Assembly: GCF_003014675.1 (NCBI RefSeq)
Contig: NZ_PYAU01000001.1
Span: 806,001 to 870,000 of the forward strand
Length of the DNA: 64,000 nucleotides
Direction of reading: 5' to 3'
Source: Labedella gwakjiensis
Lineage (GTDB): Bacteria; Actinomycetota; Actinomycetes; Actinomycetales; Microbacteriaceae
Part shown: piece after piece, positions 1-64,000 of the stretch
How the letters are laid out: each line of letters opens with the position of its first letter
How positions within the stretch are numbered: the stretch's first letter is position 1
Translations under genes and position numbers: made by a program
Notes under the pieces: model-generated
Told to the model about the DNA's origin: nothing
Databases searched by the model: none
Seen by the model: only the letters and a program-made list of their open reading frames with translations

Positions 1-609
1 CATGCGTCCTGTCCGGTCCTCGTGGTGCGCGAGGATCGGACAGGGATCGACGACGGGGACGACCGCCCCATCGTCGTCGGCGTCGACGGCTCCCCCGGTT
101 CGCTCGAGGCCCTCCGTGTGGCGGCGGAGGCCGCACGGACGCTGTCCTGCCCCCTCGAGGTCCTCTTCGTCTGGCACGAACCCACGTCGTTCCTCGGCGG
201 ATACCCCCTCGGGCTCACGTGGTCCCCCGAGGAGGACGCCCGCGCGGCCCTCGTCCGCTCGCTCGAGGACGTCCTCGGCCCCGAGCCGGCCCCTGGCGTC
301 TCCGGATCCATCCGCGAGGGTCGCGCGGCCTCGGTCCTCATCCGGGCAGCGGCCCACGCGCGGGCCCTCGTCGTCGGGGCGCGGGGACACGGGGGCTTCC
401 AGGGCCTCCTCCTCGGCTCGGTGAGCGACGAGTGCGTGCGACACTCCAGCGCTCCCGTCCTCGTCGTGCCGGACGCGCTCCGGACGGCCGAGCGCGAGGC
501 GATCGTCGCCGAGCAGAGGTTCGAGAGGGAGACCAATCCCTTCGTCGATGCGACCGGTCCTTCCCCCGCCGACGGCAGCGCGCCGACGCTCGAGCGGGCG
601 ACGTCGTGA
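1..609 (+). CDS. Universal stress protein, two-domain type, 5' end outside window
   Basis: Reading frame 1 is open from the first base and begins with [12 protein letters not shown], the usual last strand of a UspA domain. A complete second UspA domain follows: [12 protein letters not shown] near its start, [17 protein letters not shown] as the ATP-binding glycine loop, then SSAPVLVVP. The GTG at 22 that could start a shorter protein lies inside that leftover strand, so I read this as a tandem-domain stress protein cut by the window edge rather than a 195-residue single-domain one. About 40 non-conserved residues follow the second domain. The stop overlaps the phosphoketolase start by 4 bp, so the two are probably translated together. 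Confidence 0.85.
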
Positions 610-3095
610 TCGGCCTCGACGAGCGGAGCGCATCCGCATCTGAAGCGGCCGGCTCCTTCCCCTCGCGCGATCTCGGCCCTCTGACCGATGAGTCGCTCGA
701 CCGCATCGACGCGTGGTGGCGCGCGGCGAACTACCTCTCGGTCGGCCAGATCTACCTGCTCGACGATCCGTTGCTCCGGCGGCCTCTCACGCGCGATGAC
801 ATCAAGCCGCGCCTGCTCGGACACTGGGGAACGACGCCCGGACTGAACCTGATCTACGCCCACCTCAACCGCGCGATCGCCGAGCGCGGGATCTCCACCC
901 TGTACGTGACGGGACCGGGCCACGGCGGCCCCGGCATGGTCGCGAACGCCTACCTCGACGGCACCTACACGGAGCTGCACCCGAGCATCGGGCGCGACGA
1001 GGACGGCATCCGCGCCCTCTTCCGCCAGTTCTCCTTCCCCGGCGGCATCCCGAGCCACGCATCACCGGAGACCCCTGGATCGATCCACGAGGGCGGCGAG
1101 CTCGGCTACGCCCTCTCGCACGCCTACGGGGCGGCGTTCGACAACCCGGATCTCCTGGTCGCGGCCGTCGTGGGCGACGGCGAAGCCGAGACCGGCCCGC
1201 TCGCCACGAGCTGGCACTCGAACAAGTTCATCGACCCCCTCGCCGACGGTGTCGTGCTGCCGATCCTGCACCTCAACGGCTACAAGATCGCGAACCCCAC
1301 GGTGCTCGCCCGCATCCCAGAGCACGAGCTCATGGACCTGATGCGCGGGTACGGTCACACGCCATACCTCATCTCGGGCGGCTTCGACGGAGAGGATCCC
1401 GCCGACGTGCACCGCCGTTTCGCCGCGACGCTCGACGACGTCCTCGACCACATCTCGCGCATCAAGGCCGCCGCACGCGCCGGCACCCTCGACGGCCGCC
1501 CCGCGTGGCCGATGATCGTCCTGCGCACCCCGAAGGGCTGGACCTGTCCCGCGTTCATCGACGGGCTCCCCGCCGAGAACAACTGGCGATCCCACCAGGT
1601 ACCGCTCGCGAGCGCACGGGACACCCCCGAGCACCTCGCCGTCCTCGAGGGGTGGCTGCGCTCGTACCGACCGGAGGAGCTCTTCGACGCGACGGGCGCT
1701 CCCGTGGATCGTGTCACGGCGCTCGCGCCCGGCGGCGATCTGCGCATGAGCGCCAACCCCGTCGCGAACGGCGGTGTGCTCCGCCGCGACCTCGTGCTCC
1801 CGGACTTCCGCGACTTCGCCGTCGACGTCCCCGCCCCCGGCGCGACAATCGCCGAGCCGACGCGAGTCCTCGGGAACTGGCTCGCCCAGGTCGCGGAGGA
1901 CAATCCGCACACGTTCCGGATCTTCGGACCGGACGAGACCGCGTCGAACCGCCTCGGCGCCGTCCTCGACGTCACCGACAAGCAGTGGAACGCCGAGGTC
2001 CTGCCCACCGACGAGCACCTCGCCCGCAGCGGTCGCGTGATGGAGATGCTGAGCGAGCACCAGTGCCAGGGCTGGCTCGAGGGGTATCTCCTGACGGGAC
2101 GGCACGGCCTCTTCAACACCTATGAGGCCTTCGTGCACATCGTCGACTCGATGTTCAACCAGCACGCCAAGTGGTTGTCGTCGAGCAAGCGCATCCCGTG
2201 GCGACGCCCGATCTCGTCCCTCAACTACCTGCTGTCGTCGCACGTCTGGCGCCAGGACCACAACGGCCTCTCCCACCAGGACCCGGGTTTCATCGACCAC
2301 GTCGTCAACAAGAAGCCGGAGGTCGTCCGCGTCTATCTGCCGTTCGACGCCAACACCCTGCTCTCCACCTACGACCACTGCCTGCGGAGCGTCGACTACG
2401 TCAACGTCGTCGTGGCCGGCAAGCAGCCGACGTTCACCTGGCTCGACATGGAGAGCGCGATCGCGCACATGACGAGAGGTCTGGGCATCTTCGACTGGGC
2501 GGGAACCGAGGTGGAGGGCACGGAGCCCGACGTCGTGCTCGCATGCGCCGGCGACGTGCCGACGCTCGAGGTGCTCGCGGCAACGTCGATCCTGCGCCGG
2601 GAGATCCCGGAGCTGCGCACGCGCGTCGTCAACGTCGTCGATCTCATGCGTCTCATGAGCGCGGGCGAGCACCCGCACGGGCTCGGCGACACCGAGTACG
2701 ACGCCCTCTTCACGACGGATCGGCCGGTGATCTTCGCCTATCACGGCTACCCGTGGCTCATCCACCGCCTCACGTACCGCCGCACGGGACACGCGAACCT
2801 GCACGTGCGCGGCTACAAGGAGGAGGGCACCACGACGACGCCGTTCGACATGGTGATGCTCAACGACCTCGACCGCTTCCAGCTCGTCATCGACGTGCTC
2901 GACCGCGTCCCGGGGCTCGCCGCGCGCTACGCGGCGCTCCGCCAGCGGATGACCGACGCGCGCGTCGAGGCGCGCGCCTACACCCGCGAGTTCGGTGAGG
3001 ACATCCCGTCCGTCGCCGAGTGGACGTGGACGCACGGCGGCGGAACCACGGCGCAGACGGCGGCCACCGGCGGAACCGGCGGGGACAACGAGTGA
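606..3095 (+). CDS. xfp: Xylulose-5-phosphate/fructose-6-phosphate phosphoketolase
   Basis: Thiamine-diphosphate enzyme that splits xylulose 5-phosphate or fructose 6-phosphate with phosphate to acetyl-phosphate plus a sugar phosphate, a cytosolic route to ATP through acetate kinase. The 829-residue length fits the roughly 800-residue family. Visible motifs are [10 protein letters not shown] near the N-terminus, GPGHGGPG, the cofactor loop [31 protein letters not shown], and in the middle [12 protein letters not shown] and [19 protein letters not shown] chose GTG at 606, which overlaps the preceding stop (GTGA) and begins just before the conserved region; an upstream in-frame extension has no family resemblance. 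The PPOX-like gene follows after 13 bp. Substrate preference cannot be told from sequence. Confidence 0.96.
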
Positions 3096-3108
3096 ACGAG
3101 GAGCGATC

Positions 3109-3615
3109 ATGACACGGCGCGAACGCACGCAGGACGACGTCGAGCATCTGACGACAGCCGAGTGCTGGCGGCTCCTCGAGCAGGCCGAGCTGGGTCGCCT
3201 GGCCGTGTCGGCGACCGATGGGAAGCCGGACGTCTTCCCCCTCAACTTCGTGGCCCGGTCCGGCCATCTGTACCTCCGGACGGCTCCCGGCGCGAAGCTC
3301 GCGGACCTCACGGGAGCGGCCGACGTCGCCTTCGAAGTGGACGGGACCGATGGCACCTTCCGCTGGAGTGTCGTCGTCCGAGCCCGGGCCGACACCCTGC
3401 GGCTGCTGGACGACGCCCCCCTCGAGGACATTCCGACGGCGCATCCCTCCGGGAAGTCGATCGTCGTACGGCTCGTCCCGACGACCGTCACGGGTCGACG
3501 ATTCCGCGACGCCCGCGTGACGACACGGCGCACGACGCCGCGGATCCACGAGCCCTCCGATCGCAAGCCCGTCCCCATCCCCCATTTCCCCCCACCGAAG
3601 AAAGGCACACCATGA
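3109..3615 (+). CDS. Pyridoxamine 5'-phosphate oxidase-fold (PPOX) family protein
   Basis: About 168 residues with the split-barrel flavin-binding signature: LGRLAVSATDGKPDVFPLNF, then YLRTAPGAKL and WSVVVRARA. This is the same subgroup as the nitroreductase-like proteins found in mycobacterial DosR regulons. A substrate cannot be assigned. ATG at 3109 follows a clear GAGGAG ribosome site, so it is preferred over an arginine-rich upstream extension. The C-terminal tail from about residue 130 is rich in Arg and Pro and not conserved. The stop overlaps the next gene's ATG (ATGA). A second paralogue lies at 9731, also behind a universal stress protein gene, suggesting block duplication or a recurrent functional pairing. 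Confidence 0.85.
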   Translation: MTRRERTQDDVEHLTTAECWRLLEQAELGRLAVSATDGKPDVFPLNFVARSGHLYLRTAPGAKLADLTGAADVAFEVDGTDGTFRWSVVVRARADTLRLLDDAPLEDIPTAHPSGKSIVVRLVPTTVTGRRFRDARVTTRRTTPRIHEPSDRKPVPIPHFPPPKKGTP

Positions 3616-4622
3616 AGACCGCCGTCGTCACCTCCTTCACCTCCCCGCTCGAGATCGTCGACCGGGACATCCCCCAGCCGAGTCCCGGCGAGGTCCTCGT
3701 CCGACTCGAGACCTGCGGGCTCTGCCACACGGACATCCACGCGGCCCACGGCGACTGGCCCGTGAAACCGACGCCGCCGTTCGTCCCGGGACACGAGGGC
3801 GTCGGCATCGTCGAGCTGCTCGGAGACGGCGTCACCGAGCGCCACGTCGGCGAGCGCGTCGCGATCCCGTGGCTCGGCTACGCGTGCGGACACTGCCGCT
3901 ACTGCATCGACGGTCGGGAGACGTTGTGCGAGTCGCAGCACAACAGCGGATACTCCGTCGACGGCGGCTTCGCCGAGCACACCGTCGCGAACGCGCGCTA
4001 CGTCGTGCCCGTGCCCGACGGCGTCTCGTCCATCGATGCCGCCCCGCTCACGTGCGCCGGAGTCACCACCTATAAGGCCGTCAAGGTGGCTCACATCGTT
4101 CCGGCGGAGCGCGTCGCGGTCTTCGGCATCGGCGGCCTCGGCCACCTCGCGCTGCAGTACGCGCGGATCTTCGGCGGCTCCGTCATCGCGGTCGACGTGG
4201 AGGACGGGAAGCTCGACCTCGCGAGGCAGCTCGGAGCCGAACACGTCGTGAACGCGCGTCGCGAGGACCCGGTCACCGCCATCCAGGCCCTCGGCGGTGC
4301 CGACGTGGCGATCGTGCTGGCCGCGTCGCCCCGCGTCTTCGAGCAGGCCTTCTCGTCGCTCGCCCGCGGCGGTCGGCTCGTCTGCGTGGCCCTTCCCGCG
4401 GAGGAGAAGATGTCGGTCTCGATCTTCGAGACGGTGCTCAAGGGCATCTCGATCATCGGCTCGATCGTCGGCACACGCCAGGACCTCGCCGAGGTCTTCG
4501 AGCTCCACGCATCGGGCCGCACGACGGTGATCGCCGAGACCCGCTCGCTCGACCAGGTCAACGAGGCGATCGACGAGGTGCTCGCGGGGAAGGCGCTCGC
4601 GCGACTCGTGTTCGAGTACTGA
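3612..4622 (+). CDS. Zinc-dependent alcohol dehydrogenase (AdhP type)
   Basis: Medium-chain dehydrogenase of 336 residues. The catalytic zinc set shows as GLCHTD (Cys38) and PGHEGVG; the structural zinc loop is CGHCRYCIDGRETLC with four cysteines; the NAD-binding turn is GIGGLGHLA. This resembles the NAD-dependent AdhA/AdhP ethanol dehydrogenases. Placed after phosphoketolase and translationally coupled to the PPOX gene, it most plausibly reduces acetaldehyde to ethanol and reoxidises NADH when respiration is limited; the direction of the reaction is inference. The GAF histidine kinase gene begins 131 bp downstream. Confidence 0.93.
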   Translation: MKTAVVTSFTSPLEIVDRDIPQPSPGEVLVRLETCGLCHTDIHAAHGDWPVKPTPPFVPGHEGVGIVELLGDGVTERHVGERVAIPWLGYACGHCRYCIDGRETLCESQHNSGYSVDGGFAEHTVANARYVVPVPDGVSSIDAAPLTCAGVTTYKAVKVAHIVPAERVAVFGIGGLGHLALQYARIFGGSVIAVDVEDGKLDLARQLGAEHVVNARREDPVTAIQALGGADVAIVLAASPRVFEQAFSSLARGGRLVCVALPAEEKMSVSIFETVLKGISIIGSIVGTRQDLAEVFELHASGRTTVIAETRSLDQVNEAIDEVLAGKALARLVFEY

Positions 4623-4753
4623 GGACGCCCGAGGAACTCGTCGCGACGGTGACCCCCCGGGGGTGGTCTCTCGCGTATACGCGGACAGGGTCCATACTGG
4701 GACGGTTCCCCGCCCGCACCGTTCGGGCGGCGCGACGGCTCGGAGGAGGCGAC
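4623..4753 (+). promoter_or_regulatory. Leader/promoter region of the devS-devR pair
   Basis: This gap contains a perfect 12-bp palindrome CGCGTATACGCG at 4672-4683 and a C-run/G-run inverted repeat around 4651-4664 that could fold as a weak terminator for the adh operon. A poor DevR-box lookalike, GGGACGGTTCCCCG, starts at 4699. The ribosome site GGAGGAGG sits just before the GTG start at 4754. A separate promoter for the kinase is plausible but no convincing -35/-10 pair is visible. Confidence 0.35.
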
Positions 4754-6448
4754 GTGGACGACGTTCGAGGGACCGTCACCCCCGCACACGACGATGGGGT
4801 CCCGCACCGCGAGGAGTGGAGTCGCCGCGTCCTCGAGTCCCAGGAGCGGCTCCGTGCCCTCATCACGGCCAATCGCGCGATGGTCGACGAGCTCGACCTC
4901 GAGCGCGTGCTGCGCACGATCGTCCAGGCGGCCGTCGACCTCGTGCACGCCCGCTACGGCGCACTCGGGGTGATCGGGCAGGAGGGCGGGCTCGAGCGCT
5001 TCATCCACGTGGGCGGCGACGCCGACATGCCGGAGCGGATCGGACACTATCCGCGCGGCCACGGCCTGCTCGGAGCGCTCATCGACGATCCGCGTCCGAT
5101 CCGCCTCGAGCACCTCTCCTCCGACGACAGGTCGAGCGGCTTCCCCGCCGGTCACCCGCCGATGGACAGCTTCCTCGGGGTCCCCATCCGCGTCCGCGAC
5201 GAGGTGTTCGGCAACCTCTATCTCACGGAGCACGGCGAGGGCGGCTTCTCGGCGGAGGACGAGGAGTTGCTCATCGCGCTCGCGGCCACGGCCGGCGTCG
5301 CGATCGACAACGCGCGGCTCTTCCAGGAGACGCGCCGGCGGCAGCAGTGGAGCGCCGCGTCTGCCCAGATCGCCGCGTCCCTGCTGTCGGGCGGTCGGGA
5401 CGACGCCCTGTCGACGATCGCGGAGACCACGGCACAGCTCGCGGACGCCGACGTCGTGTGCGTCGTCCTCCCCCACGGCGCGCGCGACCTCGTCGTCGAC
5501 ACCGTCGGCGGCATCGACGGCGACAGGTTCCGCACGATGGTGATCCCCCGGGAGGGGAGCACGATCGCGGCAGCGCTCGACTCGGGCGCCCCCGTCCGAC
5601 GAGACGATCTCGGAGCGGTCGACACCGCCGAGCCCGACGCCCCGCTCATGCTCGGACCGTCGATGATCATCCCGCTCATCGCCGACGACACGACGATCGG
5701 CGCGCTCGCGATCTCCCGCCTCGCGGGGCGCAGGCGGTTCTCCGACTCCGACCTCGAGCTCGCGTCCGACTTCGCCGACCAGTGCGCGATCGCGCTCGCC
5801 CTCGAACGTGGACGCGTCGACCGGGAGAAGCTCTCGGTGCTCCAGGACAGGGGGCGCATCGCACGCGACCTCCACGATCACGTCATCCAGCGACTCTTCG
5901 GAGCGGGGCTCACCCTCCAGGCCGTGGGCTCGGAGATCGAGGACGCCCGCCTCCGGGAGCGGGTCGAGGAGCAGGTCACCGCCCTCGACGAGGCGATCGG
6001 TTCGATCCGCACGGCGATCTTCGCGCTCACCTCCCGGCGGCCGAAGGAGTCGGTCAAGCACCGCATCATGGACGTCGTCACGGCGCACGACACGACGACG
6101 GCTCCGGCGCCGCGCCTCATCCTCAGCGGACCGATCGACTCGACGGTCACCGAGGACATGGTCGCCGACGTCCTCGCCGTCGTGTCCGAGGGCGTCGCGA
6201 ACGTGGCGCGTCACGCCCAGGCGTCCTCCTCGACCGTGAGCGTCTCGGTCGAGGCCGACAGACTCGTCATCCGCGTGGAGGATGACGGTGTCGGCCCAGG
6301 CTCCGGTTCCCGCCGCAGCGGAACGGCGAACCTCGAGGAACGCGCGGCGCGGTGGGGCGGCTCGTCGCACCTCCGGCCACGGGACCCGAACGGTTCCGTC
6401 CTCGACTGGACCATCCCCCTCCACCGCACGACCGGAAGGCGAGCATGA
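4754..6448 (+). CDS. devS: DevS/DosS-like GAF-GAF sensor histidine kinase
   Basis: Soluble 564-residue sensor kinase. GAF-A (about 45-195) has the DosS-like run ERFIHVGGD, GHGLLGALIDDPRPIRLEHL and GHPPMDSFLGVPIRVRDEVF; His134 aligns with the proximal heme ligand of mycobacterial DosS/DosT. GAF-B spans roughly 210-350. The HisKA_3 dimerisation helix reads DRGRIARDLHDHVIQRLFGA with phospho-acceptor His374, followed by an HATPase domain (EGVANVARHAQA and VEDDGVGPG). There are no transmembrane segments. GTG at 4754 is chosen because GGAGGAGG precedes it. The stop overlaps devR by 4 bp. Heme-based sensing of O2, NO or CO is inferred from the family. Confidence 0.93.
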   Translation: MDDVRGTVTPAHDDGVPHREEWSRRVLESQERLRALITANRAMVDELDLERVLRTIVQAAVDLVHARYGALGVIGQEGGLERFIHVGGDADMPERIGHYPRGHGLLGALIDDPRPIRLEHLSSDDRSSGFPAGHPPMDSFLGVPIRVRDEVFGNLYLTEHGEGGFSAEDEELLIALAATAGVAIDNARLFQETRRRQQWSAASAQIAASLLSGGRDDALSTIAETTAQLADADVVCVVLPHGARDLVVDTVGGIDGDRFRTMVIPREGSTIAAALDSGAPVRRDDLGAVDTAEPDAPLMLGPSMIIPLIADDTTIGALAISRLAGRRRFSDSDLELASDFADQCAIALALERGRVDREKLSVLQDRGRIARDLHDHVIQRLFGAGLTLQAVGSEIEDARLRERVEEQVTALDEAIGSIRTAIFALTSRRPKESVKHRIMDVVTAHDTTTAPAPRLILSGPIDSTVTEDMVADVLAVVSEGVANVARHAQASSSTVSVSVEADRLVIRVEDDGVGPGSGSRRSGTANLEERAARWGGSSHLRPRDPNGSVLDWTIPLHRTTGRRA

Positions 6449-7071
6449 CGACCGTATTCCTCATCGACGACCACGAGGTGGTCAGGCAGGGCATCGCCGG
6501 CCTCATCGGACGCGAGCCCGACCTCGACGTGGTCGGGGAGGCGGCCACCGCACGGGAGGGGCGCCAGCGCGTCGCCGCCACGCTTCCCGACGTCGCGGTC
6601 ATCGACGTCCGGCTGCCCGACGGCAACGGAATCGACCTGTGCCGCGACATCCGGTCTGCGCACCCGGAGGTGCACTGCCTCATCCTCACCGCGTACGACG
6701 ACGACGACGCGATGTACGCCGCCGCGATCGCCGGTGCCGCCGGCTACGTGCTGAAGGACATCCGCGGGCAGAAGCTCGTCGAGAGCATCCGCGCGGTGGC
6801 CGCCGGCATCCGGCTCATGGATCCGCAGGTCCGTCGCAGCGTCGTCACCGAGTCGGCGCCGCCGTCCGACCGGGTCGAGGTGGCCCTGTCGCTGCGGGAG
6901 CGCCAGGTGCTCGACCACATCGCCGACGGCCTCACCAACCGGCAGATCGGCGAGAAGCTCGGGCTCGCCGAGAAGACGGTGAAGAACTACGTGTCATCCC
7001 TCCTCGACAAGCTCGGCATGGAGCGGCGCACGCAGGCCGCGGTCTACGGGGCGGAGCACCGCGCCGACTGA
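6445..7071 (+). CDS. devR: DevR/DosR-like response regulator (NarL family)
   Basis: The 208-residue protein has a receiver domain with the acidic pair DD at 8-9 and phospho-acceptor Asp54 in VAVIDVRLPDG. The LuxR/NarL helix-turn-helix reads LTNRQIGEKLGLAEKTVKNY, followed by SSLLDKLGMERRTQAAV, nearly the same as the DNA-recognition helix of mycobacterial DosR. That identity predicts recognition of GGGAC-type boxes, and five such boxes lie downstream in this window. ATG overlaps the devS stop. It should act as transcriptional activator of the neighbouring stress and fermentation genes under low oxygen. Confidence 0.95.
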   Translation: MTTVFLIDDHEVVRQGIAGLIGREPDLDVVGEAATAREGRQRVAATLPDVAVIDVRLPDGNGIDLCRDIRSAHPEVHCLILTAYDDDDAMYAAAIAGAAGYVLKDIRGQKLVESIRAVAAGIRLMDPQVRRSVVTESAPPSDRVEVALSLRERQVLDHIADGLTNRQIGEKLGLAEKTVKNYVSSLLDKLGMERRTQAAVYGAEHRAD

Positions 7072-7077
7072 CCCGCT

Positions 7078-7575
7078 TCAGCCGTGCTCGCGCCGCACCG
7101 GCTCACGGTGCGAGGAGGGCACGACGAGGACAGGGCAGCGCGCATGCCGGACGCACTGATCGCTCACGGAACCGAGGAGCAGCGTCGCGAAGCCTCCGCG
7201 GCCTCGCGACCCGACGACGAGCATCCGGGCGTCGGCCGCTCGCTCCAGAAGGACCTCGGCGGGATGGCCGAGTCTGGCGACCGTCGACACCGCGACGGCG
7301 GGGAACCGATCCCGGATGCGCGCGATGTCGGCCTCCGTGCGAGAGCGGACCGCCTCGTCCACCTCCGCCGCCGGCACGACATACCCCTCGGAGAACACCG
7401 CACCGGGCGGCGCCGTGTCGATGGTCCACGCCCGGACGACCTCCACACGGCACGCGAGGTGGGCGGCGAGGCTGCACGCCTCCTCGACGGCGGCGTCGGC
7501 GCTCGCCGAGCCGTCGTGGCCGACGACGATCCACGGTCCATCCGGACGATCCATCCGTGTCGATTCGCTGCCCAT
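7078..7575 (-). CDS. Universal stress protein, single UspA domain
   Basis: 165-residue UspA-fold protein: WIVVGHDGSASA at the N-terminus, GSRGRGGFATLLLGSVS as the nucleotide-binding loop, then CPVLVVPSS. The start at 7575 follows AGGAGGAG on the minus strand; the frame stays open further upstream but without family similarity. It is convergent with devR (6-bp gap) and divergent from the two-domain stress gene at 7780, with a candidate DevR box at 7678-7691 in the shared region. Its role is general stress or dormancy tolerance; no biochemical activity can be read beyond probable ATP binding. Confidence 0.9.
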   Translation of the reverse strand: MGSESTRMDRPDGPWIVVGHDGSASADAAVEEACSLAAHLACRVEVVRAWTIDTAPPGAVFSEGYVVPAAEVDEAVRSRTEADIARIRDRFPAVAVSTVARLGHPAEVLLERAADARMLVVGSRGRGGFATLLLGSVSDQCVRHARCPVLVVPSSHREPVRREHG

Positions 7576-7677
7576 GATCGGCTCCTCCTGTCGGCGAGCG
7601 GCCCGAGTGGCGGCTGCCTCCGTCCGAGCATCCCGTGCAACCGCCCGCGGGGACAGGGCCGAACGTCCCGCCGGAAC

Positions 7678-7691
7678 GGGACCAACGCCTC
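7678..7691 (+). promoter_or_regulatory. Candidate DevR/DosR box between divergent usp genes
   Basis: GGGACCAACGCCTC, ending 88 bp before the stress gene at 7780 and about 100 bp from the divergent one starting at 7575. It shares the pattern GGGACC-WW-CGCCTC with the site at 16038. The first half matches the mycobacterial DosR consensus well; the second half is weaker. Confidence 0.5.
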
Positions 7692-7779
7692 TATGACGTC
7701 CTGATGCGAGGGAGGAGTCTGGATTCGGCCCGGAGTGGCTCTGTCGACGGGTCACGACGGTCGATGAAAGGACACGATC

Positions 7780-8790
7780 ATGACCAGCACGACCAGCACG
7801 CATCCGACTCTCCTCCCCGCCATCGAGGCCGGACCGAGACGCACCTCCGAACGAGTCGTCCTCGCGATCGACCGGAGCGCGGCATCCGACGCGGCACTCC
7901 TGTGGACCGTGGACCGGGCGCAGCGGACGCCCGTCGAGGTGGACGTCGTCACGGTCGTGAAGCCGGATCCCGTCCTCGGTGACGTCATGATCGAGGAGTT
8001 CATGCTGAACGGTGAACAACTGCTGCACCACGCGGCGGACGTCCTGCGGCCAGCGGTCGCCGCCGAATCGCTTCGAACCCTCCTCGCGTGGGGCTCACCC
8101 GCGCGGGAGATCCTCGCCGCGGCGGAGGGGGCCGATCTGCTCGTGATCGGGACGGCAAACGCCACCCGTCACCCCGTCTTCCATCACCCGTCCATCGCCG
8201 CCCGACTCGCGACGGTCGCACGCTGCGATCTGGCGATCGTCCCGGCGGGCTGGCACGCGCATCCCGACTCGGGACCCGTGGTCGCGGGCGTCGCGGGAGA
8301 CGACGGCGATCGGGTGATCATCGCCATCGCGGCCTGTGAGGCCGAGCGACTCGGCGCGCGACTCGTCCTCGTCCACTCGTGGGAGAGCCCGTCGCTCACT
8401 GCGCTCCTCAGCAGTGGGCTCACGATTGACGTCGCCGTCGTCGAAGAGAAGCACCAGCACATGCTCGACGACGCGGTGTCCGGCATCGCGGAGGCCTTCC
8501 CCGAGTTGTCGGTATCCGGCGTCCTCTCCGACGTCCCAGCGAGTCGTGCCCTCCGCACGGCCGCCTCCGATGCCGCCCTGCTCGTCGTGGGTTCGCACGG
8601 CTGGAGCGCCCTCGATCGGTTCTTCGTCGGCTCGACGAGCCACGATCTCGCGACATCGCCGGTCTGTCCCACCCTCGTCATCCGGTCGCGGAGCCATCGC
8701 GCCGTACGGTCGACGACGGCGATCCCGGACACCGGAGCGATCGACGGGACCAAAGGCCCTGGGCTGGTCGAGCCTCACGGATCAGTCTGA
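7780..8790 (+). CDS. Universal stress protein, tandem UspA domains
   Basis: 336 residues with two UspA-like halves. The first (about 22-155) opens with RVVLAIDRSAAS but its glycine loop is degenerate (LLVIGTANATRHPVFHHPS), so nucleotide binding there is doubtful. The second (about 165-310) has the loop VVGSHGWSALDRFFVGSTSH, then CPTLVI. Typical actinobacterial tandem Usp architecture. A candidate DevR box ends 88 bp upstream of the ATG, and another box for the next gene overlaps this gene's 3' end. AAAGGACACG before the ATG gives a modest ribosome site. Confidence 0.88.
   Translation: MTSTTSTHPTLLPAIEAGPRRTSERVVLAIDRSAASDAALLWTVDRAQRTPVEVDVVTVVKPDPVLGDVMIEEFMLNGEQLLHHAADVLRPAVAAESLRTLLAWGSPAREILAAAEGADLLVIGTANATRHPVFHHPSIAARLATVARCDLAIVPAGWHAHPDSGPVVAGVAGDDGDRVIIAIAACEAERLGARLVLVHSWESPSLTALLSSGLTIDVAVVEEKHQHMLDDAVSGIAEAFPELSVSGVLSDVPASRALRTAASDAALLVVGSHGWSALDRFFVGSTSHDLATSPVCPTLVIRSRSHRAVRSTTAIPDTGAIDGTKGPGLVEPHGSV
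8746..8760 (+). promoter_or_regulatory. DevR/DosR box upstream of usp-PPOX pair
   Basis: GGGACCAAAGGCCCT, a near-exact match to the mycobacterial DosR-regulon motif. It lies in the 3' coding end of the preceding stress gene and ends 77 bp before the ATG at 8838. Confidence 0.75.
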
Positions 8791-8837
8791 GAGCACCGGG
8801 GCGCCCGGGAGCACACGGTTCGATCGAGGAGGATCCC

Positions 8838-9731
8838 ATGAGCACACCGACGGCGGCCGCACGGCCGGCCCCCTTGCCCCACGACCCCGCGCGGCGCCGT
8901 CCGACGATCGGCGTCGGCGTCGACGAGTCCGTGGAGTCCTCTGTCGCCCTCGCGTGGGCCCTCGATCGGGCGAAGCGCACGGGCGACGCCGTCCGACTCG
9001 TGACGGTCGTCGAGGAGGAAGCCGGATCGATGGGCGCCGAGTACGGCCGGGAGGTCACGCGTGGAGCGGCCGAACGGATGTCCGAGGTCGCTCGGACGGT
9101 GCACGCGGCGGCTCCCGACGCGCGGCTCGACATCGAGATCGTCCACGGTCCGGTCGCGTGGGCCCTCGCCCGAGCGGTGACGGACGGCGACCTCCTCGTC
9201 GTGGGCACGCCCGTCGGCGCGGTGCGCGACGAGGCCGCGCCCCGTGTCCTCGGCTCGCGCAGTGTTCAGATCGCCGCCGCCGCACGATGCACGGTGGCCG
9301 TCGTCCCCCCTCTGCTCGGCGATGAGCGTCACGGCGTCGTCGTGGGAGTGGAGACGCCCGCAGACGTCCCGGCCCTGCTCGACCTCGGAATCCGCGAGGC
9401 CCGGCTCCTCGGCGAGCCCCTGCTGCTCGTCCACTGCGCACCCCGAGACGACACGGCGGCAGACGGTGTCCTCGCGGCCGTGGAGCACGCGCTGCGGGAA
9501 CGGTCCGATGATGTCGAGATCTCGGCCCGCCGCCTGTTCCGGTCGCCGGTCGACGGGCTCGTCGAGCTCGCGCGCCACGCCTCGCTCCTCGTGATGGGGC
9601 GATCCCGCGCGCCCGAGCTCAATCCGCTCGGGACGACCTGCCACCGCGTCCTGTCGCAGGCCCCGGCCCCCGTCCTCATCGCCGATGCGGGAAGACCGGG
9701 CGCCGGCTCCCGCGACGCCGGAGGCCGATGA
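8838..9731 (+). CDS. Universal stress protein, tandem UspA domains
   Basis: 297-residue tandem UspA protein. Domain one starts TIGVGVDESVESSVALAWAL and contains LLVVGTPVGAV in place of the canonical G-x2-G-x9-G loop; domain two has HGVVVGVETPAD and VMGRSRAPELNPLGTTCHRV. Both ATP loops deviate, so this may be a non-ATP-binding subclass. The ATG follows GAGGAGG and a strong DevR box ends 77 bp upstream. The stop overlaps the PPOX gene start, repeating the usp-PPOX pairing seen near the left edge. Confidence 0.87.
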   Translation: MSTPTAAARPAPLPHDPARRRPTIGVGVDESVESSVALAWALDRAKRTGDAVRLVTVVEEEAGSMGAEYGREVTRGAAERMSEVARTVHAAAPDARLDIEIVHGPVAWALARAVTDGDLLVVGTPVGAVRDEAAPRVLGSRSVQIAAAARCTVAVVPPLLGDERHGVVVGVETPADVPALLDLGIREARLLGEPLLLVHCAPRDDTAADGVLAAVEHALRERSDDVEISARRLFRSPVDGLVELARHASLLVMGRSRAPELNPLGTTCHRVLSQAPAPVLIADAGRPGAGSRDAGGR

Positions 9732-10156
9732 TGAGCACCGATGATCTGGCCGAGGTCGAGTCGCTCCGCCTCCTGGGCTCCGCGCCCGTCGCACGGCTCG
9801 TCGTGAGCGTCGCGGACGTCATCGACATCTACCCCGTCACGGCGACGGTCTTCGGCGGCGACGTCCTGTTCCGCACGGCACCCGGGAGCAAGCTCGCCGG
9901 TCTCGCCGCGAACGCGAGCGTGCTCGTCGAGGCCGACGAGTTCGGCCAGCAGGTGTCGTGGAGCGTCGTCGTCCGCGGCCTCGCCCGCCGCATCGAGGAC
10001 CGGGAGGAGCTCGAGGCGATCGAACCGATCCTGCGCGATCCGTTCGCCGGAGGACGCAAGGATGTCGTGGTGCGCGTCACGCCGACGAGCGTGACGGGTA
10101 GACTCGTCGAGCGGGCACCCCTCGAGACAGACGTCGTGCTCGACGCGCCGGACTGA
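9731..10156 (+). CDS. PPOX-fold flavin-binding family protein
   Basis: 141 residues (142 if translation starts at the adjacent ATG at 9728). Split-barrel motifs are VARLVVSVADVIDIYPVTAT, FRTAPGSKL and WSVVVRGLARRI, parallel to the protein at 3109, of which it is a shorter paralogue. ATG 9731 is favoured because GGAGG lies six bases upstream. It is coupled to the preceding stress gene and so presumably under the DevR box at 8746. An F420- or FMN-dependent redox role is plausible from the family but not shown. Confidence 0.82.
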   Translation: MSTDDLAEVESLRLLGSAPVARLVVSVADVIDIYPVTATVFGGDVLFRTAPGSKLAGLAANASVLVEADEFGQQVSWSVVVRGLARRIEDREELEAIEPILRDPFAGGRKDVVVRVTPTSVTGRLVERAPLETDVVLDAPD

Positions 10157-10183
10157 CCGACCGCTCGCCGGCGACGCCGGGAG

Positions 10184-11404
10184 TCAGCCGAAGAGGCGCT
10201 CAGACGCGATGCGCGCACCCTCGCCGAGGGAGGCGAGCTTCGCGACGGCGATCTGCGGGTGGATGCGGCCGCCGAGGCCGCAGTCCGTCGAGGCGATCAC
10301 GTTCTCCGCACCGACGACCGACGCGAACGCCTCGATCCGGTCGGCTACGAGCTCCGGGTGCTCGACCACGTTGGTCGCGTGGGAGACGACGCCCGGGAGG
10401 ATCTTCTTGCCGGCGGGCAGCTCGAGGTCCCGCCACACCTTCCACTCGTGCGCGTGCCGCACGTTGCCCGCCTCGAAGGAGTACTGCCCAGCGTCGATCG
10501 CGAGCATGAGGTCGGCGATGTGGCGGAACTCGATGTCGGTCGTGTGGGGGCCGTGCCACGATCCCCAACACAGGTGGAAGCGGATGCGGTCCTGGGGCAG
10601 GTCCCGGATGGCGTAGTTGAGGGCCTCCACCCGGATGCGCGTGAAGTCGCGGTAGTCCTCGACGCTCGGCTCCGGGTTGATCTGGTCCCAGTTCTCCGCG
10701 ATGGAGGGGTCGTCGATCTGCAGGGTCAGTCCCGCGTCGAGGATCGCCGTGTACTCCTCGCGCAGCACGTCGGCCCACGCCCAGATGTGCTCCTCGTCGG
10801 TCGCGTAGTGGTCGTTCGCGATGCGGGCACCGCTGCCGGGCGAGAGCGACGTGATGAAGCCCTCTGATGCGCCGGTCTCGGCGAGCGCCGCCTACAGGTT
10901 GGCGATGTCGGACGCGATCGCCTCCTGTCCCACATACGCGAGCGGACCCGTGGTGCTCGGGAACGCCGTAGCGGTGTCTCCCGTCGAGATGCCCGAGGTG
11001 GGGTCGCGGTAGGCGTCGGCGAAGATCGTCCAGTCGCGCCGGTCGGGGAAGCTCGTGAGCTGCACGTTCCCGGGCGTCGAGCGCACGGGCTGCTGGGAGA
11101 AGATGTCGGATCCCGTGACCGAGAGGCCGGAGACGCGCTGGAACGAGTACGACCACCACGCGCCGTAGTCGACGGCGCTCGTCATGGCCTTCCCGAACTC
11201 GCCGTCGCCCACGATCGTGATCCCCAGGTCGAGCTGCCGGCGGACCAGGTCCGCGACGGCCTCGGTCAGGAGGTGCTCGAACTCGGGCGTGCGCTCGAGC
11301 GTGAGCCCGTCGTCGGCGAGCCGGCGCGCGTCGTTCGCCGCGATGAGCTCGGGGGTGCGCGGCAGGCTGCCGGCGTGGGTGGTCTCGATCCTGCGCGTCG
11401 TCAT
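10184..11404 (-). pseudogene. MetE-like methionine synthase II family gene with internal amber stop
   Basis: One reading frame runs from ATG 11404 to the stop at 10184 but is interrupted by TAG at 10892-10894, after 170 codons (…SDIANL*AALAETGASEGF…). Both halves belong to the cobalamin-independent methionine synthase C-terminal family: HAGSLPRTPELI and GDGEFGKAM before the stop, FHLCWGSWHGPHTTD, HATNVVEHPELVADR and ASTDCGLGGR (zinc ligands His/Cys/Cys) after it. The intact protein would have about 405 residues. A CAG-to-TAG change explains the break. It could be a recent pseudogene, a sequencing error, or a read-through case; an internal restart at 10768 would lack the substrate-binding half. 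Confidence 0.85.
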
Positions 11405-11517
11405 GCCCCCATCCTCCCCGACGCCCCCGGCCACCCTCCACGAGGTGTCGCACTGTGACGCCGTCCGGCACCGGCCGGCGACGGAGGGTGTCGCCCCGTG
11501 GGAGGTAAAATCGGGGG

Positions 11518-12246
11518 ATGTCCTCCCCCAGCTCCCCCTCCGCCGACTCCCCCTCGTCCGCTCTGGCGCGCTTCGTCGACCACACCCTCCTCAAGCCGGA
11601 GTCGACCGTTGCGGACGTCTCCGCCCACGTCGCGGAGGCCGTCGAGCTCGGCGCATACTCCGCGTGCGTCTCGCCGTCGTTCCTCCCCCTCGAGATCCCT
11701 GAGGGTTCCGACCTCAAGGTCGCCGTCGTCGTCGGGTTCCCGTCGGGCAAGCACTCGACCGCCGTGAAGACGGCCGAGGCGATCGAGGCCGTGGGCCGCG
11801 GAACGGACGAGGTCGACATGGTCATCGACATCGGGGCGGCGAAGGCCGGGCGCTTCGACCTCGTCGAGGCGGACATCGCCTCCGTGCGCGGCGCGATCCC
11901 CGCTCCCGGCGTCCTCAAGGTCATCATCGAGTCCGCTGCGCTGACCGACGACGAGATCGTGGGAGCGTGCCGGGCCGCCGTGGCCGCCGGAGCCGACTTC
12001 GTGAAGACCTCGACGGGCTTCCACCCGTCGGGAGGAGCCACCGTGCACGCCGTCCGCCTCATGAAGCAGACCGTCGGCGACGCCGCCGAGGTGAAGGCGA
12101 GCGGCGGCATCCGCACCCTCGCCGACGCGCAGGCCATGATCGAGGCCGGCGCCAAGCGCCTCGGGCTCTCCGGCACCCGCGCGATCCTCGCCGAGGCCGC
12201 CGGCACCGGCGGCGCCGCGGCTCCCGCGGAACCCGGATCCTACTGA
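11518..12246 (+). CDS. deoC: Deoxyribose-phosphate aldolase
   Basis: 242-residue class I aldolase that converts 2-deoxyribose 5-phosphate to glyceraldehyde 3-phosphate and acetaldehyde. Motifs are [34 protein letters not shown], the Schiff-base lysine Lys163 in [16 protein letters not shown], and Lys193 in VKASGGI. ATG at 11518 follows a good GGAGGT site. Monocistronic and divergent from the broken metE-like gene. Its acetaldehyde product is a possible substrate for the alcohol dehydrogenase of this island, but that link is only an inference. Confidence 0.96.
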
Positions 12247-12302
12247 CGTCGGCCCGTCGGCCGGCGCCTCGGCACCGATCGAGCGCTGGCTAGACTGACC
12301 GC

Positions 12303-12812
12303 ATGCCCGACCTCGATGAATTCGTCGTTCCCGCGCGCCGCACCCTCGGCCCGATCAAGGAGGCTCGGGCCTCGATGGCCGCAGGCGAGCGCTGGCGGGC
12401 CACGATCGCGTCGGCTCGCTACGGCGTCTACACGATCACCGGGCGCGTCCGCAGCGTGGGCGCGGACCTCCACCTCGGCGGCTTCAACCTCGGATCGCCC
12501 ACGTCGGCCCCGTCGGACCTCCACGGCCTGACCCGGATCGACGAGCAGGACGACGCCGCGACGGTCGATGCAGCCACAACGGACGCGCCGTCGGCCACCC
12601 ACGGCGACATCGTGCGCATCCACCTCGCCTACAACCCCGAGGACGCGATCACCGTGGCGGGTCTCGCGCTCGAACGGAGCGGCTACGGCCACCTCATCGT
12701 CGGAGGCTGGCGCGTGGCGCACCCCGCCGTCCGGGCCGTGAGCGTGCTCGCGCGCGCCGGCGAGCACGGCCTCAGCGTGCCGGCACCGCTCCCCGCGCTC
12801 AAGACCGAATAG
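12303..12812 (+). CDS. Conserved hypothetical protein
   Basis: 169 residues, no recognised domain. A basic N-terminal part is followed by a likely beta-rich segment (VYTITGRVRSVGADLHLGGF) and a variable Asp/Thr/Ala-rich linker at about 80-100. There is no signal peptide or membrane segment. The start is supported by TAGACT seven bases upstream of ATG, consistent with leaderless transcription. It sits between deoC and the convergent pflA; no functional inference is possible. Confidence 0.6.
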   Translation: MPDLDEFVVPARRTLGPIKEARASMAAGERWRATIASARYGVYTITGRVRSVGADLHLGGFNLGSPTSAPSDLHGLTRIDEQDDAATVDAATTDAPSATHGDIVRIHLAYNPEDAITVAGLALERSGYGHLIVGGWRVAHPAVRAVSVLARAGEHGLSVPAPLPALKTE

Positions 12813-12837
12813 TCGCGAGGACCCGCACCGAAGGACA

Positions 12838-13650
12838 TCACCAGACGGTCAGGCCGCGGGAGCGGAACTGCCCGCGCACGCGCTCGAGCAAGGCGTCGTC
12901 GGGTGCCCGCGTGTCCGCGAGGGTGTACGGAACGCCGAGCCGCCGCCACTTCGACGCCCCCATCTGGTGGAACGGGAGCACCTCGACGCGTTCGACCGTC
13001 GACCACCGCGCGACGATGTCCGCGACGGCCTCGACGTTGTCCCACGCGTCGGTGAGGCCGGGCACGAGGACGAACCGGATCCACATGCGGTTCCCGCGTG
13101 AGGCGAGGCGGTCGCCGAAGTCGATGGTCGGGGCGAGCTCGCGTGTCGTCACGTCCTCGTAGATCTCCGGGATCCCCGACTTCACGTCGAGCAGCACGAG
13201 GGCGGTGTCGTCGAGGAGCGCGTCGGATGCGCGAGCGCCCAGGTTTCCCGACGTGTCGAGCGCCGTGTGCACGCCGAGCTCGCGGCAGGCCGCGAAGATC
13301 CTCTCGACGAACGCCGGCTGCATGAGGGGTTCACCTCCGGAGAGGGTGACTCCCCCGCCCGTCGCCTCGAAGACCGCACGGTAGCGCCGGATCCGGTCGA
13401 CGATCGCGTCGAGGCTCGTGTGGCTCCCGTCGTGCATGTGCCACGTGTCGGGGTTCTGGCAGTATCGGCAGCGCATCGGGCATCCCGAGAGGAAGAGGGT
13501 CATCCGCGTTCCGGGGCCGTCGACGGCCGTCACGAGCTCCCACGAGTGCACGATCCCGGCCTCCCCCGCGCGCCGAGCAGCGAGCTCGAGGGATCGCGCC
13601 GAGGTGTCGGCGGAGGAGACCGAGCCGACCGTCCCGATCGTCACGTCCAC
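12838..13650 (-). CDS. pflA: Pyruvate formate-lyase activating enzyme
   Basis: 270-residue radical-SAM protein. The [4Fe-4S] cysteines are in SGCPMRCRYCQNPDTW, preceded by DGPGTRMTLFLSGC; the glycine-rich SAM-binding stretch is TGGGVTLSGGEP. It generates the glycyl radical on PflB under anoxia using SAM. GTG at 13650 is the likely start; another GTG lies two codons inside. It follows pflB by 3 bp on the same strand, so the pair is an operon read leftward. Confidence 0.95.
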   Translation of the reverse strand: MDVTIGTVGSVSSADTSARSLELAARRAGEAGIVHSWELVTAVDGPGTRMTLFLSGCPMRCRYCQNPDTWHMHDGSHTSLDAIVDRIRRYRAVFEATGGGVTLSGGEPLMQPAFVERIFAACRELGVHTALDTSGNLGARASDALLDDTALVLLDVKSGIPEIYEDVTTRELAPTIDFGDRLASRGNRMWIRFVLVPGLTDAWDNVEAVADIVARWSTVERVEVLPFHQMGASKWRRLGVPYTLADTRAPDDALLERVRGQFRSRGLTVW

Positions 13651-13653
13651 GAT

Positions 13654-15957
13654 CTAGACCGACCCGTGGAAGGTGCGGCTGATGACGTCCTCCTGCTGCT
13701 CACGGGTGAGGCGGACGAAGTTGACGGCGTAGCCGGACACGCGGATCGTCAACTGCGGGTACTCCTCCGGGTGCTCCATCGCGTCGACGAGCGTCTCGCG
13801 CGTGAGCACGTTGACGTTCAGGTGGTACCCGCCCGCGCCGATGTAGACGTCGAGCAGTCCGGTCAGGTTGGTCGTGCGCTCTTCCCGCGTGCGGCCGAGG
13901 CCCGCCGGGACGACCGTCGTCGTGAGGGAGATCCCGTCCTGCGCCGAGTCGTAGGGCAGCTTCGCGACGCTCAGCGCCGACGCGAGCATGCCGTGCGTGT
14001 CCCGGCCGTTCATGGGATTCGCTCCCGGGGCGAAGGGTGCGCCGGCGCGGCGTCCGTCCGGGGTGTTCCCCGTCGTCTTGCCGTAGACGACGTTCGACGT
14101 GATCGTCAGGACCGACTGGGTGTGCACGGCGCCACGGTAGGCGGGGTGCGTCCGCAGCATCGTCATGAACCGTTCGACGACCTCCACGGCGATGGCGTCG
14201 GCGCGATCGTCGTCGTTCCCGTAGGTGGGGTAGTCGCCCTCGACGAGGTAGTCCACGACGAGCCCGCGATCGTCGCGCACCGGGGTGACCCGGGCGTAGC
14301 GGATGGCGGAGAGCGAGTCGACGACGACGGAGAGGCCCGCGATCCCGCACGCCATGGTCCGGAGCACCTCTCGGTCGTGCAGGGCCATCTCGAGGCGCTC
14401 GTACGCGTACTTGTCGTGCATGTAGTGGATGCAGTTGAGCGCATCGATGTACACGTCCGCGAGCCACTCGAGCAGGTCGAGGTAGGCGGTCCACACGGTG
14501 TCGTACTCGAGCACGTCGCCCCGCACGGGCTCGCGATCCGGGACGACGAGTTCCCCCGTGATCTCGTCGCGCCCGCCGTTGATGGCGTAGAGCAGAGCCT
14601 TCGCGATGTTCACGCGGGCGCCGAAGAACTGCATCTGCTTGCCCACGCGCATCGGTGACACGCAGCACGCGATCGCCGCGTCGTCGCCCCACGACCCGCG
14701 GATGAGGGCGTCGGACTCGTACTGGATCGCCGAGGTGTCGATCGACACCTGAGCGCAGAACCGCTTGAACCCCTCCGGCAGCTCCGGCGACCACAGCACC
14801 GTGAGGTTCGGCTCGGGCGCCGGCCCCAGGTCGTACAGGGTCTGGAGGAAGCGGAAGGCCGTCTTCGTGACGAGCGGGCGGCCGTCCTCCCCGATCCCGC
14901 CCAGGGTCTCCGTGACCCAGGTGGGGTCGCCGGAGAAGAGGGCGTCGTACTCGGGGGTGCGGAGGAAGCGCACGATGCGGAGCTTGATGACGAGGTCGTC
15001 GATGAGCTCCTGCGCGGCCGATTCGTCGAGGAGACCCGCGGCGATGTCCCGCTCGAGGTACACGTCGAGGAACGCCGTGTTCCGTCCGAACGACATGGCC
15101 GCGCCGTTCTGCTCCTTCACCGCGCCGAGGTAGGCGAAGTAGAGCCACTGCACCGCCTCGCCGGCGTCCGCTGCGGGCCGTGAGATGTCGAAGCCGTAGG
15201 ACGCGGCCATCGTCATGAGCTCGCGCAGGGCACGGATCTGCTCGGCGTTCTCCTCCCGTTCCCTGATCACGTCCTCGGTCGACGGCAGGCCGTCGAGCTC
15301 TGCCCGCTCCTCGCGCTTCGCCGCGATCAGCCTGTCGACACCGTAGAGGGCGACGCGCCTGTAGTCGCCGATGATGCGCCCGCGCCCGTAGGCGTCGGGG
15401 AGACCCGTGATCAGGTGGCTGTGGCGCGCCCTCTTCACGGACGGAGGGTAGACGTCGAAGACGCCGTCGTTGTGGGTCTTGCGGTAGCGGGTGAACACCG
15501 TCTCGAGGTCGGCCGGCACGTCGTAGCCGTACGTCTCGAGCGCGTTCGCCACGAGTCGCCACCCGCCGAAGGGCATGATGGCGCGCTTGAGCGGGGCATC
15601 GGTCTGCAGTCCCACGATGATCTCCCGCGACCGGTCGATGTACCCGGGGGCGTGCGCCGTGATGCTCGATGGCGTCGTCGTGTCGACGTCGAGCACGCCG
15701 CGTTCCCGCTCGGCGGGGAAGAGCGAGGAGACGCTCTCCCACACCGCCTGCGTCCGCGCGGTCGGTCCGGCGAGGAATCCGGCGTCACCGGTATACGGCG
15801 AGACGTTCCGCTGGATGAAGTCGCGCACGTCGATGCGCTCCGTCCAGGTACCGGGCGCGAATCCCCGCCACGGCCGCTCGGAGTCGTCATCGCCCGGACC
15901 GGTGTCGCCGGAGTGGTGGCCGAGCAGGTCGTGAGGGGAGATGTCGCTGATCGTCAT
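13654..15957 (-). CDS. pflB: Formate C-acetyltransferase (pyruvate formate-lyase)
   Basis: 767-residue glycyl radical enzyme converting pyruvate and CoA to acetyl-CoA and formate. The adjacent active-site cysteines are Cys431-Cys432 in [12 protein letters not shown], and the radical glycine is Gly742 in [14 protein letters not shown] near the C-terminus, both in the family's expected positions. ATG 15957 is chosen because the conserved N-terminus (WRGFAPGTW) starts shortly after; the frame continues upstream only as an artefact. A DevR box lies 37 bp upstream and another 81 bp upstream. No formate channel or formate dehydrogenase gene is nearby. An oxygen-sensitive PFL is unusual in a lineage generally regarded as aerobic. 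Confidence 0.97.
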
Positions 15958-15993
15958 GGTTCCGACGGTAGGTCCCGGCGGAGTCGCCGACCA

Positions 15994-16007
15994 GGGACTT
16001 TGGGCCC
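15994..16007 (-). promoter_or_regulatory. DevR/DosR box upstream of pflB
   Basis: GGGACTTTGGGCCC (plus-strand reading), 37 bp from the pflB ATG. It agrees with the mycobacterial core GGGACTTNNGNCCC. A half-site, GGGACCTACC on the minus strand at about 15966-15975, lies even closer to pflB. Confidence 0.75.
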
Positions 16008-16037
16008 GTCGCCCGGCGGTTCCCCTGCGACGGGCGA

Positions 16038-16051
16038 GGGACCTTCGCCTC
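16038..16051 (+). promoter_or_regulatory. DevR/DosR box upstream of 46-residue gene
   Basis: GGGACCTTCGCCTC, ending 80 bp before the ATG at 16132, the same spacing as at 8746 and 16228. It is also about 80 bp from pflB on the other side, so it may serve both. Confidence 0.6.
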
Positions 16052-16131
16052 TCGTCGCGCGGTGACGCACCGAACACGATCGACGATGACGGAAAGACGA
16101 CGAAAGACGACGAAAGACGAGGAGGACGACC

Positions 16132-16272
16132 ATGCAGAAGCACGTGGACGACGAACAGTGGACCGCGCTCAAGCGAGCGTTCCGGCAGCGCTTCGACGCG
16201 CGCACCGCGGCCTCGGCTCGACGGCGCGGGACCTTGGGCCCTACGACCGAGGACGACGGCTCGCAACACTGA
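16132..16272 (+). CDS. Small charged protein of 46 residues, probably DevR-regulated
   Basis: Short frame beginning [20 protein letters not shown] and ending GSQH. It is supported by a strong AGGAGG-type ribosome site six bases before ATG and a DevR box 80 bp upstream. The first 30 residues look like one amphipathic, Arg/Lys-rich helix; the tail is acidic. There is no membrane segment and no family I recognise. A second DevR box (16228-16241) overlaps its codons for GTLGP and serves the next gene. Three GACGAAA repeats lie just upstream (16090-16119). Whether the protein is stable is unknown. Confidence 0.55.
16228..16241 (+). promoter_or_regulatory. DevR/DosR box upstream of DoxX-like gene
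   Basis: GGGACCTTGGGCCC, ending 80 bp before the ATG at 16322, inside the 3' part of the small preceding frame. Confidence 0.75.
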
Positions 16273-16321
16273 AGACACCGAGAACGACACCCATCGCACG
16301 ACCTCTGGAAGGAACAGCATC

Positions 16322-16912
16322 ATGACCGCCACAGCCCACCGTTTGAGCACCACCCCCCGGACGGCTCCGCTCGAACCGCGGGCGCTCGCCGCCGAGAAGA
16401 GCATCGTGACGACCACCACCGGTCGCCGCAGCCTCGCCGTTCTCCGCCTCGCGACCGGTTTCATCTTCCTGTGGGCGTTCCTCGACAAGACGTTCGGTCT
16501 CGGCTTCTCGACCCCGGTCGAGCGGGCGTGGATCAACGGCGGGGCGCCGGCGCAGGGCTTCCTCATGAGCGAGGGCGTGACCGGACCGTTCAAGGGCTTC
16601 TTCGCGAGCCTCGCGACGCCCCTCACCGATTGGCTCTTCATGGCCGGCATGCTCGGCATCGGTGTGGCGGTCATGGCGGGCGTCGGCCTGCGGATCAGCG
16701 CCGTCGCGGGCACCGCGATGATGCTCCTCATGTACATCGCCGAGTGGCCGTTCGCGGCGTACGCCGCCTCGACGAACCCTCTCGTCGACTACCACATCAT
16801 CTACGCACTCGCCCTGATCGTGGTGGCCGCGACCGCCGCCGGAGACACTTGGGGTCTCGGCGGATGGTGGAAGAGCCTCCCCCTCGTCAAGGCTCAGCGC
16901 TGGCTCGTCTGA
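16322..16912 (+). CDS. DoxX/DoxD-like four-helix membrane protein
   Basis: 196 residues. After a hydrophilic N-terminus of about 35 residues come four hydrophobic segments: [20 protein letters not shown], the [20 protein letters not shown] region, [20 protein letters not shown], and [16 protein letters not shown]. Layout and [19 protein letters not shown] match the DoxX/DoxD (thiosulfate:quinone oxidoreductase small subunit-like) family. Ribosome site GGAAGGAAC precedes ATG. The DevR box 80 bp upstream places it in the hypoxia regulon. A quinone-linked redox role is family inference only. Confidence 0.82.
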
Positions 16913-16935
16913 CCCCGCGCCGGGTCGGACGGGGG

Positions 16936-16967
16936 CGGTGCCGCCGGGATCACTCCCGGCGGCACCG
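16936..16967 (+). terminator. Hairpin after the DoxX-like gene
   Basis: A perfect 14-bp GC-rich stem (CGGTGCCGCCGGGA/TCCCGGCGGCACCG) with a four-base TCAC loop, 23 bp after the stop, followed by TTCCGTC. There is no long T-run, which is usual for high-GC actinobacterial terminators. Confidence 0.7.
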
Positions 16968-17018
16968 TTCCGTCATCCCGGCCTGGTCGCAGAGGTGTCG
17001 CCGTCCTAGCCTGGGACG

Positions 17019-17879
17019 ATGACGACCTCCACGGATGTGCGGACTCGCGACGGACGGGTCCTCCGCGCCCACGACGGCGGCGACGCCCTCACCGCGGACC
17101 CCGTCGTCACTGTGCTGTGGCACCACGGATCACCGCAGACGGGTGCACCCCTCGCGCCCGTCCTCGACGCGGCGGTGTCCCGAGGGATCCGGCTGCTGTC
17201 GTACGGACGGCCGAGCTACGGCGGGTCGACGCCGAACCCGGGACGCGACGTGGCGTCGGCAGCCGCCGACGTCGCCGCGATCGCCGATGCGCTCGACGTG
17301 GGACGCTTCGCCGTCGTGGGCGCATCGGGCGGAGGCCCCCACGCCCTCGCGTGCGCCGCGCTTCTCCCCTCCCGGGTCACGGCGGTCGTCGCCCTCGCGG
17401 GCATCGCCCCGTTCGACGCCGACGGCCTCGACTGGTACGCCGGCATGGCCGACACCGGCGCGGTCCGCGCCGCGGCTGAGGGGGGTCGTGGCGCCCGGGA
17501 GGCCTTCGAGGAGACCGCGGAGTTCGAGCCGTCGAGCTTCAACGACGCCGACTACGCCGCCCTCGACGCACGGTGGAGCGCACTGGGCGCGGATGTCGGG
17601 GTGGCCGCCGCGCAGGGTCCGGCGGGGCTCGGCGGGCTCGTCGACGACGACGTCGCCTTCACCACACCGTGGGGATTCGACGTGTCGGACATCCGCGTCC
17701 CCACGCTCGTCGTCCAGGGCGGCGACGACCGCGTGGTGCCGCTCGCGCACGGACGGTGGTTGGCCGACCACCTGCCGAACGGCGAGGCCTGGTGGCGCCA
17801 CCACGACGGCCACATCGGCGTGCTCGACGCGATCCCCGCAGCCTTCGACTGGATTCTCGAGAACGCCGCACCTCGATAG
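17019..17879 (+). CDS. Alpha/beta hydrolase
   Basis: 286 residues with the hydrolase fold. HHGSPQTG forms the oxyanion region, the nucleophile elbow is VGASGGGPH with Ser103, an acid Asp is likely in VVQGGDDRVVP, and the catalytic His is in HDGHIGVL. The gene is single, between a terminator and a lipoprotein gene. TAGCCT shortly before the ATG suggests a leaderless message. The substrate is not predictable. Confidence 0.88.
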   Translation: MTTSTDVRTRDGRVLRAHDGGDALTADPVVTVLWHHGSPQTGAPLAPVLDAAVSRGIRLLSYGRPSYGGSTPNPGRDVASAAADVAAIADALDVGRFAVVGASGGGPHALACAALLPSRVTAVVALAGIAPFDADGLDWYAGMADTGAVRAAAEGGRGAREAFEETAEFEPSSFNDADYAALDARWSALGADVGVAAAQGPAGLGGLVDDDVAFTTPWGFDVSDIRVPTLVVQGGDDRVVPLAHGRWLADHLPNGEAWWRHHDGHIGVLDAIPAAFDWILENAAPR

Positions 17880-17965
17880 CCGTCTCGCGGCGACGACCCC
17901 CGCTCGAGTGCTCGCGACGATGCCCGATCCCCTGATAGCGTCGGCCCGACGACAGGGGGACGGGG

Positions 17966-18841
17966 ATGCCGGCGACATCACGCACGCGAAGGGTCCGAGC
18001 GATCGGTGTCGGACTCATCGTCCTCCTCACCGCAGCGTCGAGCGCGTGCTCGACCGGCACGACCGCGAGTGAGGTCGCCGCGTCCCCGGACGCGACGGCC
18101 GACACCGTGGACGTCGCCGCGACACCGGAGGCCCCGGCTGTCGAGATCCCCGCGGGGACCGTCGTCGGGACGGCCACGTTCGAGTCCGACGTCTACGACG
18201 TCTCGGGCACCGTCGACGTCGTGCACGCCCCGGGAACGAAGGTGGGCGCCACCGCCTTCGAGTGGACCCTGGAGATCCGGGATCTCGTGCTGCCCGAGCA
18301 GTTCTCCGATCCCACGCAGTTCCGCATGGTGGCCGAACCCAACAGCGGAACGTCTCCCTGCATGGGTTCGTGGGGCGGCGATCCGATCGCGAGCTTCGAC
18401 ATCGCCGACGGCGCGGGCACTCTCGCCTTCGGCAACCCGTTCCCCGATCAGAACTCGTGGTCGAGCGACCTCGACCCCAGTTGGAACGACTCCCTCATCA
18501 TCCTCGACGCCGCCTCGGAGACCCCGGATGAGAACGGTTGCCGCTTCCCCGTCGCCGTGCACGCCGACTTCGAGTGGTCCATGCCGGACGTCCGACCGGA
18601 CCTCCAGGTGACGGACGGCCCGGCCGCCGACGGCGCCACGGGCGAGACGAGCATCCATGACGGCGCACCCGTCGCCTACGTCGTCGCACCGAACGACACC
18701 CTCGACGCCGTCGCCGCTCGCTTCGGCATCAGCGCGCAGGATCTGCTCTTCCTCAACCCGGCGAGGCAGAACGACACCTCCACGGGCCCGGAGATCCTCA
18801 TCGCCGGCGAGCGCCTCAACCTCACGAAGGACGGCCGCTAG
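17966..18841 (+). CDS. LysM-domain lipoprotein
   Basis: 291 residues with a lipoprotein signal: Arg-rich start, hydrophobic IGVGLIVLLTAASSAC and lipid cysteine about residue 28. A Thr/Ala/Asp-rich linker leads to an unassigned beta-rich domain (about 60-215) with two cysteine positions (CMGSWGG and NGCRFPVAV) that could pair. The C-terminal 50 residues form a LysM repeat (VVAPNDTLDAVAARFGISAQ), expected to bind peptidoglycan. It is thus a membrane-anchored protein reaching into the wall. No operon partner. Confidence 0.8.
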   Translation: MPATSRTRRVRAIGVGLIVLLTAASSACSTGTTASEVAASPDATADTVDVAATPEAPAVEIPAGTVVGTATFESDVYDVSGTVDVVHAPGTKVGATAFEWTLEIRDLVLPEQFSDPTQFRMVAEPNSGTSPCMGSWGGDPIASFDIADGAGTLAFGNPFPDQNSWSSDLDPSWNDSLIILDAASETPDENGCRFPVAVHADFEWSMPDVRPDLQVTDGPAADGATGETSIHDGAPVAYVVAPNDTLDAVAARFGISAQDLLFLNPARQNDTSTGPEILIAGERLNLTKDGR

Positions 18842-18879
18842 GACTGCTGCCCGAGGAGACCCGACGGGGGCTCAGCAGG

Positions 18880-19305
18880 TCAGGCGCGCGATGCCCTCTC
18901 GGCCTTCACGGCCTTCTCGGCCTTCTCCGCCTTCTCTGCCTTCTTCTCGGCTGTGCGAGCCGCGTCCTCGCGGACGGCGGCGAACGTCGCACGCTCGGTC
19001 ACGAGCCACTCGGGCATCTCCTCGAGGAGCGCCTTGATCTCGGCCGTCGTGAGCACGTCGGGCGCGTCGGCGCGAGCGAGACCAGAATTGGAGACCCCGA
19101 GCTTGCGCGCCACCTCGGCGCGCGGGTGGGGACCGGTGCGGCGGAGCTCCTGCAGCCACTCCGGCGGGTTCGACTGCAGCTCGAGGAGGTCGTCGCGCGT
19201 CAGCGGACCCTCCTGGAACTCGGTCGGGGCGGCGGGCAGGTAGATCCCGAGCTTCTTGGCTGCCGTCTCCGGCTTCATCGTCTGGGTCTTCTTCTGCGCA
19301 CTCAC
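18880..19305 (-). CDS. DUF5997 family protein
   Basis: 141-residue cytosolic protein typical of actinobacteria: MKPETAAKKLGIYLPAAPTE, RDDLLELQSNPPEWLQELR, then HPRAEVARKLGVSNSGLARA, which resembles a helix-turn-helix. The C-terminal tail is a low-complexity Lys/Glu/Ala helix encoded by imperfect 9-bp repeats at 18901-18950 (units like GGCCTTCTC). Function unknown; DNA binding is a guess from the predicted helix pattern. Confidence 0.8.
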   Translation of the reverse strand: MSAQKKTQTMKPETAAKKLGIYLPAAPTEFQEGPLTRDDLLELQSNPPEWLQELRRTGPHPRAEVARKLGVSNSGLARADAPDVLTTAEIKALLEEMPEWLVTERATFAAVREDAARTAEKKAEKAEKAEKAVKAERASRA

Positions 19306-19326
19306 GACCCCAGGCTATCCCCTCGC

Positions 19327-19845
19327 TCAGCCGACGACGTCGTGCAGGTGGTGCTCCGGATCGTGGACGAAGTAGAGCGCGAGCGTCTCGACCGTGAAGT
19401 GGGAGCCGTCGCTGCGCAGACCGGTGCGGCCGAGTGCCTCGTCCGGCACCTCCTCGATGGTGCGCGCGACCACCTCCGACGCCGCCACGAGCTCGTCGGC
19501 AACGGCGTGCGGGTCCTGCGACGCGTAGTCGTCGTCGATCGCCGTCGCATCCTGATCCCAGTCGGGGAAGGACGGGCCGTCCTCCGCGAGCATGAGGCGG
19601 AAGCGGCCGTCGTAGATGCGGAACACGTCGCGCACGTGGGCACCGTATTCGAGGGGCGACCACGTCGCGTCGTCCGGACGTTCGCGCGCGTCCGGTCGGC
19701 TCAGGACGGCGGGCCACGCCGCGGCGTTCGCGCGGATGCGGGCGGGGACGTCGCGGAAGGAGGCCCCCTCGGGGTCGAAACCGCACTCCGCGCACGGCCT
19801 CTCGAGCACCCAGGTCCAGTTCTTCGTGTCGGGAACGATCGGCAT
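19327..19845 (-). CDS. DinB-family protein (putative thiol-dependent/metal-binding)
   Basis: 172 residues with the DinB/mycothiol-dependent maleylpyruvate isomerase fold: WSPLEYGAHVRDVFRIYDGR carries the first metal His and the C-terminal VHDPEHHLHDV gives the others. An N-terminal CAECGFDPEGA extension is common in the actinobacterial subgroup. Probably a mycothiol-linked transferase or hydrolase; substrate unknown. Monocistronic, ending 21 bp downstream of the start of the DUF5997 gene. Confidence 0.8.
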   Translation of the reverse strand: MPIVPDTKNWTWVLERPCAECGFDPEGASFRDVPARIRANAAAWPAVLSRPDARERPDDATWSPLEYGAHVRDVFRIYDGRFRLMLAEDGPSFPDWDQDATAIDDDYASQDPHAVADELVAASEVVARTIEEVPDEALGRTGLRSDGSHFTVETLALYFVHDPEHHLHDVVG

Positions 19846-19948
19846 GGGTCAGACGCTATCGGCGGGAAGCGGCGCGTCGCGAGACCCGGAACGGCCAGGT
19901 GCGCGCGACATCCCGCCACGTGCGGGAGCGCCACTCGACTGATCACGT

Positions 19949-21829
19949 CTACGCAGTCGACCGACCGGCTCTGGCCGCAGCGAGCGCCGCGGCGACAGCG
20001 GCATTGACGGAGTCGGCGTCGATCGCTCCGTCGTAGCGGACGTCATCGATGTAGAACGTCGGGGCCCTGGTGATGTGCATCGCCGATGCATCGGCGACGT
20101 CCTCGTCGACACGGTGACCCCGTCCTTCTCCGGACACGTCGCTCTCGAACCGTCGGAGGTTGAGCCCTGCCGCGGCTGCCGCGCGTCGGATGTCGCGGTC
20201 GGTCCGGATCGGCGCCTCCGCGATGAGCGCGTCACGCATCTCCCAGAAGCGCCCTTGGAGGGCCGCGGCTTCTATGGCGAGCGCCGCGGTGCGACCGTAG
20301 GGTTCCTCGAGCGGAAGATGACGGACGGTGTGGCAGACGTCGTGTCCGAAGCGGGCGAGCATCTCACGACGCATCTCGGTCGCCGCCGGCGAGAACGGGG
20401 TCGCGAAATTCCCGTACTCCACCACGGCGATCACGGCGGTCGTCGGGTCCCCCAGCACCGGATCGCGCGACGGGTCGAACGGACGGAGCAGACGGTCCCG
20501 GTGCGGGAACCGGCGGCGTTCCCTCCCGCTCATCACCGCGAAGGCGAGTGCACCGAGGAGTGCCGCGATCGTGGTGGCGGCGATGACGCCGATCTGGGCA
20601 CGGCTCACATCGGCGGGGTCATCGAAGGCGAGTTCGGTGACGAAGAGGGAGATCGTGAATCCCATACCGGAGAGCAGACCGACGCCGAGGACATGCGGAA
20701 TGCGGAGCGACGGCCCGAGTGCGTCGGGACGGATGCGTGTCACGACCACGGTCGTGACGGTGATCGCGACGGACTTGCCGACGACGAGACCGATGATGAT
20801 CCCCCATGTGAGCCTCGACGTGAACGCATCGGCGAGCGAATCCGGAGTGATCCGGACTCCCGCGTTGGCGAGAGCGAACACGGGGAGGATGAGCCACGTG
20901 ACGTACGGCGAGAGAGCCGTGTAAGCACGCTCGTTGACCGAGACGGCGCGCGCGAGGGAGTTCTCGGCCGAGCGTGCGTAGCTCGCGGTCGGGGTCATCT
21001 GAAACGCTCTGACCTGGTCCTGCGCCTTCCGGAGGTCGTCGAACCGGGTGGCGAAGATCGGCAGCAGGAGAGCGATCGCGACGCCGGCGAGGGTGGCGTG
21101 GATGCCGGACAGAAGGAGGCCGACCCAGACGACAACCGATGGGAGGAGATACAGGGCGCTGCGCCATACCCGCCCGAAACGCATCACGACGATGATCCCG
21201 AGCCCGAGTGCGACCAGCAGGAGAGGAGCGGGCGTGAAGCGCTCTGTGTATGCGAAAGCGATGACGGCGAGGGCTCCCACATCGTCGGCGACGGCGAGCG
21301 TCACGAGGAAGATCCGGAGAGCCGGCGGCATGGCGCGGCCCACGAGGGCGAGCAGGCCGAGGACGAACGCCGTGTCCGTCGAGACCACGACGCCCCATCC
21401 GGCGACCGCCCCTGTCCCCCATGTGATGGCGATGTAGACGAGAGCAGGAACGATGAGTCCCGCGACGGCAGCGATGAGCGGCACACTCGCTCGACGCATG
21501 TCGCGCAGTTCGCCCAGCTCGAGCTCTCGTCGGACCTCGAGCGTGACGTGGGCGAAGAAGAGCGCCATGAGCGCGTCGTTGACCCAGTGGAGGAGGTCCA
21601 GCTCGAAGGAGAAGGAGCCGACCTCCACACCGAGCGGGACATGCCGGAACGACTCGTACGTCGAACTCGGCAGGTTGGCCCATACGAGGGCGACGACGGT
21701 GGCGGCAAGCAGGACGAGCGCCCCGCGAAGGGCATCGGGCGCGTCTCGCAGCCGACGCAGCAGCCGGCCTACATCCCGCACCGGACGGCGCTCCGGCGCG
21801 GAGGGCGGCGGGGACGTCCTGACGCTCAT
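19949..21829 (-). CDS. nhaA: Na+/H+ antiporter NhaA fused to a C-terminal thioredoxin-fold domain
   Basis: 626 residues. Residues ~30-425 are an NhaA antiporter with about 11-12 membrane helices: NDALMALFFAHVTLEVRREL, the double-aspartate motif TLAVADDVGALAVIAF, and LLSGMGFTISLFVTELAF. Residues ~450-626 form a DsbA-like domain (VIAVVEYGNFATPFSPAA …), a fusion known in actinobacteria, but the CxxC pair is replaced by ATPFSP, so disulfide exchange is unlikely. ATG overlaps the SDR stop by 4 bp, making it the last gene of the SDR operon. Role: sodium and pH homeostasis; the tail domain may be a sensor or binding module. Confidence 0.92.
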   Translation of the reverse strand: MSVRTSPPPSAPERRPVRDVGRLLRRLRDAPDALRGALVLLAATVVALVWANLPSSTYESFRHVPLGVEVGSFSFELDLLHWVNDALMALFFAHVTLEVRRELELGELRDMRRASVPLIAAVAGLIVPALVYIAITWGTGAVAGWGVVVSTDTAFVLGLLALVGRAMPPALRIFLVTLAVADDVGALAVIAFAYTERFTPAPLLLVALGLGIIVVMRFGRVWRSALYLLPSVVVWVGLLLSGIHATLAGVAIALLLPIFATRFDDLRKAQDQVRAFQMTPTASYARSAENSLARAVSVNERAYTALSPYVTWLILPVFALANAGVRITPDSLADAFTSRLTWGIIIGLVVGKSVAITVTTVVVTRIRPDALGPSLRIPHVLGVGLLSGMGFTISLFVTELAFDDPADVSRAQIGVIAATTIAALLGALAFAVMSGRERRRFPHRDRLLRPFDPSRDPVLGDPTTAVIAVVEYGNFATPFSPAATEMRREMLARFGHDVCHTVRHLPLEEPYGRTAALAIEAAALQGRFWEMRDALIAEAPIRTDRDIRRAAAAAGLNLRRFESDVSGEGRGHRVDEDVADASAMHITRAPTFYIDDVRYDGAIDADSVNAAVAAALAAARAGRSTA

Positions 21830-22599
21830 GCCGGCATCGTCCGCATCGGCAGGAGAAGGACCTCCGCGAGATTCGCGCCGGGCGGCAGTCCCGCCGAGAG
21901 GGCGACGACGGACGCGATGGTCTCGGGCGTGACGGGCGACGACTCCCGAGGACGAGGGCTGGACCCCGGCGACGCGGGCTCGTCGGGGCCCATCGGACCC
22001 TGGTCGACGCCGAATCCCGGTTCGACGATGTGCACGCGCATCCCGCGGGTGCCGTACTCGGACCTCAGCGTCCTGGCGAGCTGCTTGATCGCGGCCGACA
22101 CGGCGTTGAAGACCGCGAAGCGAGGGGTGTGGGGGTCGGTCTCGACGGATCCGATCAGCACCATGTCCGCCGGTGCTCCCTGTCCGGCGACAGCCAGCAG
22201 GGACTCGGCGAAGGTCTGCGAGGCGTGCAGCAGCCCACGGAGATTCACGTCGATCATCTCGGCCCAATCGGCCGGAACACCGTCCTCGAAGGACGAGCTG
22301 CTGATCACACCGGAGGAGACGACCAGGAGATCGACGCGTCCGAACCGGGCGAGGACGTCGCGTCGGATGTCGTCGACGTCGAGGGGCGAGGTGACGTCGG
22401 CGACGGCCGGCATGATCCGATCGCCGCCACCGAGACGCCGGTGCATGTCGTCGAGACGGCCACGGTCACGTCCCACCATGATGACGCTCGCCCCGGAACG
22501 GACGAGCTCGGAGCAGATGGCGCTCCCGATCCAGCCCGTCGCACCGAAGACCACGGCGACGCGCCCGGTGAGAGCCCCGACGGGGGCGCCGTCGCTCAT
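21826..22599 (-). CDS. Atypical short-chain dehydrogenase/reductase lacking the YxxxK pair
   Basis: 257 residues. The cofactor turn is GATGWIG near the N-terminus, and VSSGVISSS replaces the NNAG motif. The serine region IGSVETDP is present, but where Tyr-x-x-x-Lys should be the sequence reads FNAVS, so Tyr is Phe and Lys is Ser; ordinary SDR catalysis is not expected. There is a Pro/Ser-rich insertion at about 210-225. It is coupled on both sides by 4-bp overlaps with another SDR upstream and nhaA downstream. It may bind NAD(P) without reducing a carbonyl, or pair with its neighbour as a heteromer. Confidence 0.8.
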   Translation of the reverse strand: MSDGAPVGALTGRVAVVFGATGWIGSAICSELVRSGASVIMVGRDRGRLDDMHRRLGGGDRIMPAVADVTSPLDVDDIRRDVLARFGRVDLLVVSSGVISSSSFEDGVPADWAEMIDVNLRGLLHASQTFAESLLAVAGQGAPADMVLIGSVETDPHTPRFAVFNAVSAAIKQLARTLRSEYGTRGMRVHIVEPGFGVDQGPMGPDEPASPGSSPRPRESSPVTPETIASVVALSAGLPPGANLAEVLLLPMRTMPA

Positions 22600-23420
22600 C
22601 GGGTGGATCCCGCCGTGACGAACGGAACGAGCCTGCTCGCATAGAGGCGTGTCAGCCGGTCGCGGTTCGACGGGTCCATCGTGTCGGGGCTCGGTGCCAC
22701 GACCCGGTCGCCCTCGAGGTATGACCCGGAGCCGACGGCTGCCGAGGCGGCGAACAGTACTCGCGCGGCGCCTTCGGACGGCGGGCCGCCGACTCCCCCG
22801 GTCATCGCCGCACTGAGCGGGGTGTCGTTGAGCCCGGGGCAGAGGGTGACGACGGTGGTGGACGTCCCAGCCTCCTCCTGCGCGAGGAGTGACGACCACG
22901 TCACCATCGCCAGTTTCGACCGCGCGTAGGCGGCGATCGGACCGTAGTGGCGCCCGAGATCGATGTCGTCGAAGTGGAATCGCTCCACACGGTGGGCTGA
23001 CGAGCCGACGTTGACGATCCTGGCGTTCTCGGCGAGGGCCGGCACGAGGAGGCGGGTGAAGAGAGCGGGCGCGAGCGCGTTGACCTGGAGCGTCCGCTCG
23101 AACCCGTCCGGCGTGATGGTGCGTTCGGGGAGGCCGGGCACACCGGCGTCGTTGACGAGCAGGTCGATCGCGGGCACCAGCGACATCACCCGATGTGCCG
23201 CGACGACGACCTCGGCGAGGCGCGTGAAGTCCACTCGCACGTAGTGGACGTCGGCGGAGCCCGCGCGGCGGATCCGCTCGAGGACGGGAGCCGCCTCCTG
23301 ATCGGATTCGACCCCGAGAAGCACCAGGGTCCCGGTCATCGACGCGAGACGGACCGCCGTCTCCTCGCCGATGCCGCTGGTCGCACCCGTCAGCACGACG
23401 GTCCGGAATCCGTCGCTCAC
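22596..23420 (-). CDS. Short-chain dehydrogenase/reductase
   Basis: 274 residues. Cofactor motif TGATSGIGEETA, NDAGVPG in place of NNAG, serine region NVGSSAHR, and catalytic YARSK are all present, so it should be active; the set matches the retinol dehydrogenase-like SDRs. GTG at 23420 overlaps the previous stop (GTGA), which decides the start over a longer frame with a His/Arg-rich lead. Second gene of the three-SDR operon. Substrate unknown. Confidence 0.87.
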   Translation of the reverse strand: MSDGFRTVVLTGATSGIGEETAVRLASMTGTLVLLGVESDQEAAPVLERIRRAGSADVHYVRVDFTRLAEVVVAAHRVMSLVPAIDLLVNDAGVPGLPERTITPDGFERTLQVNALAPALFTRLLVPALAENARIVNVGSSAHRVERFHFDDIDLGRHYGPIAAYARSKLAMVTWSSLLAQEEAGTSTTVVTLCPGLNDTPLSAAMTGGVGGPPSEGAARVLFAASAAVGSGSYLEGDRVVAPSPDTMDPSNRDRLTRLYASRLVPFVTAGSTR

Positions 23421-24196
23421 AGCCCGTAGCCCCCGGACGCCTCGATGTCCTGGCCGGTGATCCACGCGGAGTCGTCCGTGACGAGGAAGGCGATGACCTT
23501 GCCGACATCCACGGATTCGCCGATCCGTCCGAAAGCGGTCTTCGCGGCGAGGCCGTCGATGACCTCCGGGAACCGCTCGAAGGCGTTGTCTCCGAGACGG
23601 GTCCGCGTCGGCCCGGGAGCGACGGAGTTGACGCGGATGGAACGGCCGCTCAGCTCTTTCGCGAGGTAACGGGTCGCGACCACGAGGCCGCCCTTCATCG
23701 CGGCGTAACCCGAATAGCCGGGTTCGGCCTCGCCCGGCCTCGCTGCGCTACTCGACGTGTTCACGATCGCGCCGCCGTCCTCGATGAGCGGCAGGAGAGC
23801 CTGGGTGAGGAAGTAGGGTCCCCGAAGCAGTACCCGGTAGTACTCGTCGAAGGCGTCGTCCGTCATCTCCTCGAAACCCCGGCCGCCGCCGAAGCCCGCG
23901 TTGTTCACGAGTGCATGGATGCGGGTCGTTCCCCATTCGCGCTCGAGCGCCCCTTCGAGCCTCTCCCGGAACGCGGGGAAGGTGTCGCTCCGACTGATGT
24001 CGAGCGCGAGGGCGACGGCGTCACCTCCCGCCTCGTGGATCGCAGCGACGGTTCTCTCGGCTCCCTCCGGACGTGCGTTGTACGTGACGACGACCCCCAT
24101 CCCGCGGTTGGCGATCTCGACGGCGGCCGCGCGACCGATACCGGAGCTCGCCCCGGTGATGACGACGACCTTCTTGTTCTTCGTGTTCTCGTTCAT
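23417..24196 (-). CDS. Short-chain dehydrogenase/reductase (classical, FabG-like)
   Basis: 259 residues, first gene of the SDR-nhaA operon. It carries TGASSGIGRAAAVE for NAD(P), NNAGFGGG, serine region NTSSSAARP and catalytic YAAMK, ending with GQDIEASGGYGL as in FabG-type reductases. ATG 24196 begins a Lys/Asn-rich start. The 123-bp gap to the divergent AraC gene holds the likely promoter. Confidence 0.9.
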   Translation of the reverse strand: MNENTKNKKVVVITGASSGIGRAAAVEIANRGMGVVVTYNARPEGAERTVAAIHEAGGDAVALALDISRSDTFPAFRERLEGALEREWGTTRIHALVNNAGFGGGRGFEEMTDDAFDEYYRVLLRGPYFLTQALLPLIEDGGAIVNTSSSAARPGEAEPGYSGYAAMKGGLVVATRYLAKELSGRSIRVNSVAPGPTRTRLGDNAFERFPEVIDGLAAKTAFGRIGESVDVGKVIAFLVTDDSAWITGQDIEASGGYGL

Positions 24197-24319
24197 GCGT
24201 CCAGCCAACAGCCGACCGCGCAGACGGAGGTAGGGGAAAAGGAGCGACTCCTTGCCCGATCCTGCCGCTTCTGCGAGAAATCGGTGCGACGGTCCCGTCG
24301 ATCTTGATTCACTGCTCCT
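24197..24319. promoter_or_regulatory. Divergent promoter region, SDR operon versus AraC regulator
   Basis: Contains an inverted repeat AAGGAG-CGA-CTCCTT at 24239-24253 and a shorter one, ACGG-TC-CCGT, near 24289. AraC-type proteins often control the operon transcribed away from them, so this gap is the probable target, but no direct-repeat operator could be identified. Confidence 0.35.
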
Positions 24320-25258
24320 ATGTCGATCGATGACCTCCGCACTCTCGTCATGCGCCATGCCCCCGGCGGGATCAGCCCGACGGCCATCCCCGGCGTCCTC
24401 GTGTCGCGGATGGACGAAAGCGGTTCGCAGGACGAGTCGACCACCGGGACCGTCCTGGCCGTCGTTGCACAGGGCACGAAACGGCTCTCGGTCGGAACGA
24501 CGGTCCACGACTACGGAGCCGGCCAGTATCTCGTTGCGTCCGTCGACCTCCCCGTCTCAGGACGCTTCATGGACGCGTCTCCGGATCACCCCGCACTCGG
24601 ATTCGGGCTGGAGCTGCGCCCCGAGGTCATCGCGGAGCTCATGCTGAGCGCTTCCGCCGCACGGTTCACCCGACCTGCTCGAGGGGAATCCTCACCCCCG
24701 GCGATCGCCGTCGGAACCGTCTCGCCGCGACTGCTCGACGCCACGGTCCGCATGCTGCGACTTCTCGACCATCCCGACGACATCCCCGTCCTCGCACCGA
24801 TGATCGAGCGAGAGATCCTCTGGCTGATCATGTCGGGCGAACAGGGCGCGACCATTCGGCAACTCGGGCTCGCGGACAGCAGTCTCAGCCGGGTTCGTCA
24901 CGTCGTTCGATGGATGCGCGACCACTTCACCGAGTCTCTCCGCGTCGACGAACTCGCCGATCTCGCCCGGATGAGCCCATCAGCGTTCCACCGGGCCTTC
25001 CATGCCGTGACCTCGATGAGCCCGATCCAGTATCAGAAGAGCATCCGACTGCAGGAGGCACGACTCCGACTCCTCGCAAGCCCTGGTGACATCGGGGCGA
25101 CGGCTTATGCCGTCGGCTACGAGAGCCCTTCGCAGTTCAGTCGGGAATACCGACGGCAGTTCGGTGCATCGCCGAGTGAGGACGTCGCGTCGCTACGCGA
25201 CCACTCCGCGGCGGACGAGAAGCGATCAGACTCGACGCGCTCCCTCAGCACTCGATGA
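24320..25258 (+). CDS. AraC-family transcriptional regulator
   Basis: 312 residues. The N-terminal cupin-like AraC_N domain (about 15-170) contains [20 protein letters not shown] and [13 protein letters not shown]; the C-terminal double helix-turn-helix (about 195-295) reads [20 protein letters not shown] … [17 protein letters not shown]. Likely ligand-responsive activator of the divergent SDR-nhaA operon. Its last 14 bp overlap the convergent sdaA gene. Confidence 0.9.
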
Positions 25259-26615
25259 CGTTGACGGCGAGCCCGCCGCGCGAGGTCTCCTTGTACTTCA
25301 CCTTCATGTCCGCGCCCGTCTCGCGCATCGTCTTGATCGCCTTGTCGAGTGACACCTTGTGAACTCCGTCGCCGCGGAGCGCGATGCGGGCGGCGTTCAC
25401 CGCGGTGTTGCTCGCGATCGCGTTCCGCTCGATGCAGGGGATCTGGACGAGACCGCCGACCGGGTCGCACGTGAGACCGAGGTTGTGCTCGATCCCGATC
25501 TCGGCCGCGTTCTCCACCTGCGCCGGCGTGCCGCCGAGCACCTCGCACAGTCCGCCGGCGGCCATGGAGCACGCGGACCCCACTTCGCCCTGGCACCCCA
25601 CCTCGGCACCCGAGATCGATGCGTTCTCCTTGAAGAGGATGCCGACGGCCGCCGCGGCGAGAAGGAACCGCACGACACCGTCGTCGTCCGCACCGCGTAC
25701 GAACCGCGTGTAGTAGTGCAGCACGGCCGGCACGATCCCGGCTGCCCCGTTCGTGGGTGCGGTGACGATGCGCCCACCCGACGCGTTCTCCTCGTTGACG
25801 GCGAGAGCGAACAGGTTCACCCACTCCATCGGGTTCGGTTCGCCATCCGCGGCCTCGGTCGACAGCTGGTGGAAGAGTCGGGGCGCGCGCCGCGGCACCC
25901 GAAGCCCACCGGGCAGCGTCGTCTCGGTGGTGGTGCAACCCGCCGCCACGCAGTCCTGCATCGTCTTCCAGATGGAGAGAAGACCCGCGCGCACCTCCTC
26001 CTCGCTGCGCCACGTGAGCTCGTTCGCGAGCATGACGTCGCTGATGGACAGGCCGGAACGCGCGCAGTGCTGGAGCAGATCCGCGCCTGTCGTGAACGGG
26101 TAGGGCACATCGTCGTCGCGCACGACCACACGATCGGCGCCCACGGCCGCCTCGTCGACGACGAACCCTCCGCCGACGGAGTAGAAGATGCGTTCGCGGA
26201 GAAGCGCTCCGTCCGCGTCCCACACGGCGAAGCTCATGCCGTTGGGGTGAGCCGGAAGGGATCTCCGCCGGTGCATGACCAGGTCGTCCTCGCCGAACGG
26301 GATCCGGTGACCGCCGAGGAGCGTGATCGCTCCGTCGGCACGGACCGCCGCAGCCCGCTCGTCCGCCGTGCGGGTCTCGACGGTCTCGGGCTCCTCGCCT
26401 TCGAGGCCGAGGAGCACGGCTTTCTCCGAACCGTGGCCGTGACCCGTGGCACCGAGCGAGCCGAACAGCTCGGCGCGGATACGCGCGCACTGCTCCAGCA
26501 GGCCGTCGTCTCCGAGACCGACGACGAAACGCCTGGCCGCTCGCATCGGCCCGACCGTGTGCGAGGACGACGGCCCGATCCCGACGCTGAACAGGTCGAA
26601 CACACTCAACACCAT
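25245..26615 (-). CDS. sdaA: L-serine dehydratase, single-chain iron-sulfur type
   Basis: 456 residues combining the beta domain ([20 protein letters not shown] at the N-terminus) and the alpha domain. Iron-sulfur cysteines appear in [17 protein letters not shown] and [18 protein letters not shown], with [14 protein letters not shown] and [12 protein letters not shown] around the active site. It deaminates L-serine to pyruvate and ammonia; the [4Fe-4S] cluster makes it oxygen-sensitive. Stand-alone gene, convergent with the AraC gene. Confidence 0.96.
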
Positions 26616-26675
26616 GGTCGCGACTCCGAGCCGGACGGCCTCTCCGTCATCCCCTCCAGGGTAGGTGATCCCCCG

Positions 26676-27926
26676 CTACTGGCAGACGGCCACATCGGCG
26701 GACTGCTGCTGCATCTGCTCGGCCGACCACGGGAGCGACGGCTCCGGCACCGTGTTGTCGCCAGAGGCGGCAGCGGTGGAGGCATAGGAGGCCAACTCGA
26801 GGGCGAGCGCGCTGACGAGCTGCGTGCGCGCCGTCGACGCGTTGAGCATCACGACGACCGTGAGGCCCGTGGTCGGGTCGCTGAAGGCGGCTGTCGCGAA
26901 TCCGGGGATGTCGCCGAACTGTCCGCGCATCGTGCCGTACTGGTATCCGCCGAAGCCGTAGCTCTGCCAGGTGGGGGTGTCACCACCGAGCGGCACCGTC
27001 TCCCACTGCTTCGTGGCCGTCGCATCGGAGAACGGGGCTCCCGACGCGAACGCCTGCGCGAATCGACGCAGGTCGTCTGCCGTCGTCACCACTCCGCCGG
27101 CCGCCCCGAGCATGGACGGGGAGAGCTCGCTGACGTCACGAGGCGCCGCGCAGTCGCCCCCTACGACCTGGTAGCCGTGCGGAGCGGGGGCGGGGAGCGT
27201 CGTGGTCGACGCGGACGGGAACCGCGACTCGCTCATACCGATCGGATCGAAGACGTACTGGTTGTAGAGGTTCGAGAGCGACGTACCGCCGATGCGCTCG
27301 AGCGCCATCCCGAGCAGCACGTAGCCCGTGTCGTTGCCCGCGTACGCCGAGCCCGGAGCGGCGTCGCCCGAGCGGGCGATGCCGTCGGAGACGAGCTCCT
27401 CGTCGACCCAGGGCCTCGTGGGGTTGTTCACGAAGTCGTTCTGGAAGGTGGCGCGGAAATTGCCGAGTCCCGACGTGCTCTGGCACAACTGCCCCAGAGT
27501 GATCCCCTCGATTCCCACCGTACCGACGTAGTCGCTCACCGGGTCGTCGAGGGCCACGCGGCCGTCGTCCACGAGCCCGAGGAGGACGGTGCAGGTCATG
27601 GCCTTGGTGGTCGCCGCGGCGCGGAAGTGCATGTCGGTGGTCATCGGCTCGTCGCCGCCCACCTCCGTCGTGCCGTACGCCTCGAGGTGGAAGCCGGACC
27701 AGGGAGCCCAGACCCCCACGATCGCGCCGGGAGCCGCCGCGAGGCCCATCGCACGCGTCACCGCGTCGTCGATCTGCGTTGTGACGTCGCTCGGCAGGGC
27801 CGAATCGGCCTGCGACGGGAGCTCGACCGAGGACGAGCGATCGTCCGAGCATCCGGCGAGCACGAGAAGTGCCATTGCGACGGTGGCCGCCACAAGGCGC
27901 CGTCCGACTGTGGATCCGACTCGCAC
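26676..27926 (-). CDS. Beta-lactamase/PBP-fold lipoprotein with degenerate catalytic motifs
   Basis: 416 residues. Lipoprotein signal with lipobox LLVLAGC, then a class C beta-lactamase/DD-peptidase fold (HFRAAATTKAMTCTVLLGLV, DDPVSDYV, NDTGYVLLGMALERIGG, SPSMLGAAGGVVTTADDLRR). The nucleophile motif S-x-x-K reads A-T-T-K, the Y-S-N triad aligns with G-N-D, and the H-x-G loop reads GQFGDIPG. All three classical catalytic elements therefore look lost, suggesting a membrane-anchored binding protein rather than a hydrolase. Monocistronic. Confidence 0.8.
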   Translation of the reverse strand: MRVGSTVGRRLVAATVAMALLVLAGCSDDRSSSVELPSQADSALPSDVTTQIDDAVTRAMGLAAAPGAIVGVWAPWSGFHLEAYGTTEVGGDEPMTTDMHFRAAATTKAMTCTVLLGLVDDGRVALDDPVSDYVGTVGIEGITLGQLCQSTSGLGNFRATFQNDFVNNPTRPWVDEELVSDGIARSGDAAPGSAYAGNDTGYVLLGMALERIGGTSLSNLYNQYVFDPIGMSESRFPSASTTTLPAPAPHGYQVVGGDCAAPRDVSELSPSMLGAAGGVVTTADDLRRFAQAFASGAPFSDATATKQWETVPLGGDTPTWQSYGFGGYQYGTMRGQFGDIPGFATAAFSDPTTGLTVVVMLNASTARTQLVSALALELASYASTAAASGDNTVPEPSLPWSAEQMQQQSADVAVCQ

Positions 27927-28225
27927 GTTGCCTCTTCCCCCGCTTGACTACCCGCACGATTCTACCGGCGGCCCGGCCCTCGAACCGGTGTCGTGACCGC
28001 ACTGTTAGCTCACGCTATGATCCGCGACGCGCCGACCGAGGATGCTATCCCACCGTGGTCCCGCCCGAGTAGGGGACACCGCAATGGGGAGCGGACTGCC
28101 AGGATCGACCAAACCGGCGTACGTCGGCTCACGAACATCAGTCAGCACCACGACACACCGTCGGCACGCACCACAGCACCACCCCCGCGTTCATCCGGAC
28201 GCGGCCGCACCACGGAGGAAACACC
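27927..28225. other. Divergent intergenic region, 299 bp
   Basis: Lies between the beta-lactamase-fold lipoprotein (leftward) and the DUF4383 gene (rightward). Open frames across it have no coding character. The only clear element is the ribosome site GGAGGAAACACC before 28226. The His/Thr-rich translation of the plus strand looks like noise. Confidence 0.5.
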
Positions 28226-28642
28226 ATGCGCACATCAGTGAATCGACTCGTCGCCACCGTCTTCGGCGCGGTCTACCTGCTCGTCGGAATCCTCGGTTTC
28301 ACCGTGAGCGGTGAAGCCGGTTTCATCGCGACCGACGGCGGGCTCCTCCTCGGCCTCTTCGAGGTGAACCCCCTGCACAACATCGCGCACCTCCTGATCG
28401 GGTCGGCTCTCCTCATCGGCGGGCTCTCCGGGGTCGCGGCGGCGAAGACGGTCAACGCGACCGTCGGCGTCATCTACCTCCTGCTCGGAATCGTCGGCTT
28501 CTTCCTCGTGGGCACGGCACTCAACATCCTCGCGCTCAACACGCCGGACCACTTCCTGCACCTCGGAAGCGCGATCATCCTCCTGGGCGCCGGGCTCGGA
28601 GCCGACAAGCGCGCCGGCAGCCCGCGTACCGCGGCCGCGTAG
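28226..28642 (+). CDS. DUF4383 family membrane protein
   Basis: 138 residues with four hydrophobic helices: LVATVFGAVYLLVGILGFTV, LHNIAHLLIGSALLIGGLSG, TVNATVGVIYLLLGIVGFFL, and FLHLGSAIILLGAGLG. The LFEVNPLHNIAHLLIG motif between helices one and two is the DUF4383 hallmark. ATG follows GGAGGAAACACC. Function unknown; stress association is reported for the family in some actinobacteria, but nothing here demonstrates it. Confidence 0.85.
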   Translation: MRTSVNRLVATVFGAVYLLVGILGFTVSGEAGFIATDGGLLLGLFEVNPLHNIAHLLIGSALLIGGLSGVAAAKTVNATVGVIYLLLGIVGFFLVGTALNILALNTPDHFLHLGSAIILLGAGLGADKRAGSPRTAAA

Positions 28643-28657
28643 CTCGGGCGTCGCGCG

Positions 28658-28687
28658 ACCAGCACCAGCACCAGCACCAGCACCAGC
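28658..28687 (+). repeat. Hexanucleotide tandem repeat (ACCAGC)x5
   Basis: Five perfect ACCAGC units directly upstream of the ribosome site AGGAGG (28696-28701) of the next gene. Repeat length changes by slippage could alter mRNA structure near that start. Confidence 0.85.
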
Positions 28688-28712
28688 ATCACGAGAGGAG
28701 GTGGACGGTCCG

Positions 28713-29243
28713 GTGCCCACGAATCTGAACACGCTCGTCGCGGTCGCGACCCTCGGGGCCGGACTCGTCCACCTCGCCGTGGGGGCGGGGTCCCCCCTCC
28801 CCCTCCTCGCCGTGTTCGTCGCCGTCGGCGTCGCAGAGATCGGCTGGGCCGTCGCGGTCCTCCGTCTCGAGCGCGTCCCGGCAGCACGTGTCTTCCTCGG
28901 CGTCCTCCTCCTCCCGCTCACCGTGTGGACCGTCGTCATCGGCGTCGGCGCCGGGTCGAGCCTGCCCCTCGGGCCTCTCGCCGCCGCATCGCTCCTCACC
29001 GTCGCCGTCGCCGTCGTCGTGGTGCTCACCACGGTCCGGTCGGCGCGCACGAACGTGGTTCCGGCGCGGGCCGCCGACGAGGAGCACCCGTGGCGGTTCA
29101 TCGGGACCCTCGCGGCGTCCGCAGCGATCGTCGCGGGGATCGTGACGCCCGCCCTGTCGGGCACCTGGGCCGGCCAGTTCGCCGAGCCGCACGGGTCGCA
29201 CGACGTACCCGGCCTCGACATCGAGGAGCACGCCGGGCACTGA
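28713..29243 (+). CDS. Hypothetical polytopic membrane protein
   Basis: 176 residues with five probable membrane helices (TLVAVATLGAGLVHLAVGA, PLLAVFVAVGVAEIGWAVAV, VFLGVLLLPLTVWTVVIGV, LAAASLLTVAVAVVVVL, FIGTLAASAAIVAGIVTPAL) and a His-containing C-terminal tail (HGSHDVPGLDIEEHAGH) that could bind metal. GTG 28713 is preferred because AGGAGG lies 11 bases upstream; GTG 28701 overlaps that site. Probably co-transcribed with the DUF4383 gene 70 bp upstream. No family recognised with certainty. Confidence 0.65.
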   Translation: MPTNLNTLVAVATLGAGLVHLAVGAGSPLPLLAVFVAVGVAEIGWAVAVLRLERVPAARVFLGVLLLPLTVWTVVIGVGAGSSLPLGPLAAASLLTVAVAVVVVLTTVRSARTNVVPARAADEEHPWRFIGTLAASAAIVAGIVTPALSGTWAGQFAEPHGSHDVPGLDIEEHAGH

Positions 29244-29261
29244 CCCCGACCTCGAGGCGGG

Positions 29262-30569
29262 TCAGTCCTGCGCCTGGGGCCGCGCCTTCCGCACGTCGGC
29301 CATGAACCGCCGCACGTTCTCGTCCACGATGATGTCCGACGGCCGCAACGGCCTCGACAGGTAGAGACCGTCGAGAGACGTGAGTCGAGAGAGCGCCACG
29401 TACGTCTGGCCGGGGCTGAACGCGCGCTGGCCGAGATCGACGATCGCGCTGTCGTACGTCTTGCCCTGGCTCTTGTGGATGGTGACGGCCCAGGCCAACC
29501 GCAACGGGAACTGGGTGAACTCGGCGACGATGTCGCGCTTCAGCTGTTTCGTCGTGGCGGAGTAGCTGTACCGGTAGCGCTCCCACGTGGCGGGCTCGAC
29601 GTCGAACTCCTCACCGTCCACGTCCACGCGCACGTTGCCCTGGATCCGGGTGACGGTGCCGATCGTGCCGTTCACCCAGCGCATGCCGCCCTCCCCCGCC
29701 GTGTCGTTGCGGAGGAACATCACCTGGGCCCCCACCTTGAGCGCGAGCGCCTCCTCCGCGGGGAAGTTGCGCCCGCCGAAGTCGCCGCTCACCTCGGCAT
29801 CGGCCGTGAGCGCGCGTCCCGGCAGCTTGTCGAGCGCGAGCTTGTTGATGCGGGTCACCGCGTCGTTCCGCGAGGCGAGGGTGATGACGCCCTCGTCCGG
29901 CGGGGTGCGGGCGCCCGTCGAGTTGAGGATGCCGGCGATCTCAGCCGTCACCTGCCCGTGGCGCACGGCGTTGAGCATGAAGCGGAAGTCCTCGTCGTGC
30001 TGGCGGTGGATCTCGCGGAGCTCGACGATGCGCAGATCGGCCTGCTGCCAGACCTTGGCGTCGAAGAACCACATCGACCGGTAGGTGTCCTCGAAGTACG
30101 CGCGCTCGTCGCCGTCGCCCGGCACCGGGGCGAGCTGATACGGGTCGCCGAACATCACCACCTGCACGCCGCCGAACGATTCGAGCGGCCGCTGGCGCGC
30201 CTGGCGGAGACTGCGGTCCATCGCGTCCATGAGGTCGGCGTTGACCATGGAGATCTCGTCGATGACGAGGGTCTCGATCGCGTTCAGCAGCTTGCGCAGC
30301 TGCGGGTTCTGATCGATCGGGTGGTCGGCAATCACGCCGATGGGGAGCCGGAACAGCGAATGGATCGTCTGTCCGCCCACGTTGAGGGCCGCCACTCCCG
30401 TCGGCGCGGCGATGACGATCTGCTTCGACGTGTTCCACGACAGGTGGTTGAGGAGCGTCGACTTGCCGGTTCCGGCCCGGCCGGTCACGAAGACATGGTC
30501 CATGGTCGTCTCGATCATGTCGAAGACGTCCTGCTGCTCCGCCGAGAGGGGCACCGTCTCCACGCTCAC
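29262..30569 (-). CDS. PIF1/RecD-like superfamily 1 ATP-dependent DNA helicase
   Basis: 435 residues. Walker A GRAGTGKSTLL, motif Ia APTGVAALNVGGQTIHSLF, Walker B TLVIDEISM, motif III GDPYQLAPV and C-terminal motifs VTIHKSQGKTYD and TYVALSRLTSLDGLYL define a PIF1-like 5'-3' helicase. The short form has no accessory N- or C-terminal domain. Likely role: replication or repair at structured DNA. Stand-alone gene, convergent with the membrane-protein pair. Confidence 0.92.
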   Translation of the reverse strand: MSVETVPLSAEQQDVFDMIETTMDHVFVTGRAGTGKSTLLNHLSWNTSKQIVIAAPTGVAALNVGGQTIHSLFRLPIGVIADHPIDQNPQLRKLLNAIETLVIDEISMVNADLMDAMDRSLRQARQRPLESFGGVQVVMFGDPYQLAPVPGDGDERAYFEDTYRSMWFFDAKVWQQADLRIVELREIHRQHDEDFRFMLNAVRHGQVTAEIAGILNSTGARTPPDEGVITLASRNDAVTRINKLALDKLPGRALTADAEVSGDFGGRNFPAEEALALKVGAQVMFLRNDTAGEGGMRWVNGTIGTVTRIQGNVRVDVDGEEFDVEPATWERYRYSYSATTKQLKRDIVAEFTQFPLRLAWAVTIHKSQGKTYDSAIVDLGQRAFSPGQTYVALSRLTSLDGLYLSRPLRPSDIIVDENVRRFMADVRKARPQAQD

Positions 30570-30640
30570 CCCTCCGTCCGTCGCGCGATCGGCCGCTCCA
30601 CGGCCCCTCAGATCTTAACGCGCGCATCGGACCAGAGTGG

Positions 30641-31651
30641 CTACCGCGCCAGCGCGACCTGCCCTCGCCACCACGGGGTCTCGACGAATCCACGCTTCAG
30701 GTACAGCAACTCCATGTTGGCGCTCCAGCCTTCGACGCCGTCGAGATGGGAGAGCGACTCCGTGATGAAGCGGTACAACTCGGCGACCGACGGCGTGATG
30801 ACCTCGCACAGCAACGCGTTCTCATCGAGCATCGCCGCGAGGTACCGGACGAACGGGTAACGCGCGAGCTCCCGGGCCACCGCGTCCAGTCGCGCGGGCG
30901 CCACCCGCACCGTCATGAGCGTCTCTGCCCCCATCCCGAGTGCGGCAGACGGCACGAGCGTCAGGATGTCGACGCAGCGGGCAGCGCGCATGCGCTCAAA
31001 GCGGCGACGCACGCTCGACTCGTTGAGACCGACCCGGTCGGCGACGTGCTGGAACGTCTCGCGGCCGTCCTCGCGGAGGGCCGCGAGGATCTCGAGGTCG
31101 GCCTCGTCGAAGTGCTCGGGGCTGCACGTCTCGGCCTGCTCCGGTTCGAGCTCCTCCGCCTCGCCCTCGATGCGTTCGCCGTAGAGCTGACGCCCCCAGT
31201 CGAAACTCACCTTGTACACGTGCATGATGAGGTCGCTGCGCCACTGGGCGACGCCGTCGATACCCTGCAGGTCCTCGATCAGCTGCGGGAAGTGGGTGGC
31301 TCCGCCCCGCACGACGAGCTCGGCCATGATGTCGTAGTTGCCGGTCACGACGGTGCAGAACCGCACGTCGCGTTGCGCGATGAGCTGCTCCGCCACGGCC
31401 ATCTGCATACCGGGGCGGCACGTGATGCGGATGAAGAACGAGTCATAGGCGCCGTATGCGCCGAGCGCCGGAACGGCGGCGACACGAACCACACCGGAGG
31501 CGAGCAGCTGCTGGCCGCGACGTGTGACGGTCGCGACCGTTCCCCCGACGGCCTCGGCGATCGCCCGCCACGAGGCGCGCCCGTCTCGCTGCATGGCGAC
31601 GACGATGCGCTTGTCGAGGTCGGTGAGACGGTCGAGGGCGTTGGGGTTCAC
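30641..31651 (-). CDS. Lrp/AsnC-family regulator with two tandem modules
   Basis: 336 residues formed of two AsnC-like units. HTH one is LDKRIVVAMQRDGRASWRAI, with a ligand-binding RAM segment around 75-150 (CTVVTGNYDIMAELVV). HTH two is ADLEILAALREDGRETFQHV, with NESSVRRRFERMR and a second RAM segment. GTG 31651 overlaps the preceding stop (GTGA), so it is the last gene of the leftward peptide operon. It likely senses an amino acid or peptide product and acts on the palindromic promoter at about 38.6 kb. Confidence 0.87.
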   Translation of the reverse strand: MNPNALDRLTDLDKRIVVAMQRDGRASWRAIAEAVGGTVATVTRRGQQLLASGVVRVAAVPALGAYGAYDSFFIRITCRPGMQMAVAEQLIAQRDVRFCTVVTGNYDIMAELVVRGGATHFPQLIEDLQGIDGVAQWRSDLIMHVYKVSFDWGRQLYGERIEGEAEELEPEQAETCSPEHFDEADLEILAALREDGRETFQHVADRVGLNESSVRRRFERMRAARCVDILTLVPSAALGMGAETLMTVRVAPARLDAVARELARYPFVRYLAAMLDENALLCEVITPSVAELYRFITESLSHLDGVEGWSANMELLYLKRGFVETPWWRGQVALAR

Positions 31652-32553
31652 ACGCTCGCCGAGCGGGTCGCCGGGTAGACCTCGTGCAGGAAGCCGCGAA
31701 CGGTCTTCGTCCATTCCTCGGCCTCCTCGATCTGCGGCGAGTGCCCCGAGTGCTCGAAGATCACGAGCCGCGACCCGGGCACCAGGTCGGCGATGGTCTG
31801 GCTACACGATACCGGCGTGATCCAATCGGTCCGCCCCACCGTGATGAGCACGGGGGCCGTGATGGACGGGAGCAGCGGCTTCAGGTCGTAGTTCGGGAGA
31901 TTGGTGGAGAACGCGTAGTTGTGGGCTTCGAACCGGTAGGGAGTGGCCTCGACCTTGCGCTCCGTCGCCTCGGGATCGTAGGTGAAGTCGTAGAGCGGGA
32001 GGATCTCGCGCCAGCAGTCCTTGAGGTCCTCGTCGTCGCGCACGCGCCCCTCGTCGATGCGGTCGAACTTCTCCATGTCGATGGTGACGCGGTCGGAGGC
32101 GAGCGCGTTCTCCCGGGCGAGGTGCGCGTTGCCATTGTCCGGCGAGGTGTCGCGCAGCACGATCGCGGCGACACGGTCCGGGTAGCGGGTCGCGTACTCC
32201 ATCGCCATGAAGCCGCCGTAGGACCCCCCGGCGATCGCGACGGTCTCGGCGCCCGCCCACTCGCGGAGGGCGTCGAGGTCTGCCGCCCACTGTTCGTGGC
32301 TGAAGACACCGGAGCCCTCGCTCTCGCCGCTCCCCCGCGCGTCGAACACGACGACGCGGTACTCGTCGGCGAGGCGGCCGAAGCTCGCGCGCGGCTCGGC
32401 CCGCGACCCGAGCCCCGGCGCACCGTGGTGAGTCAGGATCACGGGGGCGCCCTCCGGTCCCAGCACCTCTACGGCGAGCTCGTTGCCGTTGATGACGACG
32501 CGTTGCGCCTCGCTCGTGGCCTTCGCGAACTCGGCTGAGACGTTCTCGGTCAT
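31648..32553 (-). CDS. Proline iminopeptidase-like alpha/beta hydrolase
   Basis: 301 residues. HHGAPGLG oxyanion loop, nucleophile elbow AIAGGSYGGFMAMEYA with Ser111, GRTDWITPV and HSGHSPQIEE for the Asp and His. GGSYGG resembles S33 proline iminopeptidases. Within an operon of peptide importer, M19 and M24 enzymes it probably releases N-terminal residues from imported peptides, or hydrolyses a related amide. It is 49 bp from the M24 gene and overlaps the regulator gene by 4 bp. Confidence 0.85.
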   Translation of the reverse strand: MTENVSAEFAKATSEAQRVVINGNELAVEVLGPEGAPVILTHHGAPGLGSRAEPRASFGRLADEYRVVVFDARGSGESEGSGVFSHEQWAADLDALREWAGAETVAIAGGSYGGFMAMEYATRYPDRVAAIVLRDTSPDNGNAHLARENALASDRVTIDMEKFDRIDEGRVRDDEDLKDCWREILPLYDFTYDPEATERKVEATPYRFEAHNYAFSTNLPNYDLKPLLPSITAPVLITVGRTDWITPVSCSQTIADLVPGSRLVIFEHSGHSPQIEEAEEWTKTVRGFLHEVYPATRSASV

Positions 32554-32602
32554 GGTGGGTCCTTCCGGTGGGTCGTGCGTGGAACGGTGTGCGATGGAGC
32601 GG

Positions 32603-33802
32603 TCAGACGGGGATCGTGCAGGAAGCGAGGTCGCGGGGGAAGACCGTGAGCGGTTCCGAACCGTCCTCGGTCACGAGCATGCTGTCGCTGATCCGGTACC
32701 CCGCGTGGCCCGGGACGTAGAGACCCGGTTCGTTCGACACGATCATGCCGGGCTCGAGGAGCGTGCGGTCGCCGTCCTCGAGCCAGGGCGGCTCGTGCAT
32801 CCCGAGGCCGATCCCGTGCCCCTGCCGGTGGCGCAGGTACCGCCCGAGACCGGCGTCGCGGATCACGTCGAGGCAACGGGCGTTGCTGTCGGCGCAGCGT
32901 ACGCCCGGCGCGATCGCCCGGGAGCCTTCGGCTTGGGCGAGGCGGACCGTCTCGTGGTAGCGCCGCTGCTCGTCGCTCGGCTCGCCGAGGACGAAGGTGC
33001 GTTCCCCCTCCACGAAGCGACCTCCGACGGCGCATCCGAGGGACAGCATGAACGTGTCTCCCGGTGAGAGCCTGTAGGAGGACGGCAGCCCGTGGGGGAT
33101 CGCCGAATTCGCCCCTGCGTAGACGAGGCCGCCCGCGAGGAACGACACCACGACGACGTCGCGGTGCTCGGCGTACATCGTCCCGATCCCCACGGAACCG
33201 ACGTGCCCGGCGAGCTCCTGCTCGCTCGGCAGTCGGCCGCCGGCTGCGACGGCGTCGGCGACGAGCGCGACCCCCGCCTCGAGCATGCGGTCGGTGATGC
33301 GGGCCGCTTCGCGGTGCAACACGATCTCCTCGGGCAGCTTGATGGCCCGTGCTCGCGTCACGAGTTCGGTCGGTGCCCATTCGACGTCGTCGAACGCGGC
33401 GCTCGCGAGATCGAGTCGGTGATGCGTGACGAGAGTCGTCACGCCGACACGGCCGCGCAGCGGTCCGACCGCCCGGGCGAGGGGCGCGAACGGCGACTCG
33501 AGCCCCGGGTACTCCGCGAACGTGACGATCTCGGCCTGCGCGTGCTGCTCCTCCGCGTGTTGGCGTTCCAGCTCGGGGACGAGCAGGAGGATGCGTCCGT
33601 CGTCGCGCAGGAGGACGGCGACGGGACGCTCGCCGGGGTGGTGGAAGAAGCCGGTCAGGTAGGCGACGTCCTCCGGGTCGTCCGTGAGGATCGCGGAGAG
33701 GCCCTCTGAGGCGAGCGCCGTCTGGACGCGTTCGCGGATGCGGTGGAAGACGGCCGGGTCGAGCCGCTGCTCGAACGGGGCCGCGCGGGTATCAGCGGGC
33801 AT
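32603..33802 (-). CDS. M24-family (Xaa-Pro peptidase/creatinase-like) protein with altered metal ligands
   Basis: 399 residues: an N-terminal creatinase-N domain (about 15-155), then a pita-bread domain with IPHGLPSSYRLSPGDTF, RQGHGIGLGMHEPP, SNEPGLYVPGHAGYRISDSM. Of the five usual metal ligands the first Asp is Ser (LSLG), the second Asp aligns with Glu (EGERTF) and the last Glu is Ser (RISDS); the His and one Glu remain. That pattern is like metal-free creatinase or ectoine-hydrolase relatives, so it may cleave a C-N bond other than Xaa-Pro. ATG overlaps the dppC end by 11 bp. Confidence 0.85.
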   Translation of the reverse strand: MPADTRAAPFEQRLDPAVFHRIRERVQTALASEGLSAILTDDPEDVAYLTGFFHHPGERPVAVLLRDDGRILLLVPELERQHAEEQHAQAEIVTFAEYPGLESPFAPLARAVGPLRGRVGVTTLVTHHRLDLASAAFDDVEWAPTELVTRARAIKLPEEIVLHREAARITDRMLEAGVALVADAVAAGGRLPSEQELAGHVGSVGIGTMYAEHRDVVVVSFLAGGLVYAGANSAIPHGLPSSYRLSPGDTFMLSLGCAVGGRFVEGERTFVLGEPSDEQRRYHETVRLAQAEGSRAIAPGVRCADSNARCLDVIRDAGLGRYLRHRQGHGIGLGMHEPPWLEDGDRTLLEPGMIVSNEPGLYVPGHAGYRISDSMLVTEDGSEPLTVFPRDLASCTIPV

Positions 33803-34694
33803 GATTCCTCGGATTCCGTGCGTCGTTGTACGCGATCGAGAGAAGGGTGGCGGAGAGCACGAGGGCGAGGATCGCGAGCGAGGGGAAGAGCGTGAGCCAC
33901 CACGCGCTCACCATCGCGCCGGACTGCTGCGCCTCGTAGAGGATGCGTCCCCACGACCACGTCGTCGGGTCGCCCAGGCCGAGGAAAGCGAGCCCGGCGG
34001 CGGACAGCACCGCGCGGGACGCCGTGACCACGACCGACACGACGATGACCGGCGTCACCGCCGGGACGACGTGTCGACCGAGGATCCACCCGTGATTCCG
34101 TGTCATCAGCCGCGCGGCGTCGACGTACGGCAGCTTCACGACGGCGAGAGCCTGAGACCTCACGAGGCGGGTGACCTCCGGCCACGAGAACGCCGCGACG
34201 ACGAGGATGATCGTCGAGGTGCTCGGCCCGACGAGTGCGGCGATGAGGATCATGAGCGGGAGCACCGGGAGCGAGAGCGTGAGATCCACGACGACGGAGA
34301 TGATGGTGTCGAGCCGCGGAACGTACGCCCCGATCACGGCGACGACCGTGCCGAAGGCGATCGCGATCGCGGAGGCGGCGAGAGCGACGAGGACGGACTG
34401 CTGGGTCCCCCACACCACCTCCCCGTACACGTCGCGGCCGAGGGAGTCGGTGCCGAAGACGTTGCCGGCGCTCGGCGGACGCAGCACGTCGGAACCGTAG
34501 CCCGCCGGGTACGGGGCGAGGAGCGGGGCCAGCACGCTCACGAGTAGGAGCGCGAGGAGGATGCCGAGCGAGACCATGCCGAGCGGCATGCGGCGGAACG
34601 CCCGCCACGTGGCTCGACTCGCTCGCGTCGCGCCCGTCGCCGCCGGCTCGATCGTGGTGTCGACGAGCGCGGACTCGGGAAGGGGTGCGGTCAT
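33792..34694 (-). CDS. Peptide ABC transporter permease (DppC-like)
   Basis: 300 residues. A cytosolic N-terminus of about 35 residues, then membrane helices beginning MPLGMVSLGILLALLLVSVL; FGTDSLGRDVYGEVVWGTQQ is the DppC signature, and the EAA-type loop reads YVDAARLMTRNHGWILGRHV. It pairs with the DppB-like protein as the importer core. Overlaps dppB by 4 bp upstream and the M24 gene by 11 bp downstream. Confidence 0.94.
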   Translation of the reverse strand: MTAPLPESALVDTTIEPAATGATRASRATWRAFRRMPLGMVSLGILLALLLVSVLAPLLAPYPAGYGSDVLRPPSAGNVFGTDSLGRDVYGEVVWGTQQSVLVALAASAIAIAFGTVVAVIGAYVPRLDTIISVVVDLTLSLPVLPLMILIAALVGPSTSTIILVVAAFSWPEVTRLVRSQALAVVKLPYVDAARLMTRNHGWILGRHVVPAVTPVIVVSVVVTASRAVLSAAGLAFLGLGDPTTWSWGRILYEAQQSGAMVSAWWLTLFPSLAILALVLSATLLSIAYNDARNPRNHAR

Positions 34695-35653
34695 GAGGTC
34701 TTCACTCTCGGGTCGAGGAATCCGTAGGCGATGTCGGTGAGGGTGTTGGCCGCGACGACGGTGACGGCCAGCAGGAGGAAGGCTCCCTGGAGCACCGGGA
34801 AGTCGAGCTGCGTGACGGCCTCGTAGATCCCGCGTCCGATGCCGGGGTAGGCGAACACCGTCTCCGTCAGCACCGCACCGCCGACGAGGAAGCCGAGTTG
34901 CAGGCCGATGAGCGTCGTCGCCGGTAGGAGCGCGTTGCGGAGGGCGTGCTTCCAGAGGATACGGCGTGGAGAGAGGCCGTTCGCCTTCGCGAGCGTCACA
35001 TAGTCGTCGCCGAGGGCGTCGATGAGCGTCGCGCGCATCGTGAGCACGTACGATCCGAGCTGGATGAGCGTGAGCGAGACGGCCGGGAGGACGAGGTGGG
35101 TGAGCACGGACACGTACCACTCGGTTCCGTAGACCCCGTCCGTGTAGGCGCCCCCGATCGGGAACCACCCGAGATTGAGCCCGAAGACGAGGAGGAGGAC
35201 GATGCCGACGCTCGGCACGAAGAGCGACTGACCCGTGACCCCGACGACCTGGACGACGCGGTCGAGGATGCCGCCCTTGTGCGAGGCGGCGAGGACGCCG
35301 AGCGGGATGCCGACCACGACGGTCAGCACGAGCGCGGTCGCCGTGAGCAGGAGCGTCCAGGGCAGCCGCTGCAGGAGCACGTCGAGCACGGGGATCGACT
35401 GTGTGAACGACGTCCCGAGGTCTCCCTGGAGCAGGCGCCCGAGGTAGAGCATGTACTGGGTGAGCAGCGGTTGATCGAGGCCGTACTGCTCGAGGAGAGC
35501 CGCCCGCGTCTCGTCGGTCATGTTCGGACTCGCGACGGCGAGCGCCGGGTCCCCCGGCAGGAGCCGGAGGAGGAGGAAGGTCACGGTCACGGCGAACCAG
35601 ATCGTGAGGATCCCCCGGCCGAATCGGCGAAGGACGAACAGGGCGATGGACAC
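34691..35653 (-). CDS. Peptide ABC transporter permease (DppB-like)
   Basis: 320 residues, six predicted helices. It starts with MSIALFVLRRFGRGILTIWF and carries the DppB/OppB motif RLLPGDPALAV, LLQGDLGTSFTQSIPV, and the loop YVTLAKANGLSPRRILWKHA followed by LRNALLPATT. Inner-membrane channel of a Dpp/Opp-class importer, between the binding protein and DppC genes. Confidence 0.95.
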   Translation of the reverse strand: MSIALFVLRRFGRGILTIWFAVTVTFLLLRLLPGDPALAVASPNMTDETRAALLEQYGLDQPLLTQYMLYLGRLLQGDLGTSFTQSIPVLDVLLQRLPWTLLLTATALVLTVVVGIPLGVLAASHKGGILDRVVQVVGVTGQSLFVPSVGIVLLLVFGLNLGWFPIGGAYTDGVYGTEWYVSVLTHLVLPAVSLTLIQLGSYVLTMRATLIDALGDDYVTLAKANGLSPRRILWKHALRNALLPATTLIGLQLGFLVGGAVLTETVFAYPGIGRGIYEAVTQLDFPVLQGAFLLLAVTVVAANTLTDIAYGFLDPRVKTS

Positions 35654-35681
35654 GCGGGCGACTCTCCTGTCGATCGATGGG

Positions 35682-37295
35682 TTAGTCGGCGACCGGGAAG
35701 GCGCTCGCCACGGACACGGGGTTCACGATCGACAACAGTTCGCTCGGCTTGGAGACGAATCCGTCCCAGTCGGAGCTGTACGCCACGGCGAGGTTCTGCG
35801 TGTACATGATGTTGTCGTAGACCTGCTCGTGCACGATCGCCGCGGCTTCGCGCATGAGCTCGATCTTGGCGTCCTCGTCCGAGGTGGCCGAGGCCTCCTC
35901 GATGAGCGCGTTGAGCTCGGGATCGTCGACGTAGGTGTAGTTGATCGCTCCACCCGGGAGGTACGACAGCGTGAAGTTGGTCACGGGGTCGTCCATGATG
36001 GCCAGGTTGCCGGCGTAGATGTCGTAGTCGCCGTCGTTCGTCATCGCGAGATAGGTGTTGCGCTCGGTTCCCTGCAATTCGATCACGATGCCGGCCTCAG
36101 CGGCGCTCTCCTTCACGAGCTGGGCCCACTGGCTCGTCACACTGTCCTGCAACGAGTAGATGAGGCGGAACGTCACGGGGAACATGCCGTCGGCTCCCGC
36201 CGTGTAGCCGGCGTCCTCCATGAGGGAGCGCGACAGGTCGGTGTCGAACTCGTACTCGGTGATCGACTCGTCGTAGTACGCCGAGAGGACCGGCATGAGC
36301 GGGCTCGAGCCTGTCGACACGGCCTGCCCCTGCAGGACGACGTCGCGGATCGCCTCGTAGTCGGCGGCGTGCGCGAGCGCCTGGCGTACCTCGACCTTGG
36401 CGAGGTCGGGGTTCTGCATGTTGTAGACCATGTGGGCGTAGCCGAGCCCTGTGACCTCGGCGATCTCGATGCCGTCGGTGTTGCGGAGCTGCTCTACCTG
36501 GGCGGGTGGGAGCGCGTTCGCGACCAGGTCGACCTCGCCGCTCTGCAGCGCGAGGATCTCCGTGTTCACGTCGGGGAAGACGCGGTAGACGACCGTCGCC
36601 GCCACGGGGGTACCGCCCTCGACGAGCGGGTAGTCGTCGACGCGCTCCATCGTGTAGCTCTGGCCCACCTGGACGTCGGTGAGCAGGTACGGACCGGCGC
36701 TCACCCAGCCGCCGTCACTCCCGTCGTTCGCGAATTCGGCGACGGAGCCAGCCGGCTCGAACACGTGCTGCGGCACGACGTTGCCCCAGAATCCGATCTC
36801 CTCGACGATCGAGGAGTCCGGCTTCGTCAACGTGATCTCGACGCGCGTGTCGGAGACGGCCTCGGCCGACTCGAAGTTCGCGAGCTGGCCGTAGAAGGTG
36901 CCGGACGGCGCGTCCCTCTTCACGGCGTTCATCGTGTACGCGACGTCGTCGGCGTCGAGCTTCTCACCGTCGCTCCAGCTCATGTCGTCGCGGATCTCGT
37001 AGTAGCCGGTCGTGTCGTCGACGTATCCCCACTCCTCGGCGAGCTGAGGCTCCTTGGTGCCGTCGTCCGCGATGCTCAGGAGGTGCGGGTACATCAGGTT
37101 GGTGATCCAGTAGTCGCTCCGGCTGTTGCCGATGAGCGGGTTGTAGTTGACGACGTCCGTCGTCGTGGCGATTGTGAGCGTCGCATCGCCGGGTTCGGCG
37201 GTGGAGCCGCCTTCCGGCGCTTGCGGCGCGCACGCGCTCAGTGTCAATGCGACCGCGGCGGCCACGCCGACGATCATCGATCTCCGATAGGGCAT
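35682..37295 (-). CDS. Peptide ABC transporter substrate-binding lipoprotein (SBP family 5)
   Basis: 537 residues. Signal MPYRRSMIVGVAAAVALTLS with lipobox ALTLSAC anchors it to the membrane. The family-5 fold shows in DVVNYNPLIGNSRSDYWITN, YEIRDDMSWSDGEKLDADDV, VEVRQALAHAADYEAI, and a Gly/Tyr-rich end. It captures peptide-like ligands for the DppBC core. Its ATG shares one base with the M19 dipeptidase stop. The ligand cannot be predicted, but the neighbouring hydrolases point to di- or tripeptides. Confidence 0.93.
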   Translation of the reverse strand: MPYRRSMIVGVAAAVALTLSACAPQAPEGGSTAEPGDATLTIATTTDVVNYNPLIGNSRSDYWITNLMYPHLLSIADDGTKEPQLAEEWGYVDDTTGYYEIRDDMSWSDGEKLDADDVAYTMNAVKRDAPSGTFYGQLANFESAEAVSDTRVEITLTKPDSSIVEEIGFWGNVVPQHVFEPAGSVAEFANDGSDGGWVSAGPYLLTDVQVGQSYTMERVDDYPLVEGGTPVAATVVYRVFPDVNTEILALQSGEVDLVANALPPAQVEQLRNTDGIEIAEVTGLGYAHMVYNMQNPDLAKVEVRQALAHAADYEAIRDVVLQGQAVSTGSSPLMPVLSAYYDESITEYEFDTDLSRSLMEDAGYTAGADGMFPVTFRLIYSLQDSVTSQWAQLVKESAAEAGIVIELQGTERNTYLAMTNDGDYDIYAGNLAIMDDPVTNFTLSYLPGGAINYTYVDDPELNALIEEASATSDEDAKIELMREAAAIVHEQVYDNIMYTQNLAVAYSSDWDGFVSKPSELLSIVNPVSVASAFPVAD

Positions 37296-38503
37296 CAGAC
37301 CCAGACCTCCTCGAGTACGCGCAGGGTGTTACCGCCGACGACCGCGCGGATCTCGTCGTCGGAGTAGTCGTGCTTCACGAGCCAACCGATGATGTTGCCG
37401 AACGCCTCCGCGGGGTTCTCCACGCCGTCGACGTATGGGACCTTCTCGTAGTCGACGTTGGCGTGCGCCTGGCCCAGGGACAGATTGGCGGCGAACGCGT
37501 CGTGCAGGCCCACGTGGTCACCGAAGAGCGTGTCGGGGCCGAAGCTCACGTGCTCGAGGCCGACGAGGTCGACGCAGTACTGGAAGTGGTCCATGACCGA
37601 TTCGAGCGAGTGGAGCGGGTGCGACGGCGAGAGCGTCGTGTGCGGTGCGGCCTCGATCCCGATCACCCCGCCGCGGCGGGCGCACTCGATGATCGTCTCG
37701 TCCGTCTTCATCCGGTTGGTCGGCCAGAGGCCACGCGCACCGGCGTGGGTGATGAACACGGGCTTCGTCGACGCCCTGATGACGTCGACACACGTCCGGT
37801 CGCCGGAGTGCGAGATGTCGATCGCGATGCCCAGCTTGTTCATACGTGCGACGGCACGCTCCCCGAAGTAGGTGAGTCCGCCGTCGCCTCGCTCCTTGAG
37901 TCCGCTGCCGAGTGTGTTGGCCTCGGAGTAGGCGATGCCCATCTGGCGGACGCCGAAACCGTAGAGCACGTCGAGCCGGTCGACCTCGTTCTCGATCATG
38001 GTCGAGGCCTCGAGCGCGAAGATGTGCGCGATGCGCCCCGTCTCCTTCGCGTGCTGGATGTCCTTCAGTGTCTCGCCCTTGATGACGTAGTCCTGGTGGG
38101 CGAGGTCCGCCATGCGGACGCCGAGGTCGAACAGCACGTCCTGGTACTTCCATCCGGCGTCGCTCGAGATGCAGCAGGTGCCGTCCATGCCGTTGTCGAA
38201 GACGGCGGTGAGGCCCGAACGCGAGAGGCCCTCGTAGCCCGTCGGTTCACGGCCCTGTCGGATGTGGTCGCGCAGGTAGTCCATGTTCTCCGGGAAGACC
38301 TGGACGTGCTCGTGCAGGGAGATGACGGTCTCCTGCTCGAGCAGTCGCGCCGTCCGTTCTGCCTGCGCCGAGCTCAGATCGAGACCGGCGTACGCGGGAA
38401 CTCGGCCGATCTGCTTCGCCCAGCCGAAGTCGCGGTAGTCGACGCCCGCCTCGAGGTAGTCGTAGGCCGTGTAGCCGGTGTAGCGCTCTGAGGGTTCGAG
38501 CAC
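37295..38503 (-). CDS. M19-family membrane dipeptidase-like protein
   Basis: 402 residues, TIM-barrel renal-dipeptidase family, no signal peptide so cytosolic. FALEASTMI carries the bridging Glu, AIDISHSGDRT and VFITHAGARGLWPTN the two metal His residues, and SFGPDTLFG the conserved Asp. The first ligand motif, usually H-x-D, reads LHEHV (H-x-H). The N-terminal extension of about 60 residues is longer than in the human enzyme but known in bacterial members. First gene of the leftward peptide operon. Confidence 0.9.
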   Translation of the reverse strand: MLEPSERYTGYTAYDYLEAGVDYRDFGWAKQIGRVPAYAGLDLSSAQAERTARLLEQETVISLHEHVQVFPENMDYLRDHIRQGREPTGYEGLSRSGLTAVFDNGMDGTCCISSDAGWKYQDVLFDLGVRMADLAHQDYVIKGETLKDIQHAKETGRIAHIFALEASTMIENEVDRLDVLYGFGVRQMGIAYSEANTLGSGLKERGDGGLTYFGERAVARMNKLGIAIDISHSGDRTCVDVIRASTKPVFITHAGARGLWPTNRMKTDETIIECARRGGVIGIEAAPHTTLSPSHPLHSLESVMDHFQYCVDLVGLEHVSFGPDTLFGDHVGLHDAFAANLSLGQAHANVDYEKVPYVDGVENPAEAFGNIIGWLVKHDYSDDEIRAVVGGNTLRVLEEVWV

Positions 38504-38674
38504 GGTGGTGCCTCCTTCGTGGTTCGTGTGTCGCCCTCAAGCGGACGACGCCGGGGCCTATCGGCATCCCAGGACCCAACAATCATGATTTCCGGCGTAT
38601 CTGCCAATACAAATGCGGTATTTCGGTTATCAGTTCACATGTGTGAAACATTTCGGCGCAGTTTGAGGTGCACA
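38504..38674. promoter_or_regulatory. Divergent promoter of the peptide locus with palindromic operator
   Basis: This gap is visibly richer in A/T than its surroundings. It holds an inverted repeat TTCACA-TG-TGTGAA at 38634-38647 and a second, AATAC-N7-GTATT, at 38606-38622. Both lie between the M19 start (38503) and the ATPase start (38675). GAGGTG at 38665-38670 is the ribosome site for the ATPase. The symmetrical element is the best operator candidate for the AsnC-type regulator encoded at the operon's end. Confidence 0.65.
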
Positions 38675-40342
38675 ATGAGATGCATGACGATGGCTCCTTC
38701 TTCCTCGACAGCGCCCGTGCTCCACGTTCGCGGACTACGTATCGACTTCCACGGCGACCAGGGCACCACGACGGCGGCGTCCGGCGTCGACCTCGACGTG
38801 CACCCGGGTGAGCTCGTCGCCCTGCTCGGCGAATCCGGATCGGGGAAGACCGTGACGGCCCGCGCCATCATGGGGATCGAGGACGAAGCGGCCGCCGTCA
38901 CCGCCGACGCCCTGCGGCTCGGCGACGTCGACCTCCTGTCCCTCGGCGAGGATCAGCGCAGGAGACTGCGCGGCGAACGCATGAGCATGGTCCTCCAGGA
39001 CGCCCTCTCCTCCCTGAACCCCGTCCTGTCGGTCGGTGACCAGCTCGGCGAGATCGTCCGCGTCCACCGCGGGGTGTCGAGACGGGCGGCACGGGCGCGC
39101 GCGATCGAGCTGCTCGACCTCGTGGGGATCGTCTCCCCCGCCTCTCGTATCGACGACTACCCTCACCAGTTCTCCGGCGGTATGCGACAGCGCATCCTCA
39201 TCGCCATGGCGATCGCACTCGAACCGGAGCTGCTCATCGCCGACGAGCCGACGACGGCCCTCGACGTCACGGTCCAGGCCCAGATCCTGCGCCTGCTGCA
39301 CGACCTCCGTGGTCGGCTCGACATGGGAGTCCTCCTCATCACGCACGACATCGGCGTCGTCACCGAAGTGGCCGACCGTCTCGTCGTCATGCGTCACGGT
39401 GCCGTCGTCGAGCACGGTGACGCCGACGCGATCTTCGCCGCACCGAGTCACCCGTACACGCGGGAACTGTTCGACTCGGCCCCCCACCCGTCGCCCGCTC
39501 GAGTGCTCGATTCCACCAAAGCCGCGGAGGCCCCCGTCTTGACGGTGCGCGGCCTCGACCGTACGTTCGCTGGCGGCTCCCCCTTCGCGCGCCGGATCGT
39601 CCACGCCGTCGCAGGGGTCGACCTCGCGCTGCGGCGCGGCGAGACGCTCGCGATCGTCGGCGAGTCTGGTAGCGGCAAGTCGACGCTCGCGCGCATGATC
39701 GTCGGCCTCGAGACCGTCGACTCCGGCTCGGTCGAATACCGCGGACGTGACGTCACGCGGCGCACCCGCGGCCCGCGCCCACCGGCCCAGGCCGGGGTGG
39801 GGATGGTCTTCCAGGACCCGTACACCTCGCTCGACCCCCGCATGCGTGTGCGCGACGTGATCGCCGAACCCCTCGCGGTCACTCGGACGGGGACCGCCGC
39901 AGAGCGGCGTGACCGCGTCGCCGAGCTGCTCGACCTCGTGGGGCTGACACCCGGGATGATGGATCGCTTCCCCCACCAGTTCTCCGGTGGCCAACGGCAA
40001 CGGATCGGCATCGCCAGGGCCCTCATGCGCGACCCCGACGTCCTCGTGTGCGACGAGCCGGTGTCGGCACTCGACGTCACCATCCAGGCGCAGGTCGTGG
40101 ACCTGCTCGTCGACCTCCAGGATCGGCTCGGCCTCAGCATCGTCTTCATCTCGCACGACCTGTCGGTCGTGCGCAACCTCGCCCACCGCGTCCTCGTGAT
40201 GTATCGAGGGGTCGCCGTGGAGACCGGGGGCACCGAGCAGATCTTCGATCGACCCGAGCACGACTACACGCGGGAACTACTCCGCTCGATCCCGCCGCTG
40301 ACGCGTGCAGAACGCGGCAAGCTGACCGCCGACGCCGCCTGA
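38675..40342 (+). CDS. Fused peptide ABC transporter ATPase (DppD-DppF type)
   Basis: 555 residues with two ABC ATPase halves. Half one: Walker A GESGSGKTVTAR, signature FSGGMRQRILIAMA, Walker B ELLIADEPTTALDVT. Half two: Walker A GESGSGKSTLAR, signature FSGGQRQRIGIARAL, Walker B VLVCDEPVSALDVT. Each ends with an oligopeptide-transporter C-terminal segment (HPYTRELFDSAP, HDYTRELLRSIP). It powers the DppBC channel. ATG 38675 has GAGGTG four bases upstream; ATGs at 38684 and 38690 are alternatives. Divergent from the rest of the transporter operon. Confidence 0.94.
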   Translation: MRCMTMAPSSSTAPVLHVRGLRIDFHGDQGTTTAASGVDLDVHPGELVALLGESGSGKTVTARAIMGIEDEAAAVTADALRLGDVDLLSLGEDQRRRLRGERMSMVLQDALSSLNPVLSVGDQLGEIVRVHRGVSRRAARARAIELLDLVGIVSPASRIDDYPHQFSGGMRQRILIAMAIALEPELLIADEPTTALDVTVQAQILRLLHDLRGRLDMGVLLITHDIGVVTEVADRLVVMRHGAVVEHGDADAIFAAPSHPYTRELFDSAPHPSPARVLDSTKAAEAPVLTVRGLDRTFAGGSPFARRIVHAVAGVDLALRRGETLAIVGESGSGKSTLARMIVGLETVDSGSVEYRGRDVTRRTRGPRPPAQAGVGMVFQDPYTSLDPRMRVRDVIAEPLAVTRTGTAAERRDRVAELLDLVGLTPGMMDRFPHQFSGGQRQRIGIARALMRDPDVLVCDEPVSALDVTIQAQVVDLLVDLQDRLGLSIVFISHDLSVVRNLAHRVLVMYRGVAVETGGTEQIFDRPEHDYTRELLRSIPPLTRAERGKLTADAA

Positions 40343-40358
40343 GCCCGCCGCCGCCGGT

Positions 40359-42338
40359 TCAGCCGGTGGGTGTCCGTTCGCCGCGGCCGGCGAGCGCCTC
40401 GAGGCGCGCGTTGTACTCCTTGAGCTCCGCGTCGTCGTCGCGGTCGGCCGCCCGATCGAGTCGCTTCTGCTCCTTGGTGTCGTTCCGGCCCCACTGGATC
40501 GCCACGACGATGGCGAGGGCCACCGTGGGGATCTCGCCGATACTCCAGGCGATCCCACCGCCCACCACCTGGTCCTGGAGTGGGCTCGCGCCCCACGTGC
40601 GCCCCATCGCGCCGAACCAGTCGGCGAGGAACAGGCCGCGCGACGACATGATCGTGAGCCCGAAGAACGCGTGCGACGCCATCGTGGCGAGCAGGAGGAA
40701 CAGGCGGAGCGGGTACGCGATGCGGTGCGGCACCGGGTCGATGCCGATGAGCGCCTGGACGAACAGGTAACCCGTGGCGAGGAAGTGCACGATCATCCAC
40801 TGGTGGCCGATGTGGTCGGTCATGGCCCAGCGGAAGACCGGCGTGAAGTAGAACACCCAGAGCGAGCCGGCGAACAGCACGGCGGCCACCACCGGGTGGG
40901 AGATGACACCCGCGTACTTCGAGTGCACGGCGAGGAGGATCCACTCCCGAGCGCCGCGTGAGGCGTCGCCGCGCTTCCGGATCGCCCGCATCGCGAGCGT
41001 CACGGGCGCGCCGGGCACCAGGAGGATCGGCACGGCCATCGCCAGGAGCATGTGGCCGAGCATGTGGATGCTGAACAGGTACTGCTGGTAGACGTTCACG
41101 ACGCCGCTCGTCACCCAGAACAGCAGGAGCATCCCGGTCACCCACGACATCGTGCGGAGCGGTGACCAGTGGTCGCCGCGACGGCGCAGCCTCACGACCC
41201 CGGCGAGGTAGAAGAAGATCGCGAAGGCGCAGATGAGCGCCCACAGCAGGTCGACGTTCCACGACGTGAGGTACCCGATGGGCGTGAGTTCGGTCGGGAG
41301 CGGCTCGTCCGTGAGGGTCTCGGCCGGTGTGCGCACCGTGGGGAGGACCTCGCCGATGGGCGAGGCGGTACGGGCGAGCGCGGCGGCGACGCCCGAGGCG
41401 ACCCCCATGAAGCCGAGCTCGGCCACGGCGATCCACCAGAACCGGCTGCGCTCGCGGCCCGAATCGGCCATGCGCCGCAGCATGGTCGAGCGGTAGTACG
41501 CCCCGAAGAGGCCGAGCACCACGAGCGCGGCGACCTTCACGAGGACGAGGAGCCCGTACGGGGTCGCGAGGCGGTCGAGGCTGCCGATGCGCAGTTCCGC
41601 GCTCGCGTATCCGGACACCGCCACGACGATGAAGCACACGAGAGCGAGGGTGGAGTAGCGCGAGAGAACGGCGGGCAGACGCCCCTTCCCGAGCACCGGC
41701 CGCACCACCACGATGGCGAGCAGACCGCCGAGCCAGACGGCAGCGAAGAGCAGGTGGAGTCCGAGCGCCGTGATGGCGGCGTCGTGGCCGGAGCTCCCGG
41801 CCGCGTGGCCCTGCTGCGCCATCGGGAGGAGGCTCGCGGCGGCGAGGAGACCCACGAAGAAGAGGGCCGTGAGATTGCGGACGGCGAAGCACAGCACCGT
41901 GACGGTCGCCGCGAGGAGCGTCGTGATGAGCCAGGCCTGGCCGGCCTCGACCTCGGTGAGGAAGAAGCCGAGCCGCACACCGAAGTCGTCGTCGAGGGCG
42001 AACGGCGTGTTGGTGATGACGAGGAAGCTGAAGAAAGCGGTGAGTCCCGATGCCACGGTGAGAACGGCGGCACTCGCCGAGGCGAAGTCCAGGACCTTCG
42101 GGAACTCCTCACGATCCGGGCTCAGGGCGAACAGTGCGAGCGCGATCGCTCCGATGACACCGGCTGCTCCGACGTTGACGAGCATCTTCGAGAGGGGCAG
42201 ACCCCAGCGCGCGACCGGACCTGCGTCGCCGATCGAGAGGGGGTCGGCGCCGCCGCCGAAGGCCAGCGCTGCGACGAGAGCGAGGACGCCGACGAGGACG
42301 AGCACGGCAGGCCCGAGGATGCGCGTCGCACGATTCAC
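40359..42338 (-). CDS. ctaG: CopD-CtaG fusion membrane protein (cytochrome oxidase copper assembly)
   Basis: 659 residues with about 14 membrane helices. The N-terminal half has the CopD copper-resistance architecture (LHLLFAAVWLGGLLAIVVVR, YASAELRIGSLDRLATPYG); the C-terminal half is the CtaG/caa3-assembly domain (LLWALICAFAIFFYLAGVVR, SIHMLGHMLLAMAVPILLV, MIVHFLATGYLFVQALIGID, ATMASHAFFGLTIMSS). Conserved His and Met residues in the helices fit copper handling for cytochrome oxidase. GTG start at 42338. The cytosolic tail is charged. Confidence 0.9.
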   Translation of the reverse strand: MNRATRILGPAVLVLVGVLALVAALAFGGGADPLSIGDAGPVARWGLPLSKMLVNVGAAGVIGAIALALFALSPDREEFPKVLDFASASAAVLTVASGLTAFFSFLVITNTPFALDDDFGVRLGFFLTEVEAGQAWLITTLLAATVTVLCFAVRNLTALFFVGLLAAASLLPMAQQGHAAGSSGHDAAITALGLHLLFAAVWLGGLLAIVVVRPVLGKGRLPAVLSRYSTLALVCFIVVAVSGYASAELRIGSLDRLATPYGLLVLVKVAALVVLGLFGAYYRSTMLRRMADSGRERSRFWWIAVAELGFMGVASGVAAALARTASPIGEVLPTVRTPAETLTDEPLPTELTPIGYLTSWNVDLLWALICAFAIFFYLAGVVRLRRRGDHWSPLRTMSWVTGMLLLFWVTSGVVNVYQQYLFSIHMLGHMLLAMAVPILLVPGAPVTLAMRAIRKRGDASRGAREWILLAVHSKYAGVISHPVVAAVLFAGSLWVFYFTPVFRWAMTDHIGHQWMIVHFLATGYLFVQALIGIDPVPHRIAYPLRLFLLLATMASHAFFGLTIMSSRGLFLADWFGAMGRTWGASPLQDQVVGGGIAWSIGEIPTVALAIVVAIQWGRNDTKEQKRLDRAADRDDDAELKEYNARLEALAGRGERTPTG

Positions 42339-42407
42339 CTCTCAAGGGTACGCGGTGCAGCCTGGACGTCGGCCCGTCACGTCTTCCTCCGCGGAGGCGG
42401 AGACGAG

Positions 42408-42446
42408 CGAAGGGGCGGCCGACGCAGTGCGTCGGCCGCCCCTTCG
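42408..42446 (-). terminator. Perfect 19-bp hairpin downstream of hup
   Basis: CGAAGGGGCGGCCGACGCA, a single G, then its exact complement: a 39-nt perfect inverted repeat 18 bp after the HU stop. There is no long U-run but the stem is very stable. It separates hup from the ctaG gene read in the same direction. Confidence 0.85.
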
Positions 42447-42464
42447 GCGGCGTGTGGGCCGTGA

Positions 42465-42752
42465 CTACTTGACGGCAGCCTTGAGCTTCGAGCCAGCCGA
42501 GACCTTGACCGAGTGGCCGGCAGCGATCTGGATCGTCTCACCGGTCTGCGGGTTGCGGCCGGTGCGAGCGGCACGCGAGGTGCGCTCGACGGCGAGCCAG
42601 CCGGGGATGCTGACCTTGACGTCGTTGCTGACCGAGTCAGCGAGAACCGAGAACAGAGCGTCGAGAACGCCGCTCACCGCAGCCTGGCTCTGGCCCGACT
42701 CCGAAGCGATCTTTGCAACGAGCTCGGTCTTGTTAAGCGACTTATCAGCCAT
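42465..42752 (-). CDS. hup: HU-family DNA-binding protein
   Basis: 95-residue nucleoid protein: LNKTELVAKIASESGQSQAA, SVSNDVKVSIPGWLAVERTS, then the DNA-embracing arm RAARTGRNPQTGETIQIAAG. It has no Lys/Ala-rich C-terminal tail, unlike mycobacterial HupB. ATG 42752 follows GAGGAGG. A probable -10 TACATT reads leftward at 42851-42856, giving a leader of about 100 nt. Confidence 0.95.
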   Translation of the reverse strand: MADKSLNKTELVAKIASESGQSQAAVSGVLDALFSVLADSVSNDVKVSIPGWLAVERTSRAARTGRNPQTGETIQIAAGHSVKVSAGSKLKAAVK

Positions 42753-42977
42753 GAAGTGTCCTCCTCGGACCTTGTTACGAAGTACAGTCGTTTTCTCCTG
42801 TAGCGCCGCCGCGGTACGAACCCACGGCAGCCGGTCTCTCGACCGCCTCGAATGTAACAGAAAACCCCGAGATTCCGCGGAACTACGCACTTTGCGACGA
42901 GATAACACCCGGCGTGTCGGCCCGATCGACCGCGAGAGGACCCTCTATCGGGCACTCGTCGCGCGGTCGGGCGGCGG

Positions 42978-44072
42978 TCACTCTCCGGACGAGACCGCCC
43001 CGACGAGGTACTGACCGCCCGAATCGAGTACACGGATCTGCACCGAGAACTCCCGGTCCCCCGTCGTGAACCCGCACGCGAACTCCGCCCCGGCCGAGGC
43101 GCTCGGCTCCTCCGGGCAGCTGACATCGCGAACGTCGGGGAGGCCGTACTCGTCCTCCAGCACTCCCTGGACGTCCTCCTCGACCGCAGCCCCCGTGAAG
43201 ACCGGGCGCACGAACTGCCCGCTGATGACGAGCGTGAGCAGAGTCGCGACAGCGGCACCGACGAGCCCCGCCGTGATCGCCGTGCCCCAGGCGACACGAC
43301 GCTTCTTCTTCGAGACGTCGGGCGCGGGTCCGTCCGGCTGTCCATACGGAGCGAACGATCCGGCGCCCTGCTGCCCGGGAGCCTGCGGGTTCACGTGCTG
43401 CTGACCGGGCCCGGCGGCGTACTGGACGGGGTACCCCTGCCCGGGACCCGTGGGAGCGCCGTGCGGGCGCCCCTGACCCTGCGCAGCGGAACCGGGCCCC
43501 TGCGCAGCGGAACCGGGCCCCTGCGGAGCGGAACCGAGCCGCTCGGTCGGGGCCGTGGGCGCCGAGGCGCGCGGGTACTGCTGGGTCGGCTGATTCGGCT
43601 GCCCGGACGGGGGCGATGACGGCGCCGATGGCTGAGCCGTGGGGTGCCCGACGCCCTGGGGGCGGTAGGTCGATGCCGCCGGAGGCTGCTGCCCTGCCGG
43701 CGCCCGGCCTGGCTGGTTCCACTGACCCTGAGCAGGCTGACCCTGACCCGGCTGACCCTGGTTCCACTGACCCTGGTTCCACTGACCCTGCGCCGGGCGG
43801 TCCTGCTGGGGCTGCGGCCACTGAGCTTGTCCGGGCTGAGCCTGCCCGGGCTGAGCCTGCCCGGGCTGAGCCTGGGGCTGGCGCGGCTGCGGCCACTGCG
43901 GGGACGGCTGGCCGGCGACGGGAGTCGGCCACGGCTGCTGCTGCCCCTGCTGCGGCTGCTGCCCCTGCTGCGGCTGCTGCCCCTGCTGCTGCTGCGCCTG
44001 CTGATCACGCTGAGCCTGGCGCCACTTCTCCTGCTCGTCGCCGGATCCTCCGGGGGTGCGACCGTCACTCAT
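42978..44072 (-). CDS. DUF4333 membrane protein with long Q/P/G-rich cytoplasmic region
   Basis: 364 residues. The first ~250 are low-complexity Gln/Pro/Gly sequence made of short repeats (GQQPQQ, GQAQP, GQWNQ, GPGSAAQ), mirrored by DNA repeats such as a 21-mer at about 43478-43540 and a 15-mer at about 43826-43880. KKKRR then precedes one membrane helix (VAWGTAITAGLVGAAVATLL). The outer C-terminal ~80 residues form a DUF4333 domain with Cys pair VSCPEEP … FACGFTTGD. Last gene of a three-gene envelope operon; overlaps the lipoprotein gene by 8 bp. Confidence 0.8.
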   Translation of the reverse strand: MSDGRTPGGSGDEQEKWRQAQRDQQAQQQQGQQPQQGQQPQQGQQQPWPTPVAGQPSPQWPQPRQPQAQPGQAQPGQAQPGQAQWPQPQQDRPAQGQWNQGQWNQGQPGQGQPAQGQWNQPGRAPAGQQPPAASTYRPQGVGHPTAQPSAPSSPPSGQPNQPTQQYPRASAPTAPTERLGSAPQGPGSAAQGPGSAAQGQGRPHGAPTGPGQGYPVQYAAGPGQQHVNPQAPGQQGAGSFAPYGQPDGPAPDVSKKKRRVAWGTAITAGLVGAAVATLLTLVISGQFVRPVFTGAAVEEDVQGVLEDEYGLPDVRDVSCPEEPSASAGAEFACGFTTGDREFSVQIRVLDSGGQYLVGAVSSGE

Positions 44073-44949
44073 CTCTCAACCTCTGGATCTCTTCGTAGAA
44101 CGCGTCGACGTCCGAGGCGTCGATCGTCGTGACATCGAACGGGGACGGCGGTTCGGGCAGCTCGTCCTCGTCCACGGCCCCCGTCGACTCGAAACCGACG
44201 AGGAGGCGACCGCCGTCCTCGCCGAGCGAGGCCGAGAGTTCGATCGCGTTGAACGCCCCCTCCGCGTCGCTCTGAATCGTGATGGTGGCGACGCTGCCGT
44301 CCTCGATGCCGTCGGGATCGAGGAGGCCGGACGGCAGGTCGAGCGTCTCGGCCTGTGCGGCGATGTTGGCGAGCGACGTCGTGACGCTGATGCGGGAGAC
44401 GCCCTCCTCGTCGGTCGAGAGGTCGTAGATGGGCGCCGTCTCGGCGTCGTCCGCCTCGAGGGCAGCGCTCGCACCGCAGAAGACGCGTTCGGCCGGCAGC
44501 AGACACGGGTCGTCGTCCGCACCGATGACGGTGGGGACCTCCGTCCACAACGTGGGGCTCAGCTCGGCGAACTTGGAGCCGAGGAGCAGGAAGTCGGAGT
44601 CGGACCCACCCTCGTGGTAGACGTCGATGGTGTCGCCTTCACGGCTCGAACTCTCGCGCACCACGACCGTCGCGGGATCGCCGAGGAGGGTGACTTCGCG
44701 TGTGAGGTCGAAGTCGTCCGCCCCGCCGACCGTCGAGACGTACTCGAGACCTGCCACGTCCGTGCCGGCCGAGAACTGCTCGGTGGCGGCCGCCATCCGC
44801 TCCTCGAAGAGCGAGCCGAGGAAGTCCTGTCGCGCCGCCGTGTCGGCGTGCGCCTCACCCTCGACATCACGGGTCGCGCAGCCGCTCAGGCTCGCAGCGA
44901 GGACGACGGAGAGGACGCCGCCGAGCAGAACTCTGCGGCGGGCGGTCAC
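44065..44949 (-). CDS. Hypothetical lipoprotein
   Basis: 294 residues. Signal RRRVLLGGVLSVVLAASLSG with lipobox SLSGC; acidic secreted body with a Cys pair (DDPCLLPAERVFCGAS). The layout is reminiscent of LppX/LprG-like lipid carriers (N-terminal FLGSLFEERMAAATEQFSA, beta-rich middle), but this is not a firm assignment. It sits between the V8-like protease and the DUF4333 gene, overlapping both. Confidence 0.72.
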   Translation of the reverse strand: MTARRRVLLGGVLSVVLAASLSGCATRDVEGEAHADTAARQDFLGSLFEERMAAATEQFSAGTDVAGLEYVSTVGGADDFDLTREVTLLGDPATVVVRESSSREGDTIDVYHEGGSDSDFLLLGSKFAELSPTLWTEVPTVIGADDDPCLLPAERVFCGASAALEADDAETAPIYDLSTDEEGVSRISVTTSLANIAAQAETLDLPSGLLDPDGIEDGSVATITIQSDAEGAFNAIELSASLGEDGGRLLVGFESTGAVDEDELPEPPSPFDVTTIDASDVDAFYEEIQRLRDE

Positions 44950-46007
44950 GCCCCGCCCCCCGCCTGGTTGTAGAGCGCGAGTGCGACCTCACCGAGGGCG
45001 GCGCTGAGCATCTGCCCGCCGCCACCGCGGGAGTTGGAGCCGATCAGGTAGCCGGCGCCCGTCGTGGAGTCGAACTTCGTGAGCCACGCGCCGCCCGAGC
45101 ACCCACCCGTCATGTCGCAGCTGAGGACGTAGTCATTGGTGTACCGGTCGGCGACGTTGCTGGCCGAGCAGTAGCGCTCCGACATGCCGTCGAACGGCGG
45201 GGCCGCCGGGTAGCCGATGGAGAGGACACCGTTGAGCTCGCCTCCGAACGAGATGCCCTGCCCGCCGGTGACGTCCTGGATCTGTTGGCCGTCGCTGTTC
45301 GCGTCCATGGTGAGGAAGGCGAAGTCGTAGTACCAGCCGTTGCCGGCGGTGCGGCCGCTCTCGTCGGCCTCGGCCTGTTCGATGAACTCGGTCGGCGCGA
45401 AGATCTTGTTGGCATACCAGATGCCGAACGGCGTCTCTTCCATCTGGTTGCGATCGGCCGGGACGAACTGCAGCTTCTGCGCGTACCGCTTGCTGTACGC
45501 GTCGTAGACGCAGTGGGCCGCGGTCGCGACGATGTTCTTGCCGGCGGAGTTCACGACGGTGGCAGAGCACACGTACGCCGTCTGATCGTCGAACGCCCCG
45601 TAGAGGCGTCCGTGGACCTGGCCGGCGAGGCCCGGAGCCGCGAACGGGTTGCCGGCGGACGAATCCTGCAGGCTCGCCGGGTCGACCTCGTCGACCGGGC
45701 CGGTCGTGGGGTCGACGAGCACGCCTGTGGGCTTGTCCGTGAGCGTCTCCTCGCCCTCGGGCGGCGGCTCGTACTCCGGAGCGCTCGCGTTCGACGCGTT
45801 GTCGTCCCAGAAGTCGTTGGTGGCACCGGGGTCGCTGTCGATGTCGACGGACTCTCCCGCCGCCAGGATGTCGACGTTGATACCGGGTGCGCTGTCGGCG
45901 GGCACGGCCTCGCCGTCGACCGTCACGGTGCAGGCGGTGAGGCCTGCTGCCGTGAGCAGCGTGGCCGCGAGCACGGCGAGTCCCCTGAATCTCCGAGTGC
46001 TGGGCAT
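44946..46007 (-). CDS. Trypsin/V8-like serine protease lipoprotein
   Basis: 353 residues. Signal with lipobox AAGLTAC, then CTVTVDGEA and an acidic, Pro-rich segment of ~100 residues. The chymotrypsin-fold domain has VATAAHCVYD (His165), YYDFAFLTMD (Asp228) and DMTGGCSGGAWL (Ser304); Cys residues flank it. Gly/Ser in GGCSGG and the late acidic stretch resemble glutamyl endopeptidases. It is a membrane-anchored exoprotease, first in the operon and overlapping the next gene by 4 bp. The long acidic segment may be an inhibitory propeptide. Confidence 0.88.
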   Translation of the reverse strand: MPSTRRFRGLAVLAATLLTAAGLTACTVTVDGEAVPADSAPGINVDILAAGESVDIDSDPGATNDFWDDNASNASAPEYEPPPEGEETLTDKPTGVLVDPTTGPVDEVDPASLQDSSAGNPFAAPGLAGQVHGRLYGAFDDQTAYVCSATVVNSAGKNIVATAAHCVYDAYSKRYAQKLQFVPADRNQMEETPFGIWYANKIFAPTEFIEQAEADESGRTAGNGWYYDFAFLTMDANSDGQQIQDVTGGQGISFGGELNGVLSIGYPAAPPFDGMSERYCSASNVADRYTNDYVLSCDMTGGCSGGAWLTKFDSTTGAGYLIGSNSRGGGGQMLSAALGEVALALYNQAGGGA

Positions 46008-46080
46008 GGTGCGATGCTAACAGCCGCCTCCGACACCGCCGAGGGGTAGAACTCCCCCGCCGGGTCTGCCGGACCGACCG

Positions 46081-46109
46081 CCTGATCGGCCCGATCCATC
46101 CCGATCAGG
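46081..46109. promoter_or_regulatory. Inverted repeat between protease operon and epoxide hydrolase
   Basis: CCTGATCGG at 46081-46089 and its exact complement CCGATCAGG at 46101-46109, with an 11-bp spacer. It lies in the 138-bp divergent gap, so it is more likely an operator than a terminator. Confidence 0.5.
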
Positions 46110-46145
46110 ACACGGTGCGTCCTCTTCGCTCGGCACACTGACCGC

Positions 46146-47300
46146 ATGACGATCACACACGAGCCCCATCCCTTCACGGTCCGCGTCCCCTCGGCCGAAC
46201 TCGACGATCTCTTCGCTCGCGCGAGCGCGACTCGTCTCCCGGATCCCATCGGCGACGACGACTGGAGTACCGGCGTCCCCGTCTCCGTCCTCCGATCGCT
46301 CCTCGCCAGCTGGAGGGAGGACGTCGACTGGGGTGGCCTCGAGGCGCGGCTCGCCGCCATTCCCCAGTACCTCACGGAGATCGACGGCCAGCGCATCCAC
46401 TACGTCCACGTCCGATCGTCGCGGCCTGACGCCACACCCCTCCTCCTCTGCCACGGTTGGCCCGGCTCGTTCCTCGAGTTCCTCGACCTCATCCCCCTGC
46501 TCACGGAGCCCGACGACGCTGGCGCGCGGGCGTTCGACGTCGTGATCCCGAGCGTGCCGGGATTCGCGTTCTCCATGCCACTGCAGGGGACCGACTGGAC
46601 GACGGAGCGCGTCGCGGGAGCCTTCGTCGAGCTGATGGACGCCCTCGGCTATGAGCGGTACGTGGCGCAGGGCGGGGACTACGGCGCCGGCGTGGCGCCC
46701 GCGATGGGTCGACTCGATCCTGAACATTGCGTCGCCATCCACGTCAACGGGTCGATCGGCGCACCCACCGGTGAGCCCGACGAGGACGAGATCGCACGGT
46801 CGACGGAGATCGAGCGCGACCGCTACCGCCGCGTCGGGGAGTTCATGGCCGAGGAGTTCGGCTACATCTCGATCCAGTCCACACGACCGCAGCTCATCGG
46901 CACCGCCCTCACCGACAGTCCCGCCGGGCTCCTCGCGTGGATGCTCGACAAGTTCCGCGCATGGTCGTTCCCCTTCGACGCGGAACCGGACGGCCGGATC
47001 GGGCGGCGGAGGATCCTCGAACACGTGTCGCTCTACTGGCTCACACGGTGTGCGGGGAGCGCGGCCTTCACCGTGTACGCAGCCGACGCTGGAGCGTGGG
47101 GAGCAGCGTCCGAGCGTCCGACGCAGCCGGTCGGCGCGATCATGTTCGCCCACGACATCGGGATCCGGCGGCTCGCGGAGGCCGAGTATCGGGTCGTGCA
47201 CTGGACCGAGGTCGACGACCGGGGCGGACACTTCGCGGCGATGGAGGAGCCCGAGATGCTGGCCCACGACATCCGCACCTTCCTCGACGGACTGGACTGA
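46146..47300 (+). CDS. Epoxide hydrolase
   Basis: 384 residues. An N-terminal EHN domain (FTVRVPSAELDDLFARASAT … WRTD-like region) precedes an alpha/beta hydrolase core with LCHGWPGSFLEF (H-G-x-P), nucleophile Asp178 in AQGGDYGAGVAP and catalytic His in GGHFAAMEEPE. Matches the juvenile-hormone/microsomal epoxide hydrolase group widespread in actinobacteria. CACACT just before the short GACCGC leader suggests near-leaderless transcription. Natural substrate unknown. Confidence 0.93.
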   Translation: MTITHEPHPFTVRVPSAELDDLFARASATRLPDPIGDDDWSTGVPVSVLRSLLASWREDVDWGGLEARLAAIPQYLTEIDGQRIHYVHVRSSRPDATPLLLCHGWPGSFLEFLDLIPLLTEPDDAGARAFDVVIPSVPGFAFSMPLQGTDWTTERVAGAFVELMDALGYERYVAQGGDYGAGVAPAMGRLDPEHCVAIHVNGSIGAPTGEPDEDEIARSTEIERDRYRRVGEFMAEEFGYISIQSTRPQLIGTALTDSPAGLLAWMLDKFRAWSFPFDAEPDGRIGRRRILEHVSLYWLTRCAGSAAFTVYAADAGAWGAASERPTQPVGAIMFAHDIGIRRLAEAEYRVVHWTEVDDRGGHFAAMEEPEMLAHDIRTFLDGLD

Positions 47301-47336
47301 GGCCCTCTGTGCAGCGATCCACAGACCGCGGGAACG

Positions 47337-47369
47337 ACGAAGGCCGGCCCCATCGGGACCGGCCTTCGT
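47337..47369. terminator. Bidirectional hairpin between epoxide hydrolase and rpsN
   Basis: ACGAAGGCCGG and CCGGCCTTCGT form an 11-bp stem extended by CCC/GGG past one mismatch, around CATC. It sits between two converging genes and likely ends both transcripts. Confidence 0.7.
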
Positions 47370-47388
47370 GACGTTCGCGAGGTGGTGA

Positions 47389-47694
47389 CTACCAGCTCGA
47401 CTTGGTGATGCCGGGCAGCTCGCCTCGGTGCGCCATGTCGCGGAAACGCACACGCGAGATGCCGAACTTCGAGAGGTGGCCACGGGGGCGACCGTCGATC
47501 GCGTCGCGGTTGCGGAGGCGGACCGGCGATGCGTTGCGCGGCAGCTTCTGCAGGCCGAGACGAGCGGCCTCGCGGGCCTCGTCGGTGGCGTTGGGGTCGA
47601 CGAGCGTCTTCTTGAGCTCGAGACGCTTCGCGGCGTACCGCTCCACGATGACCTTGCGCTGGTTGTTCTTGGCGATCATGCTCTTCTTGGCCAT
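47389..47694 (-). CDS. rpsN: 30S ribosomal protein S14, cysteine-free form
   Basis: 101 residues: [20 protein letters not shown], then [40 protein letters not shown]. It is the longer form lacking the zinc-binding CxxC motifs. Third gene of the rpmB-rpmG-rpsN operon, 3 bp after rpmG. Such C-minus sets are zinc-independent and in several actinobacteria are repressed by Zur. Confidence 0.97.
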
Positions 47695-47697
47695 GGT

Positions 47698-47865
47698 TTA
47701 GCGCTCCTCTCGGAAATCGACGTGCTTGCGGATGACGGGGTCGTACTTCTTGAGCACGAGACGGTCGGGGTCGTTACGACGGTTCTTCTTCGTCACGTAG
47801 GTGTATCCCGTGCCTGCCGTCGAACGGAGCTTGATGATCGGACGTACGTCCTGCTGCTTCGCCAT
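47698..47865 (-). CDS. rpmG: 50S ribosomal protein L33, cysteine-free form
   Basis: 55 residues ([40 protein letters not shown], ending FREER) with no cysteines, so a zinc-independent L33. Its ATG shares one base with the rpmB stop (TAATG), indicating translational coupling. Confidence 0.96.
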
Positions 47866-48101
47866 TAGATCTTCTCCCCACGTGCGAGGACGTCCTTCAC
47901 GACGGCTTCGATGCCACGGGCGTCGATGACCTTGATGCCCTTGGCGGACAACGTGAGGGTAACGTTACGACGAAGCGACGGCACGTAATACGTCTTCTTC
48001 TGAACGTTCGGGTCGAAACGACGCTTGGTGCGCCGGTGCGAGTGCGAAATGTTGTGTCCGAAGCCGGGAACGGCTCCGGTCACCTGGCACACTGCTGCCA
48101 T
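47865..48101 (-). CDS. rpmB: 50S ribosomal protein L28
   Basis: 78 residues: [60 protein letters not shown]. One cysteine remains but the paired CxxC motif of zinc-binding L28 is absent. First gene of rpmB-rpmG-rpsN. The 150-bp leader upstream holds two perfect inverted repeats. Confidence 0.97.
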
Positions 48102-48122
48102 TGGTTATCTCCTGTCGATACC

Positions 48123-48225
48123 GCGGAACGAGTGTTCCGCCCAAGATCTCTTGTCGGCGCGACTCAACCCCCGATGGAACTGGGTGGGAGTTGTCACGCG
48201 TGCATGGACGAAAGGAGTTCGTCCA
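48123..48225 (-). promoter_or_regulatory. Leader of rpmB with two perfect inverted repeats
   Basis: GCGGAAC-GAGT-GTTCCGC at 48123-48140 and TGGACGAA-AGGAG-TTCGTCCA at 48205-48225. Either could be an RNA hairpin in the leader or a protein operator. I could not find a Zur-type box (compare 55450) in this gap. Confidence 0.5.
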
Positions 48226-48271
48226 GCCAAAGGTCAATGTTACACGACGCGGGTCCGCGGCGGAAACGGCG

Positions 48272-48436
48272 TCACCTCCGCCTCACCGCGACCGCCTCGA
48301 GGGTCATCGAGAGGTGAGGCGGGTCTGGAAGACGCAGCCGGGCACCCCAGGACTCTCCGATGAGCCGCCAACCGGCGGACTCGAGCCCCGCCCGACGCGG
48401 GTCGGTGGACATCATGGTCTCTGTGCGGGGTTCCAT
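48272..48436 (-). CDS. Possible small protein, 54 residues
   Basis: Short frame with ATG at 48436 and contents such as ESAGWRLIGESWGARLRLPD. GAAGGGA directly precedes the ATG and CAGACT lies a little further up. The composition is protein-like, reminiscent of the start of an acetyltransferase, but there is no recognisable domain. It occupies the otherwise empty gap between the rpmB leader and the HNH pseudogene. Confidence 0.25.
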   Translation of the reverse strand: MEPRTETMMSTDPRRAGLESAGWRLIGESWGARLRLPDPPHLSMTLEAVAVRRR

Positions 48437-48505
48437 TCCCTTCAGTCTGCCCACCCCTGACGTGATGGCGCACCTCCGGTGCTCATCCAGTACGACTCCG
48501 CCTCC

Positions 48506-49899
48506 TCATCCGGTGCGGGTGAGGGGTGGTCCGGTGCGGGTTTTCGTCGTGTGGGTCCATTCCGGGTAACCCGGCCCGCGGACGTGCGGGACTCCATCCG
48601 GCATGGAGAGTCGCCAGGGTCCGCGGTCGATGTTCTGGTGATGCCCCCAGCACAACAGGACTCCGTTGTCGGTGTGGGTTTGGCCGCCATCACGCCACGG
48701 GACCACATGGTGCACCTCGCACCAACCGGCGGGGTCGTGCAGCCGGGGATGACGCACCCGCCATCGCGTGCGGTGATCGCCCGGCGTTGGGACGCGGTGA
48801 AGCAACGCTGCACGGATCCGAGGGACAGGATGCGCCGGTGCGGGTTCATCGTGACGGTCTGGATGCCCCGCGAGTCGATCAGCTTCTCGATCACGTCGAC
48901 GGAGATCGGAGTATCGACACCGTCGATCGTGCCGACACCACGACCGGAGTCGAGTGCCGTCTGCGTGACGGTGACGGTGATCGCGGGAGCGGCCCCGGTC
49001 AGTTCAGGTGCGTCTCTCACCCGCGATGCGGCGCTGATGATGTCGGCCAACGTGTCGTGGCGACGCTGCGCCGGAGAGCGGTCATCGACGTGCTCGACAG
49101 GTGCGAACGGGTCCGTGGACGCTTCCGGATCGCCGAGGGGCCCGGAGCCGTCCGTGAACGAGACCCTCCGGACGTGGGCGTCGATCAGGCGCTTCAGGCC
49201 CGCGCCGATCTCCAGTGTGAGCAACCCATGAACGGGGATGAGGCCGTCCCTCGTCTCAGGTCCGATCGTGAAGCGTCGCTTCCGCCGCGCCAGTTCCTCC
49301 CGCGGCCGGACCCCGTCGGGATCGATCGCCTCGATGAACAGTTGCGCCTGCCCACGGACCAGGTCCGCTCGCAGCGGCGGGTGATCCGCGGATCCGACAG
49401 CGAGTTTGACGAGGGCCTCTTCCGCCTCCGCAACGACGACCGGATCGACCCGCGGCGAGACCCCATCGAGGGCGTCGGTGAGGATCGTCGCTGCATCGAG
49501 TCCGAGGTTCCCGGCGGACACGGCCCCCGAGATGGCGGGGTGCGCTGAGCCCGTCTCCGCGCCGACCAGAGACAAGCCGGCGTTGAGCTTCACGCCCAAC
49601 CGGATGCGTCGCTTCGCATCCCGATCCGACAGCCCCGAGAGCGTCGCGACGGCATCGACGGCGGACGCATACCCGAGCGCGGCGAGAGCATCGATGGGGC
49701 CGCCGGTTCGCTGCTCCGCATCCCCGGCCAAGGCGACACGGGCGGCGTCCACGAGACGGCCGAGACGCTCCACGTCGCGGACCATCCCCGTCCACTCGGA
49801 GGTCGACAACCGGCCGGGAACCAGGCCGGCGACAGGCGCGGTGAGGACCTCGGTCGCTACTGCGACCGCGTCCTGGAAAGCCGCGCCGTGGGTGGTCAT
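48506..49899 (-). pseudogene. DUF222/HNH endonuclease (13E12-type) with frameshift in the HNH motif
   Basis: The DUF222 part is intact from ATG 49899: AVAVATEVLTAPVAGLVPGR, AKRRIRLGVKLNAGLSLVGA, LADIISAASRVRDAPELTGA. The frame reaches the HNH start RDGGCVIPGCTTP and then goes wrong (PVGARCTMW …). A second frame one base off continues with the expected AGWCEVHHVVPWRDGGQTHT and DNGVLLCWGHHQNIDRGPW to a stop at 48506. A one-base loss near 48727-48734 explains this. The unshifted frame would run to 48442 with a meaningless tail. The family is a repeated, mobile-like element of actinobacteria with unproven nuclease function. Confidence 0.88.
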
Positions 49900-50118
49900 G
49901 CGTCCAGTGAACACGACACCACCGACACTGACGACGGTATCCGGAAAAGGAGTCAGAAACTCGCGCAGATGTTCCCTGTGGACGACAGGCTACGGACCCG
50001 AGACAGCGGCCGCCGACCGGCGCGCTAACCGCACGGGAGACTCGTCAACCAGGGGCCGGGAATGCGCCGGACGGCGATACGTTGGTCTCCTCGTGCACAC
50101 CCTCGACGGAACGGCCCC

Positions 50119-51528
50119 ATGACCTCGACAGACGCGCAGGTCGGCTTCCGCTCCGACCGCGGCCCCATCCTCATCGCGCTCATGCTCGCGACGGGGCTCA
50201 TCGCCATCGAGTCGACCATCATCGCAACGGCGGTGCCGTCGATCGTCGACGACCTCGGCGGCTTCGCGCAGTTCCCGTGGCTGTTCTCCATCTACCTCCT
50301 CGCGCAGGCGGTCTCCGTGCCGGTCTACGCGAAGCTCGCCGATACGATCGGCCGCACGCCCATCATCCTCACGGGCATCGGCCTCTTCCTCCTCGGCTCG
50401 ATCCTGTGCGGTTTCGCGTGGGACATGACGTCACTCATCGTGTTCCGCGCCGTCCAGGGCCTCGGCGCCGGCGCCGTCCTCCCCGTCTCCGTGACGATCG
50501 CCGGCGACATCTACTCGGTGCGGGAGCGGGCGAAGGCGCAGGGCTACCTCGCAAGCGTCTGGGCGATCTCCTCCGTGGTCGGACCGACCCTCGGCGGCCT
50601 CTTCTCGCAGTACCTCGACTGGCGCTGGATCTTCTTCGTCAACATCCCCCTCTGCCTCCTCGCCGCGTTCATGCTGAAGCGCAACCACAAGGAGGACATC
50701 GAGCGGACGAGCCACCGCGTCGACATCGCCGGCGCGACCGTGCTGACCGTGGCGCTCACTCTCCTCATCCTCGCCGTCCTCGAGGGCGGCAACGCCTGGG
50801 CGTGGAACTCGTGGCAGAGCATCGGCTCGTTCGCCGTCGGCGCGCTGCTCCTCGTGGTCTTCGGACTCATCGAGCAGCGTGCGGCCGAACCCGTGCTGCC
50901 GCTCGCCATCTTCCGCCGCCGACTCATCACGACGACGTCGCTCATCTCCCTCGGTGTGGGCGCGATCCTCGTGGGACTCACGTCGTTCGTGCCGACCTTC
51001 CTCGAGGTCTCGGCCGACGCGACGCCGCTCATCGGCGGGCTCGCCGTGGCCGCGCTCACGCTCGGCTGGCCGATCGCGGCATCGCAGTCGGGGAAGATCT
51101 ACCTCCGGATCGGCTTCCGCCCCACCGCGCTCATCGGACTCGGCATCGCCGTCGTCGGCGCCCTCATGCTGTGGTCGACGGCCGGGACCCCCAACGCGTG
51201 GCTCGCCGCGGCGGCGTGCTTCGTCGTGGGTCTCGGCCTCGGTCTCGTCGCCACGCCCACGCTCATCGCCGCCCAGTCCTCCGTCGACTGGGAGGAGCGC
51301 GGCGTCGTCACCGGCACGAATCTCTTCATGCGATCCATCGGCAGCGCGGTGGGCGTCGCGATCTTCGGGGCCATCGCCAACTCGATCATCGCGCGCACGG
51401 GCGGCGAGGAGTCGGCGAGCGCGGTCCAGACCGGGTCGAGCGCGGTGTTCCTCGCCGTGGTCATCGCGGCGGTCGCGACGATCGCGGCCGGAATCGTCAT
51501 GCCGAAGGTGAAGGCGCCGCAGGCCTGA
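50119..51528 (+). CDS. MFS transporter, DHA2 drug-exporter type
   Basis: 469 residues, around 12-14 membrane helices. Motif A-like AKLADTIGRTPIILTG, motif C-like ASVWAISSVVGPTLGGLFSQ, and DWRWIFFVNIPLCLLAAFML are typical of EmrB/QacA-like proton-driven exporters. ATG 50119 is chosen over an Arg-rich upstream extension. The gene stands alone with no adjacent TetR regulator, so its substrate range is open. Confidence 0.9.
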   Translation: MTSTDAQVGFRSDRGPILIALMLATGLIAIESTIIATAVPSIVDDLGGFAQFPWLFSIYLLAQAVSVPVYAKLADTIGRTPIILTGIGLFLLGSILCGFAWDMTSLIVFRAVQGLGAGAVLPVSVTIAGDIYSVRERAKAQGYLASVWAISSVVGPTLGGLFSQYLDWRWIFFVNIPLCLLAAFMLKRNHKEDIERTSHRVDIAGATVLTVALTLLILAVLEGGNAWAWNSWQSIGSFAVGALLLVVFGLIEQRAAEPVLPLAIFRRRLITTTSLISLGVGAILVGLTSFVPTFLEVSADATPLIGGLAVAALTLGWPIAASQSGKIYLRIGFRPTALIGLGIAVVGALMLWSTAGTPNAWLAAAACFVVGLGLGLVATPTLIAAQSSVDWEERGVVTGTNLFMRSIGSAVGVAIFGAIANSIIARTGGEESASAVQTGSSAVFLAVVIAAVATIAAGIVMPKVKAPQA

Positions 51529-51555
51529 TCAGCCCAGCCCGCCGCGCCGATCGGC

Positions 51556-52011
51556 TCAGCCCGCGGTGTACTCCTCGACGGAGGGCGCGGCCGGCGTGCC
51601 GGTGACGAGGCAGGAGAAGACTCCGTCGTATGTCGTACCGTCCTCGCCCTTCACCTTCCCGATGAGGTCGACGATCCACTGCTCGCCGTTCTGACGGGCG
51701 ACCTCAGGATTGTAGGCGTTCCACGTGGAGGCGTCGGGGTCGAAGCCGTCAGCGGCCGTCTTCTCGCGGTGGTAGGCGACGCACGCGGCGTATGCGGTCT
51801 CGCCCGTCCAGGACGCACCGGGGGCCGGAGCCGTCGAGGACGGCGTCGCGGTGGGCGTCGCCGTCGGTGTGGCGGACGGGGTCGGTGCGGGCGACGTGGC
51901 CGACGGGGTCGGACTGTTCGTCGACGCGGTCCCCGCCGTTCCGTTCCCGCACCCGGCGAGCGCGAGCATCGCCGCGAGCGCCGGAATCACGAGCATCGTG
52001 CGCTTGTCCAT
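51556..52011 (-). CDS. Small secreted lipoprotein with Ser/Thr/Pro linker
   Basis: 151 residues. Signal MDKRTMLVIPALAAMLALAG with lipobox LALAGC, a linker of about 40 residues of Thr, Pro, Ser and Ala, and a ~75-residue domain containing two cysteines (YAACVAYHREK and GVFSCLVTG) that may pair. Domain unrecognised; likely surface-exposed. Transcribed alone or with the upstream gene 64 bp away. Confidence 0.78.
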   Translation of the reverse strand: MDKRTMLVIPALAAMLALAGCGNGTAGTASTNSPTPSATSPAPTPSATPTATPTATPSSTAPAPGASWTGETAYAACVAYHREKTAADGFDPDASTWNAYNPEVARQNGEQWIVDLIGKVKGEDGTTYDGVFSCLVTGTPAAPSVEEYTAG

Positions 52012-52074
52012 GAAGACCCCCTGAAAGTCTCGTCGCGGCGTGAACGCCGCCTCCCCAGGGTAACGAGCCGCCCG

Positions 52075-53514
52075 TCAGTCCGTCGGTGGACGCGCGCACC
52101 ACGGCAGGTCGAAGCCGTCGACCGATGAGCGCACCTCGGTGCTCGCGCGGTCGATGATGAGTGTCGAGACCCCGCGCGGCATCGGCAGGATCGGGTAGAG
52201 GTCGCTCCCGAGCTCGGCCTGGTCCTTCGCCTCGAGCACGGCCACGAACTGTGCGTTCGGCGAGACGCACACCTGGAGCACCGACGAGCTGCCGTCGTCG
52301 ACGCTGTACAGCACCCTCGACGAGCCGTTCGCCACGAGGACCACCGATTGGGTGAGCGACCCCGAGGCGATGTCATAGTCGGAGTAGATGCGCACGTATC
52401 CGGTCGCGGAGAGGGAGACCAGCTCGCCTGGCGTCCCCGCGACGTCCGTCGGAACAGGGAACGGCGATTCCTCACCCGTCAGCAGGTCGACCTGCACGAT
52501 GGCGTCGACGCGTTCCACGATCGCGACCTGCTCCCCCGCGACGAAGCCCTGGATCTGGAGCGCGTTGCCGAGGATGAGCGGGTCGCCCGGTGTGACGACG
52601 TCGGTGGCCACGAGCTCGTCGTCGAACGTGCGGAGCAGGACGGACGTGGTCGACGGCACGAAGGCCCACTGCGACACGTTCGTCTCGTCGGCTCCCGTCG
52701 CCTCCACCCGTGTCGGCTCGGGCCCCGACTTGAGCTGCACGATGTAGAGCCCGCTCTCGATACTCGTCGCAGTGCCGGCGTCCTGCGAATAGAGGAAGCC
52801 GACGAGGAACTGACGCGCGGACGACTGCAGCTGGTCGACGCGTCCCTCGCCGGGGAGCGGGATCTCGGTCTCCTCCCCGCCGCCGGCCGGGATCGTGAGG
52901 AGACGGGAGTGGTCGTCGTCGGTGATCTCGGCGACGACGATCGTGTCGCCCACCACCTCGAACTGCTGGATCCGGGGCGCCGCGTACACGGAGGTGGGGT
53001 CGGAGCCCGCGATGTCGGTCCTCACGATGTGGTCGTCGCCGGCGTCGTCGCGCTGGAGGACGTAGAGCGGCGGCTCCCCCGTCGTGAAGCTGTACTCGAA
53101 GGTGGAGAGCGGCGTCGACCCCGGCGAGCGGACGTCGTCGACGGTCACCGAGTAGTCGGTGTCGTAGTCGAGCACGGCGTCGAAGCGGACGAGGATCGAC
53201 GTGCCCTCCGTCTGGATCGTGACGGGCGTCGCGGGCTCGATCGTGACGTCCTCCGGCGACACGTCGCGCACCGGGCGGTCGGCGTAGAGGATGAGACGCG
53301 CGCCCGAGTCGGCGACGGTCGACGGCACGTCGACGTCGACGCGCGCGAGCTGCGGACCCTGCAGGAGCCCCACGGCTCCGGCTCCCACGACGATGAGGAG
53401 GAGGGCGGCGATCGTGGCGGCGAGCGTCCGCCGGAACACCGAGCGTCGCCGTTCGGCCGAGCGGAGAGCGCGGCTCGCGCCCGCCTCCGCGCGGCCCGGG
53501 GCCTCAGTACTCAT
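52075..53514 (-). CDS. Single-pass membrane protein with predicted beta-propeller-like exodomain
   Basis: 479 residues. A basic N-terminus, one membrane helix (TLAATIAALLLIVVGAGAVG), a bacterial Ig-like segment (about 60-145: VPSTVADSGARLILYADRPV) and then repeating beta-rich stretches with a TolB-like cadence (GLYIVQLKSGPE, LQVCVSPNAQFVAVLEAKDQ). Its start overlaps the DUF1980 stop by 11 bp, tying it to the permease pair. Function unknown; it may be the exported accessory part of that system. Confidence 0.7.
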   Translation of the reverse strand: MSTEAPGRAEAGASRALRSAERRRSVFRRTLAATIAALLLIVVGAGAVGLLQGPQLARVDVDVPSTVADSGARLILYADRPVRDVSPEDVTIEPATPVTIQTEGTSILVRFDAVLDYDTDYSVTVDDVRSPGSTPLSTFEYSFTTGEPPLYVLQRDDAGDDHIVRTDIAGSDPTSVYAAPRIQQFEVVGDTIVVAEITDDDHSRLLTIPAGGGEETEIPLPGEGRVDQLQSSARQFLVGFLYSQDAGTATSIESGLYIVQLKSGPEPTRVEATGADETNVSQWAFVPSTTSVLLRTFDDELVATDVVTPGDPLILGNALQIQGFVAGEQVAIVERVDAIVQVDLLTGEESPFPVPTDVAGTPGELVSLSATGYVRIYSDYDIASGSLTQSVVLVANGSSRVLYSVDDGSSSVLQVCVSPNAQFVAVLEAKDQAELGSDLYPILPMPRGVSTLIIDRASTEVRSSVDGFDLPWCARPPTD

Positions 53515-54388
53515 ACGGGACGTCCGGCTCGGGCGTCGAATCGACCGACTCCGGAGCCACCGACACGGGGCTCGCGGCCGATGCATCGGGGGCGATCGCG
53601 AAGGCGCCGTCGACCGTCACCCACGAGCCCACCTCGAAGCGGTCCTCCCAGCCCGGTGAGTACACCGTGACGCCCACGGGCTGGGCGTCGATCGCGCAGT
53701 GGCTCACGACGAAGCGGGTGAGCACGAAGGAGTCCTCCGACTCCTCGCTCGCCGTGACGAAACCGATGCCGCTGAAGGGCGTCGCGATGAGACCCTCCGG
53801 GTGGGTGCTCTGGCGCAGGAGTGCCGCCCATTCCCGCAGTCCGTAGGTGGAGTAGTCGGCGTCGGCGGCGAGCTGCACGGTCTGGTCGACGGGTTCGGTG
53901 AGGAGACCAGCGGAGTTGACGTCGCGGATCTCGGCGACCGACGCACTGAGCGCTCGTGGCGGCAGCACGAGGAAGGCGAGCGCGAACACGGCGCAGAACG
54001 CGGCCGTGGCGGCGCCGAGCACGCCCGAGAGCACGCGTCGCGTCGGTCGCGGGTCGCCCGTGAGGGCCGACGTCGTGCCGTCGGCCTCGTGGACGAGGTC
54101 CTCGAGGTGCGGGTGCTCGTGCCCGCCGTCGTGCCCGTGAGCGCCGCGCGGGCGGGCGAGCACCGCGATGCTCGCGATGACGGCGATCGCCGACATCGCC
54201 ACGATGAACGGCGTGTTCCCCGGATTCACGTATATCGCGAGCTGCCCCGTGGCGGCGAGCCAGAGGGCGCACACGCTCATCACGAGGATGAGGCCGGCGC
54301 CGAGCAGGCGCGATCCGCGCTCGGCCGTCTCCGGCTCGTGCTCGTGCGTCTCGGTGTGCCCGTGCGTCTCGGTGCGATCAGCCGACAA
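53504..54388 (-). CDS. TIGR03943/DUF1980 family putative permease subunit, His-rich
   Basis: 294 residues. The N-terminus has HGHTETHEHEPE; two helices follow, separated by a second His-rich loop (HGHDGGHEHPHLEDLVHEA), then a further helix, then an exodomain ending in the DUF1980 core (VVSHCAIDAQPVGVTVY … SWVTVDGAF). YcgQ-like partner of the UPF0718 permease. His-rich loops suggest zinc binding. Overlaps the permease gene by 11 bp and the downstream gene by 11 bp, so all three form one operon. Confidence 0.87.
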   Translation of the reverse strand: MSADRTETHGHTETHEHEPETAERGSRLLGAGLILVMSVCALWLAATGQLAIYVNPGNTPFIVAMSAIAVIASIAVLARPRGAHGHDGGHEHPHLEDLVHEADGTTSALTGDPRPTRRVLSGVLGAATAAFCAVFALAFLVLPPRALSASVAEIRDVNSAGLLTEPVDQTVQLAADADYSTYGLREWAALLRQSTHPEGLIATPFSGIGFVTASEESEDSFVLTRFVVSHCAIDAQPVGVTVYSPGWEDRFEVGSWVTVDGAFAIAPDASAASPVSVAPESVDSTPEPDVPYEY

Positions 54389-55430
54389 GGTTCACCACCA
54401 GACCCAGTGCTCCCGTGAACAGCACGGCGATGAGGGTGATCGAGGCGAGGGTGCGCGTCGTGAACGTGGTGCGCATGAGGGCTAGGAGCTTGACGTCGAC
54501 GACCGGCCCGAGCACAAGGAACGCGACGATCGCGCCCGGGAGGAACGTCGAGCCGAAGCTCAGGATGAAGAAGGCGTCGACGTTGGAGCAGATCGAGATG
54601 ACGACGGCGAGCAGCATGAGGGCCGCGACGGAGAGCACGGGGTTCGTGCCGAGCGCGACGAGCGCCGAACGCGGGACGAGCACCTGGACGGCTCCGGCGA
54701 TGGAGCAGCCGATGATGAGCGCGGGCATGACGGCGCGCGCCTCCGTCTGGAACTGTTCGACGCTGCGACCGAGCCGCGTGCCGTGCGTGTGCTCCTCGCG
54801 GCGGCACGCCTCCTCGAACGCCGGCGTGAGAAGGGAGGTGGGCCGGGGGTGGCGGCTGTAGATCCAGCCGATGAGGTTCGCGAGCAGGAATCCGCCGAGG
54901 ATTCGCCACACCAGGATGCCGCTGTCCCACCCGAACGCCGCGTGCGTCGTGACGATGACGATGGGGTTGAGGATCGGGGCCGCGATGAGGAACGTGATCG
55001 ACTCCGGCACCGTGAAGCCGCGCATGATGAGGCCGCGCGCGAGCGGCACGTTGCCGCACTCGCACACCGGGAGGAACATACCGAGCAGGGAGATGCACGC
55101 CCGTCGGAGGAACGGCTGGCTGGGCAGGAAGCGTTCGATCACGCCGGCGGGCAGCCACACCTGCACGAGGATCGAGAGCATCACCCCGAGCACGACGAAG
55201 GGCAGCGACTCGATGAGCACGCTCAGCGTGAGCGTGAAGAAGTCGTTGAACGCCTGCGGGACGTCGAGCTGCTCGGGACTCAGCGCGCGGATCGCCACGA
55301 GGACGACGAGCACGATGCCGGCCCCGATCGCGGGGGTACGCCAGGACCCCGACGGGTTGCGGATCGTCGTTCGAGCGGCATCCGACGGCGGCACCGCTGT
55401 CGTGGTCGTTCTCGAGGGATCGGCTGGCAC
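54378..55430 (-). CDS. UPF0718 (DUF318) family permease, YcgR-like
   Basis: 350 residues, about eight helices. Cys-containing FLPVCECGNVPLARGLIMRG, IGCSIAGAVQVLVP and VVISICSNVDAFFILSFGST are family hallmarks and possible metal contacts. GTG 55430 is chosen; upstream codons would extend into the probable promoter. Comparative work has linked this family with DUF1980 partners to metal regulons; here a Zur-like box sits 20 bp before the start. Predicted inner-membrane metal or metal-complex permease. Confidence 0.85.
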   Translation of the reverse strand: MPADPSRTTTTAVPPSDAARTTIRNPSGSWRTPAIGAGIVLVVLVAIRALSPEQLDVPQAFNDFFTLTLSVLIESLPFVVLGVMLSILVQVWLPAGVIERFLPSQPFLRRACISLLGMFLPVCECGNVPLARGLIMRGFTVPESITFLIAAPILNPIVIVTTHAAFGWDSGILVWRILGGFLLANLIGWIYSRHPRPTSLLTPAFEEACRREEHTHGTRLGRSVEQFQTEARAVMPALIIGCSIAGAVQVLVPRSALVALGTNPVLSVAALMLLAVVISICSNVDAFFILSFGSTFLPGAIVAFLVLGPVVDVKLLALMRTTFTTRTLASITLIAVLFTGALGLVVNLVG

Positions 55431-55449
55431 CAGTCCAGGGTAGCCGCCG

Positions 55450-55464
55450 TGAAATCGATTCTCA
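55450..55464 (-). promoter_or_regulatory. Zur-like operator upstream of the permease operon
   Basis: Minus-strand TGAGAATCGATTTCA, an imperfect palindrome close to the actinobacterial Zur box TGAAAATGATTTTCA. It lies 20 bp upstream of the permease start in the gap to the divergent gene. A Zur-type repressor is encoded at 62982-63386. Confidence 0.65.
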
Positions 55465-55542
55465 CCGAGAGCGGTGGTCGACGGTGCCAGCTTCCGCTCG
55501 CCGCGCACCTGCGGCCGGTATGCCGTCCGTCAGACTGTCTGC

Positions 55543-56559
55543 ATGGAGTTCTCCGTCACCGATATCGCTCTCCCCGTGAAGGGGACCGCGGCTCACTCCT
55601 ACCCGGGAACGCTCACCGCGGCGGGTGCCGGGCTCGTCATCGCGTCGTGGCTCGAAGGCACGCAGGCGGATCGCTTCGGCGTCCTCGATACCGCGACGGG
55701 AACGTGGCGTCGGGGGATGGGTGTCCGCGGTCTCGTCTCCGATGCACGTGTCATCGAGGAGCGGGACGTGCTCCTCCTGCTCTGCTCGTTCGGGCTCGTC
55801 GAGCTCGACCTGTCGAGCATGCGCCCCGTCCGCACGCTCAGGAAGGGCCTCGGTCCCTACAAGCGTTCGATGGAGACGATCGCTCCCGGAGTCGTGGGCA
55901 TATCGAACCGATATGGCCGCGCCGTCACCCTGGTGTCCACCGAATCCCTAACCATCCTCGGCACTCTGCGGACGGCCGCCCCCAACGTTGTCGTCGACCG
56001 CGGCGGAGACACCCTTCTCCTGAGCTTCGAGTCGGGCACGGCGCGCGCCGTGTCGGACGGCGCGCTCGCGGGAAAGCGCATGACGATCCCCGTCTCGCCC
56101 TCCGCTGTCGTCGTCGGCGGGCGGGTCGCCTACGTTCCGAGTGGTGTCGAGTCGCGTCGGCCGGGAGAGGATCACCTCCAAGCGCCGATCGTTCAGAGGG
56201 CCTCGGGCCCTATCGATCCGTTCGAGTCCCGCTTGTACCCCGAGGGGCGCGTAGCGTGGCTCGACCCGGCATCGCTCCGGGTGCTCAGCGTCGGGCCGGA
56301 TCTGGGCGTCCGTCGAGTGATCACCCGCACGGACGACGGCCTGCTCATCGCGACGACGGATGCCGACTGGACCGCGCCCACGTCCGTGCTGATCTTGGAC
56401 CGCGACGCGGAACGCGTGCTCTACCGGTATCCGCTCTCGCACGGGATAGCGAGCTCGGCGCACGTCGCGGGAACGACGTACCTCGACTCCGGCAATGCGC
56501 GTGACCGGCCATACATCACCGCGCTCACGGGGAATGCGCCGACTCCGACGCCCCACTGA
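55543..56559 (+). CDS. Hypothetical protein, beta-propeller-like
   Basis: 338 residues without signal peptide or membrane helix. Repeating short beta segments ending in aromatic or Leu residues (FGVLDTATGTWRRGMGVRGL, VAWLDPASLRVLSVGPDLGV, TSVLILDRDAERVLYRYPLS) suggest a six- or seven-bladed propeller. ATG 55543 has no clear ribosome site and may be leaderless; an earlier GTG at 55474 is possible. Divergent from the permease operon; no functional tie evident. Confidence 0.6.
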   Translation: MEFSVTDIALPVKGTAAHSYPGTLTAAGAGLVIASWLEGTQADRFGVLDTATGTWRRGMGVRGLVSDARVIEERDVLLLLCSFGLVELDLSSMRPVRTLRKGLGPYKRSMETIAPGVVGISNRYGRAVTLVSTESLTILGTLRTAAPNVVVDRGGDTLLLSFESGTARAVSDGALAGKRMTIPVSPSAVVVGGRVAYVPSGVESRRPGEDHLQAPIVQRASGPIDPFESRLYPEGRVAWLDPASLRVLSVGPDLGVRRVITRTDDGLLIATTDADWTAPTSVLILDRDAERVLYRYPLSHGIASSAHVAGTTYLDSGNARDRPYITALTGNAPTPTPH

Positions 56560-56560
56560 C

Positions 56561-56622
56561 TGACAATTTGTCACTCCCACTGCACCTCGACTCGACAAAT
56601 CGACATTGTCAGGACAAATCGA
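56561..56622 (+). promoter_or_regulatory. Repeated GACAAAT motif in the mmsA promoter
   Basis: Perfect palindrome TGACAATTTGTCA at 56561-56573, then GACAAATCGA twice, at 56594-56603 and 56613-56622 (19 bp apart), with ATTGTC between them. The same core occurs as an inverted repeat before pucR (59835-59866), so this is probably the PucR-type regulator's binding array. Confidence 0.7.
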
Positions 56623-56681
56623 TCTCGTTAGCGTTGTCCCTGACGCGATCAGCGCCCGACGCCTCCCACGCGAGAGAGATC

Positions 56682-58193
56682 ATGACGACCGACACCCCCA
56701 CAGACCTCCCCGTCGTCCCCCACTGGATCGACGGAACGGAATCCCCCTCGACGAGCGGGCGCACCGCTCCCGTCTACGACCCGGCGCTCGGCGTCGCGAC
56801 GAAGCACGTCGCCCTCGCCGACCAGTCGGAGATCGAGAAGGCCATCGCGTCGGCGCACGCCGCGTTCCCCGCGTGGCGTGACATGTCGCTCGCGAAGCGG
56901 CAGAGCATCCTCTTCTCGTTCCGCGAGCTCCTCAACGAGCGCAAGGGCGAACTCGCCGAGATCATCACGAGCGAGCACGGCAAGGTCGTCTCCGACGCCC
57001 TCGGCGAGATCGCCCGCGGACAGGAGGTCGTGGAGTTCGCGACCGGCCTCGCCCACCACCTCAAGGGCGAGTACTCCGAGCAGGTCTCCACGGGCATCGA
57101 CGTCTACTCGACGAAGCAGCCCCTCGGCGTCGTCGGCATCATCAGCCCCTTCAACTTCCCCGCCATGGTGCCGGCGTGGTTCTTCCCCATCGCGATCGCG
57201 GCCGGCAACACCGTGGTGCTGAAGCCGAGCGAGAAGGACCCGTCCGCCGCCATCTGGATCGCGAAGCTCTGGAAGGAGGCCGGCCTCCCCGACGGCGTCT
57301 TCACGGTGCTCAACGGCGACAAGGAGGCCGTCGACGGTCTCCTCACCCACCCCGACGTGCGCGCGATCTCTTTCGTCGGCTCAACGCCCATCGCGAAGTA
57401 CGTCTACGAGACGGGCACGGCGCACGGCAAGCGCGTCCAGGCCCTCGGAGGCGCGAAGAACCACATGCTCGTCCTCCCGGACGCCGACCTCGACCTGGTG
57501 GCCGACAGCGCCATCAACGCGGGCTTCGGCTCCGCCGGCGAGCGCTGCATGGCGATCTCCGTCGTCGTGGCGGTCGAGCCCGTCGCCGACGACCTCATCG
57601 CGAAGATCAGCGAGAAGATGTCGACCCTCACGGTCGGCGACGGCCGCCGCTCGTGCGACATGGGCCCGCTCGTCACCGAGGTGCACCGCGACAAGGTGGC
57701 GTCCTACATCGGGATCGCGGAGGAGGACGGCGCGAGCGTCGTCGTCGACGGCCGCGGCATCGAGGTGGACGGCGACCCGAACGGCTTCTGGCTCGGACCG
57801 ACGCTGCTCGACAACGTCCCCACGACGTCACGCGCCTACACGGAGGAGATCTTCGGACCGGTGCTCTCGGTCGTGCGCGTGCAGTCGTACGAGGAGGGCG
57901 TCGCGCTCATCAACGGCGGCGCGTTCGGCAACGGCACCGCGATCTTCACGAACGACGGCGGCGCGGCCCGTCGCTTCCAGAACGAGGTGCAGGTGGGCAT
58001 GATCGGCATCAACGTGCCGATCCCCGTCCCCGTCGCCACGTTCTCGTTCGGCGGCTGGAAGGACTCGCTCTTCGGCGACACGAAGGCCCACGGCGCCGAG
58101 GGTGTGAAGTTCTTCACGCAGCAGAAGGCGATCACCTCTCGCTGGCTCGACCCGTCCCACGGCGGCATCAACCTGGGCTTCCCCCAGAACTGA
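56682..58193 (+). CDS. mmsA: CoA-acylating methylmalonate-semialdehyde dehydrogenase
   Basis: 503 residues of the aldehyde dehydrogenase superfamily, MmsA/IolA branch. Key features are PFNFPAMVPAWFFPIAIAAG, FVGSTPIAKYVYETG, the catalytic Cys289 in GSAGERCMAISVVVAV, and INVPIPVPVATFSFGGWKDS. It oxidises malonate or methylmalonate semialdehyde with CoA to acetyl- or propionyl-CoA plus CO2. With the aminotransferase at 59943 it would complete beta-alanine or 3-aminoisobutyrate breakdown. Upstream GACAAAT repeats suggest PucR control. ATG 56682 follows GAGAGAG. Confidence 0.95.
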   Translation: MTTDTPTDLPVVPHWIDGTESPSTSGRTAPVYDPALGVATKHVALADQSEIEKAIASAHAAFPAWRDMSLAKRQSILFSFRELLNERKGELAEIITSEHGKVVSDALGEIARGQEVVEFATGLAHHLKGEYSEQVSTGIDVYSTKQPLGVVGIISPFNFPAMVPAWFFPIAIAAGNTVVLKPSEKDPSAAIWIAKLWKEAGLPDGVFTVLNGDKEAVDGLLTHPDVRAISFVGSTPIAKYVYETGTAHGKRVQALGGAKNHMLVLPDADLDLVADSAINAGFGSAGERCMAISVVVAVEPVADDLIAKISEKMSTLTVGDGRRSCDMGPLVTEVHRDKVASYIGIAEEDGASVVVDGRGIEVDGDPNGFWLGPTLLDNVPTTSRAYTEEIFGPVLSVVRVQSYEEGVALINGGAFGNGTAIFTNDGGAARRFQNEVQVGMIGINVPIPVPVATFSFGGWKDSLFGDTKAHGAEGVKFFTQQKAITSRWLDPSHGGINLGFPQN

Positions 58194-58218
58194 CCCCCTC
58201 CGGAAGCCCCTCCCCTCA

Positions 58219-58276
58219 CCCCAAAAAGATCGCGATACACCACGGAACCCCATGGTGTATCGCGATCTTTATGGGG
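58219..58276. terminator. Bidirectional terminator between mmsA and pucR
   Basis: A near-perfect 24-bp inverted repeat (CCCCAAAAAGATCGCGATAC … and its complement) around a 10-base loop, with one mismatch. The minus-strand transcript ends in a U-run; the right arm overlaps the pucR stop codon. It is among the strongest hairpins in the window. Confidence 0.88.
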
Positions 58277-59798
58277 TGGGGAAGAGGAGGTGGAGGGCGG
58301 ACCAGAGCTCGGTGCGGGCGGGGAACGTCCCGAGGTCGAGGTCGAGCAGGGCCTCGAGCGCGGTGATGCGGTTGCGGAGCGTCTGCCGGTGCACCCCGAG
58401 CTCCTTCGACGGCGGATCCCACGACCCGTTGTGGGCGAGCCACACGGTCGCGGTCCGGACGTACATCTCGCGCTCCGCCGCGGGCAGCGCGAGGAGCGGG
58501 GCGAGGAGCCGACGCGCGATCGTCTCCGCTCCGCTCGCCCGCAGCAGACCGAACATGCCCTCGTCGGCCAGGCGCTCGAAGCGCACCACCGGCTGATCCG
58601 ACCGCGTCCGTGCCGCGGCCTGCCGGGCCTCCGTGAGGCCGCGCGGCAACTCGTCCCAGTCGATCGGAGCGGAGAACCCCACCGGCATCCCGTGCCGGGC
58701 GAGCACGCGCTCGAGCACTCCGCCGTCGTCCGCACCCACCACCGCGACGACCTCCACGTCGCGCTCCGCGACGAACACCCGACCGGCGTCCTCGCCCGCG
58801 AGGAGGTCGAGTTCGTCGAGGAGCGATTGCCCTTCGACGGCGGCCCCGAGCACGGCCACACGCACCGGTGCCTCGGGCAGCCGACCGCCGAGTCGCTGCG
58901 CCGTTCGCCCCGCCACGTCGATGACGCCCGCGAGCAGCAGTTCGAGGAGGCCCGACCGCAGCTGCCTCCTCGCGGTCTCCACCGTGCGGCTCTGCTCGAG
59001 GGCGATGCTCGCGAGCGCGATGACACTCGCGACGAGGTCGCTCCCCGCCGCGTCGAGGGGTGCGGCCGTGCCCACCGCGAGGGCACCACGGATCCGCCCG
59101 CGCTGGCCCACGGTCTGCACCGTGACGGCCTCCGTTCCCACGATCACCCGCGCGCTCGACCGATTGCCGCGCGCGAGGGCCGCGCGCACAGCGTCGTCGA
59201 CGATCGCCTCAGCCTCCGTCGGCATCGCGATCCGCGTGCGCACGTCGATGCGGTTGCCGATCGAGTCGAAGAGGGCCACCCAGCAGTCGAGCCGCTGCTC
59301 GAGCTCGGTGAGGATCGCGCCGAGGCCGTCGGGGCGCAGCGCGGCCCGCGCGATCGCGCGTTGCGCGTCGAGCGACCACTCGAGCCGCTCGCGCTGCTCC
59401 GCGGCGAGCACGTCGGACACGTGGCGGATGATGCTCATGAACGGGGTGCGGTCGGCGACCTCGAGCAGCGGCATCCCCAGCCCACCGCACGCGGCTCGAA
59501 GTACCTCCGGAACCTCGTCGTGGATGATCCCCGTCGCGAAACCGAGCGCCCGGGTGCCGCTCTCGACGAGTCGGGCGACGTACGCATCGACCTCCGACGG
59601 GTCGGAGTCCGCGGAGAGATGCATACCGTCGGTGAGGAGCAGTCCCCCGGGCTGCAGCCATGGCGTCGGGTCCAGCAGATCGGAGTTGTGCGCCCAGAGC
59701 AACGGCTCGTCGAGCACGGCCGAGGAGTCGTCAGCGCCCGCGAGGAGCCTCAGGTGGAACGACGGTGCGGCGAGGAGTGCACGGAGCGTCGTGGGCAC
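58269..59798 (-). CDS. PucR-family transcriptional regulator
   Basis: 509 residues. N-terminal PucR sensor domain (RALLAAPSFHLRLLAGADDS, ARLVESGTRALGFATGIIHD), a central GAF/GGDEF-like part, and a C-terminal HTH_30 (SWDPPSKELGVHRQTLRNRI). GTG 59798 is selected because GGAGG lies eight bases upstream; GTG 59804 is an alternative. It reads toward mmsA and away from the aminotransferase, with shared operator-like repeats before both. Probable activator of this catabolic module in response to its amino substrate. Confidence 0.9.
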   Translation of the reverse strand: MPTTLRALLAAPSFHLRLLAGADDSSAVLDEPLLWAHNSDLLDPTPWLQPGGLLLTDGMHLSADSDPSEVDAYVARLVESGTRALGFATGIIHDEVPEVLRAACGGLGMPLLEVADRTPFMSIIRHVSDVLAAEQRERLEWSLDAQRAIARAALRPDGLGAILTELEQRLDCWVALFDSIGNRIDVRTRIAMPTEAEAIVDDAVRAALARGNRSSARVIVGTEAVTVQTVGQRGRIRGALAVGTAAPLDAAGSDLVASVIALASIALEQSRTVETARRQLRSGLLELLLAGVIDVAGRTAQRLGGRLPEAPVRVAVLGAAVEGQSLLDELDLLAGEDAGRVFVAERDVEVVAVVGADDGGVLERVLARHGMPVGFSAPIDWDELPRGLTEARQAAARTRSDQPVVRFERLADEGMFGLLRASGAETIARRLLAPLLALPAAEREMYVRTATVWLAHNGSWDPPSKELGVHRQTLRNRITALEALLDLDLGTFPARTELWSALHLLFPTP

Positions 59799-59834
59799 AT
59801 CCACCTCCGCGTCGGTCCGGGCGATCGCGCACAG

Positions 59835-59866
59835 TTTGTCGATCCGCTTCCGATCGTATCGACAAA
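59835..59866. promoter_or_regulatory. Inverted repeat operator between pucR and aminotransferase
   Basis: TTTGTCGAT at 59835-59843 and the exact complement ATCGACAAA at 59858-59866, 14-bp spacer. It shares the GACAAA core with the mmsA promoter, and lies 37 bp upstream of pucR and 76 bp upstream of the aminotransferase ATG. Confidence 0.7.
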
Positions 59867-59942
59867 TCCGCCACCGCCGAGAGGGAAGAACACGGTTGGA
59901 TGGAGACATCCCCCGCCCGCCGCTCGCAAGGACCGGATCGCC

Positions 59943-61274
59943 ATGACCACGACCTCTTCTACGACCGCCCCCACCGAGGCGGCAGCCACCAACGCCTCCG
60001 TGTCCGAGAGCGACCGCAGCTCGGTCTTCCACTCCTGGTCGGCGCAGGGGTCGCTCGCCCCGCTCCCGCTCGCCGGCGGCCTCGGCTCGACGGTGTGGGA
60101 CGTCGACGGCCGCGAGTACCTCGACTTCTCGAGCCAGCTCGTCAACGTCAACATCGGCCACCAGCACCCGAAGGTAGTGGCCGCGATCCAGGAGCAGGCA
60201 GCCCGGCTCACCACGGTCGCCCCCGCGCACGCCAACGAGACCCGCGCCGAGGCGGCCCATCTCATCCTCGAGCGCGCGCCCGAGGGCTTCTCGAAGGTCT
60301 TCTTCACGAACGGCGGAGCCGACGCGAACGAGAACGCCATCCGGATGGCGCGCCTCTTCACCGGGCGCGACAAGGTGATCTCGCACTACCGCTCGTACCA
60401 CGGCAACACGGGAGGGGCCATCGTGGCCACGGGCGACTGGCGCCGCATGCCCAACGAGTACGCCACGGGACACGTGCACGCCTTCGGTCCGTACCTGTAC
60501 CGCAGCGAGTTCTGGGCGGAGTCGCCGGAGCAGGAGGCCGAGCGCGCATTGCACCACCTCGAGCGCGTCGTGCAGGCGGAGGGTGCACAGACGATCGCCG
60601 CGATCCTGCTCGAGACGATCCCCGGCACCGCCGGCATCCTCGTGCCGCCGCCCGGGTACCTCGCCGGTGTCCGCGAGATCGCGGACCGCTACGGCATCCT
60701 CCTCATCCTCGACGAGGTCATGGCCGGCTTCGCCCGCACGGGCGAGTGGTTCGCCTTCGACGCGTTCGGCGTGCGGCCCGACCTCATCACCTTCGCGAAG
60801 GGCGTCAACTCCGGCTACGTCCCCGTGGGCGGCGTCGTGATCTCCGACCCGGTCTCGCACCACTTCGACGAGCGGGTCTTCCCCGGCGGCCTCACCTACT
60901 CGGGCCACCCCCTCGCCGCCGCGAGCATCGTCGCCGCCCTCACCGCGATGGAGGAGGAGGGCGTCGTCTCGAACGCGAAGCGCATCGGCTCCGAGGTGCT
61001 CGCTCCGGCGCTGGCCGCACTGAGCCGCCACGACATCGTGGGCGAGGTGCGCGGAACAGGTGTGTTCTGGGCCGTCGAGCTCGTCTCCGACCGCGAGGCG
61101 CGCACCCCGCTCGACGCCGCCACGATGGGTCGCTTCAAGACGGACCTCCTGTCGCGCGGGCTCCTGCCGTTCATCTCGGAGAACCGTATCCACGTGGTGC
61201 CGCCCGCCGTCGTGACCGACGAAGAGGCGCGTCGCGGCGTCGCGATCATCGACGAGGCGCTCGCCGCCCTGTAG
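59943..61274 (+). CDS. Class III aminotransferase (omega-amino acid:pyruvate type)
   Basis: 443 residues, PLP-dependent. FFTNGGADANENAIRMAR, SYHGNTGGA, LLILDEVMAGFARTGEW and the Schiff-base Lys286 in DLITFAKGVNSGYVPVG define fold type I class III. With MmsA and PucR next to it, the likely substrates are beta-alanine or 3-aminoisobutyrate, giving malonate semialdehydes; gamma-aminobutyrate or a polyamine cannot be excluded. First 30 residues are Thr/Ala/Ser-rich and non-conserved. Confidence 0.88.
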   Translation: MTTTSSTTAPTEAAATNASVSESDRSSVFHSWSAQGSLAPLPLAGGLGSTVWDVDGREYLDFSSQLVNVNIGHQHPKVVAAIQEQAARLTTVAPAHANETRAEAAHLILERAPEGFSKVFFTNGGADANENAIRMARLFTGRDKVISHYRSYHGNTGGAIVATGDWRRMPNEYATGHVHAFGPYLYRSEFWAESPEQEAERALHHLERVVQAEGAQTIAAILLETIPGTAGILVPPPGYLAGVREIADRYGILLILDEVMAGFARTGEWFAFDAFGVRPDLITFAKGVNSGYVPVGGVVISDPVSHHFDERVFPGGLTYSGHPLAAASIVAALTAMEEEGVVSNAKRIGSEVLAPALAALSRHDIVGEVRGTGVFWAVELVSDREARTPLDAATMGRFKTDLLSRGLLPFISENRIHVVPPAVVTDEEARRGVAIIDEALAAL

Positions 61275-61285
61275 GTCCCGGTGTG

Positions 61286-62086
61286 TCAGCCGCCGAGCGG
61301 CTGACACGACGGGCACCACCAGGTGCGGCGTCGCTCCGGGTCGCCCGGCGTCTCGGCGCGAACGCGGATGGTCGTGCCGCAGCGCAGGCACGGCCGGCCG
61401 GCGCGGCCGGACACCCAGTGCCGCTCGCCCCGCCGCGTCGACCCCGTGGTGGTCTGGTACATGTTCGCGACGGTCGCCGACACGGTGAGGGCGCGCGCAC
61501 CGACGGAGAGCAGCGCGGGCACGTCGACGGCGCCGACAGGGGTCAGCGGGTCGATTCCGCGGAGGAAGCACAGTTCGTTCGCCCACAGGTTGCCGAAGCC
61601 GGCGACGTTGCGCTGGTCGAGCAGGGCGGCGGCGATCGGCCGATCGGGCCGCGCCGTGAGACGCCGCTCGGCCTCCGCAGCATCCCAGTCGGCGCGCAGC
61701 GGATCCGGCCCGAGGTGACCGATGGCGAGGTGCTCGTCGCGTGTGGGCAGCAGGTCGACGACGGGGACGTCGACGCCCCACGCCGTGCGCCCCGAGTCCA
61801 TCGACATCCGGACACGCACCTCGGGCTCGACCGCGCGCGGCACCCGCTTGCCGGCCGACGTCACGGACCACGACCCCTGCATCTTCAGGTGAGTGCGTAG
61901 CGTGAATCCGGAGTCGAATCGCGTGAGCAGGTGCTTGCCGTGGGTGTCGTGCGCGAGCACGATCCACCCGTCGAGGCGCGTACCCGCCGCCGCGCCCGAG
62001 CGCAGCTCACCCGACACGATGGCGCGTCCGTCGAGCGGCTCGCGCAGTCGCTTCGCGAGCCGGTAGACGCTGTCCCCTTCCGGCAC
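61286..62086 (-). CDS. nei: Fpg/Nei-family DNA glycosylase (Nei2-like)
   Basis: 266 residues. The mature N-terminus must be Pro-Glu-Gly-Asp (catalytic Pro2/Glu3), which fixes the start at GTG 62086; a GTG two codons earlier would add Val/Ser before the proline and block catalysis. DQRNVAGFGNLWANELCFLR is the helix-two-turn-helix and CLRCGTTIRV … WWCPSCQ the zinc finger. It removes oxidised bases and nicks the strand. Close to actinobacterial Nei2, whose members start with PEGDS. Convergent with the aminotransferase gene. Confidence 0.9.
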   Translation of the reverse strand: MPEGDSVYRLAKRLREPLDGRAIVSGELRSGAAAGTRLDGWIVLAHDTHGKHLLTRFDSGFTLRTHLKMQGSWSVTSAGKRVPRAVEPEVRVRMSMDSGRTAWGVDVPVVDLLPTRDEHLAIGHLGPDPLRADWDAAEAERRLTARPDRPIAAALLDQRNVAGFGNLWANELCFLRGIDPLTPVGAVDVPALLSVGARALTVSATVANMYQTTTGSTRRGERHWVSGRAGRPCLRCGTTIRVRAETPGDPERRRTWWCPSCQPLGG

Positions 62087-62413
62087 GCTCACAGCCTAGG
62101 TCGGACCACCGACACCAGGCCGGGACGGACCCGGGTCGTCGACGACGGTCTCGATCGCATCACGCGGGAGTAGGATCGTCGAGTGAATCCTCTCCTGTCC
62201 TCCTCGATGCCCTCCGGGCGATCGGAGGTCGTCGGCGTCTCGTTCGCCGGCGGCAGGTAACGCTGTCCGAAGTCTCGTGGTCGCGCGCGCTCATCGCCGC
62301 GTCACGGACCACCGAGTCCTGCGCGCCGATCAGCCGCCCCTCACGGTCCGTCCACTCGATTCACCCGTCGCCGCGCTCTGCGCGCGACGCACCCTGACAG
62401 CAAAGGCACACCC
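62087..62413. other. Intergenic region, 327 bp
   Basis: Between nei (leftward) and the FBP-domain gene (rightward). It contains TAGGAT (62171-62176) six bases before GTG 62183, which opens a 25-codon frame. Beyond that, GC-rich sequence with no recognised RNA or operator; several short inverted repeats but nothing conserved that I can name. Confidence 0.5.
62183..62260 (+). CDS. Possible leaderless upstream ORF, 25 codons
   Basis: GTG 62183 lies six bases after the -10-like TAGGAT, the standard actinobacterial leaderless layout; it encodes VNPLLSSSMPSGRSEVVGVS and five more residues. The FBP-domain gene starts 154 bp downstream. It might mark that gene's transcription start and act as a regulatory uORF. 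The peptide itself has no recognisable feature. Confidence 0.3.
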   Translation: MNPLLSSSMPSGRSEVVGVSFAGGR

Positions 62414-62905
62414 ATGCGTCCCCTGACCGAAAAAGACATCACCTCCTCCGTCGTCAACGCCTCGCTGCGCGAACGCAACGCGATCATCCCGCCCAACGAC
62501 CTCGCCGAGATCGACTGGGACAAGAGGGATTACCTGGGCTGGCGCGACGTCAAGACACCGGCCATCGGCTATCTCGTGACCCACATCGACGACGAGCCCG
62601 TCGGCGTCCTCCTCCGTCAGAGCGGCGACAAGCCGGGCGCGCGGGCGCAGTGCTCGTGGTGCGAGGACGTCACGCTCCCGAACGACGTGGTGCTGTTCAG
62701 CGCTCGCCGCTCAGGTAAGGCCGGCCGGAACGGCGACACGATCGCGACCCTCGCGTGCGCGCACTTCGAGTGCTCGCGCAACGTGCGCGTGCTCCCGCCG
62801 TCGGCCTACCTCGGCTTCGACCGCGAGGCCGCCAGGCAGCATCGCATCGAGGTGCTCCGCTCCCGCATCGACTCGTTCGTTCGGGACATCGCCCGCGACG
62901 CCTGA
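62414..62905 (+). CDS. FBP-domain protein (EF-G-binding, FusB-like C-terminal zinc finger)
   Basis: 163 residues: LTEKDITSSVVNASLRERNA at the start, YLGWRDVKTPAIGYLV, then a four-cysteine treble-clef zinc finger (AQCSWCEDV … ACAHFECSRN) and RIEVLRSRIDSFVRDIARDA. This architecture matches actinobacterial FBP-domain proteins related to FusB, which bind elongation factor G and release it from stalled ribosomes. Antibiotic (fusidic acid) tolerance is possible but not established. It has a long leader and is convergent with zur. Confidence 0.82.
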   Translation: MRPLTEKDITSSVVNASLRERNAIIPPNDLAEIDWDKRDYLGWRDVKTPAIGYLVTHIDDEPVGVLLRQSGDKPGARAQCSWCEDVTLPNDVVLFSARRSGKAGRNGDTIATLACAHFECSRNVRVLPPSAYLGFDREAARQHRIEVLRSRIDSFVRDIARDA

Positions 62906-62918
62906 TGGCGTCGTCGAA

Positions 62919-62968
62919 GTGCGGACTCCCGTCCCCCGTGCGCACGGGGCGGCGACGAGAGTCCGCAC
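62919..62968. terminator. Hairpin between FBP-domain gene and zur
   Basis: GTGCGGACTC (62919-62928) and GAGTCCGCAC (62959-62968) form a 10-bp outer stem with a GC-rich inner region, between two converging stops. Confidence 0.6.
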
Positions 62969-62981
62969 CTCGCAGACGTTG

Positions 62982-63386
62982 CTAACGGAGCGCCGCGGCC
63001 TTGGCCGTGCACTCGGCGCAGAGGCCGAAGATGTCGACGACGTGCTGCGCCTCGGTGAAACCGTGCTTCGAGGCCTGCGCGACGGCCCAGCGCTCGACCT
63101 CGTTGGCCTCGATCTCCACCGTGAGCCCGCACGACCGGCAGATGAGGTGGTGGTGGTGGCCGGAGGTCTCGCACGCCCGGTAGAGACTCTCGCCCTCGGG
63201 CGACTGCAACGAGTCGGCGGCGCCGTCCACGGCGAGATCGGCGAGAGCGCGATAGACGGTGGCGAGGCCGATCGGCGAGCCAGCCCCTTTGAGCTGCGAG
63301 TGGAGCGATTGGGCGCTGATGAACCCGTTGGCGTCGTCGAGCGCCTCACGGACCGCCTCGCGCTGCCACGTGTTCCTCTTCGCCAT
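62982..63386 (-). CDS. zur: Zur-type Fur-family metalloregulator
   Basis: 134 residues. The winged helix has ISAQSLHSQLKG and GLATVYRALADLAVDGA; the metal sites are ETSGHHHHLICRSCG and FGLCAECTAK, with the four-His run and CxxC pairs characteristic of actinobacterial Zur (FurB). ATG 63386 follows GGAGGAG; two upstream GTG codons are less well placed. It should repress zinc uptake genes when zinc is ample; a Zur-like box lies before the permease at 55430, 8 kb away. Confidence 0.88.
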   Translation of the reverse strand: MAKRNTWQREAVREALDDANGFISAQSLHSQLKGAGSPIGLATVYRALADLAVDGAADSLQSPEGESLYRACETSGHHHHLICRSCGLTVEIEANEVERWAVAQASKHGFTEAQHVVDIFGLCAECTAKAAALR

Positions 63387-63537
63387 CACCACTCCTCCGC
63401 CCGGTCGAACCCCGTCCCCTCAGGATAGTCCGCGACGAGGGGCCGACCGCCGCCCGACGGGGACTCGTGACCCTCCTTCGGGAGTTCCGCACCCCGTTGC
63501 ACGAGTCCGCTCGGTCAGGTTTACTGAGATGACCATA

Positions 63538-63556
63538 TAGCTAGTCCATCTAGCTA
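63538..63556 (+). promoter_or_regulatory. Palindromic operator before the MarR unit
   Basis: TAGCTAG-TCCAT-CTAGCTA, a perfect 7-bp inverted repeat with a 5-bp spacer in an A/T-rich stretch, 20 bp before the next ATG. It overlaps likely -10 sequence (TATAGC), as expected for autorepression by a MarR-type protein. Confidence 0.75.
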
Positions 63557-63576
63557 CTTACACGATAAGGATCACG

Positions 63577-63789
63577 ATGCTGCACCCGACCGCACCGACT
63601 CTCCACCACGATGCCGCCGGACCCACGATCTGGTCGAACGGCGACCGTGTCGTCGCCTGCGACACCGACGGCTCCGTCGTTGGAACGTTCGCCACAGTCG
63701 CCGAGGCCGAGCGCGCCCTCGCAGGAACCTCGCGGCGCTGGTTGGCCACCATCACCCGACGCCCTCGGTACGCCCGGAGCGCCGCGTGA
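63577..63789 (+). CDS. Small hypothetical protein
   Basis: 70 residues with GPTIWSNGDRVVACDTDGSV and VAEAERALAGTSRRWLATIT. No recognised family; it may be a compact beta-alpha domain. The end overlaps the next start by 4 bp (GTGA), so it shares an operon with the MarR-like gene and its operator. AAGGATCACG before ATG is a weak ribosome site. Confidence 0.6.
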   Translation: MLHPTAPTLHHDAAGPTIWSNGDRVVACDTDGSVVGTFATVAEAERALAGTSRRWLATITRRPRYARSAA

Positions 63790-64000
63790 GCAGCCCGACC
63801 GGAGAACCCGACGAACAGTCGACCAACGGACGCAGCACGACGGAGGAGCGCTCCTCCGGCTACTGGTACCCGCACCACCAGGGTGCGACGAGTGTCGACG
63901 TCCTCAACCTCCTGCGTCGATACCGGTCGGCGGAGACCGACATGCGCAGCCGCACCCGGTCGTCGATGAACATGAACGAGACGGACCTCATCGCACTCCG
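63786..64000 (+). CDS. MarR-family regulator, 3' end outside window
   Basis: GTG 63786 overlaps the previous stop. The visible 71 residues contain a hydrophilic head, then SVDVLNLLRRYRSAETDMRS and SSMNMNETDLIALR, the opening of a MarR winged-helix domain. The wing and dimer helices lie beyond the window. The palindrome at 63538 is its probable autoregulatory site. What it controls downstream cannot be seen. Confidence 0.78.
   Translation, partial: MSSPTGEPDEQSTNGRSTTEERSSGYWYPHHQGATSVDVLNLLRRYRSAETDMRSRTRSSMNMNETDLIAL

Follow-up and report, generated by a model that had tools for sequence, protein, structure and literature searches.

The window analysed here, a 64,000-nucleotide stretch of the Labedella gwakjiensis genome, contains a 46-codon ATG-TGA frame on the forward strand (16132–16272), which lies between the divergent pflB and a gene for a DoxX-like membrane protein. 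The pflB gene, encoding formate C-acetyltransferase (13654–15957, reverse strand), is recognized by TIGR01255 above its cut-off and by PF02901 and PF01228, and is accompanied by pflA, which encodes the PFL-activating enzyme (12838–13650, reverse strand; TIGR02493 above cut-off). The DoxX-like gene (16322–16912, forward strand) is named by resemblance only, because its product is matched by no NCBIfam profile and, at E up to 1, by none in Pfam. Of 398 Microbacteriaceae genomes, about 40 gave a match to the DoxX-like protein. Both DevR and DevS are encoded inside the window. The devR product (6439–7071, forward strand) combines Response_reg and GerE domains, and its best solved relative is the DevR of Mycobacterium tuberculosis (3c3w, E 3e-65); the devS-type sensor kinase (4649–6448, forward strand; start codon unsettled) contains GAF in two stretches, HisKA_3, and HATPase_c. 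The distance from devR to the small ORF is about 9 kb.

The ATG of the small ORF is preceded, at a spacing of 6 nt, by an AGGAGG ribosome-binding site (16120–16125, forward strand), which bears out the good spacing claimed when the locus was read from sequence only. The claim that the frame is too short for gene calling does not hold, 141 nt not being under the usual limit; the lower size limit of Prodigal is about 90 nt. Directly 5′ of the ribosome site, positions 16090–16119 consist of about three copies of the 10-bp unit cgaaagacga, a repeat that, according to the alignment, is present in neither of the two Labedella congeners that carry pflB. Scans for promoters and terminators, as well as a plasmid search, returned no match.

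The window contains three occurrences of the pattern GGGACYTTNGSCYC, all within 15994–16241; shuffles are expected to contain 0.03 occurrences and none of 100 reached three, a significance that is overstated because the pattern was derived from these same three sites. The DevR box GGGACTTTGGGCCC (15994–16007) lies 36 bp from the pflB start, is conserved in both congeners, and could serve the small gene too, 124 bp away. The DevR-like box GGGACCTTCGCCTC (16038–16051, forward strand) ends 80 bp before the small-ORF ATG, exactly as the sequence-only reading had it; that reading was right to give the small gene a box of its own, but the core of this box is imperfect, with one mismatch relative to GGGNCNNNNGNCCC. 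Upstream of the small ORF in both congeners, the strict GGGACNNNNGGCCC core is found. The DevR box for doxX, GGGACCTTGGGCCC (16228–16241), had been overlooked. It lies inside the small gene, where it encodes GTLGP, ends 80 bp before the doxX ATG (16322), and holds the same in-frame place within the small ORF in both congeners. Thus, one DNA stretch serves two genes, a DevR box being kept within coding sequence. The supposition that the neighbours share the same geometry is only partly correct: it applies to doxX (80 bp) and to the universal-stress-protein gene that starts at 8838 (78 bp), but not to pflB (36 bp). The box of this universal-stress-protein gene (8746–8759) and further DevR-like sequence at 7656–7691, upstream of another such gene (7780), suggest a DevR-controlled island at about 4.6 to 17 kb of the window.

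Three further Labedella genomes were searched, conservation between pflB and doxX in relatives having been proposed earlier as a check on the small gene. L. endophytica (G001) has the frame in the same interval, flanked by pflB and doxX; there it begins with GTG and is 61% identical. In a third Labedella species (G003), it is kept beside pflB at about 35% identity, and doxX is an internal-deletion remnant, which retains its first codons and final residues (GWWKSLPIVQKQRWLV) but has lost most of the gene between them; this remnant (L011 1691–1834; G003:C10:75205–75348) has the intact small ORF upstream. The fourth Labedella (G002) is without pflB, doxX, and the frame. Thus, the proposed check came out in favour of the gene, with an intact homologue beside pflB in both congeners that have pflB.

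The conserved frame is under protein-level selection in these relatives. When the doxX box is masked, the two closest Labedella sequences give a dN/dS of about 0.35, and the observed protein similarity was reached by none of 20,000 substitution redistributions for any Labedella pair. The coding signal, computed on an ungapped 27-codon block, has z of 4.1–4.7 in the small-ORF frame for all three pairs and does not exceed 1.4 in the remaining forward frames; a weaker echo in one antisense frame (z 2.1–3.6) is expected because codon structure is shared. Length differences among the Labedella homologues are whole codons.

These results bear on two explanations in which the small protein as such would have no role. 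According to one of them, the stretch is no protein gene and comprises the doxX promoter together with a DevR-regulated leader or small RNA, the open frame being incidental. The presence of the doxX DevR box within it, the many chance ORFs of a G+C-rich genome, and the precedent of DrrS, a DosR-regulated small RNA of M. tuberculosis (PMC5360333), are compatible with such an arrangement. We nevertheless consider it highly improbable: frame-specific conservation persists when the doxX box is masked, protein relatives remote from doxX occur in 11 other genera, and Rfam gave nothing above gathering score for the small-ORF stretch. The other explanation is a leader peptide, whose translation would act in cis on doxX expression, as the position of the ORF, 49 bp upstream of doxX and overlapping the doxX promoter box, might indicate. 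This is the least probable alternative of all, as doxX is served by a box and a GGAAGGA-type ribosome site of its own, the ORF is retained in G003 beside the doxX remnant, and the genes downstream of its relatives are unrelated.

The relatives outside Labedella were collected by profile iteration. The starting profile comprised the three Labedella proteins; weak short-frame matches were then added and the search was iterated, matches being retained only if a short frame contained the core with its Trp, since searches with single sequences and with three sequences gave many weak matches in long unrelated frames. The result is a set of 17 members, distributed over 16 genomes and 12 Microbacteriaceae genera. 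Seven of these genomes entered in later rounds (G121, G036, and G148, then G333, G278, G391, and G313), and several later members were admitted at weak E-values (0.001–0.006). The members share a core of only about 30 residues that approximates V-[S/T/D]-x-x-x-W-x-x-L-[K/R]; an Arg-rich helix comes next, then a tail that varies. In an alignment of 12 members, the Trp is invariant. In the last local profile search, every member had an E-value under 1e-8, the best non-member reaching 2.5e-4, a separation that is not independent, because the members built the profile. Location is more independent evidence for the family than profile scores. Genome G313 carries two members in tandem (L208 1393–1787; G313:C47). 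Candidates from G318, G039, and G236 were rejected for absence of the core, and those from G225, G007, and G129 for having no box and the wrong frame context. The 83 genomes from other families of the same order that were searched contained no convincing member, and the fetched pflB neighbourhoods of other genomes yielded no additional members. The small protein has no profile match above cut-off in Pfam or NCBIfam (including DUF1127, GrcA, and HPF), none above cut-off in PHROGs (best E 0.075 only), and, at E up to 1, no similar sequence in the PDB; a description of the family was not found in the open-licence papers searched. It is therefore apparently an unnamed small-protein family, so far seen only in Microbacteriaceae, whose species live in soil and on plants.

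A strict DevR box is located within 330 bp upstream of the member in 8 of the 12 genera, compared with 1.2% of background windows at unrelated loci (binomial P about 2e-13), although some of the counted boxes may belong to divergent neighbours; a strict box is absent in the other 4 genera. Among the five later-added genera together with that of G278, a box accompanies the members of G121, G036, and G278/G391, and none accompanies those of G148, G333, and G313. With homologues in both congeners, a frame-specific coding signal, members in 12 genera, and DevR boxes upstream of relatives, the 46-residue ORF (16132–16272) is very probably a real gene, and the earlier identification of a small gene here is upheld. 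Its control by DevR is probable and, on the evidence of the boxes, well supported.

The neighbours of the family members differ among genera. A member adjoins devR in four genera: it is directly downstream of devSR in G294 and convergent with devR in G062, G116, and G121. In G036, it is divergent from a phosphoketolase gene (PF09364); in G148, an L-lactate dehydrogenase gene (TIGR01771 above cut-off) is directly downstream; in G032 and G062, pflB is a few kb away. This adjacency to devR, phosphoketolase, L-lactate dehydrogenase, and pflB points to a low-oxygen and fermentative state. A phosphoketolase-like frame, recognized by motif only, also adjoins devSR and the small gene in G294 (L142 7734–8999), and provides another link of phosphoketolase to the DevR island.

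The sequence-only reading had suggested that the protein regulates PFL or DoxX. Dedication to PFL or to the DoxX-like protein, as a regulator or an accessory, would accord with the adjacency of the small gene to both genes in two Labedella, and members are more frequent in pflB-positive than in pflB-negative genomes among those of the bacterial family that were searched (6 of 20 versus 4 of 209; Fisher P 3e-5, uncorrected for relatedness), an excess that fits a common way of life. Strict co-occurrence with pflB or doxX is, however, not observed. Four genomes have a member and no pflB (G036, G116, G121, and G148, at a pflB cut-off of E 1e-100), the ORF persists in G003 alongside a doxX remnant, G055 has a divergent pflB/doxX pair without the ORF, and most relatives adjoin neither gene. 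The suggestion is not supported, and a dedicated role of this kind is improbable. The factor common to the family is DevR, not PFL or DoxX.

The linkage to devR raises another alternative, namely that the small helix, by binding to DevS or DevR, adjusts the response or ends it. The four genera in which a member adjoins devR, and the roughly 9 kb between devR and the ORF in Labedella, agree with a modulator of DevSR. It should be noted, however, that the same linkage is also explained by common regulon membership, and that other relatives adjoin phosphoketolase, L-lactate dehydrogenase, or pflB. We regard such a modulator as unlikely, although less so than a partner of PFL or DoxX.

A structure model built from the single sequence contains one helix (residues 7–32, mean pLDDT 75). 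The protein had been described as a basic amphipathic helix followed by an acidic tail. A helix is indeed predicted and basic charge is usual in the core, but amphipathicity is at chance level (mean hydrophobic moment of the family 0.30, versus 0.29 for shuffled sequences) and the tail is not conserved. DUF1127/YjiS-like proteins are small, arginine-rich, and basic, with one helix containing Trp and Arg, and the family resembles them in being short and basic with one helix bearing these residues; it differs in that no Pfam match to DUF1127 emerged from the members scanned, of which two were run at a threshold of E up to 1 and seven at one of E up to 10. GrcA, the autonomous glycyl radical cofactor, is likewise a small protein linked to PFL. 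GrcA, however, serves as a spare C-terminus of PFL and carries a glycyl radical motif; the 46-mer has neither the motif nor a match. The mycobacterial ribosome hibernation factor RafH is hypoxia-induced and acts in trans, as proposed here for the small protein; it is a two-domain HPF (PMC10799931), to which we found no sequence relation of the 46-mer.

The system as a whole is best compared with the DevR/DosR regulon of M. tuberculosis (3c3w), with which the window shares the type of response regulator, GGGAC-type palindromic boxes, and the proximity of universal stress proteins and anaerobic-metabolism genes. The small proteins of that regulon are the nearest counterparts of the 46-mer, which showed no sequence relationship to any solved or catalogued protein. 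Unlike the M. tuberculosis regulon, that of Labedella appears to include pflBA, genes that M. tuberculosis is not known to have.

Taken together, and judged from genome sequence, the ORF is probably a translated gene of a DevR (DosR-type) regulon and a member of an undescribed Microbacteriaceae small-protein family. By analogy with the known DevRS system, DevS would sense low oxygen or a related signal and activate DevR, which would bind the box at 16038–16051, and perhaps that at 15994–16007 too, and turn on a short transcript. Translation from the good ribosome site would give one basic helix (predicted at about residues 7–32) and a tail that varies among members. In the helix, Trp, Leu-Lys/Arg, and Arg positions are nearly constant; it may dock on a partner that belongs to the general hypoxic or fermentative state, rather than on PFL or DoxX, and would modulate this partner in trans. 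More tentatively, the family, whose members are about 44–71 residues long, might be a recurrent DevR output across Microbacteriaceae that acts as a general fermentation switch via DevSR, the ribosome, or a shared metabolic enzyme; we hold this to be possible and, on balance, rather doubtful. Regulon association alone gives no molecular function.

Small proteins of the DosR regulon are a known kind, and what is described here appears to be an unnamed family of such proteins in another bacterial family. No low-oxygen regulator of actinobacteria is better known than DevR/DosR, and most work on it concerns mycobacteria. A protein family linked with DevR boxes, with devR itself, and with fermentation genes in 12 Microbacteriaceae genera offers a non-pathogenic setting for studying the small proteins of such regulons.

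Follow-up and report, generated by a model that had tools for sequence, protein, structure and literature searches.

Do three adjacent genes for envelope proteins in a Labedella genome (Microbacteriaceae) constitute one working system, and what might such a system do? The locus was analysed within a window of 64,000 nucleotides, in which the first-pass annotation had described three neighbouring genes for exported or membrane-anchored proteins, overlapping by 4-8 bp. The three adjacent open reading frames are indeed found there on the minus strand, with measured overlaps of 4 bp at the start of gene 2 and 8 bp at the start of gene 3.

Gene layout and upstream region

The features of the locus are as follows.

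42978..44072, minus strand: gene 3, DUF4333 membrane protein (Pfam DUF4333), 364 aa
43017..43241, minus strand: DUF4333 domain of gene 3, residues 278-352, with two cysteines conserved in every one of 19 aligned copies
44065..44949, minus strand: gene 2, lipoprotein (LSGC, Cys24) with a predicted LolA/LprG/RseB-like fold, 294 aa
44946..46007, minus strand: gene 1, predicted lipid-anchored trypsin-fold serine protease (Trypsin_2 match, Anisep/AL20 homology), 353 aa
45633..45932, minus strand: acidic pro-region of gene 1, linking the putatively acylated Cys to the catalytic domain; its length is 99-105 aa in all 25 copies
46014..46019, minus strand: putative -10 element TAGCAT, 6 nt before the gene 1 ATG, in a place common to all four Labedella
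46044..46057, minus strand: imperfect palindrome GGGGAGTTCTACCC, putative regulator site, 24 nt upstream of the -10 element
46081..46109, no strand: perfect 9-bp inverted repeat CCTGATCGG/CCGATCAGG, arms at 46081-46089 and 46101-46109

Export or membrane attachment of all three products is predicted from the lipoboxes (LTAC and LSGC) and one hydrophobic helix, in line with the annotation; acylation, export and topology are all to be read as predictions. None of the three proteins has a PADLOC match that would point to anti-phage defence.

A scan of positions 42400-46400 gave no consensus sigma-70 promoter. TAGCAT may serve as the -10 element, and the triad mRNA is predicted to be leaderless. 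The palindrome keeps a spacing of 23-24 nt that is common to other sites, and the pattern GGGGAGWWCTNCCC has its single occurrence in the whole genome at the triad. The 9-bp inverted repeat reported ahead of the genes is present but not conserved: it is not visible upstream in the other three Labedella. Among 138-bp stretches drawn from the whole window, 6% contain an inverted repeat of 9 bp or more.

Conservation of the triad

Among 299 Microbacteriaceae genomes searched, 19 from four genera encode a full-length homologue of the gene 1 protease (E≤4.3e-61), and the order protease-lipoprotein-DUF4333 is kept in all 19. The best 19 DUF4333 matches among the 299 genomes are exactly the neighbours of these proteases and lipoproteins. 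The first-pass annotation had made its proposal depend on the genes being neighbours in related genomes; they are so in these 19 and in two further families, which brings the triad to six genera and three families. The gap between genes 1 and 2 lies between -4 and +5 in 24 of 25 copies and is +71 in the remaining one (or -4 from an alternative start), and that between genes 2 and 3 is -11 to +63 in 23 copies, while the flanking genes are unlike between Labedella, genus g65 and g21/g88. Distance matrices of the three proteins correlate (r 0.87-0.93 for 23 complete triads; r 0.77-0.88 for 11 representatives, values reached by no more than 2 of 5000 permutations). The lipoproteins are homologous across genera: when a group was left out, a profile built from the others recovered it at E 2.3e-23 to 5.4e-69, the best shuffled decoy reaching E 0.06. 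Because the triad is conserved across Microbacteriaceae genera and in two further families, we consider that the three proteins act together, probably as one working unit on the cell surface.

Loci outside the triads were also inspected. Partners were seen near none of the more distant protease genes (0 of 20 loci, from 20 of the 24 genomes with weaker protease matches, G292, G125, G134 and G169 being left out). Likewise, neither protease nor lipoprotein lies near other DUF4333 genes (0 of 20 loci, chosen in order of score from 18 of the 33 remaining genomes above the cut-off, with another two DUF4333 genes from the triad genome G248 included); the triad-derived DUF4333 profile missed five of these 20 loci. 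A protease gene adjoins 16 of 18 lipoprotein-profile matches, and when this profile was run against 374 genomes from across the class, it matched only the genome it came from and, weakly and in part, one other. Weak partial matches outside triads occur in G103, G301, G568, G485 and G005, and at the two inspected, G568 and G485, no protease lies close by. Weak lipoprotein matches lacking a protease in their vicinity (L124, L125) count against the cassette proposed below. Among the DUF4333 papers found, none has such a cassette in its title, and literature searches on a lipoprotein-protease combination turned up nothing relevant.

The three proteins

Gene 1 encodes a signal peptide (residues 1-25) and a lipobox, LTAC, with Cys26 as the predicted acylation site. 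Its catalytic domain spans about residues 126-353, and the catalytic residues (His165, Asp228 and Ser304) are kept in 25 of 25 copies. Pfam matched Trypsin_2 at 30.4 bits (cut-off 27.6) and did so in all 19 triad proteases scanned; for gene 1 and its counterparts in the other triads these scans gave Trypsin families only, with no PDZ domain. A sequence search of the PDB at E≤0.001 matched solely the chains 3wy8 (Anisep) and 3cp7 (AL20). On sequence grounds we assign gene 1 to the trypsin-fold (PA clan, S1) serine proteases of the Anisep/AL20 type, and predict it to be active. The earlier label 'V8-like' found no support, as S1B chains are absent from the sequence matches and the solved relatives are the two named. 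V8 has Thr five residues before the catalytic Ser, and the triad proteases have Met there in 25 of 25 copies. In PMC6524800, 3wy8 and 3cp7 are set apart from S1B in an 'S1D-new' group. The acidic propeptide previously noted is borne out: about residues 26-125 contain 22 D/E versus 1 K/R, and the region is acidic in all 25 copies, with W67, D91, T94 and G95 invariant. Its boundary to the mature enzyme was placed where homology to 3wy8/3cp7 begins.

The second gene codes, as annotated, for a predicted lipoprotein. Its Pfam scan returned nothing credible and places it in no Pfam family; across 19 members, the Pfam matches at E≤1 did not include LppX_LprAFG (PF07161). Four of the 19 members have a weak NCBIfam match to the SCO4651 family lipoprotein (best 0.0012), and one has a weak match to the CU044_5270 family (0.0065). 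A structure was predicted with pLDDT 82. In Foldseek, 27 PDB matches reach E≤1e-3, and 23 of them are LolA, LprG or RseB (best LprG, 3.3e-6); the best matches have TM-scores of 0.25-0.41 when scaled to the query and 0.30-0.54 when scaled to the target, with rmsd 6-12. VIA gave Z up to 10.1, where matches of Z 8-10 have rmsd 4.4-6.4. The model thereby suggests a half-barrel of the LolA/LprG/LppX fold superfamily, as a remote match with low TM-scores, a remoteness that counts against the cassette proposed below.

Gene 3 matches DUF4333 (PF14230) at 65.3 bits (cut-off 27). One transmembrane helix (264-283) with K/R directly before it would leave the DUF4333 domain outside and residues 1-263 in the cytoplasm, a topology read from the charges. 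The long disordered cytoplasmic tail foreseen for this Q/P/G-rich protein is thus retained as a prediction, its 263 residues being 76% P/Q/G/A/S. In homologues the tail is low-complexity and 97-391 residues long, and because of this composition and variable length a released signalling domain is unlikely; Pfam gave DUF4333 only, with no anti-sigma domain. The structure predicted for DUF4333 is of low quality (pLDDT 58), which also counts against the proposed cassette, and from this model no structural match was obtained in the PDB at E≤0.001; the PDB sequence search gave none that was credible. The NCBIfam entry AntiApopMycob matched weakly (0.0019, 18 bits, cut-off 250).

Proposed role and comparison with known systems

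The reading that we favour, at somewhat below an even chance, is a self-contained cassette that places a regulated protease at the external side of the cytoplasmic membrane, with genes 2 and 3 controlling or directing a tethered zymogen. Its observed basis is co-occurrence, gene order, catalytic residues, lipoboxes and the predicted fold. The gene 1 protein would be exported, acylated at Cys26 and held to the membrane via its acidic pro-region of ~100 residues; once that region is cleaved or displaced, the chymotrypsin-fold domain would act as a serine protease, which cleavage would at the same time release from its tether. Beside it, the gene 2 product would form a lipid-anchored half-barrel of the LolA/LprG/RseB type, and gene 3 would expose its small DUF4333 domain at that surface too, with the long disordered tail in the cytoplasm. 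The latter two would most likely control the protease or direct it, by retaining the zymogen or by presenting or shielding a substrate, and the half-barrel may respond to a lipid, or to an acylated or unfolded chain. Physical contact, zymogen behaviour, the question of who gates whom and the ligand are here what we infer. The proposal in the first-pass annotation is thus borne out in part: the joint action of the three is well supported, whereas envelope stress sensing or the processing of other proteins is a conjecture. Regulated proteolysis is plausible because of the LolA/LprG/RseB-like fold predicted for the lipoprotein. LprG-type actinobacterial LolA-fold lipoproteins are known as lipid carriers and are not known as protease regulators, which weighs against the cassette. 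A more specific version, decidedly unlikely, is that a lipid-responsive LolA-fold lipoprotein gates the tethered zymogen, which in turn would cut the DUF4333 ectodomain of gene 3 and alter assembly by the disordered tail, as a Gram-positive counterpart of DegS-RseB-RseA made from different parts.

Genes 2 and 3 could instead be dedicated folding or export helpers, with the freed protease performing routine tasks outside the cell, for example scavenging nutrients. The strict co-conservation of the three genes would be in agreement with this, as would the mostly secreted nature of the distant relatives (at 14 of the 20 related non-triad loci a pattern search found a signal peptide without lipobox). 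Those relatives, however, lack the partners entirely, so that an enzyme of this type can do without them, and the lipid-anchored protease relatives of genus g64 also lack them; we regard such a helper role as rather unlikely. Fairly improbable, too, is a function in lipid or lipoprotein trafficking, where the LolA-fold lipoprotein would transport a lipid or an acylated cargo, with the DUF4333 protein as its membrane partner and the protease trimming or clearing what is carried. LprG, LprF, LppX and LolA are the top structural matches of gene 2, and in genus g65 the ORF upstream of the triad is of the diacylglycerol-kinase type by reading of the ORF alone, but none of 19 lipoproteins matches LppX_LprAFG, and by ORF reading no transporter or lipid-enzyme gene is common to the triad flanks across genera.

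The palindrome raises the notion of a type VII secretion accessory, co-regulated with and acting on WXG100-type exported proteins, since it also precedes genus g88 ORFs that appear WXG100-like by eye. Upstream of the g88 triads, however, it sits at another distance, closer to a divergent gene, and the one such ORF scanned, L158, is among the five of seven palindrome-site gene products without a Pfam match (the remaining two being a DUF4870 protein and an AMP-binding enzyme). Nor is the link supported by co-occurrence, with EccB in 4 of 24 triad genomes versus 7 of 46 others (0 of 4 in Labedella) and WXG100 proteins in 69 of 70 genomes, triad or not, so that this role is very unlikely. Neighbours within one genus are expected to be kept by descent, but the same triad in six genera and three families, in different surroundings where read, makes three unrelated envelope genes sharing an operon by chance extremely unlikely.

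Returning to the proposed regulated protease cassette, its parts can be compared with characterized proteins. The catalytic domain aligns with Anisep (3wy8) and AL20 (3cp7) over about 205 residues (E 6.7e-33 and 1e-26, family profile) and shares their C-x-M-T-x-G-x-S-G-G active-site segment; unlike these, the triad enzyme is predicted to be a lipoprotein, carries a conserved acidic pro-region and has the same two gene neighbours throughout. The gene 2 product resembles the LprG/LppX/LprF/LolA carriers in predicted fold and lipid anchor (VIA: Z 9.8 against both LprG, with rmsd 5.0 across 183 residues, and LprF, with rmsd 4.6 across 187), but differs from them in its family matches and in being tied to a protease gene. 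Gene 3 is like other DUF4333 proteins in a domain well above the cut-off, and unlike the other DUF4333 loci in its protease and lipoprotein neighbours.

A comparable arrangement is that of DegS-RseB-RseA and AlgW-MucB-MucA, which likewise combine a trypsin-fold protease, a LolA-fold protein and a single-pass membrane protein. For MucA/MucB/AlgW, PMC7400510 describes a LolA-fold protein that shields the membrane protein from the trypsin-fold protease, the binding being antagonised by lipid signals. The triad protease differs from DegS/HtrA in having no PDZ domain in Pfam scans, the membrane protein from RseA in having no anti-sigma domain recognised by Pfam, and the lipoprotein from RseB/MucB in having no second, C-terminal domain (residues 46-278 of the model align to RseB 25-212, with 16 residues left over). 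Nor was a sigma-factor gene noticed next to the triad. The triad thus resembles DegS/RseB/RseA in parts and is not a member. As a cassette, it would link three poorly understood envelope protein types of actinobacteria, namely trypsin-fold proteases with a lipid anchor, a lipoprotein of LolA fold that Pfam does not cover and DUF4333 proteins, and would give DUF4333 a testable partner; if the half-barrel gates the protease, it would represent a Gram-positive version, in its own right, of lipid-responsive surface proteolysis.

Genomic setting and conservation of the cassette

The window covers bases 806001-870000 of a 3.84-Mb genome; among named species, the nearest relatives of this genome are Labedella endophytica, L. 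phragmitis and L. populi (Microbacteriaceae). The triad is encoded on the minus strand and is flanked on one side by the gene for ribosomal protein S14 and an epoxide-hydrolase gene in divergent orientation, and on the other by genes for HU and a CtaG/CopD-type protein. The relevant features are:

42978-44072, minus strand, gene 3, DUF4333 protein
44065-44949, minus strand, gene 2, lipoprotein
44946-46007, minus strand, gene 1, protease
46014-46019, TAGCAT, 6 nt before the start codon of the triad
46044-46057, imperfect palindrome GGGGAGTTCTACCC, 24 nt upstream of TAGCAT
46146-47300, epoxide hydrolase gene

The hydrolase gene, here placed between S14 and the triad, is absent from that position in the other three Labedella, where S14 is directly upstream of the triad. 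The three open reading frames with 4- and 8-bp overlaps were recovered as the first-pass annotation had described them. The 9-bp inverted repeat that it placed upstream does exist. It carries little weight: it was not visible in the other three Labedella, and of the 138-bp stretches sampled from all over the window 6% contain a repeat at least as long.

The expectation that the three genes should be neighbours in related genomes was borne out. Searching 299 Microbacteriaceae genomes with the protease returned matches in 43, of which 19, from four genera, are full-length (E<=4.3e-61), the remainder scoring 6.9e-34 or weaker. The 19 top DUF4333 matches in a family sample of the same size come from the same 19 genomes, each adjoining the protease, and in all 19 loci read the lipoprotein gene lies between the two, with identical strand and order. 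With a single lipoprotein sequence as query, 16 of 18 matches adjoin the protease, the other two being weak and partial. When 297 genomes of the order were searched with a lipoprotein profile, the cassette turned up in two more families, in one genome of f9 and in four genomes of f20 that belong to genus g106 (one of these four with two protease-lipoprotein pairs); no further case came from a class-wide sample of 374 genomes. Altogether 25 protease-lipoprotein pairs were counted, 23 of them complete triads, with two f20 copies cut by contig ends. In G535, a genome of family f20, an open frame that matches DUF4333 ends just before the triad on one contig (locus L120, 1-4793) and a second contig (L119) carries another protease-lipoprotein pair, which suggests duplicated cassettes.

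The genes outside the triad, named beyond the window from reading of the frames, differ between Labedella, genus g65 and genera g21 and g88, the last two having some in common. Distance matrices of the three proteins agree, as expected if the genes are inherited as a unit; this is compatible with vertical descent and joint transfer alike.

Neither partner was found near the weaker protease relatives in the 20 genomes inspected out of the 24 that have one, and neither protease nor lipoprotein near other DUF4333 genes in 20 loci. Therefore, it is the tethered protease with its pro-region, the lipoprotein and the DUF4333 protein that go together. By pattern, 14 of the weaker relatives have a signal peptide without lipobox, five a lipobox and one no detected signal. 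The five, all of genus g64 (L074-L078), are lipid-anchored with proline-rich linkers, and lack the two partners.

Features of the three proteins

All 25 protease copies keep the catalytic residues His165, Asp228 and Ser304 as well as four cysteines. The lipobox pattern fits 23 of these, while those of L064 and L120 have a Cys at the same place in a less regular context. From this Cys to the catalytic domain there are always 99-105 residues, forming an acidic pro-region (14-22 D/E vs 0-8 K/R) with one Trp, one Asp and one Thr-Gly invariant, which, judging from its position, may hold the protease latent. By homology, the catalytic domain belongs with Anisep (3wy8) and AL20 (3cp7), which a PA-clan structural comparison grouped apart from V8-type S1B enzymes (PMC6524800). 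The position six residues before the catalytic Ser is variable (D, L, T, S, N, V) and so gives no indication of a P1 preference.

The lipoprotein, in which Cys149 and Cys158 are invariant across 19 members, gave no credible Pfam family in any of them. Its AlphaFold2 model is fairly confident (pLDDT 81.8, pTM 0.77), and 23 of 27 Foldseek matches in the PDB at E<=1e-3 are LolA, LprG or RseB, the others being a LolB, an ependymin-like protein and two chains of an uncharacterised staphylococcal protein. Low TM-scores, 0.25-0.41 by query length, mark the fold match as remote. VIA-align placed the model against 4mxt (Z 10.1, rmsd 5.0 over 180), LprF (Z 9.8, 4.6 over 187), LprG (Z 9.8, 5.0 over 183) and RseB (Z 9.0, 4.6 over 176), where rows no more than 1 Z unit apart count as tied. 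Taken together, these model-based matches point to a superfamily, not to a function.

In 23 copies, the DUF4333 protein has an N-terminal tail of 97-391 residues (56-83% P/Q/G/A/S), 3-7 K/R in the 15 residues preceding a single hydrophobic helix, and thereafter 75-129 residues holding DUF4333, for which the structure model is weak. The basic residues before and the domain after the helix predict that the domain faces outward.

The upstream region

TAGCAT stands 6 nt before the start codon in all four Labedella, which predicts a leaderless mRNA. The palindrome looks like a putative regulator site near -43. Its strict form precedes the triad in Labedella genomes G000 and G001, and is altered in G003 and degenerate in G002; three g88 genomes carry the palindrome upstream of the triad at another distance. 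This genome has a single occurrence of the pattern GGGGAGWWCTNCCC, and four g88 genomes have 4-18 each (both strands, perfect palindromes counted twice). Its reversed control alone gave none in seven of eight genomes searched and one in G001. When it is combined with a following TANNNT at an allowed spacing of 20-27 nt in 13 genomes, the spacing is 23 or 24 nt in 21 of the 22 matches listed; the other match is a second, overlapping reading of one site, for which 24 nt is found as well. Many of the matches represent one site shared by related genomes. The reversed control with this spacing gave none in the 13 genomes. Among distinct g88 palindromes, fewer than half (13/31) have TANNNT within that range.

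The palindrome followed by TANNNT after 23-24 nt recurs in Labedella, g65 and g88 (L150, L154, L158, L162, L168, L169-L171). Some frames behind these other sites look WXG100-like or membrane-protein-like by eye; the one WXG100-like frame scanned had no Pfam support, and triad and EccB displayed no co-occurrence pattern across genomes. Separately, the g88 triads (L071-L073) are preceded by TGTCGGTG-8 nt-TAGCAT, which resembles the PafBC DNA-damage promoter motif; Labedella has a weaker, equally spaced version.

A possible mechanism and comparison with RseA/RseB/DegS

In the loci read the parts are always encoded together, and all three are predicted to be attached to the same side of the same membrane, one as a tethered protease and one as a half-barrel. 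In the simplest mechanism, genes 2 and 3 would control the protease or direct it. The very variable tail of the DUF4333 protein argues against a released signalling domain. The triad does not belong to the RseA/RseB/DegS system: PDZ, second RseB domain and anti-sigma domain were each sought in it and not found. In the known systems, the RseB/MucB half-barrel protects a membrane protein against a trypsin-fold protease, with lipid signals antagonising the binding (PMC7400510). The triad lipoprotein, by its predicted fold, shares the half-barrel superfamily with RseB/MucB.
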